Below are positions 1-64,000 of a stretch of DNA of 64,000 nucleotides, one piece after another. The notes below the pieces were generated by a model. The model saw only the letters and a program-made list of their open reading frames with translations, ran no database searches and was not told the origin of the DNA. The stretch is from Edaphobacter lichenicola. Lineage in GTDB: Bacteria > Acidobacteriota > Terriglobia > Terriglobales > Acidobacteriaceae. The stretch covers positions 4,278,001 to 4,342,000 of the forward strand of contig NZ_CP073696.1 in NCBI RefSeq assembly GCF_025264645.1. Reading direction: 5' to 3'. The translations under genes were made by a program, and so were the position numbers. Numbering within the stretch: the stretch's first letter is position 1; every line of letters starts with the position of its first letter.

Positions 1-935
1 GTCATCCCGGCCACAAAAATATGATCTGGGTTGGCCGCGGCTTCCCCGCCGTCATGTGGTCCAACGTCCCCGTCGACACCCTCAACCGCGTCAACAATGC
101 CGTTCAGGACTGCGTCAACATCCTCCGCGACGCCCGCGTCACCCTCTACACCATCGACCCCGCCGGCGTTCAAATCAATCCTCAAGCCTACGGCTTCGCG
201 GCCGGGTTCAACGACCCCTTCGGCGGCGAATACCAATTCAACCGTCTCGCCAAAGCCACCGGCGGCCGCACCCTCTATGGCCGCAACGACGTCGACGCCG
301 AGATCGGCACCGCCATCCGCGACGGCGCCAGCTTCTACACCCTCACCTATCGCCCGCAAAACACATCGCTCGACCCCTCCAAGTTCCGCAAGATCCAGGT
401 CACCCTCGACCGCCCCGGCCTCATCGTCTATACCCGACAGGGTTATTATCTCCAGCGCGGTCCCGGCCGGGTCGATCCCGCTAATCCCTCACGCCGCCTC
501 ATGGCGGATCTCGCCTCCGCCGACTCCAGCACCATGGTCTACGACGGCGTCCCCCTCAGCCTCGAACCCTCGCCCACCAACCCTGACAGCTTCACCGTCC
601 ACATCGACGGAAAAGGTCTCTACTGGACTCCCGCCACCGACACCGAACCGCGTCACACCGACGTGATCCTCGCCGTCTCCACCTTCGACAAAAAAGGTAA
701 GGAGCTCAAGAGCGTGGCCAAGAACATCCACGCCAGTGCATCGCCCGATGTAGCCCCCACAGGTCGCATCGATCGCGGCCTCAACCTCGTCTACACCATC
801 GACCATGACCCCAAGGCTGTCCGAGCGCGCTTTGTCGTCCGCGTCACCTCCTCAGGCCGCATCGGCACCGCCGACGCAACCTTGGGCCAGCAAGCTTCCA
901 CTCCACCACCAACCCCAGCCCCGACAACCCCGTAG
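1..935 (+). CDS. VWA-domain protein, VWFA-related Acidobacterial family (5' truncated)
   Basis: The reading frame is open from base 3, so the gene starts upstream of the window and about 311 residues of its C-terminal part are visible. The first residues (HPGHKNMIWVGRGFP) match the strand-loop after the MIDAS region in the VWFA-related Acidobacterial domain family, where GxKNLIWVSGGFP-like text is typical. That assignment rests on family memory. After the VWA fold (to about residue 130) comes a beta-rich region and a Pro/Thr-rich tail. Proteins of this family are usually exported; the signal peptide would lie outside the window. Function is unknown beyond a probable protein- or metal-binding role. 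The later ATG at base 21 is internal, not a start. Confidence 0.8.
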   Translation, partial: HPGHKNMIWVGRGFPAVMWSNVPVDTLNRVNNAVQDCVNILRDARVTLYTIDPAGVQINPQAYGFAAGFNDPFGGEYQFNRLAKATGGRTLYGRNDVDAEIGTAIRDGASFYTLTYRPQNTSLDPSKFRKIQVTLDRPGLIVYTRQGYYLQRGPGRVDPANPSRRLMADLASADSSTMVYDGVPLSLEPSPTNPDSFTVHIDGKGLYWTPATDTEPRHTDVILAVSTFDKKGKELKSVAKNIHASASPDVAPTGRIDRGLNLVYTIDHDPKAVRARFVVRVTSSGRIGTADATLGQQASTPPPTPAPTTP

Positions 936-1030
936 CGCCGAAGTCGGAAAAGAACCTCCGAACTTCTTAATTCAGCACTCGGGCTCGATACGGTAGAAGA
1001 GAAAAAATGGCAGTTCTCGTTAGGTGCCGG

Positions 1031-1086
1031 ATGCCCCTATCTTGATTTTGAGATGTGGGCATCAGCCCGCGAAGCACGAACTGCTC
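1031..1086. repeat. REP-like palindromic intergenic repeat, copy 1
   Basis: This stretch is an imperfect hairpin with the core GATTTTGAGATGTGGGCA. The same core and flanks recur at 6571-6637. Here the left arm (CCCCTATCTT) is degenerate against the right arm (GAGATGTGGG). It lies between the VWA gene and the J-domain gene, partly where an upstream in-frame ATG (1053) would otherwise suggest an earlier start for the latter. Confidence 0.55.
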
Positions 1087-1130
1087 TCATCAACTCCGAT
1101 AAACTAAAACTTCCCCTGACGGGAAGCCGC

Positions 1131-1913
1131 ATGCCAGCCGAAATCATCCTCCAGCGAACCCCGGACGACGACGCGCTCCTCGACAAGCGCGAGCAACTTG
1201 CCATCGTCCGCACCACGCTTGCCGAGCGCGAATCCGAACTCGCCCAGATCCGCGCCCAGCTCAAGACCTTCGAAGGCCGTTACGTCCGTCAGGTTGGCAT
1301 CCTCTACGCCGAGCTCGACGACCTCGAAGCGCGCATCGCCGAGCGCGAAGTCGACCTCTACGACTCCGACTCCGCCCGCCGCCGGGCGGAAGAGACCCGG
1401 CAGCGCGCACAGGAGACCCACGATGCCGCATTCAGCGAGGCCCGCGAAGCCGAAGAGTTCGACCCGCCACCCAGCCTCAAGACCCTCTTCCGCGAGGTCG
1501 CCAAGCGCATCCACCCAGACTTCGCCCGCGACGACGCCGAGCAGAAGCACTTCACCCTCTTGATGGCCCGCGCCAATCAGGCCTACACCCGCGGCGACAC
1601 CGAAACCCTCCAGCGTCTGCTCGACGATCACCGCGAGATCAATGCCTCCATCGCCGGCGAAGGCGCCGCCGCCGAGCTTCTTCGCATCACACGCCAGATC
1701 CACCACGCCGAGCGCGACATCGCCACCCTCAACGCCGAGCGGAACACGCTGCTCGCCAGCGAAATCGCCCAACTCCACCTCGATGCCGAAGCCGCTGCCC
1801 GCGAGCACCGCGACCTCCTCACCGAACTCGCCACCAACCTCCGCGAGCAGATCGCCGACGCCCAGCGCCGCTTCGAGCTCATCGACCGCCAGATCAGCGC
1901 CCATGGAAAATAG
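1131..1913 (+). CDS. Coiled-coil protein with a central J-domain-like segment
   Basis: The protein has 260 residues. Residues 15-105 and 175-255 are highly charged, heptad-like helices (coiled coils). Between them, residues 113-165 resemble the core of a J domain, including an HPD tripeptide at 128-130, the signature through which J proteins stimulate Hsp70 ATPase. The ATG at 1131 is chosen over the in-frame ATG at 1053 because it follows a purine-rich GGGAAG and because the earlier region is a repeated intergenic element. The Sel1-repeat gene starts 2 bases after its stop, so the two are probably co-transcribed. A cochaperone or scaffold role is inferred; the client is unknown. Confidence 0.75.
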   Translation: MPAEIILQRTPDDDALLDKREQLAIVRTTLAERESELAQIRAQLKTFEGRYVRQVGILYAELDDLEARIAEREVDLYDSDSARRRAEETRQRAQETHDAAFSEAREAEEFDPPPSLKTLFREVAKRIHPDFARDDAEQKHFTLLMARANQAYTRGDTETLQRLLDDHREINASIAGEGAAAELLRITRQIHHAERDIATLNAERNTLLASEIAQLHLDAEAAAREHRDLLTELATNLREQIADAQRRFELIDRQISAHGK

Positions 1914-1915
1914 AC

Positions 1916-2719
1916 ATGTCCATGGACGATAAAGCCACACCCAAACCCGGCCTCCAGCACATCCCCACTGGCACCGCGCTGTCGCTTCATTCGCCCACGC
2001 GTACCAGCATCATCGCCCGCGGCCGCCGCGACGCAGCCAACGCAGCCTCCAACCCGCACTACCGTCAAGCCGTCACCGACTTCAACTCCGGCAACTTCAC
2101 CGAAGCCGCAGCCGGCTTCCAACTCGCCGCCGAGCAAGGCCACGCCGAGTCGCAGTACCTCCTCAGCACCATGTACGACGCAGCTCAGGGTCTCGCGCAC
2201 GACGACACCCAGGCCGCCTACTGGGAACGCAAGGCCGCCGAGCAGGGCCACGCCTACGCCCAGGCCAACCTCAGCTTCCGCTACTACGCCGCCAACGACT
2301 TTCCCGAAGCCTTCGCATGGTGCCAGCGCGCCGCCCACAGCAGCCTCGCCTGGGCGCAGTACAACCTCGGCCTCATGTATCGCAAAGGGGAAGGCGTCCC
2401 GCAGAGCAACATCGAAGCGGCCCACTGGTATCGCCTTGCCGCTACTCAAAACTTTCCCGAAGCCCAGCAGAAGCTCGCCGACCTCTACTACACCGGCCAG
2501 GGCGTCCCGCTCAGCTACACGCACGCCGCCGCGTGGTATCGCAAGGCCGCCGATCAAGGCAACGCCGAAGCCCAGTTCCAGCTCGGACACCTCTACGCCA
2601 TCGGCCAGGGTGTCGAGCACGACTACAATCAGTCTCGCCACTGGACCCGTCAGGCCGCCCTTCAAGGCCACGAACAGGCACTCCGCGAACTCAAGCGCCG
2701 CGAGTACCGCGACCCATAA
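1916..2719 (+). CDS. Sel1-like repeat protein
   Basis: The 267-residue protein is built of tandem Sel1/SLR units of about 36 residues (YNLGLMYRKGEGVPQSNIEA, YYTGQGVPLSYTHAAAWYRK, LYAIGQGVEHDYNQSRHW), starting near residue 45. No signal peptide is visible, so it is probably cytoplasmic. SLR proteins are alpha-solenoid scaffolds that mediate protein complexes. The near-contiguous upstream partner has a J-domain-like segment, which suggests a two-component chaperone or scaffold unit; this is inference. The first 45 residues are low in recognisable structure. Confidence 0.85.
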   Translation: MSMDDKATPKPGLQHIPTGTALSLHSPTRTSIIARGRRDAANAASNPHYRQAVTDFNSGNFTEAAAGFQLAAEQGHAESQYLLSTMYDAAQGLAHDDTQAAYWERKAAEQGHAYAQANLSFRYYAANDFPEAFAWCQRAAHSSLAWAQYNLGLMYRKGEGVPQSNIEAAHWYRLAATQNFPEAQQKLADLYYTGQGVPLSYTHAAAWYRKAADQGNAEAQFQLGHLYAIGQGVEHDYNQSRHWTRQAALQGHEQALRELKRREYRDP

Positions 2720-2791
2720 CCCCGACCCATCACCCACGCTCTCCTCGCTGTACACTGGGGGCCGATAAGCCACGAGAGCACCCGGCAAAAA

Positions 2792-2807
2792 CACCCTTGC
2801 AAGGGTG
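2792..2807. promoter_or_regulatory. Perfect 16-bp palindrome upstream of the TPR gene
   Basis: CACCCTTGCAAGGGTG is a perfect dyad ending 17 bases before the ATG at 2825, between a weak TGTACACT -10-like box (about 2749) and the ribosome-binding site GAGAGGT. Position and symmetry fit an operator for a dimeric repressor or an mRNA hairpin. No regulator is identified. Confidence 0.4.
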
Positions 2808-2824
2808 AGACCAGAGAGGTAGGT

Positions 2825-4381
2825 ATGCTCCGTCGTCAGCGAGTCTCGCTCACCCTGTTGTTCGTTCTGTTGTCTATTGCTTTCTTGTTGTTCGTTACTC
2901 CCCAGTCCTCCGCGCAGGAGGCACACGACCACGGCGCCCCCGAAAAATTAGGCACAGTATCGTTCCCCATCTCGTGCGAGCCCGCCGTGCAGGAGCAGTT
3001 CAACCGCGGCGTAGCTCTGCTGCACTCCTTCGCCTATGCCTCTGCGGAACAGACATTTCGGGGCATCGTTCAAGCGTACCCGCAATGCGGCATGGCTCAC
3101 TGGGGAGTAGCGATGACCTACTTTCATCCGGTATGGTCCCCGAGCCTTCCGCCCTCAACATTTCCCGCCGGACAGAAGGAGATGCTTGAAGCAACGCGTC
3201 TCGGTGCAAACTCCGATCGCGAGCGCGAGTTCATCCACGCGCTCGGCGTGCTCTATCAGCAATCAGATGCTCTGACGCCTGCCATGCGCACGCTCGCATA
3301 CGAGCAGGCCATGGCAAAGGTCGCGAAGCACAACAGCAACGACCTCGAGTCCCAGGTCTTCTACGCGCTGGCCATCCTCGCGAATGTATCTCCCTCCGAC
3401 AAGACGCACGCCAAACAAAAGCAGGCAATCGCTATTCTCGAGCCGCTCTATGCCGAGTACCCAAACCATCCGGGAATCGCCCACTATCTCATCCACGCCT
3501 GCGACAGTCAGGAGCTCGCCGAACGTGGCCTCCCCGCGGCCAGAGCCTACGCTCAGATCGCTCCCTCCGCGCCTCATGCGCTCCACATGCCATCGCACAT
3601 CTTTACCCGGCTTGGCTTATGGGACGACTCGATCGCCTCCAATCTAGCCTCAAGACAAGCCGCGCGCCAGCACGGCGATACCAGAGAAGAGCTTCACGCA
3701 ATGGACTATCTCGCCTATGCCTATCTCCAGACCGGACACTACGAAGAAGTCAGCCAGATCATTCAGGACATCAAGACCATGCCGAAGCTGGACATGAGCA
3801 ACTTCGGAACAGCCTATGCGGTCACCGCCATCCCCATCCGCTTCGCGGTCGAGCGAGGGCGATGGGACGACGCGGCAAACATCGTTCCCCCTCTCGACGT
3901 TCCCCCTTCAGCCGCGCCACCATCCGTCGTTGCTATCGCCGTCTGGTCCAGGGGATTGGGGCTCGCACGAACCGGACACGCGAAGGAAGCACGCGAGCAG
4001 GCGGATCGGCTTCGCCAGATCGAGGCGCAGCTTCGCGCCTCAAATGACAACTACTGGTCCACCCAAACCGGAGTGTTAGCCGGCGAAGTCATGGCGTGGT
4101 CCGCACAGGCGAGCGGTGATCCGCATCAAGCGTTGGTGTTGCTGCGAACCGCAGCCGACCAGGAGGACGCCATCGAAAAGCAGCCGGTAACACCAGGACC
4201 GATCCTGCCTGCCCGCGAACAGCTCGGAGATCTGCTTCTCCAGCAAAAACAACCCGATCTCGCCCTCAAGGAATTTCAGGCAGCACTCGTAGAGGCTCCG
4301 CGGCGGCGTGGAGCCTTGCAGGGCATCGCTCGCGCTTCGCAACAAAACAACCAAGCGGAACAAAACCTTACAAAACCGTGA
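2825..4381 (+). CDS. Secreted tetratricopeptide-repeat protein
   Basis: The protein has 518 residues. An N-terminal signal peptide is clear: basic RRQR, then a long Leu/Phe-rich core, with probable cleavage after SSAQ near residue 31. The mature part is alpha-helical with TPR-type repeats (for example FNRGVALLHSFAYASAEQTF near 55 and the C-terminal LGDLLLQQKQPDLALKEFQA near 465-485). Conserved His-rich patches (AHYLIHACD, HALHMPSHIFTRLG) around 215-250 are typical of a large family of TPR proteins in Acidobacteria and other soil bacteria whose function is not known. It starts at the ATG after GAGAGGT and looks monocistronic. Confidence 0.8.
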   Translation: MLRRQRVSLTLLFVLLSIAFLLFVTPQSSAQEAHDHGAPEKLGTVSFPISCEPAVQEQFNRGVALLHSFAYASAEQTFRGIVQAYPQCGMAHWGVAMTYFHPVWSPSLPPSTFPAGQKEMLEATRLGANSDREREFIHALGVLYQQSDALTPAMRTLAYEQAMAKVAKHNSNDLESQVFYALAILANVSPSDKTHAKQKQAIAILEPLYAEYPNHPGIAHYLIHACDSQELAERGLPAARAYAQIAPSAPHALHMPSHIFTRLGLWDDSIASNLASRQAARQHGDTREELHAMDYLAYAYLQTGHYEEVSQIIQDIKTMPKLDMSNFGTAYAVTAIPIRFAVERGRWDDAANIVPPLDVPPSAAPPSVVAIAVWSRGLGLARTGHAKEAREQADRLRQIEAQLRASNDNYWSTQTGVLAGEVMAWSAQASGDPHQALVLLRTAADQEDAIEKQPVTPGPILPAREQLGDLLLQQKQPDLALKEFQAALVEAPRRRGALQGIARASQQNNQAEQNLTKP

Positions 4382-4467
4382 CCCCTTGAACGGAAACTTT
4401 ATAACAAGACCGAACGTATTGCTTCATTGATTGTCGTTCGCATGAGAACGTTCAGCGAGGTGGGTCC

Positions 4468-5676
4468 GTGAACCGCAGATCGTTGAATCACAGATCATTG
4501 AATCGCAGATCGTTCCTCAAGGGCGCAGGAGTTGTCACAGTCGTCGTCGCGGGCGGCGGTGTCTGGCGCGCCTTCGATCAGGGCGTCTTTCGCGTCGGCG
4601 AAGGCCCCGCATACGAGCCATGGAAAGACTGGCATGACGCCAACGATGGTCCCCTCAACCTGGTGCGCGCCGCGATTCTCGCCGCCAGTCCGCATAACAC
4701 CCAGCCCTGGCTCTTCAAGGTCGCCGACTCCTCCATCGAACTGCACATCGACACCCGGAGAAACGTTGGCGCGCTCGATCCGTATCTGCGTGAAGAACAT
4801 ATCGGCATCGGATGCGCGCTTGAAAACCTGTTGCTCGCCGCGCCTGCAAGCGGCTACGCGGCCACTGCAACGCTCCAGCCAGGAAAGCTTGAGCCGATCC
4901 CCGCCGATCCCAAATCACGACTCCTCGCTCGCGTAGATCTCGCGTCTGGAAAGCGTGATGAGACTGAACTCTACAACGCCATCCCGCGGCGCCACACCAA
5001 TCGCGCTCCTTTCGACCAGCATCAGCCGATCCCGCCTGATCTTCTGGAAGCGCTCAGCCATCTGACCGGCGACGATGCCGACACAAAGCTCTTCTTATTC
5101 ACCGCCGAGAACGATCGCAAAAAGATCGTCGATATAAGCTCTGCGGCGAATACAGAGATCTACTCCGATCCCGACGTCCAACGCGGCAGCGAACGATGGG
5201 TCCGTATGAAGTGGAGCTCCGTGCAGGACCATCGCGACGGCCTGGCCATCGACGCCTTCGGCCTGCCACCCATCGGCAGCGCGGCTGTCAAGATGATGAC
5301 CCCGGGAATGCTGCGATGGGCAAGCTCGCACAGCACCCAGAACGGTTACTCGAACCTGATGCTGAGCGCGCCACTCATCGGATTTATCGCCGTGCGCGAC
5401 CGCTACGATCAGGAGCAGTGTCTGCGCGCAGGCCGAATCTGGCAGCGCGCCCACCTCTTCGCGACCGCCCACGGCCTCGCCGCGCGGCCCTGCAACGAGG
5501 CCGTGGAGATGGTCGATCATGAACGAGCGCACGGCAGACCAGCCTCTCGTGCGGCCCTGCTGAATGAGATCACTGGCGATTCGAAGTGGCAGCCAACTTT
5601 CGTCTTCTATATGGGCTATCCAACCCTGTCAGCCCATCTCAGTCCCCGCCGTCCGGTTCAAGCCGTGCTCGTCTGA
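4468..5676 (+). CDS. Tat-exported Acg-like nitroreductase family protein
   Basis: This is a 402-residue protein starting at GTG. The N-terminus has a twin-arginine signal (NRRSFLKGAG, then a Val/Ala/Gly-rich hydrophobic core). The mature part resembles the Acg family of FMN-binding nitroreductase-like proteins: AILAASPHNTQPWLF near 70, IGIGCALENLLLAA near 113, an RRHTNRAPF segment near 172 and a late ARPCNEAVEM segment. Acg proteins are divergent nitroreductases that may sequester flavin rather than turn over a known substrate. The n-region contains a 15-bp unit in three tandem copies (separate entry). It appears monocistronic. The folded domain is assigned with fair confidence; the substrate is unknown. 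Confidence 0.8.
   Translation: MNRRSLNHRSLNRRSFLKGAGVVTVVVAGGGVWRAFDQGVFRVGEGPAYEPWKDWHDANDGPLNLVRAAILAASPHNTQPWLFKVADSSIELHIDTRRNVGALDPYLREEHIGIGCALENLLLAAPASGYAATATLQPGKLEPIPADPKSRLLARVDLASGKRDETELYNAIPRRHTNRAPFDQHQPIPPDLLEALSHLTGDDADTKLFLFTAENDRKKIVDISSAANTEIYSDPDVQRGSERWVRMKWSSVQDHRDGLAIDAFGLPPIGSAAVKMMTPGMLRWASSHSTQNGYSNLMLSAPLIGFIAVRDRYDQEQCLRAGRIWQRAHLFATAHGLAARPCNEAVEMVDHERAHGRPASRAALLNEITGDSKWQPTFVFYMGYPTLSAHLSPRRPVQAVLV
4471..4515 (+). repeat. Three tandem 15-bp units in the Tat signal n-region
   Basis: The codons for NRRSL, NHRSL and NRRSF are three consecutive 15-bp units of the pattern AAYCRCAGATCRTTS. Only the last supplies the functional RRSFLK context. The array sits immediately after the GTG start. 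Confidence 0.8.
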
Positions 5677-5790
5677 TAGCCAGACGGCAACGAACAGGCA
5701 CGCAGAAGCAATTCACTCAAACGCATGGCCAACCATGCGAGACGCATTGAGCAGCGCTCAGTTCTATGATCGATAACGGAGGTGGCGAAG

Positions 5791-6462
5791 ATGCATATCG
5801 GCCTTATTGGAGGGATCGGCCCTGCCGCAACGGATTTTTACTATAGGCGATTGATCTCCACCTTCGCCAGGAAAACCGCGACGCTCGAGTTGACCATCGT
5901 GCACGCCGACACGCCAACGCTCTTGAACAATCTGGCCAGGAATGACGCCGCCGCGCAGACCGCCATCTATACCCGCCTCACCAATCGCCTTGTTGCGGCA
6001 GGGGCCGAATGTGTCTGCGTCACATCGATTGCAGGACACTTCTGCATCGATGACTTCAAAGCTGTATCCCCGCTTCCTGTCATCGATATGATCGCCGAAG
6101 TGAGCCGGGCCATCGAAACGCGCGGGCTCAAACGGATCGGAATCATTGGAACTCGCACCGTGATGGAAACACGCTTTTACGGACGCATCACAAGTGCAGA
6201 GATCATTCCGCCAGGCAAACCGGAGTTGGACGATGTCCATCAAGCATACGTTTCGATGGCCGCGTCAGGCTCTGTGACGGACGATCAGCGTTCGATCTTC
6301 AATGCCGCGTGCCACCGTCTGCTCAAGGAACAGGGCGCGGAGGCGATCATGCTTGGTGGTACCGATCTCGCGTTGGCCTTCAACGAACAGACTGCCGAAT
6401 TCCCGCTGGTCGACTGTGCGGCCATTCATGCCGATGCGATTGCACGGTTGGCCACCGCTTAA
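5791..6462 (+). CDS. Aspartate/glutamate racemase family protein
   Basis: The 223-residue protein has the family hallmarks GLIGGIGPAATDFYY at the N-terminus, VHADTP near 38, IGIIGTR near 117 and MLGGTDLAL near 187. Family enzymes use two cysteines as acid/base pair for amino-acid racemisation. A first-site cysteine is plausible (C74 or C76 in CVCVTS), but the second site, normally LGCTE, reads LGGTD, with Gly190 in place of cysteine. Single-cysteine relatives with altered specificity, or maleate/hydantoin-type enzymes, are therefore alternatives. The ATG at 5791 follows GGAGGT with 7-base spacing and is preferred over the GTG at 5782. Confidence 0.8.
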   Translation: MHIGLIGGIGPAATDFYYRRLISTFARKTATLELTIVHADTPTLLNNLARNDAAAQTAIYTRLTNRLVAAGAECVCVTSIAGHFCIDDFKAVSPLPVIDMIAEVSRAIETRGLKRIGIIGTRTVMETRFYGRITSAEIIPPGKPELDDVHQAYVSMAASGSVTDDQRSIFNAACHRLLKEQGAEAIMLGGTDLALAFNEQTAEFPLVDCAAIHADAIARLATA

Positions 6463-6570
6463 GAAGTCCCGATGCGCCTGCGCGAAGCGCTACGCGTAAG
6501 CTGCGGTTTGCGGGCGATCCGAGAGTAAGTCCCGCCAGAGTCATTTCGAGAGATTGATTCACATAGCCGG

Positions 6571-6637
6571 CCGGATCCCGGGTGCCCCATATCTCGATTT
6601 TGAGATGTGGGCATTCGCGCAAAGCGCGAACCGCGCT
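6571..6637. repeat. REP-like palindromic intergenic repeat, copy 2
   Basis: This is the better preserved copy of the element at 1031-1086. CCCATATCTC pairs with GAGATGTGGG (one T:G wobble) around a GATTTT loop, followed by a second small dyad GCGCAAAGCGC. Shared core and flanks with copy 1 indicate a dispersed family rather than chance. Confidence 0.65.
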
Positions 6638-6791
6638 CCTTCCCCCAACCTCGATGCAAATCATGATCAACCGGCTAAACCCAGGGCCTCTGCCAAAACC
6701 TGTCAAGCCCCAGAACCGCAAATCCCCGCGCCAATCCAGCACATTCGCGTGGCGTATGAGTTATCTCCCAACCGCTACAATGGAAGTAGAG

Positions 6792-6819
6792 AAGAAAAAG
6801 GCCCCCGGGGGCTTTTCTT
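6792..6819 (+). terminator. Rho-independent terminator candidate
   Basis: GCCCCCGGGGGC forms a strong GC stem flanked by AAGAAAA on the left and TTTTCTT on the right, extending the pairing and supplying a T-tract. It lies 330 bases after the racemase stop and would insulate the methyltransferase gene from upstream reading. Confidence 0.6.
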
Positions 6820-6851
6820 GTCTCTCGTCATGGGCATAACTGCTTTATTTG

Positions 6852-6908
6852 CAATATTTTGCAGGTAAACCTATTAGAATCAATATTTTGCAGACATACC
6901 GTTATGTC
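6852..6908 (+). promoter_or_regulatory. Direct repeats plus dyad upstream of methyltransferase gene
   Basis: CAATATTTTGCAG occurs twice, at 6852 and 6881 (29 bases start to start, nearly three helical turns). The second copy runs into a dyad GACATA-CCGT-TATGTC at 6893-6908. The cluster is AT-rich in a GC-rich region and about 70-125 bases before the start codon at 6977, the usual place of promoter and operator sites. The regulator is unknown. Confidence 0.4.
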
Positions 6909-6976
6909 AAATAACTGAAAAGCAAGGACTTCCATACAAGATACCCCCAGGGGGAGGGGGGAGGGTCGAGCCATCT

Positions 6977-8281
6977 ATGCGACCATTGAGTATGGTCACA
7001 AAAGTAGAAGATCGGGCCCCAAGAGTCGTCGCGGCCCAGCCATACGGACCTGCCGCAGCCATCACCCGGCGCGCTGCGGACCGGCTCCGAGCCGGACACC
7101 TGTGGGTCTATCGCTCGGACGTAGAGTCGCTCGTACCCCCACTCGGTGCCACGGAGATCCAACCCGGATCTCTCATCACCGTAATGGACAGCCGCGGCAT
7201 CCCCCTCGGCACCGGTCTCTACAGCTCCGCCTCGCAGATCGCAGTCAGGATCGTCTCAAGCGAAGCTGCACTGCCCCGAGCCACCTACCTCGAGCAGGTA
7301 CGCGAGCGGCTTCACGCAGCCCTCGCGCTCCGCGACGAAGTTTCACCCGAGTCGATGGAGAACGACGCCCACCGCCTCATCTTCTCCGAGGCCGACAACC
7401 TCCCCGGCATCGTCGCCGACCGCTACAACGACCTCGTCATCCTCCAACTTCTCACCCAGGGCACCGCCCAAGACGACCTCCGCCAGCTCCTGACCGAAGT
7501 CCTCCGCGAACGCCTCCGCCCCGACACAGGCGGGATCACCATCTGGGAGCGCCCCGACCCAAAGATCCGCGAACTCGAACAACTCGACCCGCCAACCCCG
7601 GGTCCGCTGCACGCTAACACCACCGAATCACCACAACTCACCACGATATTTACCATCAACGGCCTGCAATTTCACTTCGACGCCGGCTCCGGACAAAAGA
7701 CAGGGGCCTTCCTGGATCAACGCCTCAACTACGCCGCCGCAGCCCGATACGCCAGCGGAAACGCCCTCGACATCTGCACCTATCAAGGCGGATTCGCCAT
7801 CCATCTCGCCCAGAACTGCCGCCACGTAACCGGCGTCGACGCCAGCCGCAGCGCCCTCGAAGTAGCCGACCGCAACCGCGAACTCAACCCCGGTCTCGCT
7901 GCCCAGGTCGACTGGATCGAAGCCGACGCCTTCGAACTCCTCCGCGAGTACGAATCCACTGGACAGCAATATGACACCATCGTCCTCGATCCACCCGCCT
8001 TCGCCAAGTCCAAGCGCGCCGCCGAAGGCGCAATGCGCGGCTACAAGGAGCTCAACCTCCGCGCCATGAAGATGCTCCGCCCCGGCGGAACCCTCATCAC
8101 CTGCTCCTGCTCCCACCACGTCCCCCTGCAGGAGTTCACCGAGGTCGTCTCCGCCGCCGCCACCGACGCCGGCCGCCACGTCCAGCTCCTCGAGACCCGT
8201 GGCGCTGCCCCCGACCACCCCGCAATCCTCACCCTCCCCGAGACCAGCTACCTCAAGTGCCTCATCTGCCGGGTGGGGTAA
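6977..8281 (+). CDS. Class I SAM-dependent rRNA (cytosine-C5) methyltransferase, RlmI-like
   Basis: The 434-residue protein has an N-terminal PUA-type RNA-binding domain (about 25-110; RRAADRLRAGHLWVYRSDV) followed by an RlmI-type Rossmann methyltransferase. Motifs seen are QKTGAFLDQRLN (about 236), LDICTYQGGFAIHLA (SAM loop, about 258), GVDASRSAL, the catalytic-loop LDPPAFAKSK (about 335) and the cysteine-containing TCSCSHH (about 375). RlmI methylates C5 of C1962 in 23S rRNA; specificity here is inferred from architecture. ATG at 6977 or 6992 could be used, neither with a strong ribosome-binding site. Confidence 0.85.
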   Translation: MRPLSMVTKVEDRAPRVVAAQPYGPAAAITRRAADRLRAGHLWVYRSDVESLVPPLGATEIQPGSLITVMDSRGIPLGTGLYSSASQIAVRIVSSEAALPRATYLEQVRERLHAALALRDEVSPESMENDAHRLIFSEADNLPGIVADRYNDLVILQLLTQGTAQDDLRQLLTEVLRERLRPDTGGITIWERPDPKIRELEQLDPPTPGPLHANTTESPQLTTIFTINGLQFHFDAGSGQKTGAFLDQRLNYAAAARYASGNALDICTYQGGFAIHLAQNCRHVTGVDASRSALEVADRNRELNPGLAAQVDWIEADAFELLREYESTGQQYDTIVLDPPAFAKSKRAAEGAMRGYKELNLRAMKMLRPGGTLITCSCSHHVPLQEFTEVVSAAATDAGRHVQLLETRGAAPDHPAILTLPETSYLKCLICRVG

Positions 8282-8391
8282 GAAAAAAAACCTGCACATG
8301 AATCTCGCCCGTGTCGCTATCCGCGAAAACCAACTCTGCAAACACAAACAAACCCGAGATCAGCGAAGAATCAAGCTTCGTACAAAGAAGA

Positions 8392-9585
8392 ATGACAACG
8401 AAACCGAACGTGCAGAAGGTTGATGTCGTAATACTCGGCGCAGGCGCAGCCGGGATGATGTGCGCCATCGAAGCCGGCAAACGCGGACGCAGCGTGGTCC
8501 TGCTCGATCATGCAGAGCGTGTCGGAAAGAAGATCCTCATCTCCGGTGGTGGCCGCTGCAACTTCACAAACATCCATTGCCGCCCGGAAAACTTTCTGTC
8601 AGCGAATCCGCACTTCGCAAAATCCGCACTCGCCCGCTTCACCCCTTCAGACATAATCGACATGATCGAAAGACACGGCATCCGCTACCACGAGAAGACG
8701 CTCGGACAACTCTTCTGCGACCGCTCCGCCATGGACATCGTGACCATGCTGGAGCGGGAATGCACCGACGCAGGCGTGCAAACCATCACCGGCGCCAAAG
8801 TCACCTCAGTCACGCGGGAAGAGCACTTCCTGATACAAACAACCAACTCAACCTGGCAAGCTGAAGCCGTTGTCGTCGCGACCGGCGGCTTGTCGATTCC
8901 GAAGATGGGCGCCACAGGATTCGGCTACAGCCTCGCCGAACAGTTCGGCCTGAGAATCGCGGCGTGCAAACCCGGTCTCGTTCCGCTGGTCTTCAGCGCT
9001 GAGGATCGCGAGCAGTGGTGCGATCTGGCAGGACTCTCCGTGGAGGTAGTCGCCTCCGGCGGAGCAAAACGGAGTCGTGGCACCTTCCGGGAGAAGCTCC
9101 TGATAACCCATCGCGGGTTGAGCGGTCCGGCGATTCTCCAGGTTTCGTCCTATTGGCAGCCAGGTGAAACCGTGACAATTGACCTCGCACCAAACGTAGA
9201 CATGATGGCCTCACTGCGATCGCACAATGCGCGACGTGATGTCTCGGGTGCAATCCTCGCGCTGCGTTCCGTGCTGCCTGCCCGAATGGCAGAGCGGTGG
9301 GTTGCGATCAACTCGCCAGATAACTGGACTAACGCCTCTCTCGACGTCATGGAGCAGCGGCTTCATACATGGCAGGTAGCACCGGCTGGAACAGAAGGCT
9401 ACACCAAAGCCGAGGTCACAGTCGGAGGCGTAGACACTGCAGAGCTGGATGCAAAGACGATGCAAAGCCGCAAGGTACCCGGACTGTACTTCGTCGGCGA
9501 AGTCGTAGACGTGACCGGATGGCTCGGCGGCTACAACTTCCAATGGGCGTGGGCCTCGGGCTACAGTGCAGGACAAGCTGTCTAA
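8392..9585 (+). CDS. NAD(P)/FAD-dependent oxidoreductase, HI0933 (BaiN/RdsA) family
   Basis: The 397-residue flavoprotein begins with VVILGAGAAGMMCAIEAGKR (dinucleotide-binding GxGxxG) followed by the family signature KILISGGGRCNFTN near residue 53. Further family segments are VVVATGGLSIPKMGATGFGY (about 160) and the C-terminal GLYFVGEVVDVTGWLGGYN and WAWASGYSAG that close the FAD site. HI0933-like proteins are cytoplasmic flavoproteins with few characterised members, including bile-acid-related BaiN and rRNA-dihydrouridine RdsA. The ATG at 8392, after AAGAAGA, is preferred over a GTG 27 codons upstream. It is convergent with the next gene, 28 bases away. Confidence 0.85.
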   Translation: MTTKPNVQKVDVVILGAGAAGMMCAIEAGKRGRSVVLLDHAERVGKKILISGGGRCNFTNIHCRPENFLSANPHFAKSALARFTPSDIIDMIERHGIRYHEKTLGQLFCDRSAMDIVTMLERECTDAGVQTITGAKVTSVTREEHFLIQTTNSTWQAEAVVVATGGLSIPKMGATGFGYSLAEQFGLRIAACKPGLVPLVFSAEDREQWCDLAGLSVEVVASGGAKRSRGTFREKLLITHRGLSGPAILQVSSYWQPGETVTIDLAPNVDMMASLRSHNARRDVSGAILALRSVLPARMAERWVAINSPDNWTNASLDVMEQRLHTWQVAPAGTEGYTKAEVTVGGVDTAELDAKTMQSRKVPGLYFVGEVVDVTGWLGGYNFQWAWASGYSAGQAV

Positions 9586-9613
9586 AATCTCCCGCCACGC
9601 TCTACTGCAAATC

Positions 9614-12600
9614 CTATTGAACAATCAGCGTGAGATTCACACTACGTGTAAGGCCGGCACTTGCAGCCGCTGCGACAACTGTATAAGTTCCGGGAGCGGT
9701 CACCGGGCCCTGCGGCGAATTTGGATTGGAGCCATCCGCCAGAGGAATTGTGCGACCCGCACCGCATCCGGAAGCTGAGAGCAGCAGACACAGTACGACG
9801 AAACCAGCTAGCCCTCCACGGCGAGTTCGGCGCAATGTCAATAAACCCAGTGGAAGAAGCACTGCGAACCACAAAAGCGGCCGTCGTCCCGTTGCCGCAG
9901 ATCGGGAAGAAGGAGTGGCCGAGGCTACTCCGGTCAACACAGTAACTGAAACCGTAGTCGTCGTGCCGAGCGCAACAGTAGAGGGAGTGATATTGCAAGT
10001 AGAATTTGCCGGCATTCCCGTGCAGGTGAACGTTACGGAGCCAGGAACGTTCGCAGCAGAAGTAAGCAGCAACGGAAAAACAGCGTTCTGGCCGTTCGTG
10101 ATGGTGACGCTGGTAATCCCGTTTGTAGTTAGTTGAAAATCGACACCCGTGCCGGTCAGCGACAGCGTTTGCGGCGAACTCCCATCGCTATCTGTAACCG
10201 TAAGAGTACCAGAGCGCGGACCGCTTGTTGTTGGAGCAAACGCAAGCTGCATCGTGCACGCAGCGTCAATCGCCACGGTGATGCCGCAGGTGCTGCCGCC
10301 AGGCAAGATTACAAAATCCCCGGTGACTGCGATACTCTGCACCTGGAGTGGAACACTACGATTGTTGGTCAATGTTACAGTCTGGGCGGACGACTGAACA
10401 CCCACACCAGTGGGAAGAAAAGTAACCGTCGAGAAGGGAGCAAGCGAAACCCCCGGGGGAGCTATACCTATCCCGTTCAGCGCAACGGTTTGGGTCTGGT
10501 ATTGATCGGAAACAGTCAGCGACCCGCTGATGGCGCCGACATTCTTCGGCACGAATGCAATGTTGATCGAGCAACTAGAGTGAGGGTTCAGCGAATTGCC
10601 GCAGGCATTGACCACGGTGAAGTCACCACTCGTAATCTGCGCGGCGATAAGCGTCAACGACTGATCCCCTGCATTCGTTAGCGTAATCTGCTGAACGGTA
10701 CTCGTGGTATTAACCTGCTGCGGCCCGAACGTAAGTGCCAGCGGCGAGAGTGAATCAGTGGCGGGAGATGTCCCCACTCCGCTGAGCGAAGCCGTCTGCA
10801 TACCTGCGCCATCAGTTACCGCGAGAGTTCCGCTGCGGTTTCCAGAAGCAGTCGGCGTGAAAGCGATACCTACGGTACATCCAACGCCCGGCCCAAGGCT
10901 GGGCCCGCAAGTATTGACCGTAATTTTGAAGTCTCCGCCGACAATGTTCGCCGATTGAATAGCGACGGCAGCATTGCTGATATTCGAAATGGTTATATTT
11001 TGGACCGCGCTGGTGGAGTTGATCGTGGTTGAAGGAAAACTAAGCGTCACTGGAGTAAGAACAATCGCTGCTGCGGGTGATCCTGTCCCCGAGAGCGATG
11101 CGGTCGCCTGTCCTCCAGCAACATTTCCATAAACCGTCAAAAGACCGCTCCGACTCCCTATAGCTGTGGGTAAGAAATTGACCTGAATCGTGCAGGTCGC
11201 GCCAGCCGCAATTGGCACGCTGGTGCAGGAATCGGTCTCATCGAAGTCGCCCGACACCACCACCAGGCTCACTCCAAGCGGAGCAACCCCTGTATTTGTA
11301 ACTGTAATTGTCTGCGATGGACTAGCAGTACCAACCGGCTGCGTTGCGTAAGTAAGTGCCGCGGGATTTAAGCTCATTGAAGGTTGAACTGCGGTTGCAG
11401 CCGTCAGCAGCGGTATCTGCCATAGGCCTCGACCATAAGTCGCTGCCCTCAGTTCGCCTGTTCGGCCATCTTCGGTCGCCATGGCTGGCGCCGCCTCTAG
11501 CTCCACCACTGGAGCGTTCGGCAAATTGGTACCATACACGCTCCAACAGTTAGTGGTAGCGCAGGTCGTAATTCCTGTCGTGACATAAACGCCAGTATCC
11601 ATTGCAAGGTAAACAGTATTCGCGTCGTTCGGATCGACGACCACGCTGTTTGCCGGAGCGTTAGGTAAGTTGCTGCTCACGTTAATCCAGTGCGCACCCG
11701 CATCAATTGAGCGATACAGATGCACTGCACTGATGCCGTTCCCCGTGAAGCCCATCACCGTCGCATAGATCGTCTCTCCACTTGCGTCATGAGAATCCGC
11801 CGTAAGCGACGAGAGATCAAAACCCGCCGTGTTGAATCCTGCACCCTGACCATTCGTAACAGGCGATGTCGCGAGGTCGTTCCACGCCGTCGCGTTATTC
11901 GCAGTGGCCGCCATAGTCGTAGAAAAAAGATGACCCCCAAAGCTGCCACCTCCGTCGAGCGAGCCAGCCAGCCCGGCATAGAGCACTGTCGATCCTGCAT
12001 TCTGCGAGGCAGGCGCGTTACTGGCAGGTCCCCCTGCCGCGAGTGAGCGCACAAGCGGATTAGTGCTGGCACAAGATGCATTCTGGGGACCGGCAAGCAG
12101 TCTGCCGATGGCGTTCGTCGACGACCAGGAAGACCCGCTGCCATTGGGCCCACGCCACACTCGGCAAGTACCTATAAGAACATTCGCAGGGAGGATTGGA
12201 TCGAGAATCCATGGCGCGTCAATAAGAGATTCATCACCATCAACCTGCGCTGTCCCGATGGTGGGTGACCCAGTAAAGTCTGTAGATGTACATGCCGTAC
12301 CTTTAGCGCACTGGCGAATGCTAACGCCCGCACCAGTCGAAACATACCAGAGTGAAGGATCGGTTTGGTCTATCGCAACGGTACCACCTTCGCCCGGAGA
12401 TATCTGCGGCCACGATGCTGTAGTGGTTGCCGCGGAGGTAGCAGCAGTGCCATTCGCACCGAGACCCACGAGAATCGTTCCTACATCCGTTGGATGCTGC
12501 GCGAAGCTGATGACCTCCGCGAGCGATCCTAAACCACCATTCAAATTTTGAAAATGAGTCGCATCATCTGCAGAGCAAGGCAACCCTTGCTCGTCGACTC

Positions 12601-14269
12601 CATCTGTCGATCGCCAAAGGCCGCCATCGTTGCCAAGATAAATCAGTGGTTGCGATGAAGTAGCCAGCGTCGCAATGGCATGTTGCGCCGGCGCGACCTG
12701 CGCAGGCGCGGCACATCCGTTCACTGCGTTTGTAGTATTGCGCAACACACACCCTGCAGCGAGTGAACAGCGATAAAGATCAACCGTCCCTGCGTATAGA
12801 AGCGTATCCTGCGTTGGTCCGCTTGGCCCTAAGGGCACAGCAGACAGCGCAAGATTATAGTCTGCCTGTTGAATGGCGCTGCTACCATTGCCAACTTCCA
12901 TCGGCGACGAGTTAAGCTGCGTACCGAAGGTAACAGCCGTATTGCTACAACTCGTTCCAGAGAGGGCACAAACATCTTGCCACAGCCCCTGATCGATGTT
13001 GCCACTGTCCACCGTTAGTGAAAAGGTATCCCCCGTGTTTGGCTGCACAGCCAAAGCTCCACGGAAGATTGGGCATGAGGGACTACCAATCGTCCCGAGG
13101 GCAGTCGGACACGCTGTCAGTGTAAGCCCCGTTCCAGGCTGATTGACCAGACGTGTCCACGTAATGCCATCCGCCGATTGATAATAGCCGTGATAACGGA
13201 TAGCCGCGTAAAAGCTTTTGCGAATTGGGTTCCAGACGACCGCAGTTGCTGCTCTGCCCGGATCTCCGACACTCAACGCTGGAGACTGCACGATCTGGCT
13301 ACCGTCCATGATCGTGGACATCAGCCATGTAACGCCCTTATCGGTTGAATAATAAAGCCCCATAACGCTGAAATTACCGCTGGCTGCGTTGACGAGTACA
13401 CCTTCAGCAGATTGGGATACCGCTGCAACAACCGTTGCAGGTGTCGTTGTGCTCCACGCAAATCCAGCAAATCCGAGCCCGACAAAAGAGTGGTTGTCCG
13501 CAGAGACATCGGCATCCTGAGACTCTTGAATGAGCGTCCAGGTGCTTCCCCCATCTTCAGAGCGCAGTAAACCACTACCATAAAATGAATCAGTTGCATC
13601 ATTTGGATCGCCTGTGCCGGCCAGCACAATGCCGGCATTGGCACTGATCGCTCCGATGCTGAGCGATGGAATCGCAGAGGCACCGGCATTAGCATTGAAG
13701 ACTGGCAGCGTATCCGTGAGAGGGCTGAAGCTCACACTCGACGTCGGACCGTTTGCGTTGATCGACTTCCACACGCCGCCCCCGGTGGTGCCCACATACA
13801 CCGTGTTACCACTCGCGTCCGTCGGATCAATTGTGATCGCGCTAACGCGGCCTGTGACATTGCCGTATGCGAGACTGGCAACCTGGTTTGGTCCGACCGG
13901 CTGCCACGGTGCGCCCAGGCTCGAAAGTTGCGGAGACGCAGCCTCCTGCGCCATCATCGCCGCATGCTGCTGACGAGCAGCATTCATAGCCTTTGCAGCG
14001 GAGACCGATCCCGCAAGAGTTCGCCCGCCGAGAAACCGGCGAGCCCTTATCGCATGGGCTGGGGCGGCCGCCATCGTAGCAATATCATGGCTACCTACCT
14101 CGGCGGCTGAGATCGACTGAGCAGCAACGCCATCTGGACAAATTAGTGCGAGACAAAGACCGATCAAGGAGAAGGTGGACAGCGCTCGTAGAAGCGGCTG
14201 TCTTATAAGGCGAGCGAGTTGAGAGGGTACGATTGGGCCCATAACGTGCAATCCGGCAAGTGCAGACAT
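9614..14269 (-). CDS. Giant secreted beta-propeller / choice-of-anchor-D (HYDIN-like) protein
   Basis: The protein has 1551 residues. A signal peptide ends near VAAQ (about residue 50). Residues 110-960 have repeated sialidase/BNR-type motifs (GGVWKSI, SEDGGSTWTLI, YYSTDKGVTWL, YRSIDAGAHWI), indicating one or two beta-propellers. Residues 965-1376 hold four choice-of-anchor-D (HYDIN-like Ig) repeats of about 100 residues, each of the type LTFxxQxVNTTSxxQxxTLTN. An Ig-like module (1377-1455), a hydrophobic segment with RRTRRG (about 1460-1478) and a second hydrophobic, cysteine-bearing segment follow. This is a common acidobacterial surface-protein layout. Its function is unknown; glycan binding or adhesion is plausible. 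No sialidase activity is claimed. Confidence 0.8.
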   Translation of the reverse strand: MSALAGLHVMGPIVPSQLARLIRQPLLRALSTFSLIGLCLALICPDGVAAQSISAAEVGSHDIATMAAAPAHAIRARRFLGGRTLAGSVSAAKAMNAARQQHAAMMAQEAASPQLSSLGAPWQPVGPNQVASLAYGNVTGRVSAITIDPTDASGNTVYVGTTGGGVWKSINANGPTSSVSFSPLTDTLPVFNANAGASAIPSLSIGAISANAGIVLAGTGDPNDATDSFYGSGLLRSEDGGSTWTLIQESQDADVSADNHSFVGLGFAGFAWSTTTPATVVAAVSQSAEGVLVNAASGNFSVMGLYYSTDKGVTWLMSTIMDGSQIVQSPALSVGDPGRAATAVVWNPIRKSFYAAIRYHGYYQSADGITWTRLVNQPGTGLTLTACPTALGTIGSPSCPIFRGALAVQPNTGDTFSLTVDSGNIDQGLWQDVCALSGTSCSNTAVTFGTQLNSSPMEVGNGSSAIQQADYNLALSAVPLGPSGPTQDTLLYAGTVDLYRCSLAAGCVLRNTTNAVNGCAAPAQVAPAQHAIATLATSSQPLIYLGNDGGLWRSTDGVDEQGLPCSADDATHFQNLNGGLGSLAEVISFAQHPTDVGTILVGLGANGTAATSAATTTASWPQISPGEGGTVAIDQTDPSLWYVSTGAGVSIRQCAKGTACTSTDFTGSPTIGTAQVDGDESLIDAPWILDPILPANVLIGTCRVWRGPNGSGSSWSSTNAIGRLLAGPQNASCASTNPLVRSLAAGGPASNAPASQNAGSTVLYAGLAGSLDGGGSFGGHLFSTTMAATANNATAWNDLATSPVTNGQGAGFNTAGFDLSSLTADSHDASGETIYATVMGFTGNGISAVHLYRSIDAGAHWINVSSNLPNAPANSVVVDPNDANTVYLAMDTGVYVTTGITTCATTNCWSVYGTNLPNAPVVELEAAPAMATEDGRTGELRAATYGRGLWQIPLLTAATAVQPSMSLNPAALTYATQPVGTASPSQTITVTNTGVAPLGVSLVVVSGDFDETDSCTSVPIAAGATCTIQVNFLPTAIGSRSGLLTVYGNVAGGQATASLSGTGSPAAAIVLTPVTLSFPSTTINSTSAVQNITISNISNAAVAIQSANIVGGDFKITVNTCGPSLGPGVGCTVGIAFTPTASGNRSGTLAVTDGAGMQTASLSGVGTSPATDSLSPLALTFGPQQVNTTSTVQQITLTNAGDQSLTLIAAQITSGDFTVVNACGNSLNPHSSCSINIAFVPKNVGAISGSLTVSDQYQTQTVALNGIGIAPPGVSLAPFSTVTFLPTGVGVQSSAQTVTLTNNRSVPLQVQSIAVTGDFVILPGGSTCGITVAIDAACTMQLAFAPTTSGPRSGTLTVTDSDGSSPQTLSLTGTGVDFQLTTNGITSVTITNGQNAVFPLLLTSAANVPGSVTFTCTGMPANSTCNITPSTVALGTTTTVSVTVLTGVASATPSSRSAATGRRPLLWFAVLLPLGLLTLRRTRRGGLAGFVVLCLLLSASGCGAGRTIPLADGSNPNSPQGPVTAPGTYTVVAAAASAGLTRSVNLTLIVQ

Positions 14270-14343
14270 CTAACCTTGATGCTGCGATCTGGCATCGGAT
14301 GAGTCAACGCTAGAGCAGGAGAAGTGAAAAGTAAGGTACCAGA

Positions 14344-14373
14344 ACGGGATGAGAAATCTCTCATAAATCCCGT
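14344..14373 (-). promoter_or_regulatory. Inverted repeat upstream of giant secreted protein gene
   Basis: ACGGGAT (14344-14350) and ATCCCGT (14367-14373) form a dyad with inner GAGA/TCTC pairing, 75-105 bases upstream of the start codon at 14269. On the minus strand a TTGACG box sits at its outer edge. It could be an operator or a leader hairpin. Confidence 0.35.
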
Positions 14374-14422
14374 CAACTAAAGTTTTGCGGTGACTCTTTG
14401 GCCACCTCGTCGATCCTGTTTA

Positions 14423-14461
14423 AGAGCGATTCTAGCTATTTCCGACAGGTCAAATCGCTCT
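14423..14461. repeat. Perfect 9-bp inverted repeat
   Basis: AGAGCGATT (14423-14431) is matched by AATCGCTCT (14453-14461) with a 21-base spacer. It lies between the photolyase gene and the giant secreted protein gene. It is not followed by a T-tract on either strand, so a regulatory site is more likely than a terminator. Confidence 0.35.
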
Positions 14462-14582
14462 GCATCTCATAAATTTATCATCATGGGAGCAGCGCAACCA
14501 TCTCATCATAGTTGTAGATGAAGAGGTTGTCGGCAATGAAATATCTCTTTAGAAAAGTCAGCACGAACGCCACAAAGAGTCA

Positions 14583-16019
14583 CTAGAAGGTGAGCGCGCC
14601 CTGCCGCGGCAGAATCTCCATCTGTTCGATGTACCGCCTGGAATCAAACTTTTTGCCCGTTGACGCGCCCGACATATAACGGATCTTCCCGAAGATTGGA
14701 CGCGTTCCCCATGCGCGATCGAACTTACCCAAAATCGCCCAGGCGATTCCTGCGTACCCATTGGGATCGCGACCATCGAGAAAATATTTGTCGTTGAGAT
14801 GGATGGAATACTTCATTGCTGTGGCAACGTCCGGCGTCCATTCCAGAATCTTCTTCGCCCAGTACATACGCATATAGTTATGCATCCAGCCATGCCGAAC
14901 CATCTGAATCTGAGCCGCGTTCCAAAGATCATCATACGTCTCACCACTCTCAAGTTGACGTAGCGTGTACAGATGTTCGCGTTCGTCACGAGCGTGCGCA
15001 GCAATGCTCTCTCTCGCCCAGTTCTCTGCGCAATCCGGAGAATCATAGCTGGGAGTGTAGCGAACGAAATTGATTGCAAGCTCACGCCAGACAATCAATT
15101 CATTGAAGTAGCTGTCACGAGCGCCCTGAAGTCTCGGATGAGCCTTTGCAGCGGCCTCAACCGCAAGAGCAATCGTGATCGGTCCAATGTGACCGTAGTG
15201 AAGATAGGGCGACATGCGGGATGTACCATCTGTCTCCGGGTGATTACGCTCCGTGTCATAGTTCTCAAAAAGCTTCCCAGTGAAAACCTTGAGCCGCTTG
15301 AGTGCTGCATGTGTGCCCCCGGTCCAAGCCTCGACAGGCGCGACGCTACGATCCAAATCCTTCCAATCGCGAGTCATATCCTCGTGGACAGAATCGGCTT
15401 GGAATCCTCGCGGTCTCTTCCATTCGTGTTGAGCGTATAGATTTTCGTAGGGGTGCAGGTACTCCGGAAGAAGCCGATAGAGCCGAGGACGAATCGTATA
15501 CGCACCATACTGCGCCTTTTCCATCAGCTTCGACGGAACGACCACGTCCGTATCGACCGTCCAGAACGGAATCCTGATCCTTGAAGCAAGGTGCTTCCGC
15601 CACTGCTCCGGCACGCGCATAGGATTCTCATCCCCAATCAGGAATGCCGCATGCACGTCCGCCAGCAGTTGCTCATGCGATTCGTGAGGTGCTCGTCGCA
15701 TCACAAAAGCGATATTTCGAGCGGCAAGGTCAGTCTCGATATCAGGCAACCCTTGGTTGAGAAAAACATAGTGCCGAAGATTCGCATGCGGAAAGTTAGA
15801 GATTCCTGCAAAATAAACCACAAGCGGTAGACCTAGATGATTGGCTATCTGCACCGAGAGATCGACGGCGTGGTTGTCGACCCCACGTTGCGCACGCTGC
15901 ATCCAGTAGACGACACATCTGCCGTTCGGATCTGGTAATCCATCTCTTCGCACCGTAACCCGCGCGTCGTTGGACAAGCGAACAAGATCCTCTGAAGCTG
16001 TAGATTGTGCAATGCCCAT
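14583..16019 (-). CDS. Class II deoxyribodipyrimidine photolyase
   Basis: This is a 478-residue flavoenzyme that repairs UV-induced cyclobutane pyrimidine dimers with light. The N-terminal chromophore-binding domain begins CVVYWMQRAQRGVDNHA. The C-terminal FAD-binding part has the class II patterns TSRMSPYLHYGHIGPI, FNELIVWRELAINF, QIQMVRHGWMHNYMRMYWAKK and DPNGYAGIAWAILGKFDRAW. The last two distinguish class II from the common bacterial class I enzymes. The ATG at 16019 is chosen over 16064 because the terminator of the upstream cytochrome oxidase operon (16063-16086) covers the earlier start. It appears to be its own transcription unit. Confidence 0.9.
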   Translation of the reverse strand: MGIAQSTASEDLVRLSNDARVTVRRDGLPDPNGRCVVYWMQRAQRGVDNHAVDLSVQIANHLGLPLVVYFAGISNFPHANLRHYVFLNQGLPDIETDLAARNIAFVMRRAPHESHEQLLADVHAAFLIGDENPMRVPEQWRKHLASRIRIPFWTVDTDVVVPSKLMEKAQYGAYTIRPRLYRLLPEYLHPYENLYAQHEWKRPRGFQADSVHEDMTRDWKDLDRSVAPVEAWTGGTHAALKRLKVFTGKLFENYDTERNHPETDGTSRMSPYLHYGHIGPITIALAVEAAAKAHPRLQGARDSYFNELIVWRELAINFVRYTPSYDSPDCAENWARESIAAHARDEREHLYTLRQLESGETYDDLWNAAQIQMVRHGWMHNYMRMYWAKKILEWTPDVATAMKYSIHLNDKYFLDGRDPNGYAGIAWAILGKFDRAWGTRPIFGKIRYMSGASTGKKFDSRRYIEQMEILPRQGALTF

Positions 16020-16062
16020 AGTCAAAGTGTACGGGGCGCAACTAGGCGACTTCGACGACAAC

Positions 16063-16086
16063 AAAAATGCGGCCCACAGGCCGCAT
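16063..16086 (-). terminator. Rho-independent terminator of the ACIII-caa3 operon
   Basis: On the minus strand ATGCGGCC-TGTG-GGCCGCAT is a perfect 8-bp stem followed by a T-tract. It begins 22 bases after the last oxidase gene, marking the end of the roughly 13.7-kb respiratory operon. Confidence 0.85.
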
Positions 16087-16108
16087 CCCTGTCAAAATCG
16101 AAGCCGCG

Positions 16109-16444
16109 CTACCACAGACCCCACGCCCTGCTGATGTAGTCGCTCATCGTCATCGTGATCAATACGATGAACGTGAAGAAGCCGGCTGCCACCGTCAACT
16201 TGATGAGGTGCGACTGATACTTCACATGCATGAAAAACAGAATCACGACAACTGCCTTGAAGCTCGCTATGGCCAGGGCCACGACCGGATTTAAGATACC
16301 CAGATCGACATAAGCTGCTCCCACTGTGATCCCGGTAAAGACCAGTAGAGTCCCAAAGACAATTGCGTACGTAACAGGGGAAATAATGTGATGATCCGCA
16401 TGCTCCGGATTAATTACATTCGACGGATCGTGAAACTCAGACAT
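16109..16444 (-). CDS. ctaF: Cytochrome c oxidase subunit IV (prokaryotic type)
   Basis: The 111-residue membrane protein has three predicted transmembrane helices (about 25-45, 53-75 and 83-103). The central FFMHVKYQS segment is typical of the bacterial COX IV/CyoD-like family. It is the last gene of the oxidase operon, 30 bases after subunit III, and contributes to assembly or stability of the caa3 complex rather than catalysis. Confidence 0.85.
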   Translation of the reverse strand: MSEFHDPSNVINPEHADHHIISPVTYAIVFGTLLVFTGITVGAAYVDLGILNPVVALAIASFKAVVVILFFMHVKYQSHLIKLTVAAGFFTFIVLITMTMSDYISRAWGLW

Positions 16445-16473
16445 GATCTTCTCCTTCCAGCCTGCGGTTGCGG

Positions 16474-17238
16474 CTAGGTGCCAGGGTGTCGGTTGATAAG
16501 ATAGAGCAAAGGGAACAGGAAGAGCCAGACAATGTCGACGAAGTGCCAGTACAGTCCGAAGTTCTCAATAGGCGCGACATATCCCGCCGAGAATTCGCCT
16601 CGCTTCGCGCGCCATGTAAGCCAGAACAAAAGACCAATTCCCAGAATCATGTGGAACGCGTGCATCCCGGTCATGGCGAAGTAGAGGAAAAAGAATATCT
16701 GGGTCTTCTGCGCCATGTCAGGCGCGAGCGGCTTCTCGTGCAACCCATACTTTTCTGGGTTGATGAACTGGGATACGTCGAAGCTAGCTCCGGGAATATG
16801 GTGCTTCTCCCACTTCTCGTGGTATTCCACTGCCTTGATTCCAAGGAAGGCCACACCAAAGAATGTGGTCAACACCAGAAATAGGACCAGTAGCCCCTGC
16901 TTTTTCACCTCAGCTGCCCAAACTCCAAGCGCCATGAAGAACCCGGAGCTTATCAGGATTGCCGTATTCGCCGCGCCTAATGGAATACTCAACTGATTCG
17001 AAGACACAACGAACGCGTCGTGGTACCAGTTCCGATATAGCAGGTAGGCAAAGAACAGGCCACCGAAGAACATAATTTCGGTTAGCAGGAACAGCCACAT
17101 TCCAAATGTCGCTGCCTCGCGCTGCTGCTCCTGTGTCTCGAAGTGGTGGCGGTGCTGCGGCAGCACAATATGCTCGTGCTCGGCCGCAATCGCGGTCTCA
17201 TGCGTATGTGGATGCGTAGCTACGATCGCATTATCCAA
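16474..17238 (-). CDS. ctaE: Cytochrome c oxidase subunit III
   Basis: The 254-residue protein has a His-rich N-terminus ([20 protein letters not shown]), then transmembrane segments including [20 protein letters not shown], which holds the conserved Glu of subunit [23 protein letters not shown] and [20 protein letters not shown] are also family signatures. Subunit III supports proton-uptake stability of subunit I. Its start codon lies inside the 3' end of the subunit I gene (8-bp overlap), showing translational coupling. Confidence 0.92.
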
Positions 17239-18904
17239 CGGTCGTCACCTCTTGTGCAGTCTTGTGAGCGAGCCACTCGTAATCATAGGCCTCATGATCC
17301 ACGATCGGAGTCTCAATAAAGTTTTCGGTCAGCGGTGGCGATTGAATCTGCCACTCAAGTCCGGTAGCCTGCCATGGATTGTTGCCGGCGATCGCGCCAT
17401 ATTTCAGCGACCACCCCAAATAGAGCAGAGGGAGCATATAGCCGACGCCAAGCACCGTCGCTCCGGCAGTCGAGAGAACATTCAGTACCTGGAACTCCGG
17501 CGGATACGCATGATAACGGCGCGGCATTCCGAGGTACCCGAGAATGAACTGCGGTAGAAAGGTCAGGTTGAATCCGATGAAGGTTGTTACCGCCGCCAGC
17601 TTAGATAGCGACTCCGGATACATACGTCCCGTCATCTTAGGCCACCAGAAGTGAACGCCTGCCAGGAACGCCATCAGCATGCCACCCACCATGACAAAGT
17701 GGAAGTGAGCCACGATAAAGTACGTCTCCGTCAGGTGAATATCCATTCCCAACGCGCCGAGGAACACTCCGGTCATACCGCCGATCGTGAAAAGGCCAAG
17801 AAACCCGAATGCATACAGCATCGGTGTCTCAAAGGTGATCGATCCCTTCTGTAGCGTAAATGCCCAGTTGAAGATCTTGATTGCCGACGGCACCGCAACA
17901 AGCATGGTCAGCAGCGAGAAGACCAGGGCGGAGTAGTTCGACACTCCCATGATGAACATATGATGCGCCCATACAAAGAACCCGAAGAGCGCAATAGCCA
18001 CGGAGGAAAACGCAACCGCTGTGTAGCCGAAAACTCGCTTGCGGCTGAAGGTGCTAATGACCTCTGAGATCACGCCCATACCCGGAAGAATCATGATGTA
18101 CACAGCTGGGTGCGAGTAGAACCAGAAAAGATGCTGAAACAGTAAAGGATCGCCACCCTTTGTAGGATCAAAAACTCCGATGCCAACCAGGCGCTCAAGA
18201 GCTACCAGAACAAGGGTGATTGCCAGCACTGGCGTACCGAGCACCATCAGGACTGAAGCGGCGTAGTTCGACCAGCAAAATAGAGGCATTCGGAACCATG
18301 TCATGCCCGGTGCACGCATGCGATGGATCGTAACAATGAAGTTTAGCCCGGTAAAGATCGACGAGAAACCGATGATGAAGACACCCGTCGCAGCGGTGAC
18401 TACGTGGGTGTTCAGATAGTGGGTCGACAGCGGAGTCGTAAAGGTCCAACCGGTATCCACACCACCAAGTACTAGTGCGGCTAACGTAAAGAGGCCGCCA
18501 ATCCAATACAAGTACCAGCTCAGCAGATTGACCTTCGGAAAGGCCAGGTCTTTTGCGCCGATCATGATCGGTATCAGAAAGTTCCCGAGCGTCGCAGGCA
18601 CAGATGGCACCAGGAAGAGGAAGATCATAACGATGCCATGCATCGAAAAGAACTTGTTGTACGTGTCCGATGCCACTAGGTCAGGCTGCGGCGTCAAAAG
18701 CTCCAACCGAATCAAACCTGCGAACGCACCACCGATAAAAAAGAAAAAGGTAATCGAGATCAGATACAGGATTGCAATGCGCTTATGGTCGCCGGTAAAT
18801 AGCCAACTCAGGAGACCATCCTCATTGTTGAGGTAATTACGCTTCGGCAGTGTCGCCGTTCTCTGGTCGGGCAGATTGACAATTGTATAGCTCGTTGCAC
18901 TCAT
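17231..18904 (-). CDS. ctaD: Cytochrome c oxidase subunit I, A2-type (YS motif)
   Basis: This 557-residue, roughly 12-helix catalytic subunit of a heme-copper oxidase carries the heme a and heme a3-CuB centre. Visible signatures include [16 protein letters not shown], the CuB segment [15 protein letters not shown], the CuB His pair in WAHHMFIMG and the heme-ligand region [16 protein letters not shown]. Type A1 enzymes have HPEVY with the D-channel glutamate. Here it is HPAVY preceded by Tyr-Ser, the YS motif of A2-type oxidases such as the Rhodothermus caa3. The gene overlaps subunit II by 4 bp and subunit III by 8 bp. Confidence 0.95.
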
Positions 18905-19944
18905 GGCTTTACCACCCCTGGCGTTGTCGGCGCCGCTTGGTTCGACGTTGATGTGGTCAGCGTCTGCTGCACACGATAGTTAGTCTGTATAGATTTGATG
19001 TACTCCACGAGATCAATCAGGCCATCCTCACTGATCTGCCCCTGATACGTTGGCATAATCGGCGCATAACCCGCCGTAACATGTTGCGAAGGATTCAGTA
19101 TGGCATCCCGCAAGTAGGCATCGTTCACAAGAACCTGCGATCCACTTGCAAGCTGCAACTTCGATCCATAGACCCCCGCAAGATTCGGCCCACGCGCTGC
19201 TGCACTTCCAGAATGGCAGGAGTTGCACCCCATACTCGCGAACAACCTTTCACCATTTTGCGCCAACGACATGCCGCTGGTCGACTCCTGCGTCCACTTG
19301 TCGTAGTCATCGGGGCTCAGAACTGTCACTTCGCCAATCATCTGAGAATGGTTCGTCCCGCAATACTGCGTGCAGAATATATGGTACGTCCCTGGAGTGG
19401 TAGCCTGGAACCACACGGTCGAATACCGACCCGGAATCACCTCTCGCTTGACCCGGAAATCGGGAATCGAGAAGCTGTGGAAGACATCCTGCGAGATCAT
19501 AGTCAACTGAACAGGACGGCCAGTGGGCACATGCAGCGCATTGATCTCATGCTGTCCGCCCGGATGCTCCGCCTTCCACATCCACTGTTTACCGACGACG
19601 TAGATGTTCATCGCATTCGTCGGCGGGTTATAGATGCGGAAGTAAAGCAGCGCGCCCCAGACAAACACAATCAAAAAGAGAGCTAGAGGAATAATCGTCC
19701 AGGTAGCCTCAAGCAGCGTCGAACCCTCAACCTGAATGGCAACCGGGTGCTTCTCCTTGCGATAGCGGATCGAAAAGCCGAAGATGAGAATGCCCACCAG
19801 CGTCAAACCGACGACCGTGATCAACAACAGGAAGAAGTAGAGCGCGTCAGCGTAGGGCGCAATGGTCGATGCTTCGCGCGGAAAGAGCGCCGAAGCGTTG
19901 AGCCACTTCACCAAAAATTGCCACAGGACTGGACTGATATGCAT
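18901..19944 (-). CDS. ctaC: Cytochrome c oxidase subunit II fused to cytochrome c (caa3 type)
   Basis: This 347-residue subunit accepts electrons. Two N-terminal transmembrane helices (about 28-60 and 82-105) anchor a periplasmic cupredoxin domain with the CuA ligands in [10 protein letters not shown] (His) and [15 protein letters not shown] (two Cys, His, Met). A C-terminal c-type domain has the heme site GCNSCHSG (about 238) and a likely axial Met in PIMPTY. The fused cytochrome makes this a caa3 oxidase, able to take electrons directly from the ActA/ActE cytochromes of the upstream complex III. Confidence 0.95.
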
Positions 19945-19953
19945 CGTTACCCT

Positions 19954-20853
19954 TTATCCGTTCTCTTTCTTCGTCAGGTCGTGTTCGCGCGCGAGGTTAG
20001 CGTCTCTTCGAAACATCAAAAACATAAATCCGCCTAATCCCGCCACTGTAATCATCCCGCCAAGCTGCACAACGCGCGCGATGACAAGCGAATGTTTATT
20101 CGTCTGCGGATCGTAGTGATAGCAATAGGTCAGAATATTGGCAACAGGGGAACCAATCTTATTTCCGGAAGCATCAATCAATCCCAGCAGCATATCCTTC
20201 GGCGAGTACTCCACCCCAAGATAGTACTGAGCCAGTTTGCCGTCTGTTGTCACGATCTCGATGGAACTGGCATGTGCGAACTGGGATAGTCTTCCATCCG
20301 GTCCCGGAACACGAACATATCCAAAGCCGACTGCATTCGTTACAGCGTCAATCGCTGGCCGCTGACCCGTCAGGAAATGCCAGCCAGCCGCGGTCTCCGG
20401 GCGTCCATAACGCTTTACATAGAGAGCTTTAGACTTAGCAGCCTGCTCCGGCGTGTCGCTTGGATCGATGCTGATAATGACAACATCAAAATCCTTACCC
20501 GGATTCAGTTTCACCATCTCCAACGAACTCGTCAGGCCATCCAACTCCTCGGAGCAAAGCATGGGGCAGGTGTAGTACACCAGCGAAAGTATCGCCGGAT
20601 GCTTTCCGAAGTAGTCGCCCAGCTTCACCGTCTTACCTGTTTCGTCCACAAAAGACGCATCCAGAGGCAGCTGCTGATTCAGATGTTGCGATACTCCCAC
20701 TTTTTGGAGCACCTGCGGCAACTGATCTCCTGCGTTATCGCCACTCTGCTTGTCACCATAACTTGAGACCTGTGCGAGCAATGGCGCGCTCAGCAAAGCG
20801 CAGCAAAGAATTGCCGCCTGCCATCCGCCTCGTATTGTTCGCAAACTCATCAT
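19954..20853 (-). CDS. SCO1/SenC family copper chaperone
   Basis: The 299-residue protein has an N-terminal signal (core AAILCCALLSAPLLAQ), a thioredoxin-like SCO domain with the copper-binding YYTCPMLCSEE (CxxxC, about residue 93) and a distal His in FAHASSIEIVTTDG (about 192), plus a C-terminal transmembrane helix (about 265-285). SCO proteins deliver copper to the CuA site of subunit II. Location immediately before ctaC (9-bp gap) supports that role here. The C-terminal rather than N-terminal anchor is typical of several ACIII-linked SCO proteins. Confidence 0.92.
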   Translation of the reverse strand: MMSLRTIRGGWQAAILCCALLSAPLLAQVSSYGDKQSGDNAGDQLPQVLQKVGVSQHLNQQLPLDASFVDETGKTVKLGDYFGKHPAILSLVYYTCPMLCSEELDGLTSSLEMVKLNPGKDFDVVIISIDPSDTPEQAAKSKALYVKRYGRPETAAGWHFLTGQRPAIDAVTNAVGFGYVRVPGPDGRLSQFAHASSIEIVTTDGKLAQYYLGVEYSPKDMLLGLIDASGNKIGSPVANILTYCYHYDPQTNKHSLVIARVVQLGGMITVAGLGGFMFLMFRRDANLAREHDLTKKENG

Positions 20854-20893
20854 GATGTCTCTTCTCTATCTTAAATCTGCTCGGCCAAGTGCC

Positions 20894-21586
20894 TTATTTC
20901 GCGGGTGCTAGCTCCGCATGCAAGCCACCTTCAGCTTTGCCGTAGCTCATCTTTTGTTCCCTTGCCTCGATCGTCTCGAGCTCATAGCCCGTTCGAGCAA
21001 ATCCTGAAGTCAGCGGGGCCTGGACCACTGGCTTTTCATCTCCAGCCATCTCAGTAGTAGCTGCAGCCGCTTGTGCGTTTACAGGAAGACCGCGTTGCGC
21101 AATCAACTCCATCGCCCGCGAGATAGGAATCCGTATCGACCCATTTTCGGCAGGAGTACTACTGTAGTAGTTCAGCAATAAATCCTCACGAGCATGCAGA
21201 TCCGCCGTCGCCTGGTTGCCATCGTCGATGTCCAGACGTGGTTCTGGAAAGGTCGACGTCATCTGCTGGAACTCTTTCTGCTGCATCTCAGGATTGCTGG
21301 CAAGATCCTGCCGCTTGCCATTAGTCGTCTCTGCACCAGCAAATGCCGAAAGCTTATTCCACTTCGTCGGCGGTCCGTCCGACTTCTCGATCGCCGAGTT
21401 GATGACCTTACCCATCACAAAGCAGAAGACAAAGAAGACCAGTACGAATCCAAACAGACCAGCCAGAAATACAGCGACACCACTGGCATTCACGTCCGTC
21501 GTTTCATATCCCGGAGACTCCGCATCACGAACATGCGGGTCGTGCGCTCCTGGTGTTTGATGCATCTCGTGATCGTTAGTGGGCAT
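20894..21586 (-). CDS. Conserved unknown single-pass membrane protein of the ACIII-caa3 operon
   Basis: This 230-residue protein has no assigned function. Residues 1-35 are acidic and His-containing. One transmembrane helix (about 37-62; VAVFLAGLFGFVLVFFVFCF) follows, then a long periplasmic or cytoplasmic tail. The most striking part is LLNYYSSTPAENGSIRIPIS followed by RAMELIAQRGLPV (about 145-180). The Arg-Ile-Pro-Ile and Ala-Met-Glu-Leu pattern looks conserved and resembles uncharacterised proteins encoded near cytochrome oxidases. The start overlaps actF by 11 bp, so it is co-translated with complex III. An accessory subunit or assembly factor linking ACIII to the oxidase is inferred. Confidence 0.6.
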   Translation of the reverse strand: MPTNDHEMHQTPGAHDPHVRDAESPGYETTDVNASGVAVFLAGLFGFVLVFFVFCFVMGKVINSAIEKSDGPPTKWNKLSAFAGAETTNGKRQDLASNPEMQQKEFQQMTSTFPEPRLDIDDGNQATADLHAREDLLLNYYSSTPAENGSIRIPISRAMELIAQRGLPVNAQAAAATTEMAGDEKPVVQAPLTSGFARTGYELETIEAREQKMSYGKAEGGLHAELAPAK

Positions 21587-22922
21587 GTTCAGGCTCCAGC
21601 ATCTCTTCTACGTGAGGATCGTTCACGTTGATCAAAGGACGTGCTTGCAGTTGCGTCATATAGTAGGCGGCCCATAGCGAGATCAGGGCTACAGGAACCG
21701 TTATGTAGGCAAGGATTCCAACGTTGCCCGCGATACGTAGATTCCCGGCAGCGTCGGCAAAGTTCGGCTCAATCAGCCAGAACATATCCACGCAGCGAGC
21801 AAAGATCATGAAGCAGGTCAACCAGATCATCTTTTGCTTGTTTCGCTTCAGATCACGCGAGAGCAACAGGCAGAAGGGAATCAACCAGTGGCAGATGAAG
21901 TCAGCCGTGCATACATACCACCATCCACCGTGAATCCGATTCAGGTACCAAGGAATCTCGTCCGGAACGTTACCTGACCAGATTATTAGAAACTCTGCGA
22001 AGCAGAGATAAATGTTTAGCATCACGAACGCAAATGCCAGCTTGCCGAGGTCGTGCTGCTCAGTAACTCTCAGCATCGTCTTCATCGGCTCGAACCGCGA
22101 TAGAAGAATGACCGTCAGAATGGACAGCGCGAGAACCGCATAACCCTGTCCGACCAAGAACTGAAGTCCCCAGATCGACGAGTACCACGTAATGTCCAGC
22201 GACTTGATCCAAACGATGGCGCCGTCAGTAAGCAGGATGACGTAGATGAGGATGCCGATGCCGCATAGATTTTCAAACTTGATCCGCCAACGGTCAAAGC
22301 TGGGCTCGGTTCCGCGTGCTGGATCAGCATCGCGTTCAATCGACCATTTATTGAGAAGAAACGTAAAGAGCAGAAGAATCGCGAAGATAACAACCGTCTG
22401 AATGATTGCCGCACTCGGATTCAACATGCTGCGCTTCGCATTCAGCGTCATTGCCTGTTCAAGCGAAACCGCGTGATTCGATAGCGCCTGGGCCACAGCT
22501 CCAGCAGTGGGAAATGCAGCCCACTGATAGAGGTGCTTCCAAAAGAAGATGATTGGCACGAACATAAGGCCGACCAGCCAGATTGTGCGAGTCATCGCCT
22601 CCAGCGGGCGACGAAGCAACAGGCCCCACTTACCGCCACTGACATACTGCAGCATCAACAGGACCAGCCCACCGCCGGCGAAGCTGAAGCAAATCATATA
22701 GCCCATCAGGTATGCGCGTAGGATATGGTTTTTACCCTCGTGGCTGAAGGCAAAGGCAACCGAGAGAAGCGTGGCGACTACGAAGACGATCAGCGCACGC
22801 ATCCGCCATGCGGAGAGGATCTCCGGTGCAGCAAGCGATGCAGGCAATGTCTTCGGCCCATGATTCTCGTGGTGGCCGCCTGCTTCTCCGTAATGTTCGT
22901 GTCCAGATGACATGCGTTTCAA
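21576..22922 (-). CDS. actF: Alternative complex III subunit ActF (NrfD-like membrane subunit)
   Basis: The 448-residue polytopic protein has about 10 hydrophobic helices. Residues 1-35 are His/Gly-rich. FMLNIYLCFAEFLIIWSGNV and the later RIHGGWWYVCTADFICHWLIPF segment fit the second quinone-interacting NrfD-type subunit of ACIII. ActC and ActF form the membrane core that oxidises quinol. The gene follows actE by 24 bp and overlaps the unknown membrane protein gene. Confidence 0.85.
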   Translation of the reverse strand: MKRMSSGHEHYGEAGGHHENHGPKTLPASLAAPEILSAWRMRALIVFVVATLLSVAFAFSHEGKNHILRAYLMGYMICFSFAGGGLVLLMLQYVSGGKWGLLLRRPLEAMTRTIWLVGLMFVPIIFFWKHLYQWAAFPTAGAVAQALSNHAVSLEQAMTLNAKRSMLNPSAAIIQTVVIFAILLLFTFLLNKWSIERDADPARGTEPSFDRWRIKFENLCGIGILIYVILLTDGAIVWIKSLDITWYSSIWGLQFLVGQGYAVLALSILTVILLSRFEPMKTMLRVTEQHDLGKLAFAFVMLNIYLCFAEFLIIWSGNVPDEIPWYLNRIHGGWWYVCTADFICHWLIPFCLLLSRDLKRNKQKMIWLTCFMIFARCVDMFWLIEPNFADAAGNLRIAGNVGILAYITVPVALISLWAAYYMTQLQARPLINVNDPHVEEMLEPEHAH

Positions 22923-22946
22923 GCCTTCATTCGGAAGCTTCCGAGG

Positions 22947-23732
22947 TTACTGCTTCGGTACGGTTTGTCCGGCGGAACCAGCTGCCGGAGGAACAGCGTT
23001 AGAACGTGATGGGGCAACAGCTCCCGTCGCGGCAGATCCAGAACCCGGCGCCGGGAGGACGAACAGTCCATTGTCAGGCGTCCCAGTCACAGCGGTTGGC
23101 GGCAAAGTCCACTCATCTGCAAAGGAAGCCGGCAAGCCCTCTCGCTCGGAGATGCTGGCTAAAGATTCGACGTGGGCTCCCGAGGGGACATCCGCCTGCG
23201 TCGCCTTTTGGCTCAACTGCAGTGCCTTAATGTAGGCAACAATAGCCCACCGATCCGCTGGCACAATTTGTGAAGAATAGTCAGGCATCGCGCCGTAGCC
23301 GTTCGAGATGACATGAAAGAAGTGACCGAGCGGAGCCGATTCGAGCCGCGCCGAATGGAAGCTGCCAGCCTTCATATACCCACGCTGAACGATCATCCCG
23401 ATACCATTGCCCACCCGCGAGTGACAAGGAGTGCAGTAAATGTTGTATCGCTCCTGTCCGCGTTCCAGCACCTGTTGTGTCGCGGGGAAAGGCAGACCGT
23501 CGCCTTCTTTTCCATTCACCAGACCGGTGTAAAAGTACGCATCTTCATGCAGCTGATTCCGCGCAACCGTATTCTCGACCTGAGGGCGCACAGAGCGGCC
23601 ATCCGCATAGAAGTCGGTACCGCGTTGCGGGAAGAACTTTGGCTGGTTATGCATATCCTGACGGCAACCCACCACCACGAACAGCGATAGAGCGGCTGTG
23701 GCGAAGGTCATGCGTCGGGATGTCAATCTCAC
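22947..23732 (-). CDS. actE: Alternative complex III subunit ActE (lipoprotein monoheme cytochrome c)
   Basis: The 261-residue protein has a lipoprotein signal: basic RLTSRR n-region, hydrophobic core and the lipobox VVVGC. One heme c site is present (IYCTPCHSRVGN), with a likely axial Met in GAMPDYSS. The C-terminal 70 residues are Pro/Ala/Gly-rich. In ACIII, ActE passes electrons from the complex to cytochrome c or to the oxidase. A GTG at 23732 is chosen because it supplies the positive n-region; ATG at 23711 would leave none. The upstream open frame to 23915 lies inside actD and is not used. Confidence 0.85.
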   Translation of the reverse strand: MRLTSRRMTFATAALSLFVVVGCRQDMHNQPKFFPQRGTDFYADGRSVRPQVENTVARNQLHEDAYFYTGLVNGKEGDGLPFPATQQVLERGQERYNIYCTPCHSRVGNGIGMIVQRGYMKAGSFHSARLESAPLGHFFHVISNGYGAMPDYSSQIVPADRWAIVAYIKALQLSQKATQADVPSGAHVESLASISEREGLPASFADEWTLPPTAVTGTPDNGLFVLPAPGSGSAATGAVAPSRSNAVPPAAGSAGQTVPKQ

Positions 23733-23739
23733 TTGCGTA

Positions 23740-24282
23740 TTAATGATCCACCTCCACCACGGAGACCGCAGGGAACTGCTCGAGAAACGCTCGCGTCTCG
23801 CTGAGCGAAAACTTGGGATCGACCGCCTCGAGACACAGAAAGAACTTGTCTGTCGTAGCGCCGTTCCTGAAGTTTGGCGCATTGAAGACAGGATGATAGA
23901 GCTGCGGCAGGCCATTCAGTGCCAGCATTCCCAATGCGGCCGAGAAACCGGCGAACAGAATCGTCCACTCATAGGCCGGAATAATGAACGCTGGCCACGA
24001 GAACAACGGTCTCCCTGCAATATTCAGTGGATAGGCCCATACATTGATCCAGGTCTCCATCAGAAACGCAGTCGTTACCCCCATCAGGCCGCCAATCAAA
24101 CACACCATGGGGACCCGTGTCTTATGGAACTCCAGCGCCTCAGCCGCCTCTTCCACCGGATAAGGCGTATAGCACTCCATGCGGCGATAGCCGGCACGGC
24201 GCGCCTCCTCGGTGGCATGCACTAACTCGCTGGGCGTATTGAACTCGGCGAGCAATCCGTAAACTCCTTCGCGGGGCGGCAT
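23740..24282 (-). CDS. actD: Alternative complex III subunit ActD (DUF3341)
   Basis: The 180-residue protein opens with GVYGLLAEFNTPSELVHATE, a ferredoxin-like DUF3341 start, followed by GYRRMECYTPYPVEE. Two transmembrane helices follow (about 58-80 and 103-125), then a tail that returns to the soluble domain. ActD is a structural subunit without cofactor. Start and stop are coupled: the ATG overlaps the actC stop by one base. Confidence 0.92.
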   Translation of the reverse strand: MPPREGVYGLLAEFNTPSELVHATEEARRAGYRRMECYTPYPVEEAAEALEFHKTRVPMVCLIGGLMGVTTAFLMETWINVWAYPLNIAGRPLFSWPAFIIPAYEWTILFAGFSAALGMLALNGLPQLYHPVFNAPNFRNGATTDKFFLCLEAVDPKFSLSETRAFLEQFPAVSVVEVDH

Positions 24283-25724
24283 TAAACGGTCTCCTTACTG
24301 ACTGTCTCAGCATCGGCTCCGCCGCGGGTGACCTTGGTCTGCGGCAGCATCATTCGAATCTCGGACATCGGAATCATCGGCAGGAATCGAACGAACAGGA
24401 AGAACAGGAAGGTGAACAATCCCATCGTTCCCACATAGATCATGTAGTCCCACTTCGTCGCCCGGTAGGTACCCCAGCTCGACGGCAGATACTCGCGATA
24501 CAGGCTGGTGACGACGATAACGAAACGCTCAAACCACATACCCGTATTGACAATGAGTGACAGGATAAACAGCCACACCACGTTCACGCGCAGTTTGCGC
24601 GACCACAATGTAGTCAGTGGAATTGCAATGTTGGTCAGGATCAGAATCCAGTACGCCCAGCCCATCGGCCCGAACATACGATTCCACATCATGAAGAACT
24701 CCCAGTGGCTGGCCGAGTACCAGCTCATGAAGACCTCCATGCCGTATCCATACGCCACGATCGATCCCGTCGCCAGCATCACCTTGGCCATGTTATCCAG
24801 GTGACGCAGCGTGACCAGATCTTCCATGTGGTAGAACTTGCGGATCGGAATTGCCAGCGTCAACACCATGGCGAATCCCGAATAGACGGCGCCTGCAACA
24901 AAGTATGGCGGAAAGATCGTCGTATGCCAGCCTGCGAGCGCCGCCACCGCAAAGTCGAAGCTGATGACCGTGTGCACTGAGAGCACCAGGGGAGTCGAAA
25001 GACCCGCCAGCAGCAGGGAAGCCGACTCATACCGGATCCAGTGCCGGGTCGATCCACGCCATCCGAGGCTCAACATACCGTAGAAGTACTTCGCCAGTGG
25101 CATCGTAGCGCGGTCGCGCAGCGTCCCGAAGTCGGGAATCATTCCGATATACCAGAAGATGATCGAGATCGACGCATACGTCGACACGGCGAACACGTCC
25201 CAGGCCAGAGGGCTACGGAACTGCGGCCAGACGTTCATCGTGTTCGGGTAAGGAAAGAGCCAGTAAGCCAACCAAGGACGACCGACGTGAATCAGCGGGA
25301 ACGTTCCAGCGCAGACGACTGCAAAGATCGTCATCGCCTCTGCAAACCGGTTGATCGAATTACGCCAGGTCTGCTTGAACAGCAGTAGAATCGCCGAGAT
25401 CAACGTACCCGCGTGGCCGATACCGATCCACCACACAAAGTTGATAATGGCGAATCCCCAGGCGCCGGGAATCGTCACACCCCAGATTCCAACGCCCTTC
25501 AGAAACAGCCACGTGCATCCGATCACGAGGCCCATCGCAACGCCTGCCCCAACAATCAAGCCGAAGAACCACCCCAGCGGAGTGTTCGACGTCAGCACGA
25601 TTCCCGCGATCTTCTGCGTGACCGACTTGAAGTTATGGCCCGGCGCAATAACCGCATACTCGCCAGTACGCGGGTCGATCATAGGATCGACGATCGGGTC
25701 TTGCATGGGTCCTTTGGTCGCCAT
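24282..25724 (-). CDS. actC: Alternative complex III subunit ActC (NrfD/polysulfide-reductase-like)
   Basis: The 480-residue integral membrane protein has about 10 helices. Family segments include WWIGIGHAGTLISAILLLFK (about 95), RSPLAWDVFAVSTYASISII (about 165) and HTTIFPPYFVAGAVYSGFAM (about 268). ActC carries the main quinol-binding site and possible proton path of ACIII. It overlaps actB and actD by one base each, consistent with equimolar translation. Confidence 0.93.
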   Translation of the reverse strand: MATKGPMQDPIVDPMIDPRTGEYAVIAPGHNFKSVTQKIAGIVLTSNTPLGWFFGLIVGAGVAMGLVIGCTWLFLKGVGIWGVTIPGAWGFAIINFVWWIGIGHAGTLISAILLLFKQTWRNSINRFAEAMTIFAVVCAGTFPLIHVGRPWLAYWLFPYPNTMNVWPQFRSPLAWDVFAVSTYASISIIFWYIGMIPDFGTLRDRATMPLAKYFYGMLSLGWRGSTRHWIRYESASLLLAGLSTPLVLSVHTVISFDFAVAALAGWHTTIFPPYFVAGAVYSGFAMVLTLAIPIRKFYHMEDLVTLRHLDNMAKVMLATGSIVAYGYGMEVFMSWYSASHWEFFMMWNRMFGPMGWAYWILILTNIAIPLTTLWSRKLRVNVVWLFILSLIVNTGMWFERFVIVVTSLYREYLPSSWGTYRATKWDYMIYVGTMGLFTFLFFLFVRFLPMIPMSEIRMMLPQTKVTRGGADAETVSKETV

Positions 25725-28700
25725 TATGCCAGCTCCGGATGCGGGTTGATGACTCCGGCCGTATAGGTCGTGCGCGGACGGAAGTTGAGGTCAGCGAGTA
25801 CCTGGTAATCGCGCTCCTCAGCCTTGAGCTTTGCCACCTTGCTTGCCTTGTCGTTGATATTGCCGAAAGTAATAGCGCTGGTCGGGCAGGCCTGCTGGCA
25901 TGCCGTCACTACTTCACCATCACGAATCTCGCGGTTTTCCTTATCCGCTGTGATCTTTGCCGCTTCAATCCGCTGCACACAGTAGCTGCACTTCTCCATC
26001 ACACCGCGCGAACGAACCGAAACATCGGGATTCCTCATGAACTTGAGGCTCTCCGTGTCGAAGTCCGAATACAGCAGGAAGTTGAATCGACGAACCTTGT
26101 ACGGGCAGTTATTGGAGCAGTAGCGAGTTCCAACGCAACGGTTGTAAACCATCGTGTTGAGACCTTCGGGGGTATGCACCGTTGCACCTACCGGGCAAAC
26201 CTGTTCGCAACCTGCGTTCTCACAGTGCTGGCACGCCATCGGCTGGAAATGTGCCTTCGGAGCATGCAGATCGCCCTCAAAGTAAGTGTCGATCCGCAGC
26301 CACTGCATGTTGCGCCCAACCTTCACCTGCTCGCGGCCAACCACCGGAACGTTATTCTCCGCATAGCAGCTCACGATGCAGGCATTGCAACCAATGCAGC
26401 TGTTCAGGTCGATCGCCATCCCCCAGGCGTTCTGAATCTTCAGCGTTGAAGGATCCTGCTTCTCGTAGTCCCACGCGTTAGGAAAGAAAGAGTTGCTCTT
26501 CGGGATAGTCTCGCCTTGTGGCGAATAACCAACCTTGTCGATCAGAGTGCCGCTCGCGCCACCTTCATGAGCGAAGTTCGGATTCTTCTTTACCTCTTCG
26601 AGAGTCGCGTACCGAATGATCGACCGCTCTTCCGCCTCGTGTCCGGCCAGCGAATAAACACCGTCTTTATCCGAGAGCGGCTTCTCGAGGTCATGCTGGG
26701 CAAAGCTGCCGCGATGCTCGATGTTGTGGACTTTCGTGATGCAAAGGTCATACGTTCCAGGGACTTTCTTGGCTGTCGCACCCGAAACCGACAGCAGCCC
26801 GTCCGTAGTACGAATCTGGTAAGCATCGAATCCAACGCCCTGACCAACACGACCAGCTTCAACGCCCCGGCCAAAGCCAAGGTGAACCGTGATCACGCCA
26901 TCCGGATGACCAGGGATCATCATCGCCGGCGCAATTACCTCGCGTCCGTTGAGCGAGATCTTCACCGGGTCCGACTCATCGAGCTTCAGATCGGCAAGCG
27001 TGTTGATGCTCATGATCGCCGCGTTATCCCAGCTCAGGTTGGTTACCTGCTTGGGAAGCTCCTGCAACCAGCCAACATTCGCGAACCGACCGTCATAGAT
27101 CGAAGGATCTGGCCGGAAGGAAATTTCAAGACCACTGGTCGCTGCAGCTGACGGGAAAGATGCTACAGCGCTCTTACCCGCACCACCAGCCTTCGACGTA
27201 AACGCAGTTCCTTCAACCCATCCATCATGCAACGCCTTACGCCAACCGGTAGCAAAGTCGCCTTTGATGTACGTCTTTGCATTCGCGACCACAACGTCGT
27301 AAGCCGACTGCTGAGGATCAGCCAGCAACGCCTGTAGCACATCATGCGCCGACTTGCCGCCGTACATTGGATCGATCATCGGCTGAATAATCGAGATCGT
27401 TCCGTCATACGCACGCGCATCGGACCAGCTCTCGAGGTAGTGCGTTTTATTGATATGCCAGTTCGAGATCGCACCCGTCTCATCCACATGCGACGCAAGC
27501 TGCGCCGTCACCGGAACATTCGCGAAGGCGTCTCTGAAACCAAGATCCCACGGCGCCGAATAGATCGGGTTGACTCCGAGCATTACCAGCCACTGCACCT
27601 TGCCGGCCTTCATATCGGCAACCAGCGACTTCAGGTCCGCAACCTGTTCGCTCGGCATCGGGTTCACCGTCTCGGTGTAGATAACCGTCTTGCCCACTGC
27701 GCCTAATTGCTGATTTAGATCGTAGGCTGCGAGATGCACTTCAGGAGAAGCCTGCTCTCCAGGGATCACTACGCAGCGGCCTTTCGCGGCCGACAAGTCT
27801 TCCCATACGGTCCGCGCGAATTTTGCAGCTTCCGGATTGCTTGTGAGCGGCCCTGTGTGCTGATTTCCCGCGACAAAGTGGGCAAATGCAGTAATCTCAC
27901 TAGGCTTCAGCGCCAGCCGATGCTCCGCCTTAAACCCCGTCACCGTCGGCATGGTCTCGACGACGTACAGCCGGTTCATCGTCTTACCCTCTTCGTACCG
28001 ATGCCGTTCCGCATAGCCCGAAGCCAGCGGCAGGAAACCCGGATGCGCAATTCCACCCAGGAAATCCGCATCGAGCGAAAGAATGACATCCGCCTCTTCG
28101 AGCTTGTACTGCGCATCGGTATAACTGCCGAACGCCGCCTTCGAAGCCGCGCGTGAGGAGTCCTGATTCACCGGCTCCCACTGCACCATCTTCGCCTGCG
28201 GATAAGCCGTCTGCACCTGCTTCCACTGCGCCGCCAGTGTTGGCGAGGTAATCGTCTCGCTCAGGAAATAGATACCTTGACCGCCAGATGTCTTCTTCGC
28301 AGCAGTCGCAAACGCCTGCTGGAACTCACCCCACGACGAAACCTCACCGCGGTGCAACACATGTTGCGAGCGATCCGGGTCATACAAATCGAGCAGTGTC
28401 GCCTGGGTGAAAGCGTCCGACTTGCCCTTCGAGACCGGATGCTCAGGATTTCCATCTACCTTGATCGGACGGAACGAATCCGACTTGATCAACACCGGAA
28501 TCGCCCCCGTTGGGAACGGAAATGCAGTGGCGAAGTACATCGGCTTGCCGAGAACCAGGTCCTCAGGCTGCTTGATGTACGGGAAGATTGCTTCATCCGG
28601 CTGTTTCGTACAACCAGCCAACCCGGCCAGCGCCAGCGACGCGCCCATTACCTTCAAAAATCCGCGCCGGCTCACCGCATCGACCCACTCCGTCGACTGG

Positions 28701-28951
28701 CGTGGAAACTCCTCCGCCATCAACTCGTGGAACGCAGGCGTCTCCGCCAGTTCGTCGAGGTTCTTCCAGAAGCGCCGTCCCGTCTTGCCGTCCAGCTTGG
28801 CACGAACCTCAGCAAGCGTCATCTTCGCCGGTGCGATCTGCGTGACCACTACGGGTTGTCCTGCCGGTACTTTCATCTCAGCCATCGTCTCTTCTGTTCC
28901 GTTCCCAGTCGTTCGATTTCCAGCCGTTTCGAATCCAGTCGTCTTGATCAT
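25724..28951 (-). CDS. actB: Alternative complex III subunit ActB (molybdopterin-enzyme-like / Fe-S protein)
   Basis: The 1075-residue periplasmic subunit has an unusually placed twin-arginine signal (SRRGFLKVMGASLALAGLAG) about 80 residues in, as is typical of ActB. Residues 130-750 resemble a molybdopterin oxidoreductase but lack an obvious Mo-ligand motif, as expected for ACIII. The C-terminal part (about 830-1040) is a ferredoxin-like domain with cysteine clusters CIGCNACIVSC, CQHCENAGCEQVC, CVGTRYCSNNC and CSYC/CQQAC, which should hold four Fe-S centres (in known ActB three 4Fe-4S and one 3Fe-4S). ATG at 28951 gives an ATGA overlap with the actA stop; ATG at 28885 is an alternative. Confidence 0.93.
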   Translation of the reverse strand: MIKTTGFETAGNRTTGNGTEETMAEMKVPAGQPVVVTQIAPAKMTLAEVRAKLDGKTGRRFWKNLDELAETPAFHELMAEEFPRQSTEWVDAVSRRGFLKVMGASLALAGLAGCTKQPDEAIFPYIKQPEDLVLGKPMYFATAFPFPTGAIPVLIKSDSFRPIKVDGNPEHPVSKGKSDAFTQATLLDLYDPDRSQHVLHRGEVSSWGEFQQAFATAAKKTSGGQGIYFLSETITSPTLAAQWKQVQTAYPQAKMVQWEPVNQDSSRAASKAAFGSYTDAQYKLEEADVILSLDADFLGGIAHPGFLPLASGYAERHRYEEGKTMNRLYVVETMPTVTGFKAEHRLALKPSEITAFAHFVAGNQHTGPLTSNPEAAKFARTVWEDLSAAKGRCVVIPGEQASPEVHLAAYDLNQQLGAVGKTVIYTETVNPMPSEQVADLKSLVADMKAGKVQWLVMLGVNPIYSAPWDLGFRDAFANVPVTAQLASHVDETGAISNWHINKTHYLESWSDARAYDGTISIIQPMIDPMYGGKSAHDVLQALLADPQQSAYDVVVANAKTYIKGDFATGWRKALHDGWVEGTAFTSKAGGAGKSAVASFPSAAATSGLEISFRPDPSIYDGRFANVGWLQELPKQVTNLSWDNAAIMSINTLADLKLDESDPVKISLNGREVIAPAMMIPGHPDGVITVHLGFGRGVEAGRVGQGVGFDAYQIRTTDGLLSVSGATAKKVPGTYDLCITKVHNIEHRGSFAQHDLEKPLSDKDGVYSLAGHEAEERSIIRYATLEEVKKNPNFAHEGGASGTLIDKVGYSPQGETIPKSNSFFPNAWDYEKQDPSTLKIQNAWGMAIDLNSCIGCNACIVSCYAENNVPVVGREQVKVGRNMQWLRIDTYFEGDLHAPKAHFQPMACQHCENAGCEQVCPVGATVHTPEGLNTMVYNRCVGTRYCSNNCPYKVRRFNFLLYSDFDTESLKFMRNPDVSVRSRGVMEKCSYCVQRIEAAKITADKENREIRDGEVVTACQQACPTSAITFGNINDKASKVAKLKAEERDYQVLADLNFRPRTTYTAGVINPHPELA

Positions 28952-29805
28952 CGGTGGCACGTCTCGCAACTCGACAGCTGTTCCGGATTGCGAATGTGGT
29001 ACTGAGTGGTTAGGTACTTGCCCAGATCGATCTGGGTCGTGAACTTCTGATAGCTCGCCGGCATCGTGATCCCCAGCGGTGGCACATCGCTCGACGTAGG
29101 GCCGTTCAGCTCAGTGTTCATCTGCAGCATCGCCACCTCAGGTGCTTTGCCCGAAGGATCAGTGGTCGTGCAGCTGACATTCTGCGCAGTTGCTCCGCCC
29201 TTCACTGTGCTCGTACACCACACCGGCTTCTCGCTCGAAGGCCCAGCCCATGTCATATTGTAGATCTCGCTCGTAGGCCGCAGATTCACCGCAGGGTTGC
29301 GATGGCAGTTCAAACACCACTCCATCTGCAGCGTATTTTGCTGATACATCAACGGCATCTGATCGACGCGTCCATGACAGCTCGCGCAGCCGATACCCTT
29401 GTTCACATGGATCTCGTGATTGAAATAAACGTAATCCGGCAGGTCATGCACCCGGATCCACTGAATTGAAGCACCCGTTGCCCAGCTCTGCCGAACCGGT
29501 TCCAGCAACTCCGCATTCGTCCAAATCTGCGCATGACAGTTGATGCAGGTCTTCGTAGGAGGAATACCCGCATAGGCAGCCTTCTCCACCTGCGTATGGC
29601 AGTATTGGCACTGCAGGCCGAGTCCCTCAACGTGGTGTTTGTGGCTGAACGGTATCGGCTGGTCCGGCCGCTGGCCCTGCCGCGTCACCCACGGTGATCG
29701 CTGTAGCTGGTCCAGGGTTACGCCGAGCGCGATGACGATTACGCCCGTCAATACCAGGCTGAATCGAGCCAGCGCGTTCGAACTACGGTCAAAAACTTGC
29801 GCCAT
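28948..29805 (-). CDS. actA: Alternative complex III subunit ActA (pentaheme cytochrome c)
   Basis: The 285-residue protein has an N-terminal transmembrane anchor (about 12-32) and five CxxCH heme sites: CQYCH, CINCH, CASCH, CLNCH and, at the extreme C-terminus, CETCH. That is the number in characterised ActA. It transfers electrons within ACIII toward ActE. It is first in the operon, with AGGAAGCAGGAA upstream of its ATG and a sigma70-like promoter about 160 bases upstream. Confidence 0.95.
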   Translation of the reverse strand: MAQVFDRSSNALARFSLVLTGVIVIALGVTLDQLQRSPWVTRQGQRPDQPIPFSHKHHVEGLGLQCQYCHTQVEKAAYAGIPPTKTCINCHAQIWTNAELLEPVRQSWATGASIQWIRVHDLPDYVYFNHEIHVNKGIGCASCHGRVDQMPLMYQQNTLQMEWCLNCHRNPAVNLRPTSEIYNMTWAGPSSEKPVWCTSTVKGGATAQNVSCTTTDPSGKAPEVAMLQMNTELNGPTSSDVPPLGITMPASYQKFTTQIDLGKYLTTQYHIRNPEQLSSCETCHR

Positions 29806-30218
29806 GAGTGCGTTCCTGCTTCCTCTGCATTACCTGAGCTCAGGGTTGAGAAGTTGCTGTCAATGGTTGTGCTTCATCCGACTACTTTGCCAGGTGTTCT
29901 CTCGCCGACGGTTGTGGCGTCCGCAATTGGAGGCGCCGCGAAAATTCTTCTCTACGAAACTCCGAGTATAGCAGTGGAAAAGCTCGACTCAACCCACCCA
30001 CAACGACTCGCAACTGATTTTTTTCCTGCAACATCCGATTATCGAACCCGCTTGTTGAGTGCCTGCACAACATCTCGTGCATGCTTATTCATTGGCTGAA
30101 AAATGCCACAACATCTACCCTGCCGGAAATGTATCGAACTTGTAAATGCAAACCAAGTTAGTCCGAATTCCTATCCCTTAGCAAGACGCAACACGCGCTC
30201 CTGCGATACCGTCACTCT
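29806..30218. other. 413-bp divergent intergenic region
   Basis: It separates actA (minus) from the glycosylase gene (plus). It contains the candidate actA promoter. The rest (30000-30200) is AT-richer than its surroundings but shows no gene or clear structured element. Confidence 0.6.
29965..29992 (-). promoter_or_regulatory. Candidate sigma70 promoter of the ACIII-caa3 operon
   Basis: On the minus strand TTGAGT (29992-29987) and TATACT (29970-29965) are separated by 16 bases. This would give a leader of about 150 bases before actA. It matches the consensus at 4 of 6 and 5 of 6 positions. Confidence 0.5.
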
Positions 30219-30929
30219 ATGCCGCGTCCGCTCCACTCACCGCGCTCTCCTCGCTACGATGCCGTCCAGGCCTGCCTGGATCTCTCCGCTGCCGATCCAA
30301 AGCTCGGTCAACTCATTCAGCGTGCAGGCCCCTTCACCATGCGCGTCGCAAGCTCACAATCGCCCTTCGAGGCGCTCGTCGAGAGCATCATCTACCAGCA
30401 ACTCCACGGCAAAGCAGCCGCCACCATTCACCGCCGCCTGCTCGAAAGCTTCTATCCCGTCACCGGCAACGAACACTTCGCCGCCCAGCATCTCCTAGAC
30501 TGCCCCAACGAGCAGCTCCGCGCCGCCGGCCTCTCTCACAACAAATCCCTCGCCCTCCGCGACCTCGCCGCCAAAACACTCGACGGCACCGTCCCCACTC
30601 TCCCCCGCATCCGTCGTATGTCCGACGAAGCCATCATCGAGCACCTCGTTCAAGTTCGCGGCATCGGCCGCTGGACAGTCGAGATGCTGCTCATCTTTCG
30701 CCTTGGACGTCCTAATGTCCTCCCCGTCGACGACTACGGCGTACGCAAAGGCTTTGCCCTCACCTTCGGCAAACTGAAACCCACCGACAAAGTCACGCCG
30801 ATGGACCTGCCCAAAGCTGATGTCATGGACCGCCGCGCAAAAAAGTGGCAACCATGGTGTTCAGTCGCCAGTTGGTACCTCTGGCGCGCCTGCGACCTTG
30901 CCTCAGGCAAGATTCCACCTGCCGTCTAA
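30219..30929 (+). CDS. DNA-3-methyladenine glycosylase 2 family (HhH-GPD)
   Basis: The 236-residue base-excision glycosylase removes alkylated purines. QSPFEALVESIIYQQLHGKA (about 47) is the family N-terminal helix, followed by the helix-hairpin-helix VRGIGRWTVEMLLIF (about 147) and the catalytic-Asp segment VLPVDDYGVRKGF (about 167). The C-terminal KKWQPWCSVASWYLW is typical of the AlkA/MAG2 type. No Ada-like domain is fused. It is divergent from actA; its stop lies 82 bases before the GH57 gene. Confidence 0.9.
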   Translation: MPRPLHSPRSPRYDAVQACLDLSAADPKLGQLIQRAGPFTMRVASSQSPFEALVESIIYQQLHGKAAATIHRRLLESFYPVTGNEHFAAQHLLDCPNEQLRAAGLSHNKSLALRDLAAKTLDGTVPTLPRIRRMSDEAIIEHLVQVRGIGRWTVEMLLIFRLGRPNVLPVDDYGVRKGFALTFGKLKPTDKVTPMDLPKADVMDRRAKKWQPWCSVASWYLWRACDLASGKIPPAV

Positions 30930-31011
30930 AACGCATCGAAAGAAAGCATCACAAATTCAGCCCATCCGTACTCACGGCAAAACATCGCGACATATCATCA
31001 TCGAAGGAACC

Positions 31012-33606
31012 ATGGCAAAGTCACGCACATCAACTAAGAGCGCTAAGTCAAGCACCATCGCTACCGAGGCGCCTCGCTTCGTCTGTATCCACGGCCACTT
31101 CTACCAGCCCCCTCGCGAAAACCCCTGGCTCGAGACCGTAGAGGCACAAGACTCCGCCGCGCCCTATCACGACTGGAACGACCGTATAACCGCTGAGTGT
31201 TACGCCCCCAACGGCGCCTCCCGCATCACCAACAAGCAGGACGAGATCATCCGGATCATGAACAACTACGCCCGAATGAGCTTCAACTTCGGCCCCACCC
31301 TGCTCAGCTGGCTTCAGGACAAAGCTCCCCGCACTTACCGCATGATCGTCGACGCCGACAAGTACAGCGCACAACGCTACAGCGGACACGGCTCCGCAGT
31401 CGCCCAGGTCTACAACCACATGATCATGCCCCTGGCCAGCCCTCGCGACGCCCTCACTCAGATCCGCTGGGGCATCGCCGACTTCGAATCCCGCTTCGGC
31501 CATAAGCCCGAAGGCATGTGGCTCGCCGAAACCGCCGTCAATCGCAGTGTGCTCGACCTCATGGCGCAGGAGGGCATCAAGTTCACCATCCTCGCCCCGG
31601 TCCAGTGCGCCCGTGTGCGCCGTCTCGCTATCCCCGTCGGCACCGCGTCCAACGCAAACCTCGATCCTGTCGCAGCCGCTGCAGCCGCCCCTGATTCCTG
31701 GACACAAACCCCGAGCGCCAACGTCGACCCCACCCATCCTTATCTGGTCAAGCTCGACGAGGGCCGCACCATCGCAGTCTTCTTCTACGATGGCCCCAGC
31801 TCCCGCGCCATTGCTTTTGAAGGCCTCCTCAACAGCGGCGAAAACTTTGGCAGCCGTCTCCTCGCCGGCTTCCATCCCGCCTCGCCAGGCGATCCCGAAG
31901 TAGCGCAACTCTCCCACGTCGCGACCGACGGCGAAAGCTACGGCCACCACCACAAACACGGCGAGATGGCCCTCTCCTACGCCATGCATTGGATTGAAGA
32001 AGGTCAGCAGGCCAAGCTCACCAACTACGGCGAGTTTCTCGAAAAATTCCCGCCGAAATGGGAGGCCGAAGTCGCCGAAGATACCTCCTGGTCCTGCGCC
32101 CACGGCGTCGAACGCTGGCGCTCCAACTGCGGCTGCAACGGCGGCAAGGCTGGCTGGAATCAGGAGTGGCGCGCCCCACTCCGCGAATCCCTAGACTACC
32201 TTCGCGACGCAACCGCGCCATTGGCAGAAAAACTCTCCGTAGGCCTCCTGAAAGATCTCTGGGCCGCCCGTGACGCCTACATCCATGTCGTCCTCGACCG
32301 CTCCCCCGCCTCCATCATTCGTTTCTTCGCCGACCACGCCGCCCGTCACCTCAGCGAAACCGAACGTACCACCGCACTCGAACTCATGGAGCTCGAACGC
32401 CACGCCCAGCTCATGTACACCAGTTGCGGCTGGTTCTTCGACGAGGTCTCCGGCATCGAGACCATCCAGATCATCGCCTATGCAGGACGTGTCCTACAGC
32501 TCGCAGCCAAGCTATTCGGCGAGGCCGGTGCAGCACTCGAGCCGAAGTTCCTGGAGATCCTCGCACGCGCCAAGAGCAACGTCCCCGAGATGGGCGACGG
32601 TGCCGAAGTCTATCGCCGCTACGTCACCGGCATGCGCATCGGCCTCGAACAGGTCGGCGCTCACTACGCCATCAGCTCCATCTTCAGAAACTACCCCGAG
32701 CACGGCGAGCTCTTCTGCTTCGACGTCCATCGCGAGAGCCAGGAGATCTTCAACTCCGGCCGTGGCCGCGTCGCCCTCGGGCGCGCCCTTGTCTACTCCC
32801 GTATCACCGAAGAGAACGAAGAGATCTGCTTCGCCGTCCTTCATCTCGGTGATCAGAATCTCTCCGCCGCCGTCCGTGCCTACAACTCCACCGACAAAGC
32901 CGAGGTCGAGGCCTTCGCCACCTTCTCCACCGACATCAGCACCGCCATCCGCCGTGCCAACCTCCCCGAGGTCATCCGCCTCATCGACCGCTTCTTCGGC
33001 GAGACCGCCTACTCCCTCACCTCTCTCTTCGCCGACGAGCAGCACCGCATCCTCAGCACCATCCTCAACCAAACCCTCTCGGAGATGGAGGAATCCCTCC
33101 GCAAGATCTACGAAGACCACGCCTCCCTCATGCACTTCCTCACCGAATCCGGCATGACCGCCCCTCCCGCGCTCGCAACTGCCGCTCGTTTCGCCATCAA
33201 CGCCAGCCTCCGTCGCGCCTTCGAGTCCGATCAGTTCGACCCCAACCACATCGAGCTGCTCCTCAGTCGCGCCACAAGCGATCAGATCCCCATCGACGCT
33301 TCGCTCCTCGGCTACACTGTAGGCCAACGCATGAAGCGCGCCATGGTCAGTCTCGAGGCCGCTGCTGCCGGCGATCCCTCCGCCGCCGACGCTCTTTCAA
33401 CCGCTCTCATCATCGCTGAAACCATCCATAGAATGCCCTTCGAGGTACCTATCTGGCAGGCCCAGAACATTTGGAACGATCTTCTCCGTCGCAGCGACAC
33501 CAACTACTGGACCGACGAGTGGAAGGAAGACTTCAAAAAGCTCGGCGAGACCATGAACATCAAGGTCGACCAGCTCGTCATCGAAGAGGGAGTCACGATC
33601 TTCTAG
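31012..33606 (+). CDS. GH57-type glycoside hydrolase with DUF3536
   Basis: The 864-residue cytoplasmic protein has no signal peptide. The N-terminus has the GH57 signature VCIHGHFYQPPRENPW (about 23), followed by SFNFGPTLLSWLQ and GHKPEGMWLAETAVN, whose Glu is in the position of the GH57 nucleophile region. HVATDGESYGHHHKHGEMAL (about 303) supplies the late acidic motif. The second half is the DUF3536 helical domain. Relatives are annotated alpha-amylase/alpha-mannosidase-like (COG1449); the substrate is probably an alpha-glucan but is not demonstrated. ATG at 31012, after GAAGGA, is preferred to an in-frame ATG at 30820 that lies inside the glycosylase gene. Confidence 0.88.
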   Translation: MAKSRTSTKSAKSSTIATEAPRFVCIHGHFYQPPRENPWLETVEAQDSAAPYHDWNDRITAECYAPNGASRITNKQDEIIRIMNNYARMSFNFGPTLLSWLQDKAPRTYRMIVDADKYSAQRYSGHGSAVAQVYNHMIMPLASPRDALTQIRWGIADFESRFGHKPEGMWLAETAVNRSVLDLMAQEGIKFTILAPVQCARVRRLAIPVGTASNANLDPVAAAAAAPDSWTQTPSANVDPTHPYLVKLDEGRTIAVFFYDGPSSRAIAFEGLLNSGENFGSRLLAGFHPASPGDPEVAQLSHVATDGESYGHHHKHGEMALSYAMHWIEEGQQAKLTNYGEFLEKFPPKWEAEVAEDTSWSCAHGVERWRSNCGCNGGKAGWNQEWRAPLRESLDYLRDATAPLAEKLSVGLLKDLWAARDAYIHVVLDRSPASIIRFFADHAARHLSETERTTALELMELERHAQLMYTSCGWFFDEVSGIETIQIIAYAGRVLQLAAKLFGEAGAALEPKFLEILARAKSNVPEMGDGAEVYRRYVTGMRIGLEQVGAHYAISSIFRNYPEHGELFCFDVHRESQEIFNSGRGRVALGRALVYSRITEENEEICFAVLHLGDQNLSAAVRAYNSTDKAEVEAFATFSTDISTAIRRANLPEVIRLIDRFFGETAYSLTSLFADEQHRILSTILNQTLSEMEESLRKIYEDHASLMHFLTESGMTAPPALATAARFAINASLRRAFESDQFDPNHIELLLSRATSDQIPIDASLLGYTVGQRMKRAMVSLEAAAAGDPSAADALSTALIIAETIHRMPFEVPIWQAQNIWNDLLRRSDTNYWTDEWKEDFKKLGETMNIKVDQLVIEEGVTIF

Positions 33607-33723
33607 CCTCCCTTCCAGACGAAATACTCCTCATCCCCCACGAATCAACCGGCAAAACTATTAAATTTGCAGGTTCCCGGCGCTCGTCTCCGAGGACATA
33701 CTCCTATACAGAGGATCCTCCCA

Positions 33724-34479
33724 ATGAGTCGAACCACCCCGAGCTCAACCGACGCCCCTTACTCCAGTTTCCGCGGAAACACCGCGAGCGGCCTCATCCT
33801 CGCCGTAGCGCTCCTGTCCTCCGTCCTCCCCGCCGCTGCCCAGGCTGGCGGCGATATGCAAGAGAAGATGGCCGCACTCAAGCAGTCGGTCGCTGCAAAC
33901 CAGCAAAGACTCCATCAGTACCAGTGGCTCGAAAACACCCAGCTCACGCTCAACGGCGACCCCAAACCCGCATCGCAGAGCATCTGCCGCTACGGTCCCG
34001 ACGGACAAGTTCAAAAGACTCAGATCTCCGCACCACCGCCCCCTCCAAGCGGTGGCCGATTCAAACAAAGAATCGTTCAGAAGAAGACCGGCGAGATGCA
34101 GGACTACATGGGACAGGTAAAGACCCTGCTCGCCCTCTACGTTCCGCCCAACGCTCAGCACATGCAGGAGGCCTTCGGATCCGGCAATGTCTCAATCAAC
34201 CCATCCCCTGGCTCCGGCACCACCAACATTGTCTTCAAAGACTACGCGCAGCCCGGCGACCAGATGACCATCTCCTTCAATAACGCCGCCAAGAAGATCA
34301 GCACCATCCACGTCAACACCTACATGGATGACCCCAAGGACGTCGTCACCCTCGCCATCCAGTTCGCCAGCCTTCCCGACAACACCAACTACGTCCAGCA
34401 ATCCGTCCTCAACGCAACCGCCAAAAAGCTCGTCGTCACCACCACCAACTCGAACTACCAGCTGATCGGCGCACAGTAA
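33724..34479 (+). CDS. Secreted hypothetical protein, acidobacterial type
   Basis: The 251-residue protein has a signal peptide (core GLILAVALLSSVLPAAAQA, cleavage near residue 41). The mature part starts with an amphipathic helix (MQEKMAALKQSVAANQQRLH) followed by YQWLENTQLTLNGDPKP and a beta-rich C-terminal domain. Similar exported proteins recur in Acidobacteria without known function. ATG at 33724 is chosen for the spacing to GAGGATCC and for the complete signal peptide. It ends in a shared terminator with the convergent esterase gene. Confidence 0.65.
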   Translation: MSRTTPSSTDAPYSSFRGNTASGLILAVALLSSVLPAAAQAGGDMQEKMAALKQSVAANQQRLHQYQWLENTQLTLNGDPKPASQSICRYGPDGQVQKTQISAPPPPPSGGRFKQRIVQKKTGEMQDYMGQVKTLLALYVPPNAQHMQEAFGSGNVSINPSPGSGTTNIVFKDYAQPGDQMTISFNNAAKKISTIHVNTYMDDPKDVVTLAIQFASLPDNTNYVQQSVLNATAKKLVVTTTNSNYQLIGAQ

Positions 34480-34492
34480 AGCAACGCCACTG

Positions 34493-34539
34493 AAACCGAA
34501 GAAGTAGCATTTCCCTGTTGAATGCTACTTCTTCGGTTT
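34493..34539. terminator. Bidirectional terminator, perfect 19-bp inverted repeat
   Basis: Positions 34493-34511 and 34521-34539 are exactly reverse-complementary with a 9-base loop. The stem begins AAACCGAAGAAG and ends CTTCTTCGGTTT, so it can terminate both converging genes. The right arm includes the last codons and the TAG stop of the esterase gene. Confidence 0.85.
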
Positions 34540-36135
34540 GCCCCAAGCCTCATCGAGAAACAGATACCTGTCACGCTGTTTGTCCGGTCTCGCCTCCGAC
34601 GTTCGATCGAGATGCATCACCTGCCATCCACCGGCAGCATTGTACGTCGGCCACGCAGGCAATCCCGCCCCATTCGGATCACCGCTACGCGCAAAGTTGG
34701 TCCAGTAGGTTGCCACCTGATCGGCAAGCTTGCGATCCTCAGGTCGCCACGTAGCCTCAGCGCGCGAGTCGAGCGTGTTGAAGACGTATTCAATGTCGTC
34801 CGAATGAAACGCCCCGAGAATGACATCGTGGTACTTGTCGCCGGGGGAGCCAAGGTCAAAGAGGTACCGATAAACCGGAGCCCCACCCGTAGCCACCTGC
34901 GCCTCCAGCCATCGCCACGTCGAATATTTGATAAATCGATCCCCCGCAAAATCCCCCGCCGAGACAACCGCCTCAGCGTCCGTAGCCGCAGGATAAACAG
35001 CCAGGAACTTCTGCGCATTGTCGCCGAACTCCTTCTGCGCCATTGCAGTAAAGCTCTCGACCGTGATCGGCGGTTTAGCCAGCAGCGCCGCATCGCGCTC
35101 CTCGTCGGCATTCCAACCCGCAAGCAACGGAACATGCGCCTGCTTCCCCGCAGCATAAATATTAGGCACCGAGTCAGGCAGAAAATATCCATCCACATCA
35201 GGGCCAAACCGCGGCGGTGGCGGTGTCGTCTTCGCCTGAACTGCCTGCAAAATCTCATCAACAGAGAGCTTGCGAAGATCAGCCAGCGTCGAGGTATGGA
35301 AGGCCGTCTGGGCAAACTCAACATCTCTCCGTTCTAGCGTCTCGCGCGAATCAAATGTAAGTCCGCGGCTATGAAAAGCTCCGCCGCTCTCCCCGATAGC
35401 CTTTGAAAACAGGCCTCGAGCCAGCGGCGAAGCCATCTGCGCACTCACCGCAAACGAGCCCGCCGACTCGCCAAAGATCGTCACATTTTTAGGATCACCA
35501 CCAAACCCAGCGATGTTCTTCTTCACCCACTCCAACGCCGCCGTCTCATCCATCAAGCCGTAGTTCCCCGAAGCATGATGCGGAGACTCTGCCGTCAACT
35601 CAGGATGAACAAAGAATCCGAAGATAGCCAGACGATAGTTCATCGACACAACAACAACATTGCGATGCGCAAGAAATTGCCCGTCCTGCCGTGACTCCGA
35701 CGTGCTCCCCGAAGCAAAGCCACCACCAAAGATCCAGACCATCACAGGAAGACTGCCGCGCTTAGCGCCAGCGGGAGTCCACACGTTCAACGTCAGACAA
35801 TCTTCACTCTGTCCCGGATCATGAAAGTGCATATCCGGATAGCCGCTCGACTGAATACAACGAGAGCCAAAGTCTTTGGCCGACTTCACACCGCTCCACT
35901 TCGCTGCAGGTTGCGGCGGCTGCCAGCGAAGATTCCCCACTGGCGGCGCAGCATACGGAATCCCCTTAAAGGCCCGAACCTTCTGGTCATCCGTCAGGCT
36001 ACCCTCCACCTTGCCTTTATCTGTCTTCACCTTCAGTCCATCGCTCGCGTGAGCAGCGATAGTCAGAAGTGAAAACGAAAACGTAACAACGAGGAGCGAC
36101 TTCAACGACTTCGAAACGAACCTAGGCATGCACAC
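34525..36135 (-). CDS. Secreted type B carboxylesterase
   Basis: The 536-residue alpha/beta hydrolase has a signal peptide (core LLVVTFSFSLLTIAAHAS). Family signatures are FKGIPYAAPPVGNLRW, EDCLTLNVWTP, the oxyanion segment VWIFGGGFASGS, the nucleophile elbow FGESAGSF, the acidic residue in WNADEERDA and the catalytic His in GAFHSDDIEYVF. It hydrolyses carboxylic esters outside the cytoplasm; the natural substrate is unknown. ATG at 36135 or 36129 (MCMPRF) could be used. It appears monocistronic. Confidence 0.9.
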   Translation of the reverse strand: MCMPRFVSKSLKSLLVVTFSFSLLTIAAHASDGLKVKTDKGKVEGSLTDDQKVRAFKGIPYAAPPVGNLRWQPPQPAAKWSGVKSAKDFGSRCIQSSGYPDMHFHDPGQSEDCLTLNVWTPAGAKRGSLPVMVWIFGGGFASGSTSESRQDGQFLAHRNVVVVSMNYRLAIFGFFVHPELTAESPHHASGNYGLMDETAALEWVKKNIAGFGGDPKNVTIFGESAGSFAVSAQMASPLARGLFSKAIGESGGAFHSRGLTFDSRETLERRDVEFAQTAFHTSTLADLRKLSVDEILQAVQAKTTPPPPRFGPDVDGYFLPDSVPNIYAAGKQAHVPLLAGWNADEERDAALLAKPPITVESFTAMAQKEFGDNAQKFLAVYPAATDAEAVVSAGDFAGDRFIKYSTWRWLEAQVATGGAPVYRYLFDLGSPGDKYHDVILGAFHSDDIEYVFNTLDSRAEATWRPEDRKLADQVATYWTNFARSGDPNGAGLPAWPTYNAAGGWQVMHLDRTSEARPDKQRDRYLFLDEAWGKPKK

Positions 36136-36251
36136 TCTCCGCGGCTAACGTATCACGACTCGTCGCACTCCCTGCAACTTCGCTTGTGTACCTTGAATCG
36201 TCAGGACCGTAGTTTCCGATAACAGCGTTTTGCGAGAATGGCCACAGTTAG

Positions 36252-36665
36252 TCACTTAGCGTGGTTCGAGTATTCACCTGTGCCATCTGGAAATCTGATC
36301 TGCCAAATCTCGTAGGCGGAGACGTTCAATACCTGGAGCTTGACGTCTTCGGTAAATGTGAGCAGTAAATCGCCCGTTTCCTGTTCGTGAAGAGCTTCTA
36401 TCACCATCTTGCCAGCTAATTTCTCTCGGAGTTCTTGGACGGCGTCGATTCTAGTCGGCAGTCCGTATATCTGCTTGTGATCAAAGCTGCTGAAGCTCGG
36501 TCTTCCACCCTCAATGAGCCGCCAAAACTCCGTTTGCAGTCTAGTCCCATCTACAAAGAGCAATTCTGCTGATGCCATTCCGGGTTCTGGAAATCCGATC
36601 CCAGGGGACACCACGACAGACGACCCCGCCAGCTTCGATAACGAATTCTGGAGACTTGCAAGCAT
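36252..36665 (-). CDS. Small unknown protein (137 aa)
   Basis: Not recognised. The protein is compact and soluble, with alternating strands: AELLFVDGTRLQTEFWRLI, then QIYGLPTRIDAVQELREKLA, and a C-terminal LLLTFTEDVKLQVLNVSAYE-IWQI beta pattern. This resembles the small orphan immunity-type or DUF proteins scattered in soil bacteria, but no partner toxin gene is visible. Its codon use looks less GC-biased than its neighbours, which suggests recent acquisition; this is an impression, not measured. It has its own promoter region, divergent from the metallo-hydrolase. Confidence 0.6.
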   Translation of the reverse strand: MLASLQNSLSKLAGSSVVVSPGIGFPEPGMASAELLFVDGTRLQTEFWRLIEGGRPSFSSFDHKQIYGLPTRIDAVQELREKLAGKMVIEALHEQETGDLLLTFTEDVKLQVLNVSAYEIWQIRFPDGTGEYSNHAK

Positions 36666-36707
36666 ATGACTTACTTTACCGTCTCTAAAGTCACAAGCGC
36701 ATCACAA

Positions 36708-36722
36708 GTTATCAAAGATAAC
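36708..36722. promoter_or_regulatory. Dyad in the divergent promoter region
   Basis: GTTATC-AAA-GATAAC is a perfect 6-bp dyad between the divergently transcribed unknown gene (36665) and metallo-hydrolase gene (36851). A second inverted pair, TCTAAAGT (about 36683) and ACTTTAGA (about 36737), brackets it. It could be an operator shared by both promoters. Confidence 0.35.
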
Positions 36723-36850
36723 CGCACGAAATTTTTACTTTAGACGTCACCGCACAGCTTCGATCTGAAATCCACATCTCTGAGATGCGCGAATCGAAAG
36801 CATCTCTTATCCATCCAATCCCTGAATCCAGAGGTAGCATCAAACCCACC

Positions 36851-37546
36851 ATGAAATCGACCCCGGTCACCGCCAACGGCCACCAGCTCACACGTCTCGG
36901 CCTCGTCAACTGCTACCTCGTCCGCGAAGCCGACGGCTTCACCCTCATCGACGCCAACCTCTCCAACTCCGCCGATGACATCCTTGCCGCCGCCCGCACC
37001 CTCGGAGCACCCATCCGCCGCATCCTCCTCACCCACGCCCACGTCGACCACGTCGGCTCCGTCGATGCCCTTCTCGCTAAGCTAGGCCCCACGCTGATAG
37101 AGTTCACCTCGAACGCCCGCACTCTGCCGCTCCTGCAAAAACCACCCGACAAATCGCTCCTACCCTATGAGTCGAAAGAAGAGATCCGAGGCGGTCTACC
37201 CGGCATCGACGCCCGGCCCACACGTCTCCTCACCGAAGGCGAACGCTACGGCTCACTCCTCTGTATCGAAACTCCCGGTCACATCCCAGGCCACCTCGCG
37301 TTCCTCGACGAGCGCGACGGCACACTCTACGCCGGCGACGCTCTCGGCAGCGTAGGCAACCTCACCGTCAGCGGCTATCCCCCGTGGTTCTTCCCAAACG
37401 TCGGCACCTGGAGCAAGGCCACCGCTGTAGCCAGCGCTAAAAAATTACTCGAGTTCCCTATCGCGCGCTTCGCTTGCGGCCACGGTGCAGTCAATCCTGG
37501 CGGCGTCCCCGCACTCCGCGCTGCCATCGCCAAAACCACCGCATAA
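36851..37546 (+). CDS. MBL-fold metallo-hydrolase
   Basis: The 231-residue protein has the metallo-beta-lactamase-fold metal site LTHAHVDHVG (about 58) plus later ligands in ETPGHIPGHLAF (about 140) and YAGDALG (about 160) and a last His in FACGHG. The N-terminal LVNCYLVREADGFTLIDANL is typical of glyoxalase-II-like hydrolases of small metabolites. The substrate cannot be told. ATG at 36851 gives the family-typical length; an ATG at 36785 would add a 22-residue extension rich in unrelated sequence. Confidence 0.85.
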   Translation: MKSTPVTANGHQLTRLGLVNCYLVREADGFTLIDANLSNSADDILAAARTLGAPIRRILLTHAHVDHVGSVDALLAKLGPTLIEFTSNARTLPLLQKPPDKSLLPYESKEEIRGGLPGIDARPTRLLTEGERYGSLLCIETPGHIPGHLAFLDERDGTLYAGDALGSVGNLTVSGYPPWFFPNVGTWSKATAVASAKKLLEFPIARFACGHGAVNPGGVPALRAAIAKTTA

Positions 37547-37576
37547 CTCGAACGTCGCTCGTGTGATGTCCGTCAC

Positions 37577-38284
37577 TCACGCAACCTTCGCTTGGCACTC
37601 GACGTTATATCCAAATCTCGGCCGTGCTTTTCCTCTGGTCTTACGAGCGGCAGTCCGCCCCGAACTCCCACTCACCGGCCTGCGAGCCGAGTCAGCGGCG
37701 GTGAGCGCCCTCGCCAACTCCCCGCGCCCCCGGCTGAGACGACTCTTCACCGTCCCCTCCGGTATACCCAGAATCTGCGCTACCTCCAGGTAGTTGCGGT
37801 CCTCAAGATCACACAAAATAATCGCGTCGCGGCTATAAGCAGTCAGTTGCCCCAGAGCCTCATAGATCTGCTCCTTCATCTCCAACGTAGCGAAACTCTG
37901 CTCCGGCGTGGGCCGCGAATCCGTCAGACGAGACGCTATCGTGCAAGCGTCTTTTTCCTCTCGGCTCGCATCCAGCGAGTCGCTCACGCGAATCAGATGT
38001 GTCGCGCGGAAGTGATCCACAAGATGATTGCGCGTAATATTGCGGATCCAGTTCTGAAGACTCCCCTTCTTGCTGTCGAACCGTGACAGGCTGCAATACA
38101 GCTTTAGAAAAACATCCTGCGTCAGATCCTCCGCATCACTGTTCGACTTCGTAAAGCTGTAACAGAGGAAGTAAATAAGCCGATAGTACGAAACAAACAG
38201 CTCCTTCCACGCAGAAGCATCCCCCGCAAGGCATTGACGAACCTGCAGACTGATTGAACTCTGTTGCTGCTCTTGACGACTCAC
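37577..38284 (-). CDS. ECF-type RNA polymerase sigma factor
   Basis: The 235-residue protein starts at GTG (after GGAGAC). Region 2 is clear: YRLIYFLCYSFTKSNSDAED followed by LTQDVFLKLY, and WIRNITRNHLVDHFR (region 2.4, -10 recognition). Region 4 is LEVAQILGIPEGTVKSRLSR (HTH, -35 recognition). The last 45 residues are basic and Arg/Lys-rich, an extension not needed for sigma function. No anti-sigma factor gene lies beside it: it is convergent with the metallo-hydrolase and follows the MarR gene on the same strand. Confidence 0.9.
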   Translation of the reverse strand: MSRQEQQQSSISLQVRQCLAGDASAWKELFVSYYRLIYFLCYSFTKSNSDAEDLTQDVFLKLYCSLSRFDSKKGSLQNWIRNITRNHLVDHFRATHLIRVSDSLDASREEKDACTIASRLTDSRPTPEQSFATLEMKEQIYEALGQLTAYSRDAIILCDLEDRNYLEVAQILGIPEGTVKSRLSRGRGELARALTAADSARRPVSGSSGRTAARKTRGKARPRFGYNVECQAKVA

Positions 38285-38445
38285 GTTCGTTCCGTCTCCC
38301 TACGCTGACTAAGCATTGCCACGCTCATCCTCCGTCTCCGAACAAATGGTTCGAATCGGAAAACTCTCACGGTGGCAGAGGTGACAAATGCTTCCACTTT
38401 ACAATACTTGATTAATGGAAATATTGCCCTCTGAAAGCTTTCAAA

Positions 38446-38463
38446 GATAGGACTGCCTATCTT
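38446..38463. repeat. 7-bp inverted repeat between MarR and sigma genes
   Basis: AGATAGG-ACTG-CCTATCT is a perfect dyad starting 11 bases past the MarR stop in the direction of transcription. It is next to a perfect GAAAGCTTTC palindrome (38434-38443). It could be a weak terminator for the MarR gene or an operator for the sigma factor gene. Confidence 0.35.
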
Positions 38464-38473
38464 CGGAAAGGAT

Positions 38474-38968
38474 TCAGACTCTTTTTCTTTTTTTTGACGC
38501 CGACGACGAGGATAGCTGCAACGCTCTCTCCATCAAAGAGAGAAGTGTCTCGCGCTCCTCATCGTCCAAAGGCGCTAAAAGCCGCTGTGTCGCCCTCAAA
38601 CGCTTTGCATGGAAGCTGGCTTTGTACTCATAACCAATCGGACTCAGATCCACTTCAACGATCCTGCGGTCCAGGTCCGACCGCCGCCGCACCACAATCC
38701 CCTTCTTTACCAGTCGATTCACGATTCGCGTCGCCGTACTCAGCGGCACACCAATCCCCTTTGCTAAATCGCTCATCACCGACTTGCCCCGACGCCCCAC
38801 CCACATCACAGCCCGCATCTCCGGCGGAGAAAAGTCGAGCAGCGCATCGACAACCTCCTTATCGGGGCGAACCTCACGATCGATAACACCTTCAATCGCG
38901 GACATAAATCGTTGCGCTTGCCCCTGTTGCCCCGCTGTCTTCATAGGTGCCTGTCTTGATCGAACCAT
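38474..38968 (-). CDS. MarR-family transcriptional regulator
   Basis: The 164-residue protein has a winged-helix domain: MRAVMWVGRRGKSVMSDLAK then GIGVPLSTATRIVNRLVKKG (recognition helix) and the wing RRSDLDRRIVEVDLSP. MarR dimers usually repress nearby genes and respond to small phenolic ligands. It lies 110 bp downstream of a Rieske oxygenase gene on the same strand, which may be its target. The start is uncertain: ATG at 38968 is chosen, and ATG at 38944 (after AGGCACCT) is possible. The C-terminus ends in a Ser/Lys-rich tail. Confidence 0.85.
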   Translation of the reverse strand: MVRSRQAPMKTAGQQGQAQRFMSAIEGVIDREVRPDKEVVDALLDFSPPEMRAVMWVGRRGKSVMSDLAKGIGVPLSTATRIVNRLVKKGIVVRRRSDLDRRIVEVDLSPIGYEYKASFHAKRLRATQRLLAPLDDEERETLLSLMERALQLSSSSASKKRKRV

Positions 38969-39078
38969 TCCATCCAGTATGCACCGACCCTTGCTCAGTC
39001 CCAAACCACAACTACCTGAATCCAGCATAGAAATACGCAGTGTCGCTACGCGGAGTGTCGAACGATACTCAAGGTGCC

Positions 39079-40203
39079 TCAACTACGCCAATGCAACGTC
39101 ACCGGTCCGGAGAGCGGATGCTCGCCCGTCCCCTTCAAGCGTGCCTGCTTCAGCGCGAAGTACCACTTCGCCGGCTTGTCCGCATCGTCAATCAGCATCA
39201 GCCCCGGGTTGAACCGCAACCCCTCCGCCTGCTCCACCATCGTCTGTTGATCCTGACGCACAAACCTCGCCCCAAAGAACGTAGCGATCGAGGTCACAAA
39301 TGGAACATGATAAAAAACATTCCACGCTGCCATCACATCGATCCTGCAACTCGAAGGCGTAATCGGCGTCACAGTAGTCAGACTGGCAAACCACTTATCG
39401 CCCGCACGAATCGTCTCGTACCGCCGATTCGGCAGCACAAAATCGATCGTCGTCGTAATCGGCTCCCCATAAACACCCAGCAACTTATACGGCGCCGAGT
39501 TCGCGCTCGGAGCATGGGACGACATCCGAAACCCGGCGTTCCTCCCATTATTTTCGTCGTCGTTCAATGGCTCAAAGTGCTTCGTCTTCTCATGAATACT
39601 CGCCCGGCTCCGCCACCACCACGCCTGGTGCACAAACGGCCCATGCGCCGGGTCCATCAACCCGATAATCCCATGATCGACATTGCATGGCAGCTCCGCC
39701 ACCAGGTGCGCACTCCGAAACTTCGCCGAAAACTTCGGCACCTCCGGCACCGGCGGCAGCGCCTCACCTGCTCTCCCCGTTTCGAATAAACGACCAGCCC
39801 CCGGAGCAGGCACATACACCCACGCAAACCCGTCCCTCTCCTCACAAGGAAACGCGCTCGCATAAATCTTCGTAGGGTCCAGCGTCTCATGGCTTGTCAG
39901 CGAAGGAATCTCCTTGCACTGCCCGCTGCAAGGCTCAAACCGCCACCCGTGATACTTGCACGTCACTGTCTCGCCATCGAACCACCCAGCCGACAGCGGA
40001 ATCCCGCGATGCGGACACAGGTCACGCATCGCAAACAACTTCCCGCCCGTCTTCCTCCCTAGCAACAGAGGAACCCCGAGCAACATCGCCTTCGCCGTCT
40101 TGCCCTCACGCAGTGCGCTCGTTCGCAGCGCCGGATACCAATCCCCGAAGATCAGCTCCGTCGGCGGCCCCGCGACCTCCGCAACTCGCACCAGCTCACT
40201 CAA
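39079..40203 (-). CDS. Rieske non-heme iron oxygenase, alpha subunit type
   Basis: The 374-residue protein has an N-terminal Rieske domain with 2Fe-2S ligands in DLCPHRG (about 62) and TCKYHGW (about 82). The C-terminal catalytic domain has the mononuclear iron ligands in LMDPAHGPFVHQ (Asp, His, His, about 178). Such enzymes dioxygenate, monooxygenate or demethylate aromatic or sterol-like substrates. No reductase, ferredoxin or beta subunit gene is nearby, so it must use partners from elsewhere. It starts at TTG (after AAGGGATGG); an in-frame stop just upstream rules out a longer start. Confidence 0.85.
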   Translation of the reverse strand: MSELVRVAEVAGPPTELIFGDWYPALRTSALREGKTAKAMLLGVPLLLGRKTGGKLFAMRDLCPHRGIPLSAGWFDGETVTCKYHGWRFEPCSGQCKEIPSLTSHETLDPTKIYASAFPCEERDGFAWVYVPAPGAGRLFETGRAGEALPPVPEVPKFSAKFRSAHLVAELPCNVDHGIIGLMDPAHGPFVHQAWWWRSRASIHEKTKHFEPLNDDENNGRNAGFRMSSHAPSANSAPYKLLGVYGEPITTTIDFVLPNRRYETIRAGDKWFASLTTVTPITPSSCRIDVMAAWNVFYHVPFVTSIATFFGARFVRQDQQTMVEQAEGLRFNPGLMLIDDADKPAKWYFALKQARLKGTGEHPLSGPVTLHWRS

Positions 40204-40349
40204 TCAGACGCCATCCCTTTCATCCACCGCACGCGGCACACTGCGCAACAAACGCGCTCCCCCATCATAGCCGCCGCTCCCACTCACCGACTCGCAGCAT
40301 AGATCTCGCCCTCACGTAAACTGAGCTAGCAACCGACCCTCTCCCCGCG

Positions 40350-42302
40350 ATGCAGACCGTCATCCCGTCCTCCATCTCGTCCACAAACCGCACCCGCCTC
40401 ATCCTCCTCGTCCTGTGGTTCATCATCTACGCAAGCTTCACCCTCGTCACCCCTCCTCTACTCGACGACGCAGACTCCGTCCACGCTGAGGTCGCCCGCG
40501 AGATGCTCCTCCGTCACGACTGGGTCACCCTCTACGCCAACGGCATCCGCTACCTCGAAAAGGCCCCGATCCTCTACTGGAGCATGGCCCTCAGCTACAA
40601 ACTCTTCGGCATCCACACCGCCTCCGCGCGCCTTCCCGTCGCCCTCACCGTCCTCGCCCTCGCTCTCACCCTCGAAGGCTTCGCCCGCCGCGCCTTCCAC
40701 TCCACGCGAGCCGGCCTCTACGCCGGCCTCATCCTGCTCTCCAGCTTCGGCATCTTCATCTTCACCCGCATCATCATCCCCGACGCCGACCTCTGCCTCT
40801 GGCTCACCCTCTCCATCCTCTGCTACTGGCTCATCGAGCAGACCGAAGCACCGCAAAGCCGTGAACCGAGCAGAATCCTCTGTTGGGGCTTCGCCATCTG
40901 CTGCGCTCTCAACGTCCTCACCAAGGGCCTCATCGGCATCGTCTTCCCCATCCTCATTATCCTGGCTCACCTAATCCTCACGCGCCGCAACCTCCGCGCC
41001 GTCCTCACGCGCCTCGGCCAGCTCCACCCACTCTCAAGTACCGTCGTCTTCTTCGCAATCGCCGCGCCGTGGCACATCCTCGTCGCCCTCGCCAACCCCA
41101 CGCAAGGCACCCCCGGCAACATCGCATTCACCCACGGCCACTGGTCCGTCCCCCTCCCCACCAACGGCAACGTCCACGGCTGGCTATGGTTCTACTTCGT
41201 CAACGAGCATCTCCTCCGCTACCTCAACCTCCGCGTCCCCCGCGACTACGACACCGTCCCCCTCGCTCTCTTCCTGGTCCTCATCCTCATCTGGCTCATG
41301 CCCTGGAGCGCCTTCCTCCTCCGCGCCTTCGCAACCGTCCCCTGGCGCAAAGCCTTCCGCCCACTCGTCTCCATCCGCACCCTCAGTCAAAACGAAAACA
41401 CCCACCTCCTCCTGGGCCTCTGGGCGCTCATCCCGCTCCTCTTCTTCTCCCTCTCCACCCGCCAGGAGTACTACGTCCTACCCGCGCTCCCCCCCATGAT
41501 GCTTCTCATCGCCGCCTGGCTCGACCGCGAAGCCACCGAAGCCGAATCCTTCATCGTCCCCAACCCACTCGTCCGCGCCGGCCAACGCATCTCCGTCGTC
41601 CTCTTCGCCCTCGGCTCCATCGCTGCTCTCATCGCCGGATTCTTCGTCCTGCACTCTCACCCACCCAACCCCGAAACCGACCTCGCCTCACTCTTAAAAC
41701 AAAACCCCAGCGACTACGCCCTGTCCTTCGGGCACTTCCTCGACCTCAACGCGCGAGCTATGGGCGCCTTCCGCACCCCCCTCATCGTCACCGCAACAGC
41801 ACTCTTCACCGGCACCCTCGCCAACTGGCTCTGTCGCCGCAACTACAAACCTCACTTCGGCAATCTCTGGCTCGCCGCCGCAACCTTCGCCTTTCTGCTC
41901 GCCGCGCACACCGGCCTGCAGATCTTCTCGCCTGTCCTCACGTCCTATCAACTAGCCAACGCCATCGCCCCCCAACTCAAGCCCGACGACATCATCATCA
42001 TCCACGGCGAGTACGAGAGCGCCAGCACCCTCGGCTTCTACCTCCAGCGGCCCGGTGCCGAAACCCAGCCCCTTCACATCTTCGAAGGCCGCAGCTCCAA
42101 TCTCTGGTACGGCTCCTACTTCCCCGACGCACCACCCATCTTCGAGGACGCTACATCCCTCAAACTCAAGTGGACCGACCGTCACCGCGTCTTCCTCTGG
42201 CAAGACCTCAGCCAACCCCTACCCGACCTGGCCGGAAGAACCTACTTCATCGCCCAGAGCGGCGGCAAAGAGATCCTCAGCAACCAACCCAACCCATACT
42301 AA
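40350..42302 (+). CDS. ArnT-like membrane glycosyltransferase (GT83/PMT type)
   Basis: The 650-residue protein has about 11-12 transmembrane helices followed by a C-terminal soluble domain (about 530-650). The first periplasmic loop has the acidic catalytic pattern PLLDDADSVHAEVAREML and RYLEKAPILYWSMALSYKLF, as in ArnT/dolichyl-phosphate-mannose mannosyltransferases, which move a sugar from a polyprenyl phosphate to lipid A or protein. The acceptor is unknown. It is divergent from the Rieske oxygenase gene. A GC-rich antisense and +2 shadow frame covers nearly its whole length and is not a gene. Confidence 0.85.
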   Translation: MQTVIPSSISSTNRTRLILLVLWFIIYASFTLVTPPLLDDADSVHAEVAREMLLRHDWVTLYANGIRYLEKAPILYWSMALSYKLFGIHTASARLPVALTVLALALTLEGFARRAFHSTRAGLYAGLILLSSFGIFIFTRIIIPDADLCLWLTLSILCYWLIEQTEAPQSREPSRILCWGFAICCALNVLTKGLIGIVFPILIILAHLILTRRNLRAVLTRLGQLHPLSSTVVFFAIAAPWHILVALANPTQGTPGNIAFTHGHWSVPLPTNGNVHGWLWFYFVNEHLLRYLNLRVPRDYDTVPLALFLVLILIWLMPWSAFLLRAFATVPWRKAFRPLVSIRTLSQNENTHLLLGLWALIPLLFFSLSTRQEYYVLPALPPMMLLIAAWLDREATEAESFIVPNPLVRAGQRISVVLFALGSIAALIAGFFVLHSHPPNPETDLASLLKQNPSDYALSFGHFLDLNARAMGAFRTPLIVTATALFTGTLANWLCRRNYKPHFGNLWLAAATFAFLLAAHTGLQIFSPVLTSYQLANAIAPQLKPDDIIIIHGEYESASTLGFYLQRPGAETQPLHIFEGRSSNLWYGSYFPDAPPIFEDATSLKLKWTDRHRVFLWQDLSQPLPDLAGRTYFIAQSGGKEILSNQPNPY

Positions 42303-42393
42303 GCACCCACCCTGTCGAACGAAGATGTCCAGCTCTGACACACCCTAATGCAATCGATCGACGTCGCCGATCCTCCTCCATAGAGAGGTTTCC

Positions 42394-42708
42394 ATGACTA
42401 TTCCCGTCTCCGGCCCATCATCAACCCCGCCAGCTCCCGAATCGCCCACCCACTCAATCCGGCCAGCCCAAAAACCAGCCCCGGAGCACGACACCGTCCA
42501 ACTCACCGAGTCGCAGCAGGTTCAAATGCTCGTCCAGCAAGGCGACTCGGTCTCACAGATCGCTACCAGCCTCAGCCTCTCCGCCGCCATCGTCGATAGC
42601 TACCTCGGCATTCAAGCCGCCGTCCCAGCCATACCCGCAGCCCCTATCACCCAACCGCTATCCACCAACATCTCCACCTCGCCGACCGCCAGCCTTACCA
42701 AAGGCTAG
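42394..42708 (+). CDS. Small HTH-like unknown protein (104 aa)
   Basis: This small protein has a good ribosome-binding site (GAGAGGT, 6 bases before ATG). Residues 1-40 and 72-104 are Pro/Ser/Thr-rich and probably disordered. The middle (about 44-70: ESQQVQMLVQQGDSVSQIAT then SLSLSAAIVDSYL) reads like a helix-turn-helix of the RQLLAQGxSVxEIAxxLGLS type. It may be a DNA-binding or protein-binding peptide; similar small proteins occur in Acidobacteria. Function unknown. Confidence 0.55.
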   Translation: MTIPVSGPSSTPPAPESPTHSIRPAQKPAPEHDTVQLTESQQVQMLVQQGDSVSQIATSLSLSAAIVDSYLGIQAAVPAIPAAPITQPLSTNISTSPTASLTKG

Positions 42709-43125
42709 TAGCCATCGGTAGCACAGAGAAGAATTCTGTGGCTGATGTATCCGGCGACGTGGGGACAACTGCGCCGTGCGCCGCGCCGAGTAGAAGGCGT
42801 CCGGCTCACCGAGTTAAAACGGGAACTTGATTTTAGTCAAACTCTCGACCCAAGAACCAACCCTCTACGCCTAATCCAATTCACGACATGCCCGGACTAA
42901 ACACCTAGACACGTACGAATGAGAAAGAGAATTCTTTGTAGCTCTCCATAGGAACCGACATGCGTTCGATTTTTGCTTGAAGAATGGCAATCGCAGAGCT
43001 GCTTATACAAAGCCTGCCACTCTTTCGTTGGTTGCGGGTAGTTCGCCAACCTTCCCATCCGCTCTCCAGTAGTAGAGTCCTTCAGTTCTTTGAAGGCGTA
43101 TCATTTCCGGCAAGGAGAATCCGCC
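42709..43125. other. 417-bp intergenic region, nothing firm
   Basis: Only a short imperfect dyad (TTGATTTTAGTCAA, about 42827) was noticed. There is no gene, terminator or convincing promoter. Confidence 0.5.
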
Positions 43126-44001
43126 ATGCTGAGGAGAGACTTCCTTCGCCGGTCGGCCCATACCGTGGGCGCTGCTTTTCTTGCCCAAAATGCGGTTGCT
43201 CGCGCGGCGCTCATCGATCCTGATCCATTGCCACAGAAGTTCAGTGCGCAGGATGAAGTTGCTCTCGGCCACACGGGCATTCGTACAAGCCGCCTCGCTA
43301 TGGGTACGGGGACCGTGGGTTTCGCCGGTGGATCCAATCAAACCCGACTTGGAACATCTCCCTTAACAAATCTGCTTCTCAACGGCTATCACGAGAATGG
43401 TCTGCGCTTCTTTGACTCTGCGGACTCCTACGGCAGCCACCCTTATGTCGCCGCGGCTCTCAAGCAGCTTCCGCGCGATAAAATGACCGTTCTAACGAAG
43501 ACTGACACGCGCGATGCTGCTGGAGTTCGTGCCGATCTCGATCGTTTCAGGAGAGAGCTCGGCATCGATCACATCGACGTTGTGCTCATTCATTGCGTGA
43601 CCGAGGGAGATTGGACGACACGATATCGTGGTGTCATGGACGTTCTCTCCGAAGCTAAGCAGAAGGGTGTGATCCGTGCTCATGGCGTCTCCTGCCACAG
43701 CATCGAGGCGCTGCGAGCAGCGGCGTCTTCTCCGTGGGTCGATATCGATCTCGTCCGTCTCAACCCAATTGGCTCCCATATGGACGCCGACCCTGACACC
43801 GTGGTCGGCTTGATCAAACAGATGCGTGCTCAAGGAAAAGGGATCGTTGGCATGAAGATTCTCGGGCAGGGAGATCTTCGCAATCGGCCCTCTGAAGCGA
43901 TTCGATATGCCCTGGGCACAGGTGTTTTAGACGCCTTCACGATCGGTGCCGAGTCTCAGAAAGAACAAAACAATCTCCTGCAACGTATCGCCGCAGCATA
44001 A
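43126..44001 (+). CDS. Tat-exported aldo/keto reductase
   Basis: The 291-residue protein starts at an ATG 8 bases after AAGGAGA. A twin-arginine signal is present (LRRDFLRRSAHTVGAAFLAQ). The AKR barrel follows: LGHTGIRTSRLAMGTG, FFDSADSYGSHPYVAAAL (catalytic Asp and Tyr), TVLTKTD (catalytic Lys) and IDVVLIHCVTEGDW (His position). It is shorter than most cytoplasmic AKRs. Export of a predicted NADPH enzyme as a folded holoprotein is a recurring acidobacterial and planctomycete pattern. The substrate is unknown. It is convergent with mutS2, 23 bases apart. Confidence 0.85.
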   Translation: MLRRDFLRRSAHTVGAAFLAQNAVARAALIDPDPLPQKFSAQDEVALGHTGIRTSRLAMGTGTVGFAGGSNQTRLGTSPLTNLLLNGYHENGLRFFDSADSYGSHPYVAAALKQLPRDKMTVLTKTDTRDAAGVRADLDRFRRELGIDHIDVVLIHCVTEGDWTTRYRGVMDVLSEAKQKGVIRAHGVSCHSIEALRAAASSPWVDIDLVRLNPIGSHMDADPDTVVGLIKQMRAQGKGIVGMKILGQGDLRNRPSEAIRYALGTGVLDAFTIGAESQKEQNNLLQRIAAA

Positions 44002-44024
44002 ATCACACCAGTCCTTTATTGGAA

Positions 44025-46508
44025 TCACTGGCGCAGCTCAACTTCAGTCGCCCCTTGGCCACCCTGATTTTTTGGCGGCTCAGTGACCGTCGTGACGTGT
44101 GGGTGGTTGCGAAGATATTCACGCAGGGTGCGGCGCAAAACACCCATACCAGTGCCGTGCACGATACGGATGCGAGGTAGTCCCGCCAGGAAAGCTCGGT
44201 CAAGAAAGCGCTCGACCTCGGTCTGTGCCTCGTCGGCCGTGCGGCCAATCACGTTGATCTCGGATGTCATGTAGTCGGTGTCGTCGTTGGCTGTAGCCAC
44301 GGTAATGCCACCACGTTTGCGAGCCGCTTCAAGAGGAGTAACCACTTTAACGGACTCGACCTCGGCGATATCGTCGATGGCAGCGCGCATCTTCATGGGG
44401 CCCATCGAGACCTCAAAGTTTTTCGCGTCGATGATGCGATCAACTCTTGCCTGGCGGCCGAGGGATTTGAGTTTCACGAGATCGCCAACCTTGATCCCCT
44501 TGGGAATGTGAGGCTGGGCAGCGGGGTCGTTCTTGTCGGCGCGGTTGGTGTGGGCAACGACGGTAGAGTTGAACTGTTCGGAGAACTCTCGACGCAGTGT
44601 GGCCATGCGGAGTTCCGAGTCGCGCGAGATCTTCTTGGCCAGAGCCTTATCATCGATGGTTTTGACGGTCTCGCGGAGTTGATAGGCAAAGTCTTCGAGA
44701 AGGGAGTTGAGTTTGCCTTCAAGTTCTTTGGTGCGTGCCTTCTGCTCGACGCGGCCTTCGACTTCGACCCGCGCCTTCACTCGCGAAAGCTCGCGCTCGC
44801 GCTGCTGCATGGTCTCGCGTTCCAAGATGGCAGCCGTGAGTTGGTCGTGAAGTTGATCGAGGAATGCACCGATGTCTGCGGTCTGCGTTGTCATCTGTGC
44901 GCGGGCCGAGGCGATGATGTCCGGTCGGAGGCCAAGGCGCTCTGCGATGTTGAGACCCGCTGAAGCTCCCGGCACGCCGAGGCGCAATTCGTACGTGGGC
45001 GTGAGGGTTTGCTGGTCGAAGCCGACAGCAGCGTTGAGCACGCCGGCATGATTGGCCGCATAGACCTTCAGCGACGTAAGGTGAGTCGTGATGCAGCACC
45101 AGGCTTTGAGAGTGAGAAAGTAGTTTGCGATAGCGACGGCCAGAGCAGCACCCTCTTCAGGATCAGTGGCGGAGCCAAGCTCATCGAGCAGGACGAGAGA
45201 ATCGGCGGTGGCCTCGCGAGAGATGCGGTCGAGGTTGACGACGTGGGCTGAAAAGCTGGAGAGATCGCGCTCGATGGATTGCGCGTCGCCGATATCGGCG
45301 TAGACGCTTGTGAACAGAGGGAGCTTCGCCTCTTCTGTCGGGACAGGAATGCCAGCTTGAGCCATCAGAGACAGCAGCCCGAGTGTTTTGAGCGAGACCG
45401 TCTTTCCGCCGGTATTTGGGCCGCTGATAATCAGTTGCTTCGCGTCGGGAGGAAGGATGATGGTAAGTGGAACGGGCGTCTTTCGTTCGCTGCCATCTGC
45501 CAACGCCGAGGCTCGCATACGAATTTCGAGGAGAGGGTGACGCGCTGCGGTGAGTGATAGCTCCTGCGTGAAGGTCGGACGAACACAGTTGAGATTCTCA
45601 GCGAAACGAGCACGGGCAGCGTGAGATTCAACCTCGGCGAGGATGCAGCAACCAAGGTGAATAGCAACGGATTGCTGGCCAATGGCGTGCGTCATCGCAA
45701 CAAGGATCCGGTGAATCTCGGACTGTTCTTCGTCGAGTAAGCGAACGAGCTCGTTGTTCTGCTCAATGGTCTCGAGAGGTTCCACGAACACGGTTTGTCC
45801 GGAAGAAGAAGATCCATGGATAACGCCGGGCACCTTGCGTTTGAACTCAGATTTAACTGGAATGACGAAGCGGTCGCCACGGATGGTGATGAGATCTTCT
45901 TGTGTGTTGCCGCCTTCACTAAGACTCTGCAGAGACCTGCGAAGACTGGCTTCGATCGCGCGATGCTGCCGCTCCATGGCGCGGCGAATGCGGCGGAGCT
46001 CTGGTGAGGCGTCGTCGTTAAGACTGCCATCGGGCTCAATCTTGCCACGCAGGAGTCGGAGAAGCGGAGCGAGATCATGGTTAAGCAGTGGAGCGGAGAG
46101 AGATGCGATGCTGGGCCACTCGTAGCGAGTGCCGTTGGCTGGTGGGTCAATGAGGTTGCGCCACGCTGCGACGCGCTCGACCACAGCGAGGAGATCTCGG
46201 ATCTCGGTGGATTCCAATGCGGCACCTTCGATGCGAGCTTTGTCGAGGAGCACGGTGGGGTCGAACAGATCGCGGAACTCGAAGCTACCTCCTCGCGTGA
46301 GCATGGCGCGCAACTCGGCGGTGCGCTGTTGCTGTTGATCGATCCAGGCGAGGTCGGCGCACGGCTCTAGCGCAAGCACCCACGCACGACCAAGCGGCGA
46401 AAAAGTGCGTGCGGCGATGTAGTCGCGAAGGCGCGGCCACTCGAGCGACGCTGCGCTCGATTCATGGAGCGGAGAGGGGATGATTGGCAATAGCTCTGGT
46501 GAATTCAC
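44025..46508 (-). CDS. mutS2: MutS2 endonuclease / anti-recombination ATPase
   Basis: The 827-residue protein has the MutS core without mismatch-recognition domain: lever and clamp helices (about 20-310), Walker A SGPNTGGKTVSLKTLG (about 358), Walker B VLLDELGSATDPEEGAAL (about 440), a coiled-coil region (about 540-650), a KOW-like strand segment (VGDLVKLKSLG) and a C-terminal Smr nuclease domain with IRIVHGTGMGVLR. MutS2 suppresses homologous recombination or rescues collided ribosomes. GTG at 46508 gives family-typical length. The open frame to 46841 runs antisense through the zinc-ribbon gene and is not used. Confidence 0.92.
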   Translation of the reverse strand: MNSPELLPIIPSPLHESSAASLEWPRLRDYIAARTFSPLGRAWVLALEPCADLAWIDQQQQRTAELRAMLTRGGSFEFRDLFDPTVLLDKARIEGAALESTEIRDLLAVVERVAAWRNLIDPPANGTRYEWPSIASLSAPLLNHDLAPLLRLLRGKIEPDGSLNDDASPELRRIRRAMERQHRAIEASLRRSLQSLSEGGNTQEDLITIRGDRFVIPVKSEFKRKVPGVIHGSSSSGQTVFVEPLETIEQNNELVRLLDEEQSEIHRILVAMTHAIGQQSVAIHLGCCILAEVESHAARARFAENLNCVRPTFTQELSLTAARHPLLEIRMRASALADGSERKTPVPLTIILPPDAKQLIISGPNTGGKTVSLKTLGLLSLMAQAGIPVPTEEAKLPLFTSVYADIGDAQSIERDLSSFSAHVVNLDRISREATADSLVLLDELGSATDPEEGAALAVAIANYFLTLKAWCCITTHLTSLKVYAANHAGVLNAAVGFDQQTLTPTYELRLGVPGASAGLNIAERLGLRPDIIASARAQMTTQTADIGAFLDQLHDQLTAAILERETMQQRERELSRVKARVEVEGRVEQKARTKELEGKLNSLLEDFAYQLRETVKTIDDKALAKKISRDSELRMATLRREFSEQFNSTVVAHTNRADKNDPAAQPHIPKGIKVGDLVKLKSLGRQARVDRIIDAKNFEVSMGPMKMRAAIDDIAEVESVKVVTPLEAARKRGGITVATANDDTDYMTSEINVIGRTADEAQTEVERFLDRAFLAGLPRIRIVHGTGMGVLRRTLREYLRNHPHVTTVTEPPKNQGGQGATEVELRQ

Positions 46509-46603
46509 TTCTTTTATCGTACCCTCGCATGGAACTGTAGACCGAACCCGTGCGTAGCAATGTGAGCGCAGGGCCCGGCGCCTTAGGTGGTTGGAGGTGT
46601 GAG

Positions 46604-47134
46604 ATGGTCTGTCAGGGATGTGGTGCTTCTGTAGTGGATGGTGTTCATTTTTGTGCAAGATGCGGAGCGCAGGTTGTCGCTGCTCAGCCAATGTATGCAG
46701 CTTATCCGCAACCGCCAGTGCCGACACTGGCGCCTCGAGTGCAGCGGAATCTGCAGACGCTGGGAATTCTTTGGTGTGTCTTCGGCGCCTACCGGGTGAT
46801 CGGCGGCTTGATGGGCATGTTTTTTCTGAAGACCTTCGCATTCCACAACTTCGGAGGTTTCGACTGGCCCTTCACTCACGGGATGGAGCACTCCTGGATG
46901 GGAGCGATGATGCCCTTGATCGCTGCTTACATAGTCGTGACCGCTGGGCTCGCAGTGTTTGTTGGGTATAGCCTGCTGACGCGGAGACCTTGGGGTAGGA
47001 CGTTCGCTATCATCGTGGCGGTTTTGACGCTGCTGAAGCCGCTCTTCGGTACGGCCCTGGGAATTTATACGCTGTGGGTGCTGGCTCCGAGCACTTCGGC
47101 TCTCGAGTACGATGCGATCGCTGACCGAAGCTGA
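46604..47134 (+). CDS. Zinc-ribbon membrane protein
   Basis: The 176-residue protein has an N-terminal zinc ribbon (CQGCGASVVDGVHFCARCG, two CxxC), then a Pro-rich linker and four hydrophobic segments (about 53-75, 95-120, 125-140 and 145-165). It starts at the ATG 5 bases after GGAGGT. Such zinc-ribbon/TM proteins are common in Acidobacteria with no known function. It ends 22 bases before hemB and may be co-transcribed with it. It is divergent from mutS2. Confidence 0.75.
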   Translation: MVCQGCGASVVDGVHFCARCGAQVVAAQPMYAAYPQPPVPTLAPRVQRNLQTLGILWCVFGAYRVIGGLMGMFFLKTFAFHNFGGFDWPFTHGMEHSWMGAMMPLIAAYIVVTAGLAVFVGYSLLTRRPWGRTFAIIVAVLTLLKPLFGTALGIYTLWVLAPSTSALEYDAIADRS

Positions 47135-47156
47135 GGGCTAGTCGTAAACTGATGAT

Positions 47157-48146
47157 ATGAACTTCCCAGTTACACGTTTGCGCCGTCTGCGCCGAACCGA
47201 GGCGATACGGTCACTTGTTCGCGAAACCCATCTCCATCCTGGCGCACTGATCTATCCGCTGTTCATCTGCCCCGGCGAAGGAGTTCGCAAAGAGATCAGC
47301 TCGATGCCCGGCGTCTTCAACCTGTCGATTGACGAGGCCGTGAAGGAAGCGGAGTCCTGTGCCTCGCTGGGGTTAGGTGGACTGCTCCTGTTTGGTCTCC
47401 CTGCAGAAAAAGACGAGCAGGCAACGGGAGCGTGGACTGACGATGGGATTGTGCAGCAGGCGCTAAGAACAATAAAGAAGAATCGCAGCCTCGACTCCCT
47501 GGTGACGATTGCGGATGTTTGTCTATGCGAATACACATCGCACGGACACTGCGGTGTCGTTGCGCGGGATGGTGATCACTTCGAGATCGAGAATGATTCG
47601 AGCGTTGCACTGATTGCAAAAACTGCGGCGTCGCTCGCAAAAGCAGGTGCCGACATAGTCGCGCCCTCCGACATGATGGATGGTCGCGTAGAGGCAATCC
47701 GCGAAGCTCTCGATGCCGGTGGCTACGAACAGATTCCCGTGATGAGCTACGCCTCGAAGTTTGCATCGGCTTTTTACGGGCCGTTCCGCGAAGCGGCCGA
47801 TTCGGCTCCGCAGTTTGGAGACCGTCGAAGTTACCAGATGGACGGCGCGAACCTACGCGAGGCTTTGCGCGAGATCGATCAGGACATCGCCGAAGGCGCT
47901 GACATGCTGCTGATGAAGCCTGCGATGCCTTATTTGGATGTTATTCGTGCAGCAAGGGAGCGATACGATCTGCCGATGGGCGCGTACCAGGTATCGGGTG
48001 AATACTCGATGCTTCACGCGGCGTTTCAGCGCGGATGGCTCGAGCCGAACCGGGCAATGATGGAGTCGCTGCTTTCAATTCGTCGGGCAGGCGCAGATTT
48101 CATCGTGACTTACTTCGCGAAGGACGCGGCGAAGACGCTAAGATAA
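47157..48146 (+). CDS. hemB: Delta-aminolevulinic acid dehydratase (porphobilinogen synthase)
   Basis: The 329-residue enzyme condenses two 5-aminolevulinate molecules to porphobilinogen, the first common step of heme synthesis. Active-site lysines are visible in [16 protein letters not shown] (about 203) and [13 protein letters not shown] (about 258). The [14 protein letters not shown] segment (about 123) has the cysteine-rich site of zinc-dependent HemB. The heme demand of the ACIII-caa3 chain in the same window fits, but the genes are not linked. The ATG has no strong ribosome-binding site. Confidence 0.95.
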
Positions 48147-48205
48147 GATTGAGCTCATCATCCTATCGCGAACGATCCGGTCAAGATCAGGAATGGAGAC
48201 TTTTG

Positions 48206-49126
48206 CTACGGAGAGTTGATGGGATCTTCAGAGTCGTCCGGCGGTAGGGCCGTGATGACGGTGTCGTCACCGAAGCGGGCGCGAAGATCCGCCAACGTCA
48301 TCTCCGGCTGGGAAGGCGGCACATAGCGAATGTTGTAGTTCGCGATGGTGCTGGCAACCAGGTACAACTTTGCTCCAGGAATGGTGCGCCAATAGCTGTC
48401 CCGTGGCTTCGACACGCCGTGCTCGCGGTCACGTTCCAGATCCTTTTGCTGATAGCGCGCTGCTCGCTCAAGGAAGATGCCTTCGAGCTTGCCGTCCTGA
48501 TCGAGGAACCAGTCGACCAGCTTGCCCCGGTAGAGGATGTCGGCGGCAAGAGCGTCGATCTCGACATCGAAGTTTTGCTGGCTGCGCGGAAGGGAACGGG
48601 TCGTAAAGAGCAACTCCCATTCTGAGACATAGGTCAGGAGGAAGTCGTCGCAAAAGCGTTTCAATAGGCGATGAATGCGTTGATCGGCACTATAATCGCC
48701 GTATTTCGACACGATGAAACCGGACAGCCAGCCCTCGGCTGCGCAGAATAGCCATAACAGGGAGATAAAACGACCCTGCTCGAGAAAAGCACGCAGATAG
48801 GCTTCGGAGAGATGAGCCCGAACCACCAAAGGGTTTGATGGGGAAAGTTCAGGACCTGGCAGGAGTGAGCGGAAGACATCCCGATACGCCTCTGCTTTGG
48901 CAGGACCAAGATGAAAAGTAGGTAGGCGGCCTAACGGCGTGTGGGCCAGGAGGATCCAGGAGAAGAAGAATGGCAGAATCGTGACAAGCAGCGAGAAGAC
49001 GACCTCTTCCGTGCGAGTCCGCTGATACCTTCTTGCCGGAATGTAAGCGGAAAAGAAGAGTCGGTAGATAACGCCAGGCGCGAGCAGATAGCCGATCAGC
49101 AGAAAGCCCGCGACCAGCGCACTCAT
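48206..49126 (-). CDS. Unknown integral membrane protein (306 aa), DUF6338-like possibility
   Basis: The N-terminal helix (VAGFLLIGYLLAPGVIYRLF) with a Pro-Gly near its end and a second helix (VVFSLLVTILPFFFSWILL) resemble the DUF6338 type of membrane protein; that match is uncertain. A third hydrophobic segment lies near 125-145 (LLWLFCAAEGWLSGFIVSKYG). The C-terminal half is soluble and rich in charged residues, with a beta pattern GKLVDWFLDQDGKLEGIFLE. Its start lies 3 bases after the stop of a 67-residue protein gene, so the two form an operon. Function unknown. Confidence 0.6.
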   Translation of the reverse strand: MSALVAGFLLIGYLLAPGVIYRLFFSAYIPARRYQRTRTEEVVFSLLVTILPFFFSWILLAHTPLGRLPTFHLGPAKAEAYRDVFRSLLPGPELSPSNPLVVRAHLSEAYLRAFLEQGRFISLLWLFCAAEGWLSGFIVSKYGDYSADQRIHRLLKRFCDDFLLTYVSEWELLFTTRSLPRSQQNFDVEIDALAADILYRGKLVDWFLDQDGKLEGIFLERAARYQQKDLERDREHGVSKPRDSYWRTIPGAKLYLVASTIANYNIRYVPPSQPEMTLADLRARFGDDTVITALPPDDSEDPINSP

Positions 49127-49129
49127 GGT

Positions 49130-49333
49130 CTAGGCGGGTTTGCGGACGATGCGGAAGCGATGGCCGCGGTCATCGGTAAAGAGGGCAACCCCGTTTTCGG
49201 CGAGGTCGCGGCGAACGGCGTCAATCTTCTCAGTCAGGGCAGCTTCCTGTGTTGAGGACGAATCGGTCTGATCTTCAGATTCGAGGACGCTACTGCGCAA
49301 AGCGCTTGTCAGCCGGGCTACATTGCTAACCAT
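49130..49333 (-). CDS. Small partner protein (67 aa) of the membrane protein
   Basis: The ATG at 49333 follows GGAGAA with 5-base spacing. The protein is a charged helix (EAALTEKIDAVRRDLAENGV) with a short C-terminal strand pair (ALFTDDRGHRFRIVRKPA). There is no signal or membrane segment. Tight spacing (3 bases) to the membrane protein gene implies joint function. It is not recognised. Confidence 0.55.
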   Translation of the reverse strand: MVSNVARLTSALRSSVLESEDQTDSSSTQEAALTEKIDAVRRDLAENGVALFTDDRGHRFRIVRKPA

Positions 49334-49474
49334 TGATTCTCCACACAATTTTCACAGTTTCTATTATGACGCAGATGTCAAGGCTAATTGGCGATTGTCA
49401 GGGCCTCGAATCTAAAAAGTAACCAGAGAATCGAATAAGATGGTGGAGTTGGTTTACCTACATGGAGTGTTCCC

Positions 49475-50893
49475 TTGGCAGATACGATTTATGACTTAGT
49501 AGTGCTTGGCGGCGGACCCGCCGGATATACCTGCGCGATTCGCGCCTCGCAATATGGCCTGAAGGCCGCGCTGATCGATGCGAACGACCGTCTCGGGGGG
49601 ACGTGCCTGCTCTGGGGATGCATTCCGACCAAGTCGATGCTGTTTTCAGCCGAACTCTGGGATCACCTGAAGCATGCCGATCGTTACGGCATCGACGTCG
49701 CCGCGCCGAAGCTGAACTGGAAGAACGTACTGGCGCGTAAGGACGACGTAATTTCGCGCCACACTAAGGGTCTTGACTTCCTGATGAAGAAGAACAAGAT
49801 CAATGCCATCAAGGGTTATGGCCGTCTCACCGGGCCTGCGAAGGATGGCGTCCACACCATCGAAGTAAAGACGGCAGATGGCAAAACCGACACCATCAAG
49901 GCAAAGAAAGTTGTACTGGCAACGGGCTCGGATGCACGGATGCTGCCGGGTTACACGGCGGATACGACCATTCTCACCAACTACGAGATCCTGAAGATCG
50001 ACGATGCGCCGAAGTCTCTAGTTGTAGTGGGTTCGGGAGCGGTTGGAGTTGAGTTTGCCTCGATCTTCAAGAGCTTTGGCGCAGAGGTAACGATCCTTGA
50101 GGCGCTGCCGCGTATGGTCCCTGCAGAAGATGAGGACGTCAGCAAGGAGCTGTTGCGTCTCTTCAAAAAGCGCGGAATCGATGTGCATCTCGGAGCTAAG
50201 GTCGACAAATTCGAGAAGAACAAAGACGGTGTGCTGGTTCACTTCACAAAAGCCGATGGAACAGGCGATACCAAACAGGCAGAGAAGGTTCTGGTTGCGG
50301 TTGGTCGCGCACCGCGAACCTATGACGTCGGACTCGACAAGGTGAAGATCACGCCAGACCGTGGCTTTATTGTGACTAATGAATGGATGGAGACGACCGA
50401 GCCGGGCATCTACGCAATCGGCGACATCGTTGCAGGCCTTCCACAGTTGGCGCATGTTGGCAGCATGGCGGGTCTTGTTGTTGCCGCCAGAATCGCGGGC
50501 AAGTACGCCAAGCCGGTGAATCGGACACGCATTCCGGGCTGCACCTACTGCGACCCACAGATCGCAAGCGTTGGCCTCACCGAAGCCCAGGCGAAGGAAA
50601 AGGGTTTCCAGGTCAAGGTCGGAAAGTTCCCCTTCGTCGGTAACTCGAAGGCAACAATCCTCGACGCGCATGATGGCTTCGTAAAAGTTGTCTCAGACGC
50701 GAAGCATGGCGAAGTCCTGGGAGTTCATATCATTGGCACCACCGCGACAGAAATCATCGCAGAAGCCGTCACCGCAATCGAACTCGAAGCAACGATTGAA
50801 GAGATGATGTTCACCATCCACGCCCACCCGACGGTAGCCGAGGCCCTGCTTGACGGCTTCTCCAGCGTCGAGGGCATGGCGGTCAACGTCTAA
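49475..50893 (+). CDS. lpdA: Dihydrolipoyl dehydrogenase (E3)
   Basis: The 472-residue flavoprotein reoxidises dihydrolipoamide of 2-oxoacid dehydrogenase or glycine-cleavage complexes. It has LGGGPAGYTCAIRAS (FAD), the redox-active disulfide GGTCLLWGCIPTKS (about 40), the NAD fold VVVGSGAVGVEFASIFKS (about 183), AIGDIVAGLPQLAHVG (about 305) and the C-terminal His-Glu pair in HAHPTVAEALLDGF. The start is TTG, 8 bases after GGAG; no in-frame ATG fits. A strong terminator follows. lipB comes next on the same strand. Confidence 0.95.
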   Translation: MADTIYDLVVLGGGPAGYTCAIRASQYGLKAALIDANDRLGGTCLLWGCIPTKSMLFSAELWDHLKHADRYGIDVAAPKLNWKNVLARKDDVISRHTKGLDFLMKKNKINAIKGYGRLTGPAKDGVHTIEVKTADGKTDTIKAKKVVLATGSDARMLPGYTADTTILTNYEILKIDDAPKSLVVVGSGAVGVEFASIFKSFGAEVTILEALPRMVPAEDEDVSKELLRLFKKRGIDVHLGAKVDKFEKNKDGVLVHFTKADGTGDTKQAEKVLVAVGRAPRTYDVGLDKVKITPDRGFIVTNEWMETTEPGIYAIGDIVAGLPQLAHVGSMAGLVVAARIAGKYAKPVNRTRIPGCTYCDPQIASVGLTEAQAKEKGFQVKVGKFPFVGNSKATILDAHDGFVKVVSDAKHGEVLGVHIIGTTATEIIAEAVTAIELEATIEEMMFTIHAHPTVAEALLDGFSSVEGMAVNV

Positions 50894-50910
50894 CATCTCG
50901 AATCGATAAA

Positions 50911-50942
50911 AAAACAGCCGGGTCAAGAGGCTCGGCTGTTTT
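50911..50942 (+). terminator. Rho-independent terminator of lpdA
   Basis: AAAACAGCCG (50911-50920) and CGGCTGTTTT (50933-50942) form a perfect 10-bp stem with a 12-base loop, ending in a T-tract, 17 bases after the lpdA stop. Confidence 0.9.
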
Positions 50943-50967
50943 CTTCTCGCTGAGCAAGAAGCTTTAC

Positions 50968-51693
50968 ATGCATATCAACCTTCTCCATCTCGGACGCGTA
51001 CCGTATACCGAAGCACTTGCGATTCAGCAGCAGATCATCTCAGCTCGAAAGCAGAATCTCGTGGCCGATACACTCCTGCTACTCGAACATCCACCCGTCC
51101 TGACACTCGGCCGCAACGCCCGCCGATCCAACGTCCTGGCCAGTGACGGTCTCCTGGCACAACGCGGAGTCGAGCTCCATGAGATTAACCGTGGTGGTGA
51201 CGTGACCTACCACGGCCCGGGACAGCTCGTCGGATACCCCATCATCGATCTCCGAGGCGATCTACCCGGCAAAAAGGGCCCTCATCTCGGCCCAGTCGAC
51301 TATGTTCGCTTGCTCGAAGAGGTGCTGATTCGCACCTGCGGAGACTTTGGCGTCATGACACAGAGAATCAGCAAACTGACTGGAGTCTGGACGTTGCCCG
51401 GTGGCAGTATCCAGGAGAAAAAAATCGCGGCAATCGGCGTCCATGTCTCACAGGGAGTTACCTCTCACGGATTCGCACTGAACGTAACTACTGATCTGCG
51501 TGACTTTGAATGGATCGTCCCGTGCGGCATCACCGATCGCCAGGTAACTAGTCTGGAGATGGAGGCCGATTCCGACCGCCAGCCGACAATGGAGTCAGCG
51601 ATCAACTCCGTCGCACGAAACTTCGGCCGCATCTTTGAGCGGCAAATCCTCTGGTGTGAATCCATTGACCAGATGCTTGCAGCCCATGCGTAA
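50968..51693 (+). CDS. lipB: Lipoyl (octanoyl) transferase LipB
   Basis: The 241-residue enzyme moves octanoyl from acyl carrier protein to lipoyl-domain lysines. Family signatures are LEHPPVLTLGRNAR, the catalytic RGGDVTYHGPGQLVGYPI (about 73), the lysine-containing KIAAIGVHVSQGVTSHGFAL (about 152) and the catalytic cysteine in VPCGITDRQVTSLEME (about 182). It sits between lpdA and a lipoyl-bearing acyltransferase, a functional lipoate neighbourhood. Confidence 0.95.
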   Translation: MHINLLHLGRVPYTEALAIQQQIISARKQNLVADTLLLLEHPPVLTLGRNARRSNVLASDGLLAQRGVELHEINRGGDVTYHGPGQLVGYPIIDLRGDLPGKKGPHLGPVDYVRLLEEVLIRTCGDFGVMTQRISKLTGVWTLPGGSIQEKKIAAIGVHVSQGVTSHGFALNVTTDLRDFEWIVPCGITDRQVTSLEMEADSDRQPTMESAINSVARNFGRIFERQILWCESIDQMLAAHA

Positions 51694-51760
51694 CGCTGGG
51701 CACAACTTTCGACGGTTGTTCGCTAACCGCACCATACAGCCAACAAGCGCACTGCCGCCG

Positions 51761-51766
51761 TATAAT
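51761..51766 (+). promoter_or_regulatory. Consensus -10 box upstream of the E2 gene
   Basis: TATAAT, a perfect -10, lies about 102 bases before the acyltransferase ATG. No good -35 is present 16-18 bases upstream, so it may need an activator. Confidence 0.35.
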
Positions 51767-51868
51767 CCCACTTGCGTGTGCCCGATCGCGGACCGGGCTG
51801 ACATGAGGCGAAATTACCCGCCGATACCCGTATGCCGTACCTGAACTTAGGGGAGAAGAGAGATATTC

Positions 51869-53491
51869 ATGCCGACTGACGTAGTTATGCCCCAGATGGG
51901 CGAATCCATCACCGAAGGCACCATCACAAAGTGGCTTAAGAAGCCGGGCGATGCCATTCAGCGCGACGAGCCACTCTTCGAGATCTCGACCGATAAGGTC
52001 GATGCAGAAATTCCTTCGCCCACCGCTGGCACGTTGAAGGAGATCAAGATCTCCGAAGGCACTACTGTTCAGATCAACACCGTTGTCTGCAGTATCGATG
52101 AGTCCGGTTCCGCATCACCCGCGACGCCTCCGGCAAAAGCCGAAACCGCCGCTGCCCCTGCAGCAGACTCCGCCACCCCGGCCGCAGCGAATACCGCTTC
52201 TGCTGCCCAAGGAAATCCTCTAGCAGCTGCTGGCCCGGGCACCGACGTGCTCATGCCGCAGATGGGCGAATCCATCACGGAAGGCACCATCACCAAGTGG
52301 CTCAAGAAGGTAGGCGACACCGTCCAGCGCGACGAACCTATCTTCGAAATCTCGACCGACAAGGTCGACGCGGAGATTCCATCCCCAATCGCCGGCGTTC
52401 TCTCCGAGATTAAGGTTCAGGAGGGCGCCACCGTCACGATCAACACGGTCGTCGCCGTCATTGGCGGAGCCGCAGGCAAATCCTCCGCTCCTACTGCTGC
52501 GACTCCCGTTGCTCCAGCACCTGCCGCTCCTGCACCTTCTCCAGCCGCTGCGACCTCGGCCGCTGCTGGCGAACGCGTCCGCTCTTCACCGCTCGTACGC
52601 AAGATCGCGAAGGACAACAACGTTGATCTTTCGCAGGTTCCAGGCACAGGGGCTTCTGGCCGCATCACCAAGACCGACATCGTCAGCCATCTTGAGCAAG
52701 GGCCAAAGCCTGTCACGGCTGTGTCAGCCGCCCCTGCAGCCTCACCTGCACCAGCCGCTGCCAAGCCAGCAGCTCCTCAGCCACAGCCGGGCGAGCTGGT
52801 TCCCATGACCAAGATGCGCTCCATCATTGCGCAGCGCATGGTCGAGTCCAAGCGCACCAGTCCACACGTCCACACCGTCTTCAAAGTGGATATGACGCGC
52901 ATCGTGAAGCTCCGCGAAAAAGAAAAGTCGAAGTACGAGCAGCGCAACGGCGTCAAACTCACCTACATGCCCTTCATCACGCGTGCCGCAATCGTCGCGT
53001 TGAGGAAGCATCCCGTCGTCAACGGATCCATCGAAGGCGAAGCCATCCGCTACAACAAGAACATCAACATCGGAATCGCCGTGGCACTCGACTGGGGCCT
53101 TATCGTCCCCGTCTTGAAGCAGACCGAAGAGAAGAACTTCCTCGGAATTGCACGTGGCATCGTCGATGTAGCAGACCGCGCCCGCAGCAAGAAGCTCGCC
53201 CCAGACGAGATCTCCGGTGGCACCTTCACCCTCACCAACTCCGGCATCTTCGGCGAGCAGTTCGGAACCCCCATCATCAACCAGCCGCAGAGCGCAATCC
53301 TTGGCATCGGCGGCCTCAACAAGGAAGCCGAAGTCATCACTGACAAGGATGGCAACGACTCCATCGCGATCCGCTCAATCCAGCGCTTTACCCTGGGCTT
53401 CGATCACCGCATCGTCGACGGCGCCGACGCCGGCAAATTCATGTCGGACTTCAAAGCGTATCTTGAGAACTGGTCCGAAGACATCGGTTAG
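51869..53491 (+). CDS. sucB: Dihydrolipoamide acyltransferase (E2, 2-oxoglutarate dehydrogenase type), two lipoyl domains
   Basis: The 540-residue core of a 2-oxoacid dehydrogenase complex has two lipoyl domains (about 1-78 and 125-205), each with the lipoylation site EISTDKVDAEIPSP. Ala/Pro-rich linkers connect to a peripheral-subunit-binding domain (RSSPLVRKIAKDNNVDLS, about 234) and the catalytic trimer-forming domain (about 310-540) with the HxxxDG motif in GFDHRIVDGADAG. The substrate could be succinyl, acetyl or branched-chain; no E1 gene is nearby, and sucB is the best guess. It follows a GGGGAGAAGAGAG ribosome-binding region and ends in a strong terminator. Confidence 0.88.
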   Translation: MPTDVVMPQMGESITEGTITKWLKKPGDAIQRDEPLFEISTDKVDAEIPSPTAGTLKEIKISEGTTVQINTVVCSIDESGSASPATPPAKAETAAAPAADSATPAAANTASAAQGNPLAAAGPGTDVLMPQMGESITEGTITKWLKKVGDTVQRDEPIFEISTDKVDAEIPSPIAGVLSEIKVQEGATVTINTVVAVIGGAAGKSSAPTAATPVAPAPAAPAPSPAAATSAAAGERVRSSPLVRKIAKDNNVDLSQVPGTGASGRITKTDIVSHLEQGPKPVTAVSAAPAASPAPAAAKPAAPQPQPGELVPMTKMRSIIAQRMVESKRTSPHVHTVFKVDMTRIVKLREKEKSKYEQRNGVKLTYMPFITRAAIVALRKHPVVNGSIEGEAIRYNKNINIGIAVALDWGLIVPVLKQTEEKNFLGIARGIVDVADRARSKKLAPDEISGGTFTLTNSGIFGEQFGTPIINQPQSAILGIGGLNKEAEVITDKDGNDSIAIRSIQRFTLGFDHRIVDGADAGKFMSDFKAYLENWSEDIG

Positions 53492-53512
53492 ACAAACTCA
53501 AACAGACAGAAG

Positions 53513-53539
53513 AAAGCGGCAGATCAAGTCTGCCGCTTT
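53513..53539 (+). terminator. Rho-independent terminator of the E2 gene
   Basis: AAAGCGGCAGA (53513-53523), loop TCAAG, TCTGCCGCTTT (53529-53539) is a perfect 11-bp stem with a T-tract, 21 bases after the stop. Confidence 0.9.
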
Positions 53540-53554
53540 TATTCTTTACGCCCA

Positions 53555-53863
53555 CTACGGCTCGATGAACTCAACCAGAAAATCATTATCAGATTGAATA
53601 TGATCCGCTGCGATCTCACATAGCTCCTGAGCGCTACAGTCCCAGTATTTTTTCTGCGAGAAATCCAGGCATTTTTCATCTAAGCATTTATATTCGCCAT
53701 TTGCTGATGAGCCGAAAACGTCGATCCCAAGCAGGCGCATGTCTCGATGCTTGAACGCGCTCACAACTTCAACAGCAACATCCGGCGGGAAGAGTAGCGC
53801 ATCTCTCCATTTGATAGCTCGATGCCGATAGTCTTCTAGAAAGCCGAAGTCTTCGTCCATCAC
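53555..53863 (-). CDS. Unknown small protein (102 aa) coupled to purK
   Basis: Not recognised. The ATG overlaps the purK stop by 4 bases (ATGA type), so it is translated from the purEK message. The protein is acidic, with ALLFPPDVAVEVVSAF and LLGIDVFGSSANGEYKC strands, four cysteines and a C-terminal acidic helix. It looks like a small immunity- or DUF-type protein, and codon use appears less GC-biased than purK. No role in purine synthesis is claimed. Confidence 0.6.
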   Translation of the reverse strand: MMDEDFGFLEDYRHRAIKWRDALLFPPDVAVEVVSAFKHRDMRLLGIDVFGSSANGEYKCLDEKCLDFSQKKYWDCSAQELCEIAADHIQSDNDFLVEFIEP

Positions 53864-55041
53864 AAAAGTTCCTTAGCGCGTTTGACTAGCGTAATTGCTT
53901 CTTCCGCACTGGTTCCCACCGCAGAAAGGTGGCCCATTTTACGGCCCTTACGCGGCTTGTGCTTCTCGTAAAGATGCAGTCTTACACCAGTAATTGCGAG
54001 AGCTGCATCGAATCGAGGTTCTCTCATAGAACCATCCGCCTCTATCCACAGATCCCCTAGTAAATTCACTATCGCCGCAGGCTGTACAACATCCACGCTT
54101 CCCAACGGCAGATCACACACCGCTCGCACCAATTGCTCAAACTGACTCGTCACACAGCCGCGTTCACTAGCGTGATAGCTATTGTGTGGACGCGGAGCAA
54201 GTTCATTTATCAGCAATTCACCCGATTTTGTGCAGAACATCTCGACCGCTAGAATTCCTTCCAGGCCAAACGTGTCCGCAATCTCCTCTGCCAGTTTGCG
54301 TGCCTCGCGCTCCGTAATGTCGGAGACTGGCGCAGGAATCACACTCCACTCCAGGATCTGGTTTTCATGATGGTTCAACGCTGGAGGATAAACCTTGACC
54401 TCGCCATTCGGAGCTCTCGCTACAAGTACCGAGATCTCTCTCTCCAGCTCGACCGCCTTTTCCACCAAGCCTGCACGCTCGCCAAGCGACTCCCAGGCGC
54501 CACGCACCTCATCTTCAATCGAAGCCCCAGCGACAAACCCCACCTTCCCCTGGCCTCGTCCGTCGTAGCCGCCCGTCGCGCTTTTGCAGAAGCATCTTCC
54601 CCCCAACGCAGTCACTGCGTCACGCAGTTCGTCGAGCGATCTCACCGCTCGATACTCACCCACAGGGAACCCATTTCGCCGAAGCCAATCCTTCTGTTCA
54701 ATCCGGTCTTGAATCACCGCCAACATCGCCCCACCCGGTCGCACCGGTGCGTAGCTTGCTGCGGCCTCCATGCTTGCAGGTGAAATCTGTTCAATCTCTA
54801 GAGTCACGACATCGCAGCCTCGCGCAAGGTTTGCAGCCTCGCGCGAATCATCCCAACCTGCCTCGATACATCCATCCACCACAAATCGCGCGGGGCAAGC
54901 CGGGTCCGGATCGAGCACCATACTCCGATACCCCATCCCCCGAGCCGCCATGGCCGTCATCCGGCCCAGTTGGCCCCCACCAAAGATCCCAATCGTCGCA
55001 CCTGGCAGAATTGGCTTCGCTATCGAAGAACCAGAGCTCAC
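53860..55041 (-). CDS. purK: N5-carboxyaminoimidazole ribonucleotide synthase
   Basis: The 393-residue ATP-grasp enzyme carboxylates aminoimidazole ribonucleotide on N5 using bicarbonate and ATP (de novo purine synthesis). N-terminal [23 protein letters not shown]-grasp segments [17 protein letters not shown] (about 148) and [24 protein letters not shown]-like region (about 275) are typical. It overlaps purE by 4 bp, the usual coupling of this pair. Confidence 0.95.
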
Positions 55042-55556
55042 GCGTCAACCTCATCTTCCCCGACCGTTTGCGCCAGAACCTCATCGCGCCGTACCGCGCG
55101 CCAGGCCACCAGCTTCTCCCGCAAATTCGCATCTGTCGTCGCCAGCATCCCGACGGCCAGCAGCCCGGCGTTCGTCGCGCCAGACGCACCAATCGCTAGT
55201 GTCCCCACGGGAATCCCCTTTGGCATCTGCACGATACTCAAAAGAGAATCCAATCCCTGCAGTGCCGTCGCGGGTATCGGCACACCCAACACCGGCACCA
55301 CCGTCTTCGCGGCAATCATTCCAGGCAGATGCGCAGCGCCACCCGCGCCGGCGATGATGATTCGCAGTCCACGTTCAACCGCAGCGTCTGCATAGTCAAA
55401 TAACAGATCCGGTGTCCGGTGAGCCGAAACCACTTTCACCTCATGCGTCACGCCAAACTCCTGAAGCACCTCAACGGCGCCTCGCATCACCGCATAATCA
55501 TTGCGGCTTCCCATCACAACTCCAACTAAAATGCTGCCCTGCGGCGCGGCGTCCAT
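55038..55556 (-). CDS. purE: N5-carboxyaminoimidazole ribonucleotide mutase
   Basis: The 172-residue class I PurE converts N5-CAIR to CAIR. Seen are [33 protein letters not shown] (catalytic His, about 46) and [16 protein letters not shown] (about 76). The ATG at 55556 is chosen; an ATG at 55583 lies upstream of a consensus -10 box and would not be transcribed from it. The gene follows, in the same orientation, the last gene of the phage-derived block. Confidence 0.93.
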
Positions 55557-55562
55557 GGCCCG

Positions 55563-55568
55563 ATTATA
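55563..55568 (-). promoter_or_regulatory. Consensus -10 box immediately before purE
   Basis: On the minus strand TATAAT is separated from the purE ATG (55556) by only 6 bases, so the transcript would start at or next to the start codon (leaderless). No recognisable -35 is visible. Confidence 0.4.
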
Positions 55569-55601
55569 CGGTTTCCCCTGCACGCCGCGCCCGCATCCGC
55601 A

Positions 55602-55862
55602 CTACGTGTGCTTCGCCCACAGACTCGCGTTCAGGCACATCACCACACCGTCAATCGTCATACTCAATCCCCGGGTAAATTGCTCCGAATCGGCAATATG
55701 CTTCATCGTCACAGCGTCCGCTATGTCAATCGCCGCCCCAACGATCTCCACCGCTGCCTTCTTCTTCTGCTCACCAGACTCAGCGCCAAACAGAGCCTCC
55801 GTTCCTTGAACCACTCCAGGAATTAACGCAATCGACCGCAAAAATACCTTCAGAAAATTCAT
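55602..55862 (-). CDS. Small unknown protein (86 aa) at the end of the phage-derived block
   Basis: The N-terminal MNFLKVFLRSIALIPGVVQG is a hydrophobic or amphipathic helix, followed by a Lys-rich turn (GEQKKKAAVEIVGAAIDIAD) and a second helix pair. It is encoded 19 bases after the XhlA-like gene on the same strand, so it belongs to the phage transcript. Size and position suggest a lysis or tail accessory protein; not recognised. Confidence 0.55.
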   Translation of the reverse strand: MNFLKVFLRSIALIPGVVQGTEALFGAESGEQKKKAAVEIVGAAIDIADAVTMKHIADSEQFTRGLSMTIDGVVMCLNASLWAKHT

Positions 55863-55881
55863 TCCTTCTCCTTAAACCCAC

Positions 55882-56097
55882 TTATCGACGAAAATAATCA
55901 ACGGCCAAATGAAACATCGCCAACAACGCCCCGCCAGCTGCAATCAGACCCTTAACGCGTTGCACGCTGCGTTCATGCTGCTCCACCCGATCCTCCAGTT
56001 GCGTCAATCTTCCCGGCTGGCCGATCCCCATCACCTGTTTCATCTGGCTCTTCAGCACACTCAAATCCGCTAATACCTGCCCTTCGAACTCTGTCAT
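55882..56097 (-). CDS. XhlA-like phage holin accessory protein
   Basis: The 71-residue protein has a coiled coil (residues 5-48: VLADLSVLKSQMKQVMG, LTQLEDRVEQHERSVQRVKG) followed by one C-terminal transmembrane helix (LIAAGGALLAMFHLAVDYF). This layout is that of hemolysin XhlA and related phage membrane proteins that act with a holin and endolysin. No holin or endolysin gene is next to it. It lies 18 bases after the tail-hub-like gene. Confidence 0.6.
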   Translation of the reverse strand: MTEFEGQVLADLSVLKSQMKQVMGIGQPGRLTQLEDRVEQHERSVQRVKGLIAAGGALLAMFHLAVDYFRR

Positions 56098-56115
56098 CTC
56101 CTCCTCCTTTCGCCG

Positions 56116-58434
56116 TTACTCACTCACGGGCAGATCTGTAAACACTGCACTTGAAAATCGCGAATAAAGAGGCGGTGTCGACCCGTCATACATTCGCACG
56201 TAGTAGTGTTCTATCTGTCCTTCGCGAGGAATCGAGAAGCTCCGTACGGGACTTCTCAGAACCAGGTCCTGATCAACCCCCGGACCAAAATCGCCATCCC
56301 GCCGCCTCACCTCAAAGCCGCCACCTGCAGGCGGAGCTGTTCCTGAATCCACCTGAAGCGCAGTCCCCGTCGCGCTCACCACTTGCAACTGCTGCAAGTT
56401 CGCTAACACCTTACCGGGAGCACTCAACGCCGTCTCTGGCAGCAAAGCATCAGCAGCAATTGCCTCGGACAACGTCACTCCCAACCCCTCGGCCCAATCG
56501 TTCGCAAATGCCATCTTGTATGTCAGGGCCTCCGGAGACCCCATCCCATCGACAATCTCCACGCTCCGCACAACCACGCTCATGGTCTGTCCAGCGCTCG
56601 TCACAGCCAGTACATCTCCTGGCCAGACGTCCGCCGGATTCACTGCGGCATACGTGCCCGCAACCGCAGCCGCGCGACTCGACGAAAAACTCAGCACTGC
56701 CGATGCGGCACTCTCGCAGTCCACGGAACTCCGTGCCTCTGGCTTCAGCACCTTCCCCAGCCACTGCGCGGTACCAGGCATCCCACCCGCGGCCTCCGCT
56801 GCTACACTCGCTGCATCTTCCAACCGAGCCACGGCTCTCTGCTGATTCCGATAGGTCACCGTTACAAGTTCGCCAGCCACCGGAACCCGTCCTGCAAAAA
56901 AAGTAACCTTACCTGCTGCAGATACGGTGCAGTCCACACCCTCTCCGTTGACACCAATCAAACGGGTCATCGTCACGCCACTCGGCAGCGTGCTAACCAC
57001 CCAGGCCGAGCCTGTCTGCGTTATCCTGCAGTAACCCATCGACCCAAACAGCTGTACGCTATTCACTGCCACAAAGCTGCATGTGGCCGGCGACGTCGTC
57101 ACACTCCCGTCGTAGAGCACTGTCGCTGGCGTATTCGAAGCCAGTCCCAAATCTTGCAGCTCAAACACCACGCTCATTGGGGCCGCCACCAGGCCGCCAC
57201 CGAAGGACTGCACAGCACCGTCGACCATCGCGTAGTAGCTCTGCAGCACGCGCTGCACCTCCACGCAATGCAGCCGAATCCGTAACGTGTAGGTATGCCC
57301 TTGCAAGATCGTGAAGACCGTTCCAACTTCTGCTCCCTTCACAAATGGGACTACCACGGTCGCTCCGCCACTCTGCCGCACGTTGTAGCCCGCGAAGCAG
57401 TTCGCGCTCTGCGTCGTTCCCGCGTACAGCCCGCACACAACGCCTGCGCTTGCCCCACCCAGCTGCAGACTGCCAGCCTCAATGACGAGTGTTCCTCCCA
57501 ACTCCAACTGGTCGATCGCCGTCAGCGTCGTCTGCCCGTCGAATCCATTGCCTCCAGTCATCGTCAGCCCGGCAGAGCTCAACCCAAGGTGTGCCGCCGA
57601 ATCGTTGACCTGCCAGATCTGTGTATCCAGCTCCGCCTCATTGAAGCTGTCCGTCAAAAACTGGGCAGAAGCGGCCGTCTTCTTCGGGCGAAACGGATCC
57701 TCTGACAGTTGAAACACCGTCGTCGTTCCATCGCCCGCAAACGTCTCTGTAACGTACGCCGTCGGCTCCATCTCTCCGCTCACCGTGACATCGTTGGCTA
57801 ACTCCTTCACCGCCGTCGTCTTCAATGCTGCTACCTGCAACGTCCCGTCTCCATCGCTCAACGCATGAGTCACTGTGCCTGCCGGCTGTAGCCCTACCAC
57901 GCCATCCAGCACGCGGTATGCGGCATACGTCGCACTCGCAACGCCACCCGCATTCTCAGACCAGCTGGTGGCCTGCGATGGTTCAAATACCCCGACCGTC
58001 AGACCATTCATCACACCGGCCGTCGTAAACAGCCCGGCATCCACGCGATTGGTCAAAGTCGTCAGCAACTGTCCCCCACTCTGTGCCAATCCAGCTCCGC
58101 TCAGCGGAACCGCCTGCTTATCCAGTAGCCACTCATCGCTGACAGCGCTGAATGCGTAGCGATACACAGCCCCCTTCAACCCAGTCCCCTCGTACACAGC
58201 CTCCGGATCCGTCGCAATGTAGCCGGTAAATAAGACCGTTCCATTCGCCGCTGTCACAACGACTCGGGCGCGCCGCACCGGCACAGAAACAGCAGCATCG
58301 CTCACATCCAACAAACCGCTGCATACCGACGGAGCATTCAACGTGCGAGCGATCTTCAATGGCCCATCGGCGCACAGCGCGGCGCTATAGTCCACTACCC
58401 CTGCACCATCCAGATTGTCGATCGTTATATTCAT
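56116..58434 (-). CDS. Phage tail-hub / receptor-interaction-like protein
   Basis: The 772-residue protein has an N-terminal region (about 1-130: AGVVDYSAALCADGPLKIAR, VVVTAANGTVLFTGYIATDP) resembling tail-hub or baseplate-hub proteins that start a tail tip. Residues about 260-420 form a jelly-roll/LamG-like insertion (DSFNEAELDTQIWQVNDSAA through GVVCGLYAGTT). The region 500-690 is beta-rich, and the last 95 residues look like a fibronectin-III-type module (PAGGGFEVRRRDGDFGP, YYVRMYDGSTPPLYSRFS). The function is inferred. It overlaps the portal stop by 4 bp, so portal and hub are translated together. Confidence 0.6.
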   Translation of the reverse strand: MNITIDNLDGAGVVDYSAALCADGPLKIARTLNAPSVCSGLLDVSDAAVSVPVRRARVVVTAANGTVLFTGYIATDPEAVYEGTGLKGAVYRYAFSAVSDEWLLDKQAVPLSGAGLAQSGGQLLTTLTNRVDAGLFTTAGVMNGLTVGVFEPSQATSWSENAGGVASATYAAYRVLDGVVGLQPAGTVTHALSDGDGTLQVAALKTTAVKELANDVTVSGEMEPTAYVTETFAGDGTTTVFQLSEDPFRPKKTAASAQFLTDSFNEAELDTQIWQVNDSAAHLGLSSAGLTMTGGNGFDGQTTLTAIDQLELGGTLVIEAGSLQLGGASAGVVCGLYAGTTQSANCFAGYNVRQSGGATVVVPFVKGAEVGTVFTILQGHTYTLRIRLHCVEVQRVLQSYYAMVDGAVQSFGGGLVAAPMSVVFELQDLGLASNTPATVLYDGSVTTSPATCSFVAVNSVQLFGSMGYCRITQTGSAWVVSTLPSGVTMTRLIGVNGEGVDCTVSAAGKVTFFAGRVPVAGELVTVTYRNQQRAVARLEDAASVAAEAAGGMPGTAQWLGKVLKPEARSSVDCESAASAVLSFSSSRAAAVAGTYAAVNPADVWPGDVLAVTSAGQTMSVVVRSVEIVDGMGSPEALTYKMAFANDWAEGLGVTLSEAIAADALLPETALSAPGKVLANLQQLQVVSATGTALQVDSGTAPPAGGGFEVRRRDGDFGPGVDQDLVLRSPVRSFSIPREGQIEHYYVRMYDGSTPPLYSRFSSAVFTDLPVSE

Positions 58435-59672
58435 TGCGTTACCGCCGCTTCAATCGGGCCTAGCCCCCGCATGGCCCTCACCTCGTCCACTGTCAGCACC
58501 CCGGCCTGCAGCAGCGTCGTCTGGATCTGCAACTCCTGCATCTCATCCCTGCTCTCCAGGTCGTTGAAGCAAAACTCGAACTCGCGCCAACCCAGCTTCT
58601 TCGCAAACAGATCTCGCGTAATGTGCTCTGCAATCAGCTTCGCCACAGGAACAATCGCGCTCTGAAACGCCTCATCGGCCATCTCGCCCGCAGTCGACTG
58701 GTTCACATCGCTCTCCAGTCCCAGCATCATAGGCGGCAGATCGAACGCATTCGCAATCATGCGAATCAGTGCCTCCTGCCACTGCAACCGCAGATCGGCA
58801 TCTGTACCACCCGCGAACGGAATAACCTCCGGCTTCTGCTCACAGCTCAAAAACGGAACGCGCCCCGTCCCCTCAATCTCATCCTGCCACCAGCGAATCA
58901 GCCGGTCATGTTCCTCGGGAGTAGCGTCGTTCAACCAGATCGCATACTGCGCCACCGAATTGCTGGCCAGCTTTCCCGCGTACCGGCTCGCACTCAAAAA
59001 CTGATTCACCGTCTCAAACGCAACCTCCAGCCGACCCAGACCGAACGGGGTATAAGAGCGTGGGTTCAGCCGCACATACATCAGTTCGTCATCCAGCAGA
59101 GGTACCAGCGCCTCCTTCCCCATTCGCCCCGTCGCCTGCGCATAACGAGGTTTGTTGGGATCTCCATCCCACTTTGCATCGATCTGGATCGTAGCTCCAT
59201 CCACCGCCCAAAGATGAAACGGCCGTTCAGGATCACCAGTTGCCTCCATCTCGACTGCGCCAAAACCACCCACAAGCAGATCCTCCAACACCTGCTCCCA
59301 AAGCACCCGAAAACTGTCCGACGCATTCGGCTCTTCAAGGCACTGCCGCAGCACTTGCGTCCGAGCCTCCGCATCCTCTACCGTCGCACCCGAGTAGCCC
59401 CGTCTCACCTTCACCTGCCAGTCCATACTCGCGATCTTGTCCTTCACCACATTGATCGCTCGACGCACCACTGGAGTCTCGGCAAACTTCCGCAGATTCG
59501 CCGCCGTAGGCTTCGGCAAAGCGTTCTGCCCTGGCCGCCCGGCAGGCCTGTAGGGGCTGAAGATCGCAGGCAGCATCGCTGTCTTCCGCTCTCCCATCGC
59601 TGCGTCCCCAGCCGCCCCATCAACCCCTGCCAAACGCTGCCAAACATCCCTCACTGCTGTTCGAACGCCCAT
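58431..59672 (-). CDS. Phage portal protein
   Basis: The 413-residue protein forms the dodecameric DNA channel of a tailed-phage head. Seen are VVRRAINVVKDKIASMDWQV, LLVGGFGAVEME, ELMYVRLNPRSYTPFGLGRLE and the C-terminal FDLPPMMLGLESDVNQSTAG-EMAD segment, all typical of HK97/SPP1-type portals. The ATG at 59672 is chosen because a terminator hairpin (59701-59732) occupies the 5' part of the longer frame to 59729. No protease, capsid or head-tail connector gene follows; the tail-hub-like gene starts within its stop. Confidence 0.85.
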   Translation of the reverse strand: MGVRTAVRDVWQRLAGVDGAAGDAAMGERKTAMLPAIFSPYRPAGRPGQNALPKPTAANLRKFAETPVVRRAINVVKDKIASMDWQVKVRRGYSGATVEDAEARTQVLRQCLEEPNASDSFRVLWEQVLEDLLVGGFGAVEMEATGDPERPFHLWAVDGATIQIDAKWDGDPNKPRYAQATGRMGKEALVPLLDDELMYVRLNPRSYTPFGLGRLEVAFETVNQFLSASRYAGKLASNSVAQYAIWLNDATPEEHDRLIRWWQDEIEGTGRVPFLSCEQKPEVIPFAGGTDADLRLQWQEALIRMIANAFDLPPMMLGLESDVNQSTAGEMADEAFQSAIVPVAKLIAEHITRDLFAKKLGWREFEFCFNDLESRDEMQELQIQTTLLQAGVLTVDEVRAMRGLGPIEAAVTQ

Positions 59673-59700
59673 GCTACCCCTCTCTCTCCGTATCTGGTGC

Positions 59701-59732
59701 AAAAGAAAAAGGCACAGCCCCTGGGCCATGCC
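59701..59732 (-). terminator. Rho-independent terminator after the HipA/DUF3037 pair
   Basis: On the minus strand GGCATGGCCC-AGG-GGCTGTGCC forms a stem with one small internal loop, followed by TTTTTCTTTT. It stands between the DUF3037 gene stop and the portal start. Confidence 0.75.
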
Positions 59733-59783
59733 TACTCTGAAATCAAAATCAGCTTTCTAAGCGGAAGCTATCGCCAAAAAATT

Positions 59784-59804
59784 GTCACCCTGAGCGAAGC
59801 GAAG
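59784..59804. repeat. Short dispersed-type motif between DUF3037 and portal genes
   Basis: CACCCTGAGCGAAGCGAAG is of a type often seen in intergenic regions of Acidobacteria and other GC-rich soil bacteria (from memory, not searched). Only one copy is in this window. It lies in the junction on one side of the HipA/DUF3037 cassette. Confidence 0.3.
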
Positions 59805-59870
59805 AATTCCCGCATTCGTCCGGAGTGACCTACTCCATACCATCGGCGAAACACGCTGAAGTCGCCGCTC

Positions 59871-60719
59871 TCAAACCCGCAACTCAACCCGCGCTGTCTC
59901 CGCCACCCGAGCAAGATCATTCAACGTCACCACCCGAATCTCCTGTCGCTCCATCGCCTCCACACCAAACCGATACCGCTCCATCGCCTCGTCTTCCGTA
60001 TCCGAAACCGCCCGCAACGGCTCAACAATCGCAGTCAACTCAAGCCGCGCCGCCTCCACCCTCTGCACGCCTTCCATCAACTGAGGTGCCGAATAAGCCA
60101 ACCCCTTCGCCGCCTCCACATCCCCCTCCAGCGACACCGCCTGAAACATCCGAATCACTCCATTGGGCCTATATCCACAATCAATCTTCATCGGATCACC
60201 CGCCCGTGTATACAACGAAGCCGCAATCCTCTTCCGCATCAGCCCCCACACTCCAGCCCTCTCAAACTCCGTTCGCATCGCCCCCGCGATCGCCGCCCGG
60301 CCCGTTCTCTTCCGCTCCGTCTTTACCTTCAGCGGTTCCACATACATCTTCATCAACTGCTCAATCTCTGCTGGCAAACTCTCCGCCAGGCACGCCCGCA
60401 CCTCGGTCATCTGCACCGAGTTCGCCAGCGTATCCTCAAGAATCTCCATCACCGGCTTAATCCCTTGATCCGCTCCTGGAGCGTCCTTGCCCACAGTGCG
60501 CAGCCGAGCGCCAATCTCTGCCTCCAGCGCCTCCAGCAAAACGATATCCGCGTCCGCATCCATGCACTTCACTCGAGCCCAATCTCGTGTAAAACGCACC
60601 ACGGCACTATCGGCCCGGCCTGCTTCTCGCAGCAGCACTCCGATATTTGCAAACTCGCCCTTCACCACATCCGGCACATACCGAATCAGGAAGAACTCGC
60701 ATTGGACACGTTCAGCCAA
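59871..60719 (-). CDS. DUF3037 protein paired with HipA-like kinase
   Basis: The 282-residue protein starts at TTG, 8 bases after GGAG; an in-frame TGA just upstream rules out a longer start. Residues 5-45 (EFFLIRYVPDVVKGEFANIG and VVRFTRDWARVKC) match the DUF3037 signature. The middle and C-terminal regions are helical. DUF3037 proteins are commonly encoded next to HipA-like kinases, as here, 101 bp downstream of the kinase; the reason is unknown. A role as antitoxin, substrate or sensor for the kinase is inference. Confidence 0.75.
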   Translation of the reverse strand: MAERVQCEFFLIRYVPDVVKGEFANIGVLLREAGRADSAVVRFTRDWARVKCMDADADIVLLEALEAEIGARLRTVGKDAPGADQGIKPVMEILEDTLANSVQMTEVRACLAESLPAEIEQLMKMYVEPLKVKTERKRTGRAAIAGAMRTEFERAGVWGLMRKRIAASLYTRAGDPMKIDCGYRPNGVIRMFQAVSLEGDVEAAKGLAYSAPQLMEGVQRVEAARLELTAIVEPLRAVSDTEDEAMERYRFGVEAMERQEIRVVTLNDLARVAETARVELRV

Positions 60720-60820
60720 CCATCCATCTCCAATTCAAACCCTGAGACTTTCAGGCTCGAACTCAAATAAAGTCGTTCGATACCACCACCTCAAAGTCTG
60801 CAAACCAACAGCTACCACTC

Positions 60821-61687
60821 TCACATTACAAATTTTCCCACTCCACTTACATCTGCAAACTGCTTTGGCACAACAATTCGGTTTCCCGACGCCCACATCG
60901 GGAATGGCTCGCGATTCGAATCCCGAAACTCCCCGATCAACTCCCTCACCCGCGACCGACGCCTCAACATCTGCTCCATCAACCGCTCGATCACGGCTGT
61001 ATCCCCGCCATACCACTCCGGCGGCACCGCCTCCGCGATCTCCCACAGTGTCCCCGCCTCCATCGCTTCAACGCGGCCCAGCCAGGGTTCAAAGCTCTCC
61101 CATCCCGTCACCCGTGCGTACACCTGATTCCTCTGATACACACCCCGCAGCGGAGAGTCCGGGAACGTCCACTCCCCCGCGTTGAAGCAAAAGCCCTGGT
61201 CGATAAAGGTAGCCCGATACTTCCGCTCTCTCGGCTTCCTCTCGAACACCGCCTGCCGCCCATTGCAGTTACCCGCCCACTTATCGATACACAGCATCCC
61301 CGCAAACTCCGCCAGGTTCCTTACCTCATCCAACTGCTGCTCCGGGAGATAGTCCACCACCTGCCCCGGCATCAACCCACCCACAAACTGCGATCCGAAC
61401 TGCAGCCCTGCCGTATACCTCTGCCTCTGTCCTTGCGGCAGCTCCACAAACATATCCAGCGTATTCGACACCAGCCATTCGGTAACCTCAACAACATCAC
61501 TCACCGGTACCGTCAAACCCACCGCTGCTGCCAGCCGTGTCGCAATCAACTCATTCGCAAGAACCCGCAGATCCTGAGGATTATTTTGAAACTTCACCAC
61601 CCAAAGCTTTCCATCCGCCCCCAGCATCAGCTGACTCTGCGCCCCGCCCCGCATCCTTCTGATCGCCTGCACTGCCAATACCGCCAA
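60821..61687 (-). CDS. HipA-like serine/threonine kinase
   Basis: The 288-residue HipA-family kinase is the compact type with no separate HipB antitoxin gene. It has a Gly-rich loop IRRMRGGAQSQLM (about 9-21), an ATP-site lysine at 32 in WVVKFQNN, the catalytic segment CIDKWAGNCNGRQ (Asp135, Asn140) and a metal-binding Asp163 in FIDQGF. All key residues are present, so it is probably active. HipA phosphorylates targets such as GltX, causing growth arrest. TTG at 61687 follows AGGGG; TTG 61678 or GTG 61672 are alternatives. The upstream frame to 61882 overlaps the terminase and a terminator and is rejected. Confidence 0.75.
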   Translation of the reverse strand: MAVLAVQAIRRMRGGAQSQLMLGADGKLWVVKFQNNPQDLRVLANELIATRLAAAVGLTVPVSDVVEVTEWLVSNTLDMFVELPQGQRQRYTAGLQFGSQFVGGLMPGQVVDYLPEQQLDEVRNLAEFAGMLCIDKWAGNCNGRQAVFERKPRERKYRATFIDQGFCFNAGEWTFPDSPLRGVYQRNQVYARVTGWESFEPWLGRVEAMEAGTLWEIAEAVPPEWYGGDTAVIERLMEQMLRRRSRVRELIGEFRDSNREPFPMWASGNRIVVPKQFADVSGVGKFVM

Positions 61688-61780
61688 GCCGAACACCCCT
61701 CGCAACAGAATAACCCGTGTCCCACCGCCCAGACCCGAGCAACGCGAGGACCTCAGCCGTCTGCATAACCCGGACAAGGT

Positions 61781-61799
61781 AAAAAGGCGTGAAACGCCC
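61781..61799 (-). terminator. Terminator after the terminase gene
   Basis: On the minus strand GGCGT-TTC-ACGCC is a 5-bp stem followed by TTTTT, 40 bases after the terminase stop. The stem is short, so termination may be partial. Confidence 0.55.
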
Positions 61800-61838
61800 G
61801 CACCACGCGCAGTGGGCCCGTCCGGCAGGACACCATCG

Positions 61839-63341
61839 TCATCGCTTCTTGCCCACCAACTCAGCCCGCACCGCCTGCGCAATCGCCATAGCCATCAAAC
61901 AATCATCATGCGCCCCATTCACCGCGCCAGTCCTACCCCCTGCCATAGCAACAAACGTCCGACACTCCCCCAGCAGGCGCCGGCTAAAAAACATCCCCGG
62001 CGATTCCACCAACAGCGCCCCCATCCGGCTCACCATCCCAGGCTTCGACCCCGCCGTCGTCAGCCATCCTGCAACGCCTGCCTGCCCATACACTCGCGCA
62101 TACCGCTCCACACTATCCAGATAAGCAAGCACGCCAGCTCCATGATTATTCCTCTCCACAGCAATCGTCGCCCCGCCATACTCTCTCGCCAGCTCCGCCG
62201 AAACCCTCGCCAGCTCCAGCGTCCCCAACCTCTGCTGCAACTCCGCACACTGCATCCCGGATCCCATCTCAATCACCTGCACCGCAGCAAAATCACCATC
62301 GGCCCCACCGCCGGCGGTATCCACGGCAACCACATATTCCTTCCCGGCAATCGGCGGCAACCAAACCTGCAAAGCGCCTCCGCGCCGCGTCTCCACAGGC
62401 CCTCCCAACTCAGCAAGCCGAGCCTCTACGGTCGAAACCTCAAAGCAACACTCACCCGTAGCCTTGAAGCAGCTCTCCGCATCCTCTGCAAACTCCTGCG
62501 ACCGCAGCCCCCGATAGCTCATCTCCAGCCCCCGCCGAAACCCAATCTGCTCTGCAGTCAAACCATGCGCCGACACGAGCCGCCGCTCATCCTCCCTCAG
62601 ATCGCCCACTGGCGCCCCAACATAAGCCTCTTCCATCCACCATGGAAAAAAATGCCGCACCACATCGTCACTCAGACAGTCTGACCCGCCAACCCCCAGC
62701 TCAACGCCGCGCCCCCACTCCTCATAGAAACAGCCGTAAGCTCCATTCGGCGTCGACTCCATCACCATCTCGCCACCTGGCACCAGCGCCGCCCGCAACC
62801 CGGCAAGCGCCGCCCCTGCATCTCCCGGCCATCGGCTCACCTCGCTGCAGTGCAGATACTGCACCGTCAACCCTCGCCCCGCGCTCTCATCCGCAGCACT
62901 CACGACACGAAACTCGCTATCCAACTCCGGAAAACACATCTGCCCCGCATTCGCTCGACTTCGCCGCAGCGGCCCCTCCCGAAGCTCAACCGGCAGACAC
63001 TCCCAGAACCGCTGCACCATCCGAAAGATCCCCTCTGCAGCCTCTCTCGTCTGTGCCACCTGCACCGTCATCACACCACGCGCCGTAATCGTCTTCAGAA
63101 AAAATCGCCCGGCCACCCAAGTCGTAATCCCCATCTGCCGAGCCTTCAGCACAATGTTCTGACGCCCGCGCCTCCGTTCAAACTCCCTCTGCACCGCATT
63201 CGCCCGCAGCGGCCTCTCCACGCCCTCACGATCCCGAACCCTCAACAAACCCTCAGCCACATGCCGCAAAGCTGCTGGCTGCAATTCCATATACTTCCCC
63301 AGCATCAGCAGCTCCTCGACATCCATTGGAGCCTTACCCAT
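61839..63341 (-). CDS. Phage terminase large subunit
   Basis: The 500-residue DNA-packaging motor has an N-terminal ATPase with the terminase-type Walker A LKARQMGITTWVAGRFF (about 65-81), Walker B-like YLHCSEVSRW (Glu167) and MVMESTPNGAYGCFYEEW (motif III, about 195). The C-terminal RNase H-like nuclease has YVVAVDTAGGGADGDFAAVQ (first Asp, about 350) and a late acidic pair in GAHDDCLMAMAIA. All catalytic positions look intact. The ATG at 63341 follows GGGGGA. No small terminase gene is adjacent. Confidence 0.9.
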   Translation of the reverse strand: MGKAPMDVEELLMLGKYMELQPAALRHVAEGLLRVRDREGVERPLRANAVQREFERRRGRQNIVLKARQMGITTWVAGRFFLKTITARGVMTVQVAQTREAAEGIFRMVQRFWECLPVELREGPLRRSRANAGQMCFPELDSEFRVVSAADESAGRGLTVQYLHCSEVSRWPGDAGAALAGLRAALVPGGEMVMESTPNGAYGCFYEEWGRGVELGVGGSDCLSDDVVRHFFPWWMEEAYVGAPVGDLREDERRLVSAHGLTAEQIGFRRGLEMSYRGLRSQEFAEDAESCFKATGECCFEVSTVEARLAELGGPVETRRGGALQVWLPPIAGKEYVVAVDTAGGGADGDFAAVQVIEMGSGMQCAELQQRLGTLELARVSAELAREYGGATIAVERNNHGAGVLAYLDSVERYARVYGQAGVAGWLTTAGSKPGMVSRMGALLVESPGMFFSRRLLGECRTFVAMAGGRTGAVNGAHDDCLMAMAIAQAVRAELVGKKR

Positions 63342-63415
63342 TCCATCCCCCAACCAATCACAACGTAGGTGCGGCCTCATCCTTATCAGAGCGAAGCCGC
63401 ACCCAAGTTCAACCT

Positions 63416-64000
63416 CTACATCTCCCAGTGACAACCCGATACCGTCTTTGGATTCGGCACATCGCGGAACGTCAATGAGCCATTCGCAGCAACCGGCACC
63501 ACCGTCCCCACCGAAAGCCCGTTGATCAGCTGCGACGAACTTCCCGCAACCACACCCACCGTAAAGGCAGACTGCAGATTCGCCACCGTATACACCGCCC
63601 CACTCTGCCCCGTGCAATCCGGCAGCGTCAACGTCTGGTTCCCTGTCGGAGCCGCCGTGACGTAGCCATCGCCGGCCGTCATGGCATAGGTCGCCGCGGT
63701 CACCACATGCGGGTTCGCTGCCGTAGAGCCGAAGTAGTAGTTCAGTGCATTACTGGCCTCCACAGCAAGCAACAGCTGCCCGGCCGCCGTCGGATGCGTA
63801 TGATCCCCTTGAAAGTAGGTCGCGTTCGCATTGGCTCCATCTGCACCGAGCAGCGGATTCGCAGCAAAGTCAATCACGCCATCCGCGCCAACCCTCTGCG
63901 CATTCTGCAGCATCAGCGCATCGTAAGAATCCTTCGAAGCGTCCAGACCGGTGCGCGAGATCATTGTTCCCACAAATGCCCTGCAGCCCGCCTTCTTCAC
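63416..64000 (-). CDS. SGNH-hydrolase-like phage tail protein, C-terminal part (cut by window end)
   Basis: Only the last 194 residues or so are visible; the frame is open at base 64000. YFQGDHTHPTAAGQLLLA (about 63-80) is block V of SGNH/GDSL hydrolases with the catalytic Asp-His pair. Nucleophile and oxyanion blocks would lie outside the window. A beta-rich C-terminal domain follows (from about 95, Thr/Gly/Ala-rich, TPxGNQTLTLPDC). Such esterases decorate tail fibres and deacetylate host polysaccharide. A tail-fibre role is inferred from the terminase gene next to it. Confidence 0.6.
   Translation of the reverse strand: MKKAGCRAFVGTMISRTGLDASKDSYDALMLQNAQRVGADGVIDFAANPLLGADGANANATYFQGDHTHPTAAGQLLLAVEASNALNYYFGSTAANPHVVTAATYAMTAGDGYVTAAPTGNQTLTLPDCTGQSGAVYTVANLQSAFTVGVVAGSSSQLINGLSVGTVVPVAANGSLTFRDVPNPKTVSGCHWEM

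Follow-up and report, generated by a model that had tools for sequence, protein, structure and literature searches.

A HipA-like kinase and its DUF3037 partner in a phage-derived gene cluster beside odhB in Edaphobacter and its relatives

Why should a gene for a HipA-like kinase lie between the genes for a phage terminase and a phage portal protein? In the 64-kb window that we analysed (bases 4278001-4342000 of a 5.66-Mb genome), the minus strand encodes, in order, the terminase large subunit (TerL), a HipA-like kinase, a DUF3037 protein and the portal protein. The initial annotation, which was made from the letters of the window, described this gene order and strand along with two hairpins, and all of these are present in the sequence. 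It interpreted the two middle genes as cargo that had been inserted into a phage structural module. We lean instead, with modest confidence, towards a kinase/antitoxin system of the PDC-M66 type that forms part of a phage-derived cluster, ancient and vertically inherited, beside the host gene odhB. The features of the window that bear on the question are as follows.

51869..53491 (+): odhB, host flank and anchor of the conserved site
53860..55583 (-): purK-purE, host flank (PF00731)
55602..55862 (-): p86, final element gene before the host genes (phrog_36560)
55882..56097 (-): p71, small membrane/coiled-coil element protein, XhlA/holin-like by eye
56116..58434 (-): p772, conserved element protein, probably tail-related (from synteny among elements)
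58431..59672 (-): portal protein (PF04860, E 2e-55)
59710..59733 (-): portal-leader hairpin, conserved and covarying, with a U-tract at 59700-59709; terminator or attenuator
59871..60719 (-): DUF3037 protein, 282 aa, putative antitoxin or regulator (PF11236, E 1e-22; PDC-M66B); DUF3037 at residues 11-127 and, in the model, a PD-(D/E)XK-like fold at about 133-282
60821..61687 (-): HipA-like (HipA_2) kinase, 288 aa, with a TTG start at 61687 (PF20613, E 7e-9, above the Pfam cut-off; PDC-M66A)
61594-61592 (-): codon for Lys32 of the kinase; the other catalytic residues are Asp135, Asn140 and Asp163
61785..61799 (-): terminator-like hairpin 3' of TerL, not conserved among relatives
61839..63341 (-): TerL (phrog_2, E 5e-23); the ORF is open to 63617
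63416..64000 (-): 3' part of the gene for a 1544-aa SGNH/fibre-like element protein, which runs past the window

A tRNA scan of the 64-kb window found none, and an Rfam search of the window found no matches either.

A phage-derived cluster at a conserved site

The four genes are part of a cluster of phage origin, about 20 kb long, that reaches from the neighbourhood of purE as far as a divergent Cro/CI-like gene (genome position about 4,354,000). In the reading direction of the element, the cluster has first a sigma-like factor, protease-like and scaffold-like proteins and the probable major capsid protein (assigned without a family match); continues with a head-tail adaptor, tail-like proteins, the 1544-aa SGNH/fibre-like protein and TerL; and ends with HipA, DUF3037, portal, p772, p71 and p86. 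In the region that the flanks enclose in the window's genome, we recognised no integrase or replication genes, and several element proteins have no family match; nor did we recognise a tape-measure gene in the cluster. The sigma-70 region 4 protein (L003:2653-3318 (-)) and the divergent Cro/CI-like regulator (L003:3825-4541 (+)) are both encoded by the element, and other genera have them too.

The cargo interpretation fits poorly with comparisons among relatives, as the architecture is old and fixed. The genes for portal, DUF3037, HipA and TerL are adjacent and in the same order in all 39 elements of the genus (38 fetched loci and the window), and the order TerL-HipA-DUF3037-portal recurs in 62 of the 80 best named genome loci, which come from Edaphobacter, Granulicella, Terriglobus, Bryocella, Acidipila and relatives. 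Five of these 80 loci lack both TerL and portal, and all five adjoin odhB or purE; the remainder are mostly cut by contig ends. On this synteny we rejected a recent insertion of the pair. A portal homologue was found in 50 of 61 genomes of the same genus, nearly always as a single full-length gene. (Internal stops in some portals are probably due to a few codons before the start that were included in the query.)

In other genera of the family, the order TerL-HipA-DUF3037-portal-protease-capsid is the standard phage order (L104-L120), whereas in the present genus the block from protease to tail lies upstream of TerL (L002 and L003), so it is in the present genus that the capsid block has moved. 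In all genera for which the flank was seen, the element is flanked by odhB or odhB-purKE, with G250 as the exception. Only family f1 and one genome of family f7 (G432) have the capsid protein. In G432 the cluster is complete, the pair occupies its usual position and odhB lies at the end. We tentatively favour an element that was already present in the common ancestor of f1 and f7 over its transfer between the two families, although G432 is a single intact f7 element. The "viral" contigs from IMG/VR that contain the pair turned out to be pieces of this element. Strain KBS 146 carries the full element (L091 and L272) and was reported without a detected prophage (PMC5900883); prophage finders seem to miss the element.

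The genes of the cluster are under purifying selection. Within the genus, the median dN/dS was 0.174 for HipA, 0.188 for DUF3037, 0.183 for the portal protein, 0.252 for TerL, 0.098 for the capsid protein, 0.394 for the fibre-like protein and 0.142 for the host's purK (estimated by NG86 at high dS, so these are relative values only). The SGNH/fibre-like protein (L002:11416-16050 (-), dN/dS 0.39) is the fastest-evolving gene of the element. Patristic distances for the element and the pair were correlated with those for rpoB (r = 0.5-0.85; 0 of 499 permutations gave as high a value). Several well-supported splits in the trees conflict with rpoB, and therefore some elements have been exchanged between lineages.

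The fixed site, the vertical descent and the purifying selection suggest that the cluster may be GTA-like. Like GTAs such as RcGTA, it is a compact cluster of head and packaging genes at a fixed host site, with vertical descent and purifying selection; unlike them, it decays often and has a kinase pair built in.

The kinase and the DUF3037 protein

The kinase matches PDC-M66A from PADLOC (E 4.7e-8), as do all 25 of its class-wide homologues, and the adjacent DUF3037 protein matches PDC-M66B (E 1.6e-12). By sequence, then, the pair is the PADLOC candidate system PDC-M66, which is related to HipAD/DS-6 and to the pair in Retron-Sda1. The initial annotation had placed the four catalytic residues (Lys32, Asp135, Asn140 and Asp163) exactly, if the TTG at 61687 is taken as the first codon, and none of the four varies among the 25 class-wide homologues, which extend down to 33% identity. 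Both proteins have families in PHROGs, and tblastn with both against 50,697 phage records gave no match at E 1e-3. Many genomes also have a second DUF3037 gene, which is mostly shorter and matches PF11236 far better (L035-L064); in G046, a weak HipA-like match adjoins this second gene.

The predicted structure of the kinase (pLDDT 83.7) has a PI4K/CtkA/HipA-type kinase fold, with matches to CtkA (Z 13.3), PI4K II (Z 13.1), HipT (Z 11.9) and HipA (Z 11.7), and in the structure comparison it aligns to the C-terminal part of HipA only. When we searched the sequences of solved structures, the kinase gave weak HipA matches only (E 0.59) and the DUF3037 protein gave nothing useful. In the model of the DUF3037 protein (pLDDT 89.8, pTM 0.58), residues about 133-282 match PspGI (Z 9.1, rmsd 4.5 over 132 residues) and other proteins with the PD-(D/E)XK fold, namely BstEII (8.8), Can2 (8.5) and XPF (7.3); Z of 7-9 is near background for models like this one, so the match is a lead. 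In an alignment of DUF3037 proteins, Asp180 is conserved, and no conserved (D/E)xK was found. It is plausible from the model that the C-terminal domain is a pseudo-nuclease or a DNA-binding domain.

Relatives of both proteins have been studied genetically. In the Retron-Sda1 operon, deleting HipA abolishes defence against Bas51 and deleting DUF3037 is toxic; the RT and the ncRNA are dispensable, and the kinase and its partner act without the retron parts (PMC12548924). In DS-6/HipAD (E. coli; DefensePredictor), defence is lost when a kinase residue is mutated; the partner, which contains DUF3037 and DUF1829, is predicted to bind both the kinase and DNA (PMC13092281).

The pair described here resembles HipAD/DS-6 in having a HipA-like kinase with intact catalytic residues, a DUF3037 partner and no HipB. 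It differs in being a fixed, class-wide, element-embedded gene pair and perhaps in the second half of the partner: DS-6B carries DUF1829, while here the model of this region has a PD-(D/E)XK-like fold. (A search of 36 DUF3037 members with the DUF1829 model from Pfam gave no match at E <= 10, although the C-terminal domain with the PD-(D/E)XK-like fold could still correspond to DUF1829.) With PDC-M66 and the Retron-Sda1 pair, our pair shares the matches of both proteins to PDC-M66A and PDC-M66B, but no retron is present at this locus, and the host and the genomic context differ. The C-terminus of the Sda1 partner resembles a retron type III DNA-binding protein. Finally, the kinases of the type II toxin-antitoxin systems HipBA and HipBST have the same class of fold, but here no HipB-type HTH antitoxin adjoins the kinase and the partner is DUF3037. 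An XRE/HipB-like partner was sought beside the kinase and was not found; the neighbours of the kinase are TerL and the DUF3037 protein, and the cluster's own Cro/CI gene is ~14 kb away.

The suggestion in the initial annotation that DUF3037 takes the place of HipB in a toxin/antitoxin-like defence pair is supported by homology, as the relatives are anti-phage and the loss of DUF3037 is toxic in Sda1. By analogy with these relatives, the kinase of the present locus may be a toxin that is restrained by DUF3037. The DUF3037 protein would keep the kinase inactive until phage infection disturbed this restraint; the freed kinase would then phosphorylate a target in the host (or the phage), growth would arrest, and the population would be protected.

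The two hairpins

The pair had also been described as a self-contained transcription unit with two terminators of its own. Our comparisons do not support this: the upstream hairpin is not conserved and the downstream hairpin is part of the portal leader. The upstream hairpin (61799-61785, GGGCGT-TTC-ACGCCT-TTTT) is present in the window's genome, and a terminator-like hairpin of any kind is found at its position in 10 of 39 related elements, as compared to 4.5 expected from shuffling. The downstream hairpin (59733-59710 plus TTTTTCTTTT) is found in 33 of the 39 elements, as compared to 2.5 expected. In this hairpin, 96.3% of cells are paired and five pairs are changed on both sides. Its covariation was 0.321, whereas shuffling gave 0.188 and slid versions gave no more than 0.154; the structure had been read from the same sequences as were scored. 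A tight sequence pattern for this hairpin occurs at just one place per genome in five of the six genomes that we searched.

The downstream hairpin lies about 40 nt ahead of the portal start codon (59672). It also precedes the portal gene in the pairless element L244 and, by eye, in L248, while such a terminator after DUF3037 is absent from 23 of 25 loci with a stand-alone pair. Its nearness to the portal start, its presence in L244 and its absence after most stand-alone pairs imply that it belongs to the portal leader. Because there is little room for a promoter after the hairpin, attenuation or antitermination of portal expression is a possibility.

These results leave us giving almost no weight to a recently acquired cargo cassette, insulated by its own flanking terminators within a prophage. 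The window's genome does have both hairpins, and TerL-portal junctions that lack the pair do exist: in three elements from IMG/VR, TerL is followed directly by portal. The idea of insertion between terminase and portal is to that extent reasonable. But these pairless elements are nested among pair-bearing elements and so look like losses, at least two in number. Together with the long-standing architecture at one host site and the behaviour of the two hairpins, the comparative data largely refute the cassette.

The pair with and without phage genes

We found the kinase in 214 of 248 near-complete genomes of the class, mostly as one copy each, and it usually adjoins a DUF3037 gene. In the other families that were first examined, the pair occurs without element genes. 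Among 93 genomes of the family, the kinase is present in all 70 with an intact capsid gene and is kept, often beside odhB, in 13 of the 23 without one, and none of the 10 genomes that lack the kinase has an intact capsid gene (these counts are not phylogenetically independent). In Granulicella mallensis, Terriglobus albidus and others, a solitary pair adjoins odhB or purE, and in eight loci from families f7 and f91 the pair lies directly beside odhB-lipB-lpd, with no phage genes. In G422 (f90; L363), a relative of the cluster's Cro/CI-like repressor lies next to the kinase in divergent orientation; no phage genes separate the two. Conversely, G069 and G490 have the cluster without the pair and a copy of the pair elsewhere in the genome. 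In G025, G053, G328 and others, the element and the pair were lost together, which shows that the pair can be dispensed with.

As a rule, kinase toxins and defence systems are mobile and patchily distributed, and near-universal presence across a class suits a housekeeping role at least as well as it suits defence. The kinase and a DUF3037 regulator could form a core host signalling pair, rather than a poison and its antidote, which the phage cluster encloses by chance in some families. That the pair is near-universal and mostly single-copy, that the kinase tree for the class mostly follows the boundaries of its taxonomic families, and that the eight loci from other families have it beside odhB all fit this account. 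We nevertheless consider it unlikely, as the published relatives are anti-phage and, in Sda1, toxic without DUF3037 (PMC12548924, PMC13092281), and as about one in ten genomes of the family tolerates losing the pair completely.

Another role would be within the element: the kinase might control the phage-derived cluster, for instance by arresting the host while particles are made in a GTA-like programme. The pair is fixed between the packaging ATPase and the portal in every element of the genus, and the cluster has its own Cro/CI-like repressor and sigma-like factor. However, the pair persists without capsid genes and across other families, and at least two pairless lineages of the element retain TerL and portal, which makes this role quite improbable. 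An addiction module that keeps the element in the chromosome seems very unlikely. The toxin/antitoxin-like pair is in the middle of the element and partial deletions often spare it, as one might expect of such a module, but clean losses of element and pair exist, and the pair persists where no element is left to stabilise.

We return to the PDC-M66-type system, which is probably a class-wide kinase/antitoxin pair for abortive defence, kept within a domesticated phage cluster and also outside it. Its near-universal presence in the class, and its frequent survival where the capsid genes are gone, would make the host its main beneficiary now, and not the phage element.

The pair itself is of a known kind; its setting is unusual and old. 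A kinase pair that is near-universal in one class of bacteria is, in one family, locked inside a vertically inherited, phage-derived cluster. More tentatively, and with more doubt than belief, we suggest that a GTA-like odhB cluster was long kept with the kinase/DUF3037 pair at its core and, through repeated decay, became the source of the class-wide immunity pair, with the terminator hairpin in the leader gating the portal gene. If this is true, then domesticated phages would seed core bacterial immunity as clusters decay and leave the pair behind. The genomes run from the full cluster through truncated clusters and the pair alone to nothing, a natural series in which one could test whether domesticated phages supply lasting immunity genes to their hosts in this way, and the same series bears on whether the pair serves the host, the element or both.
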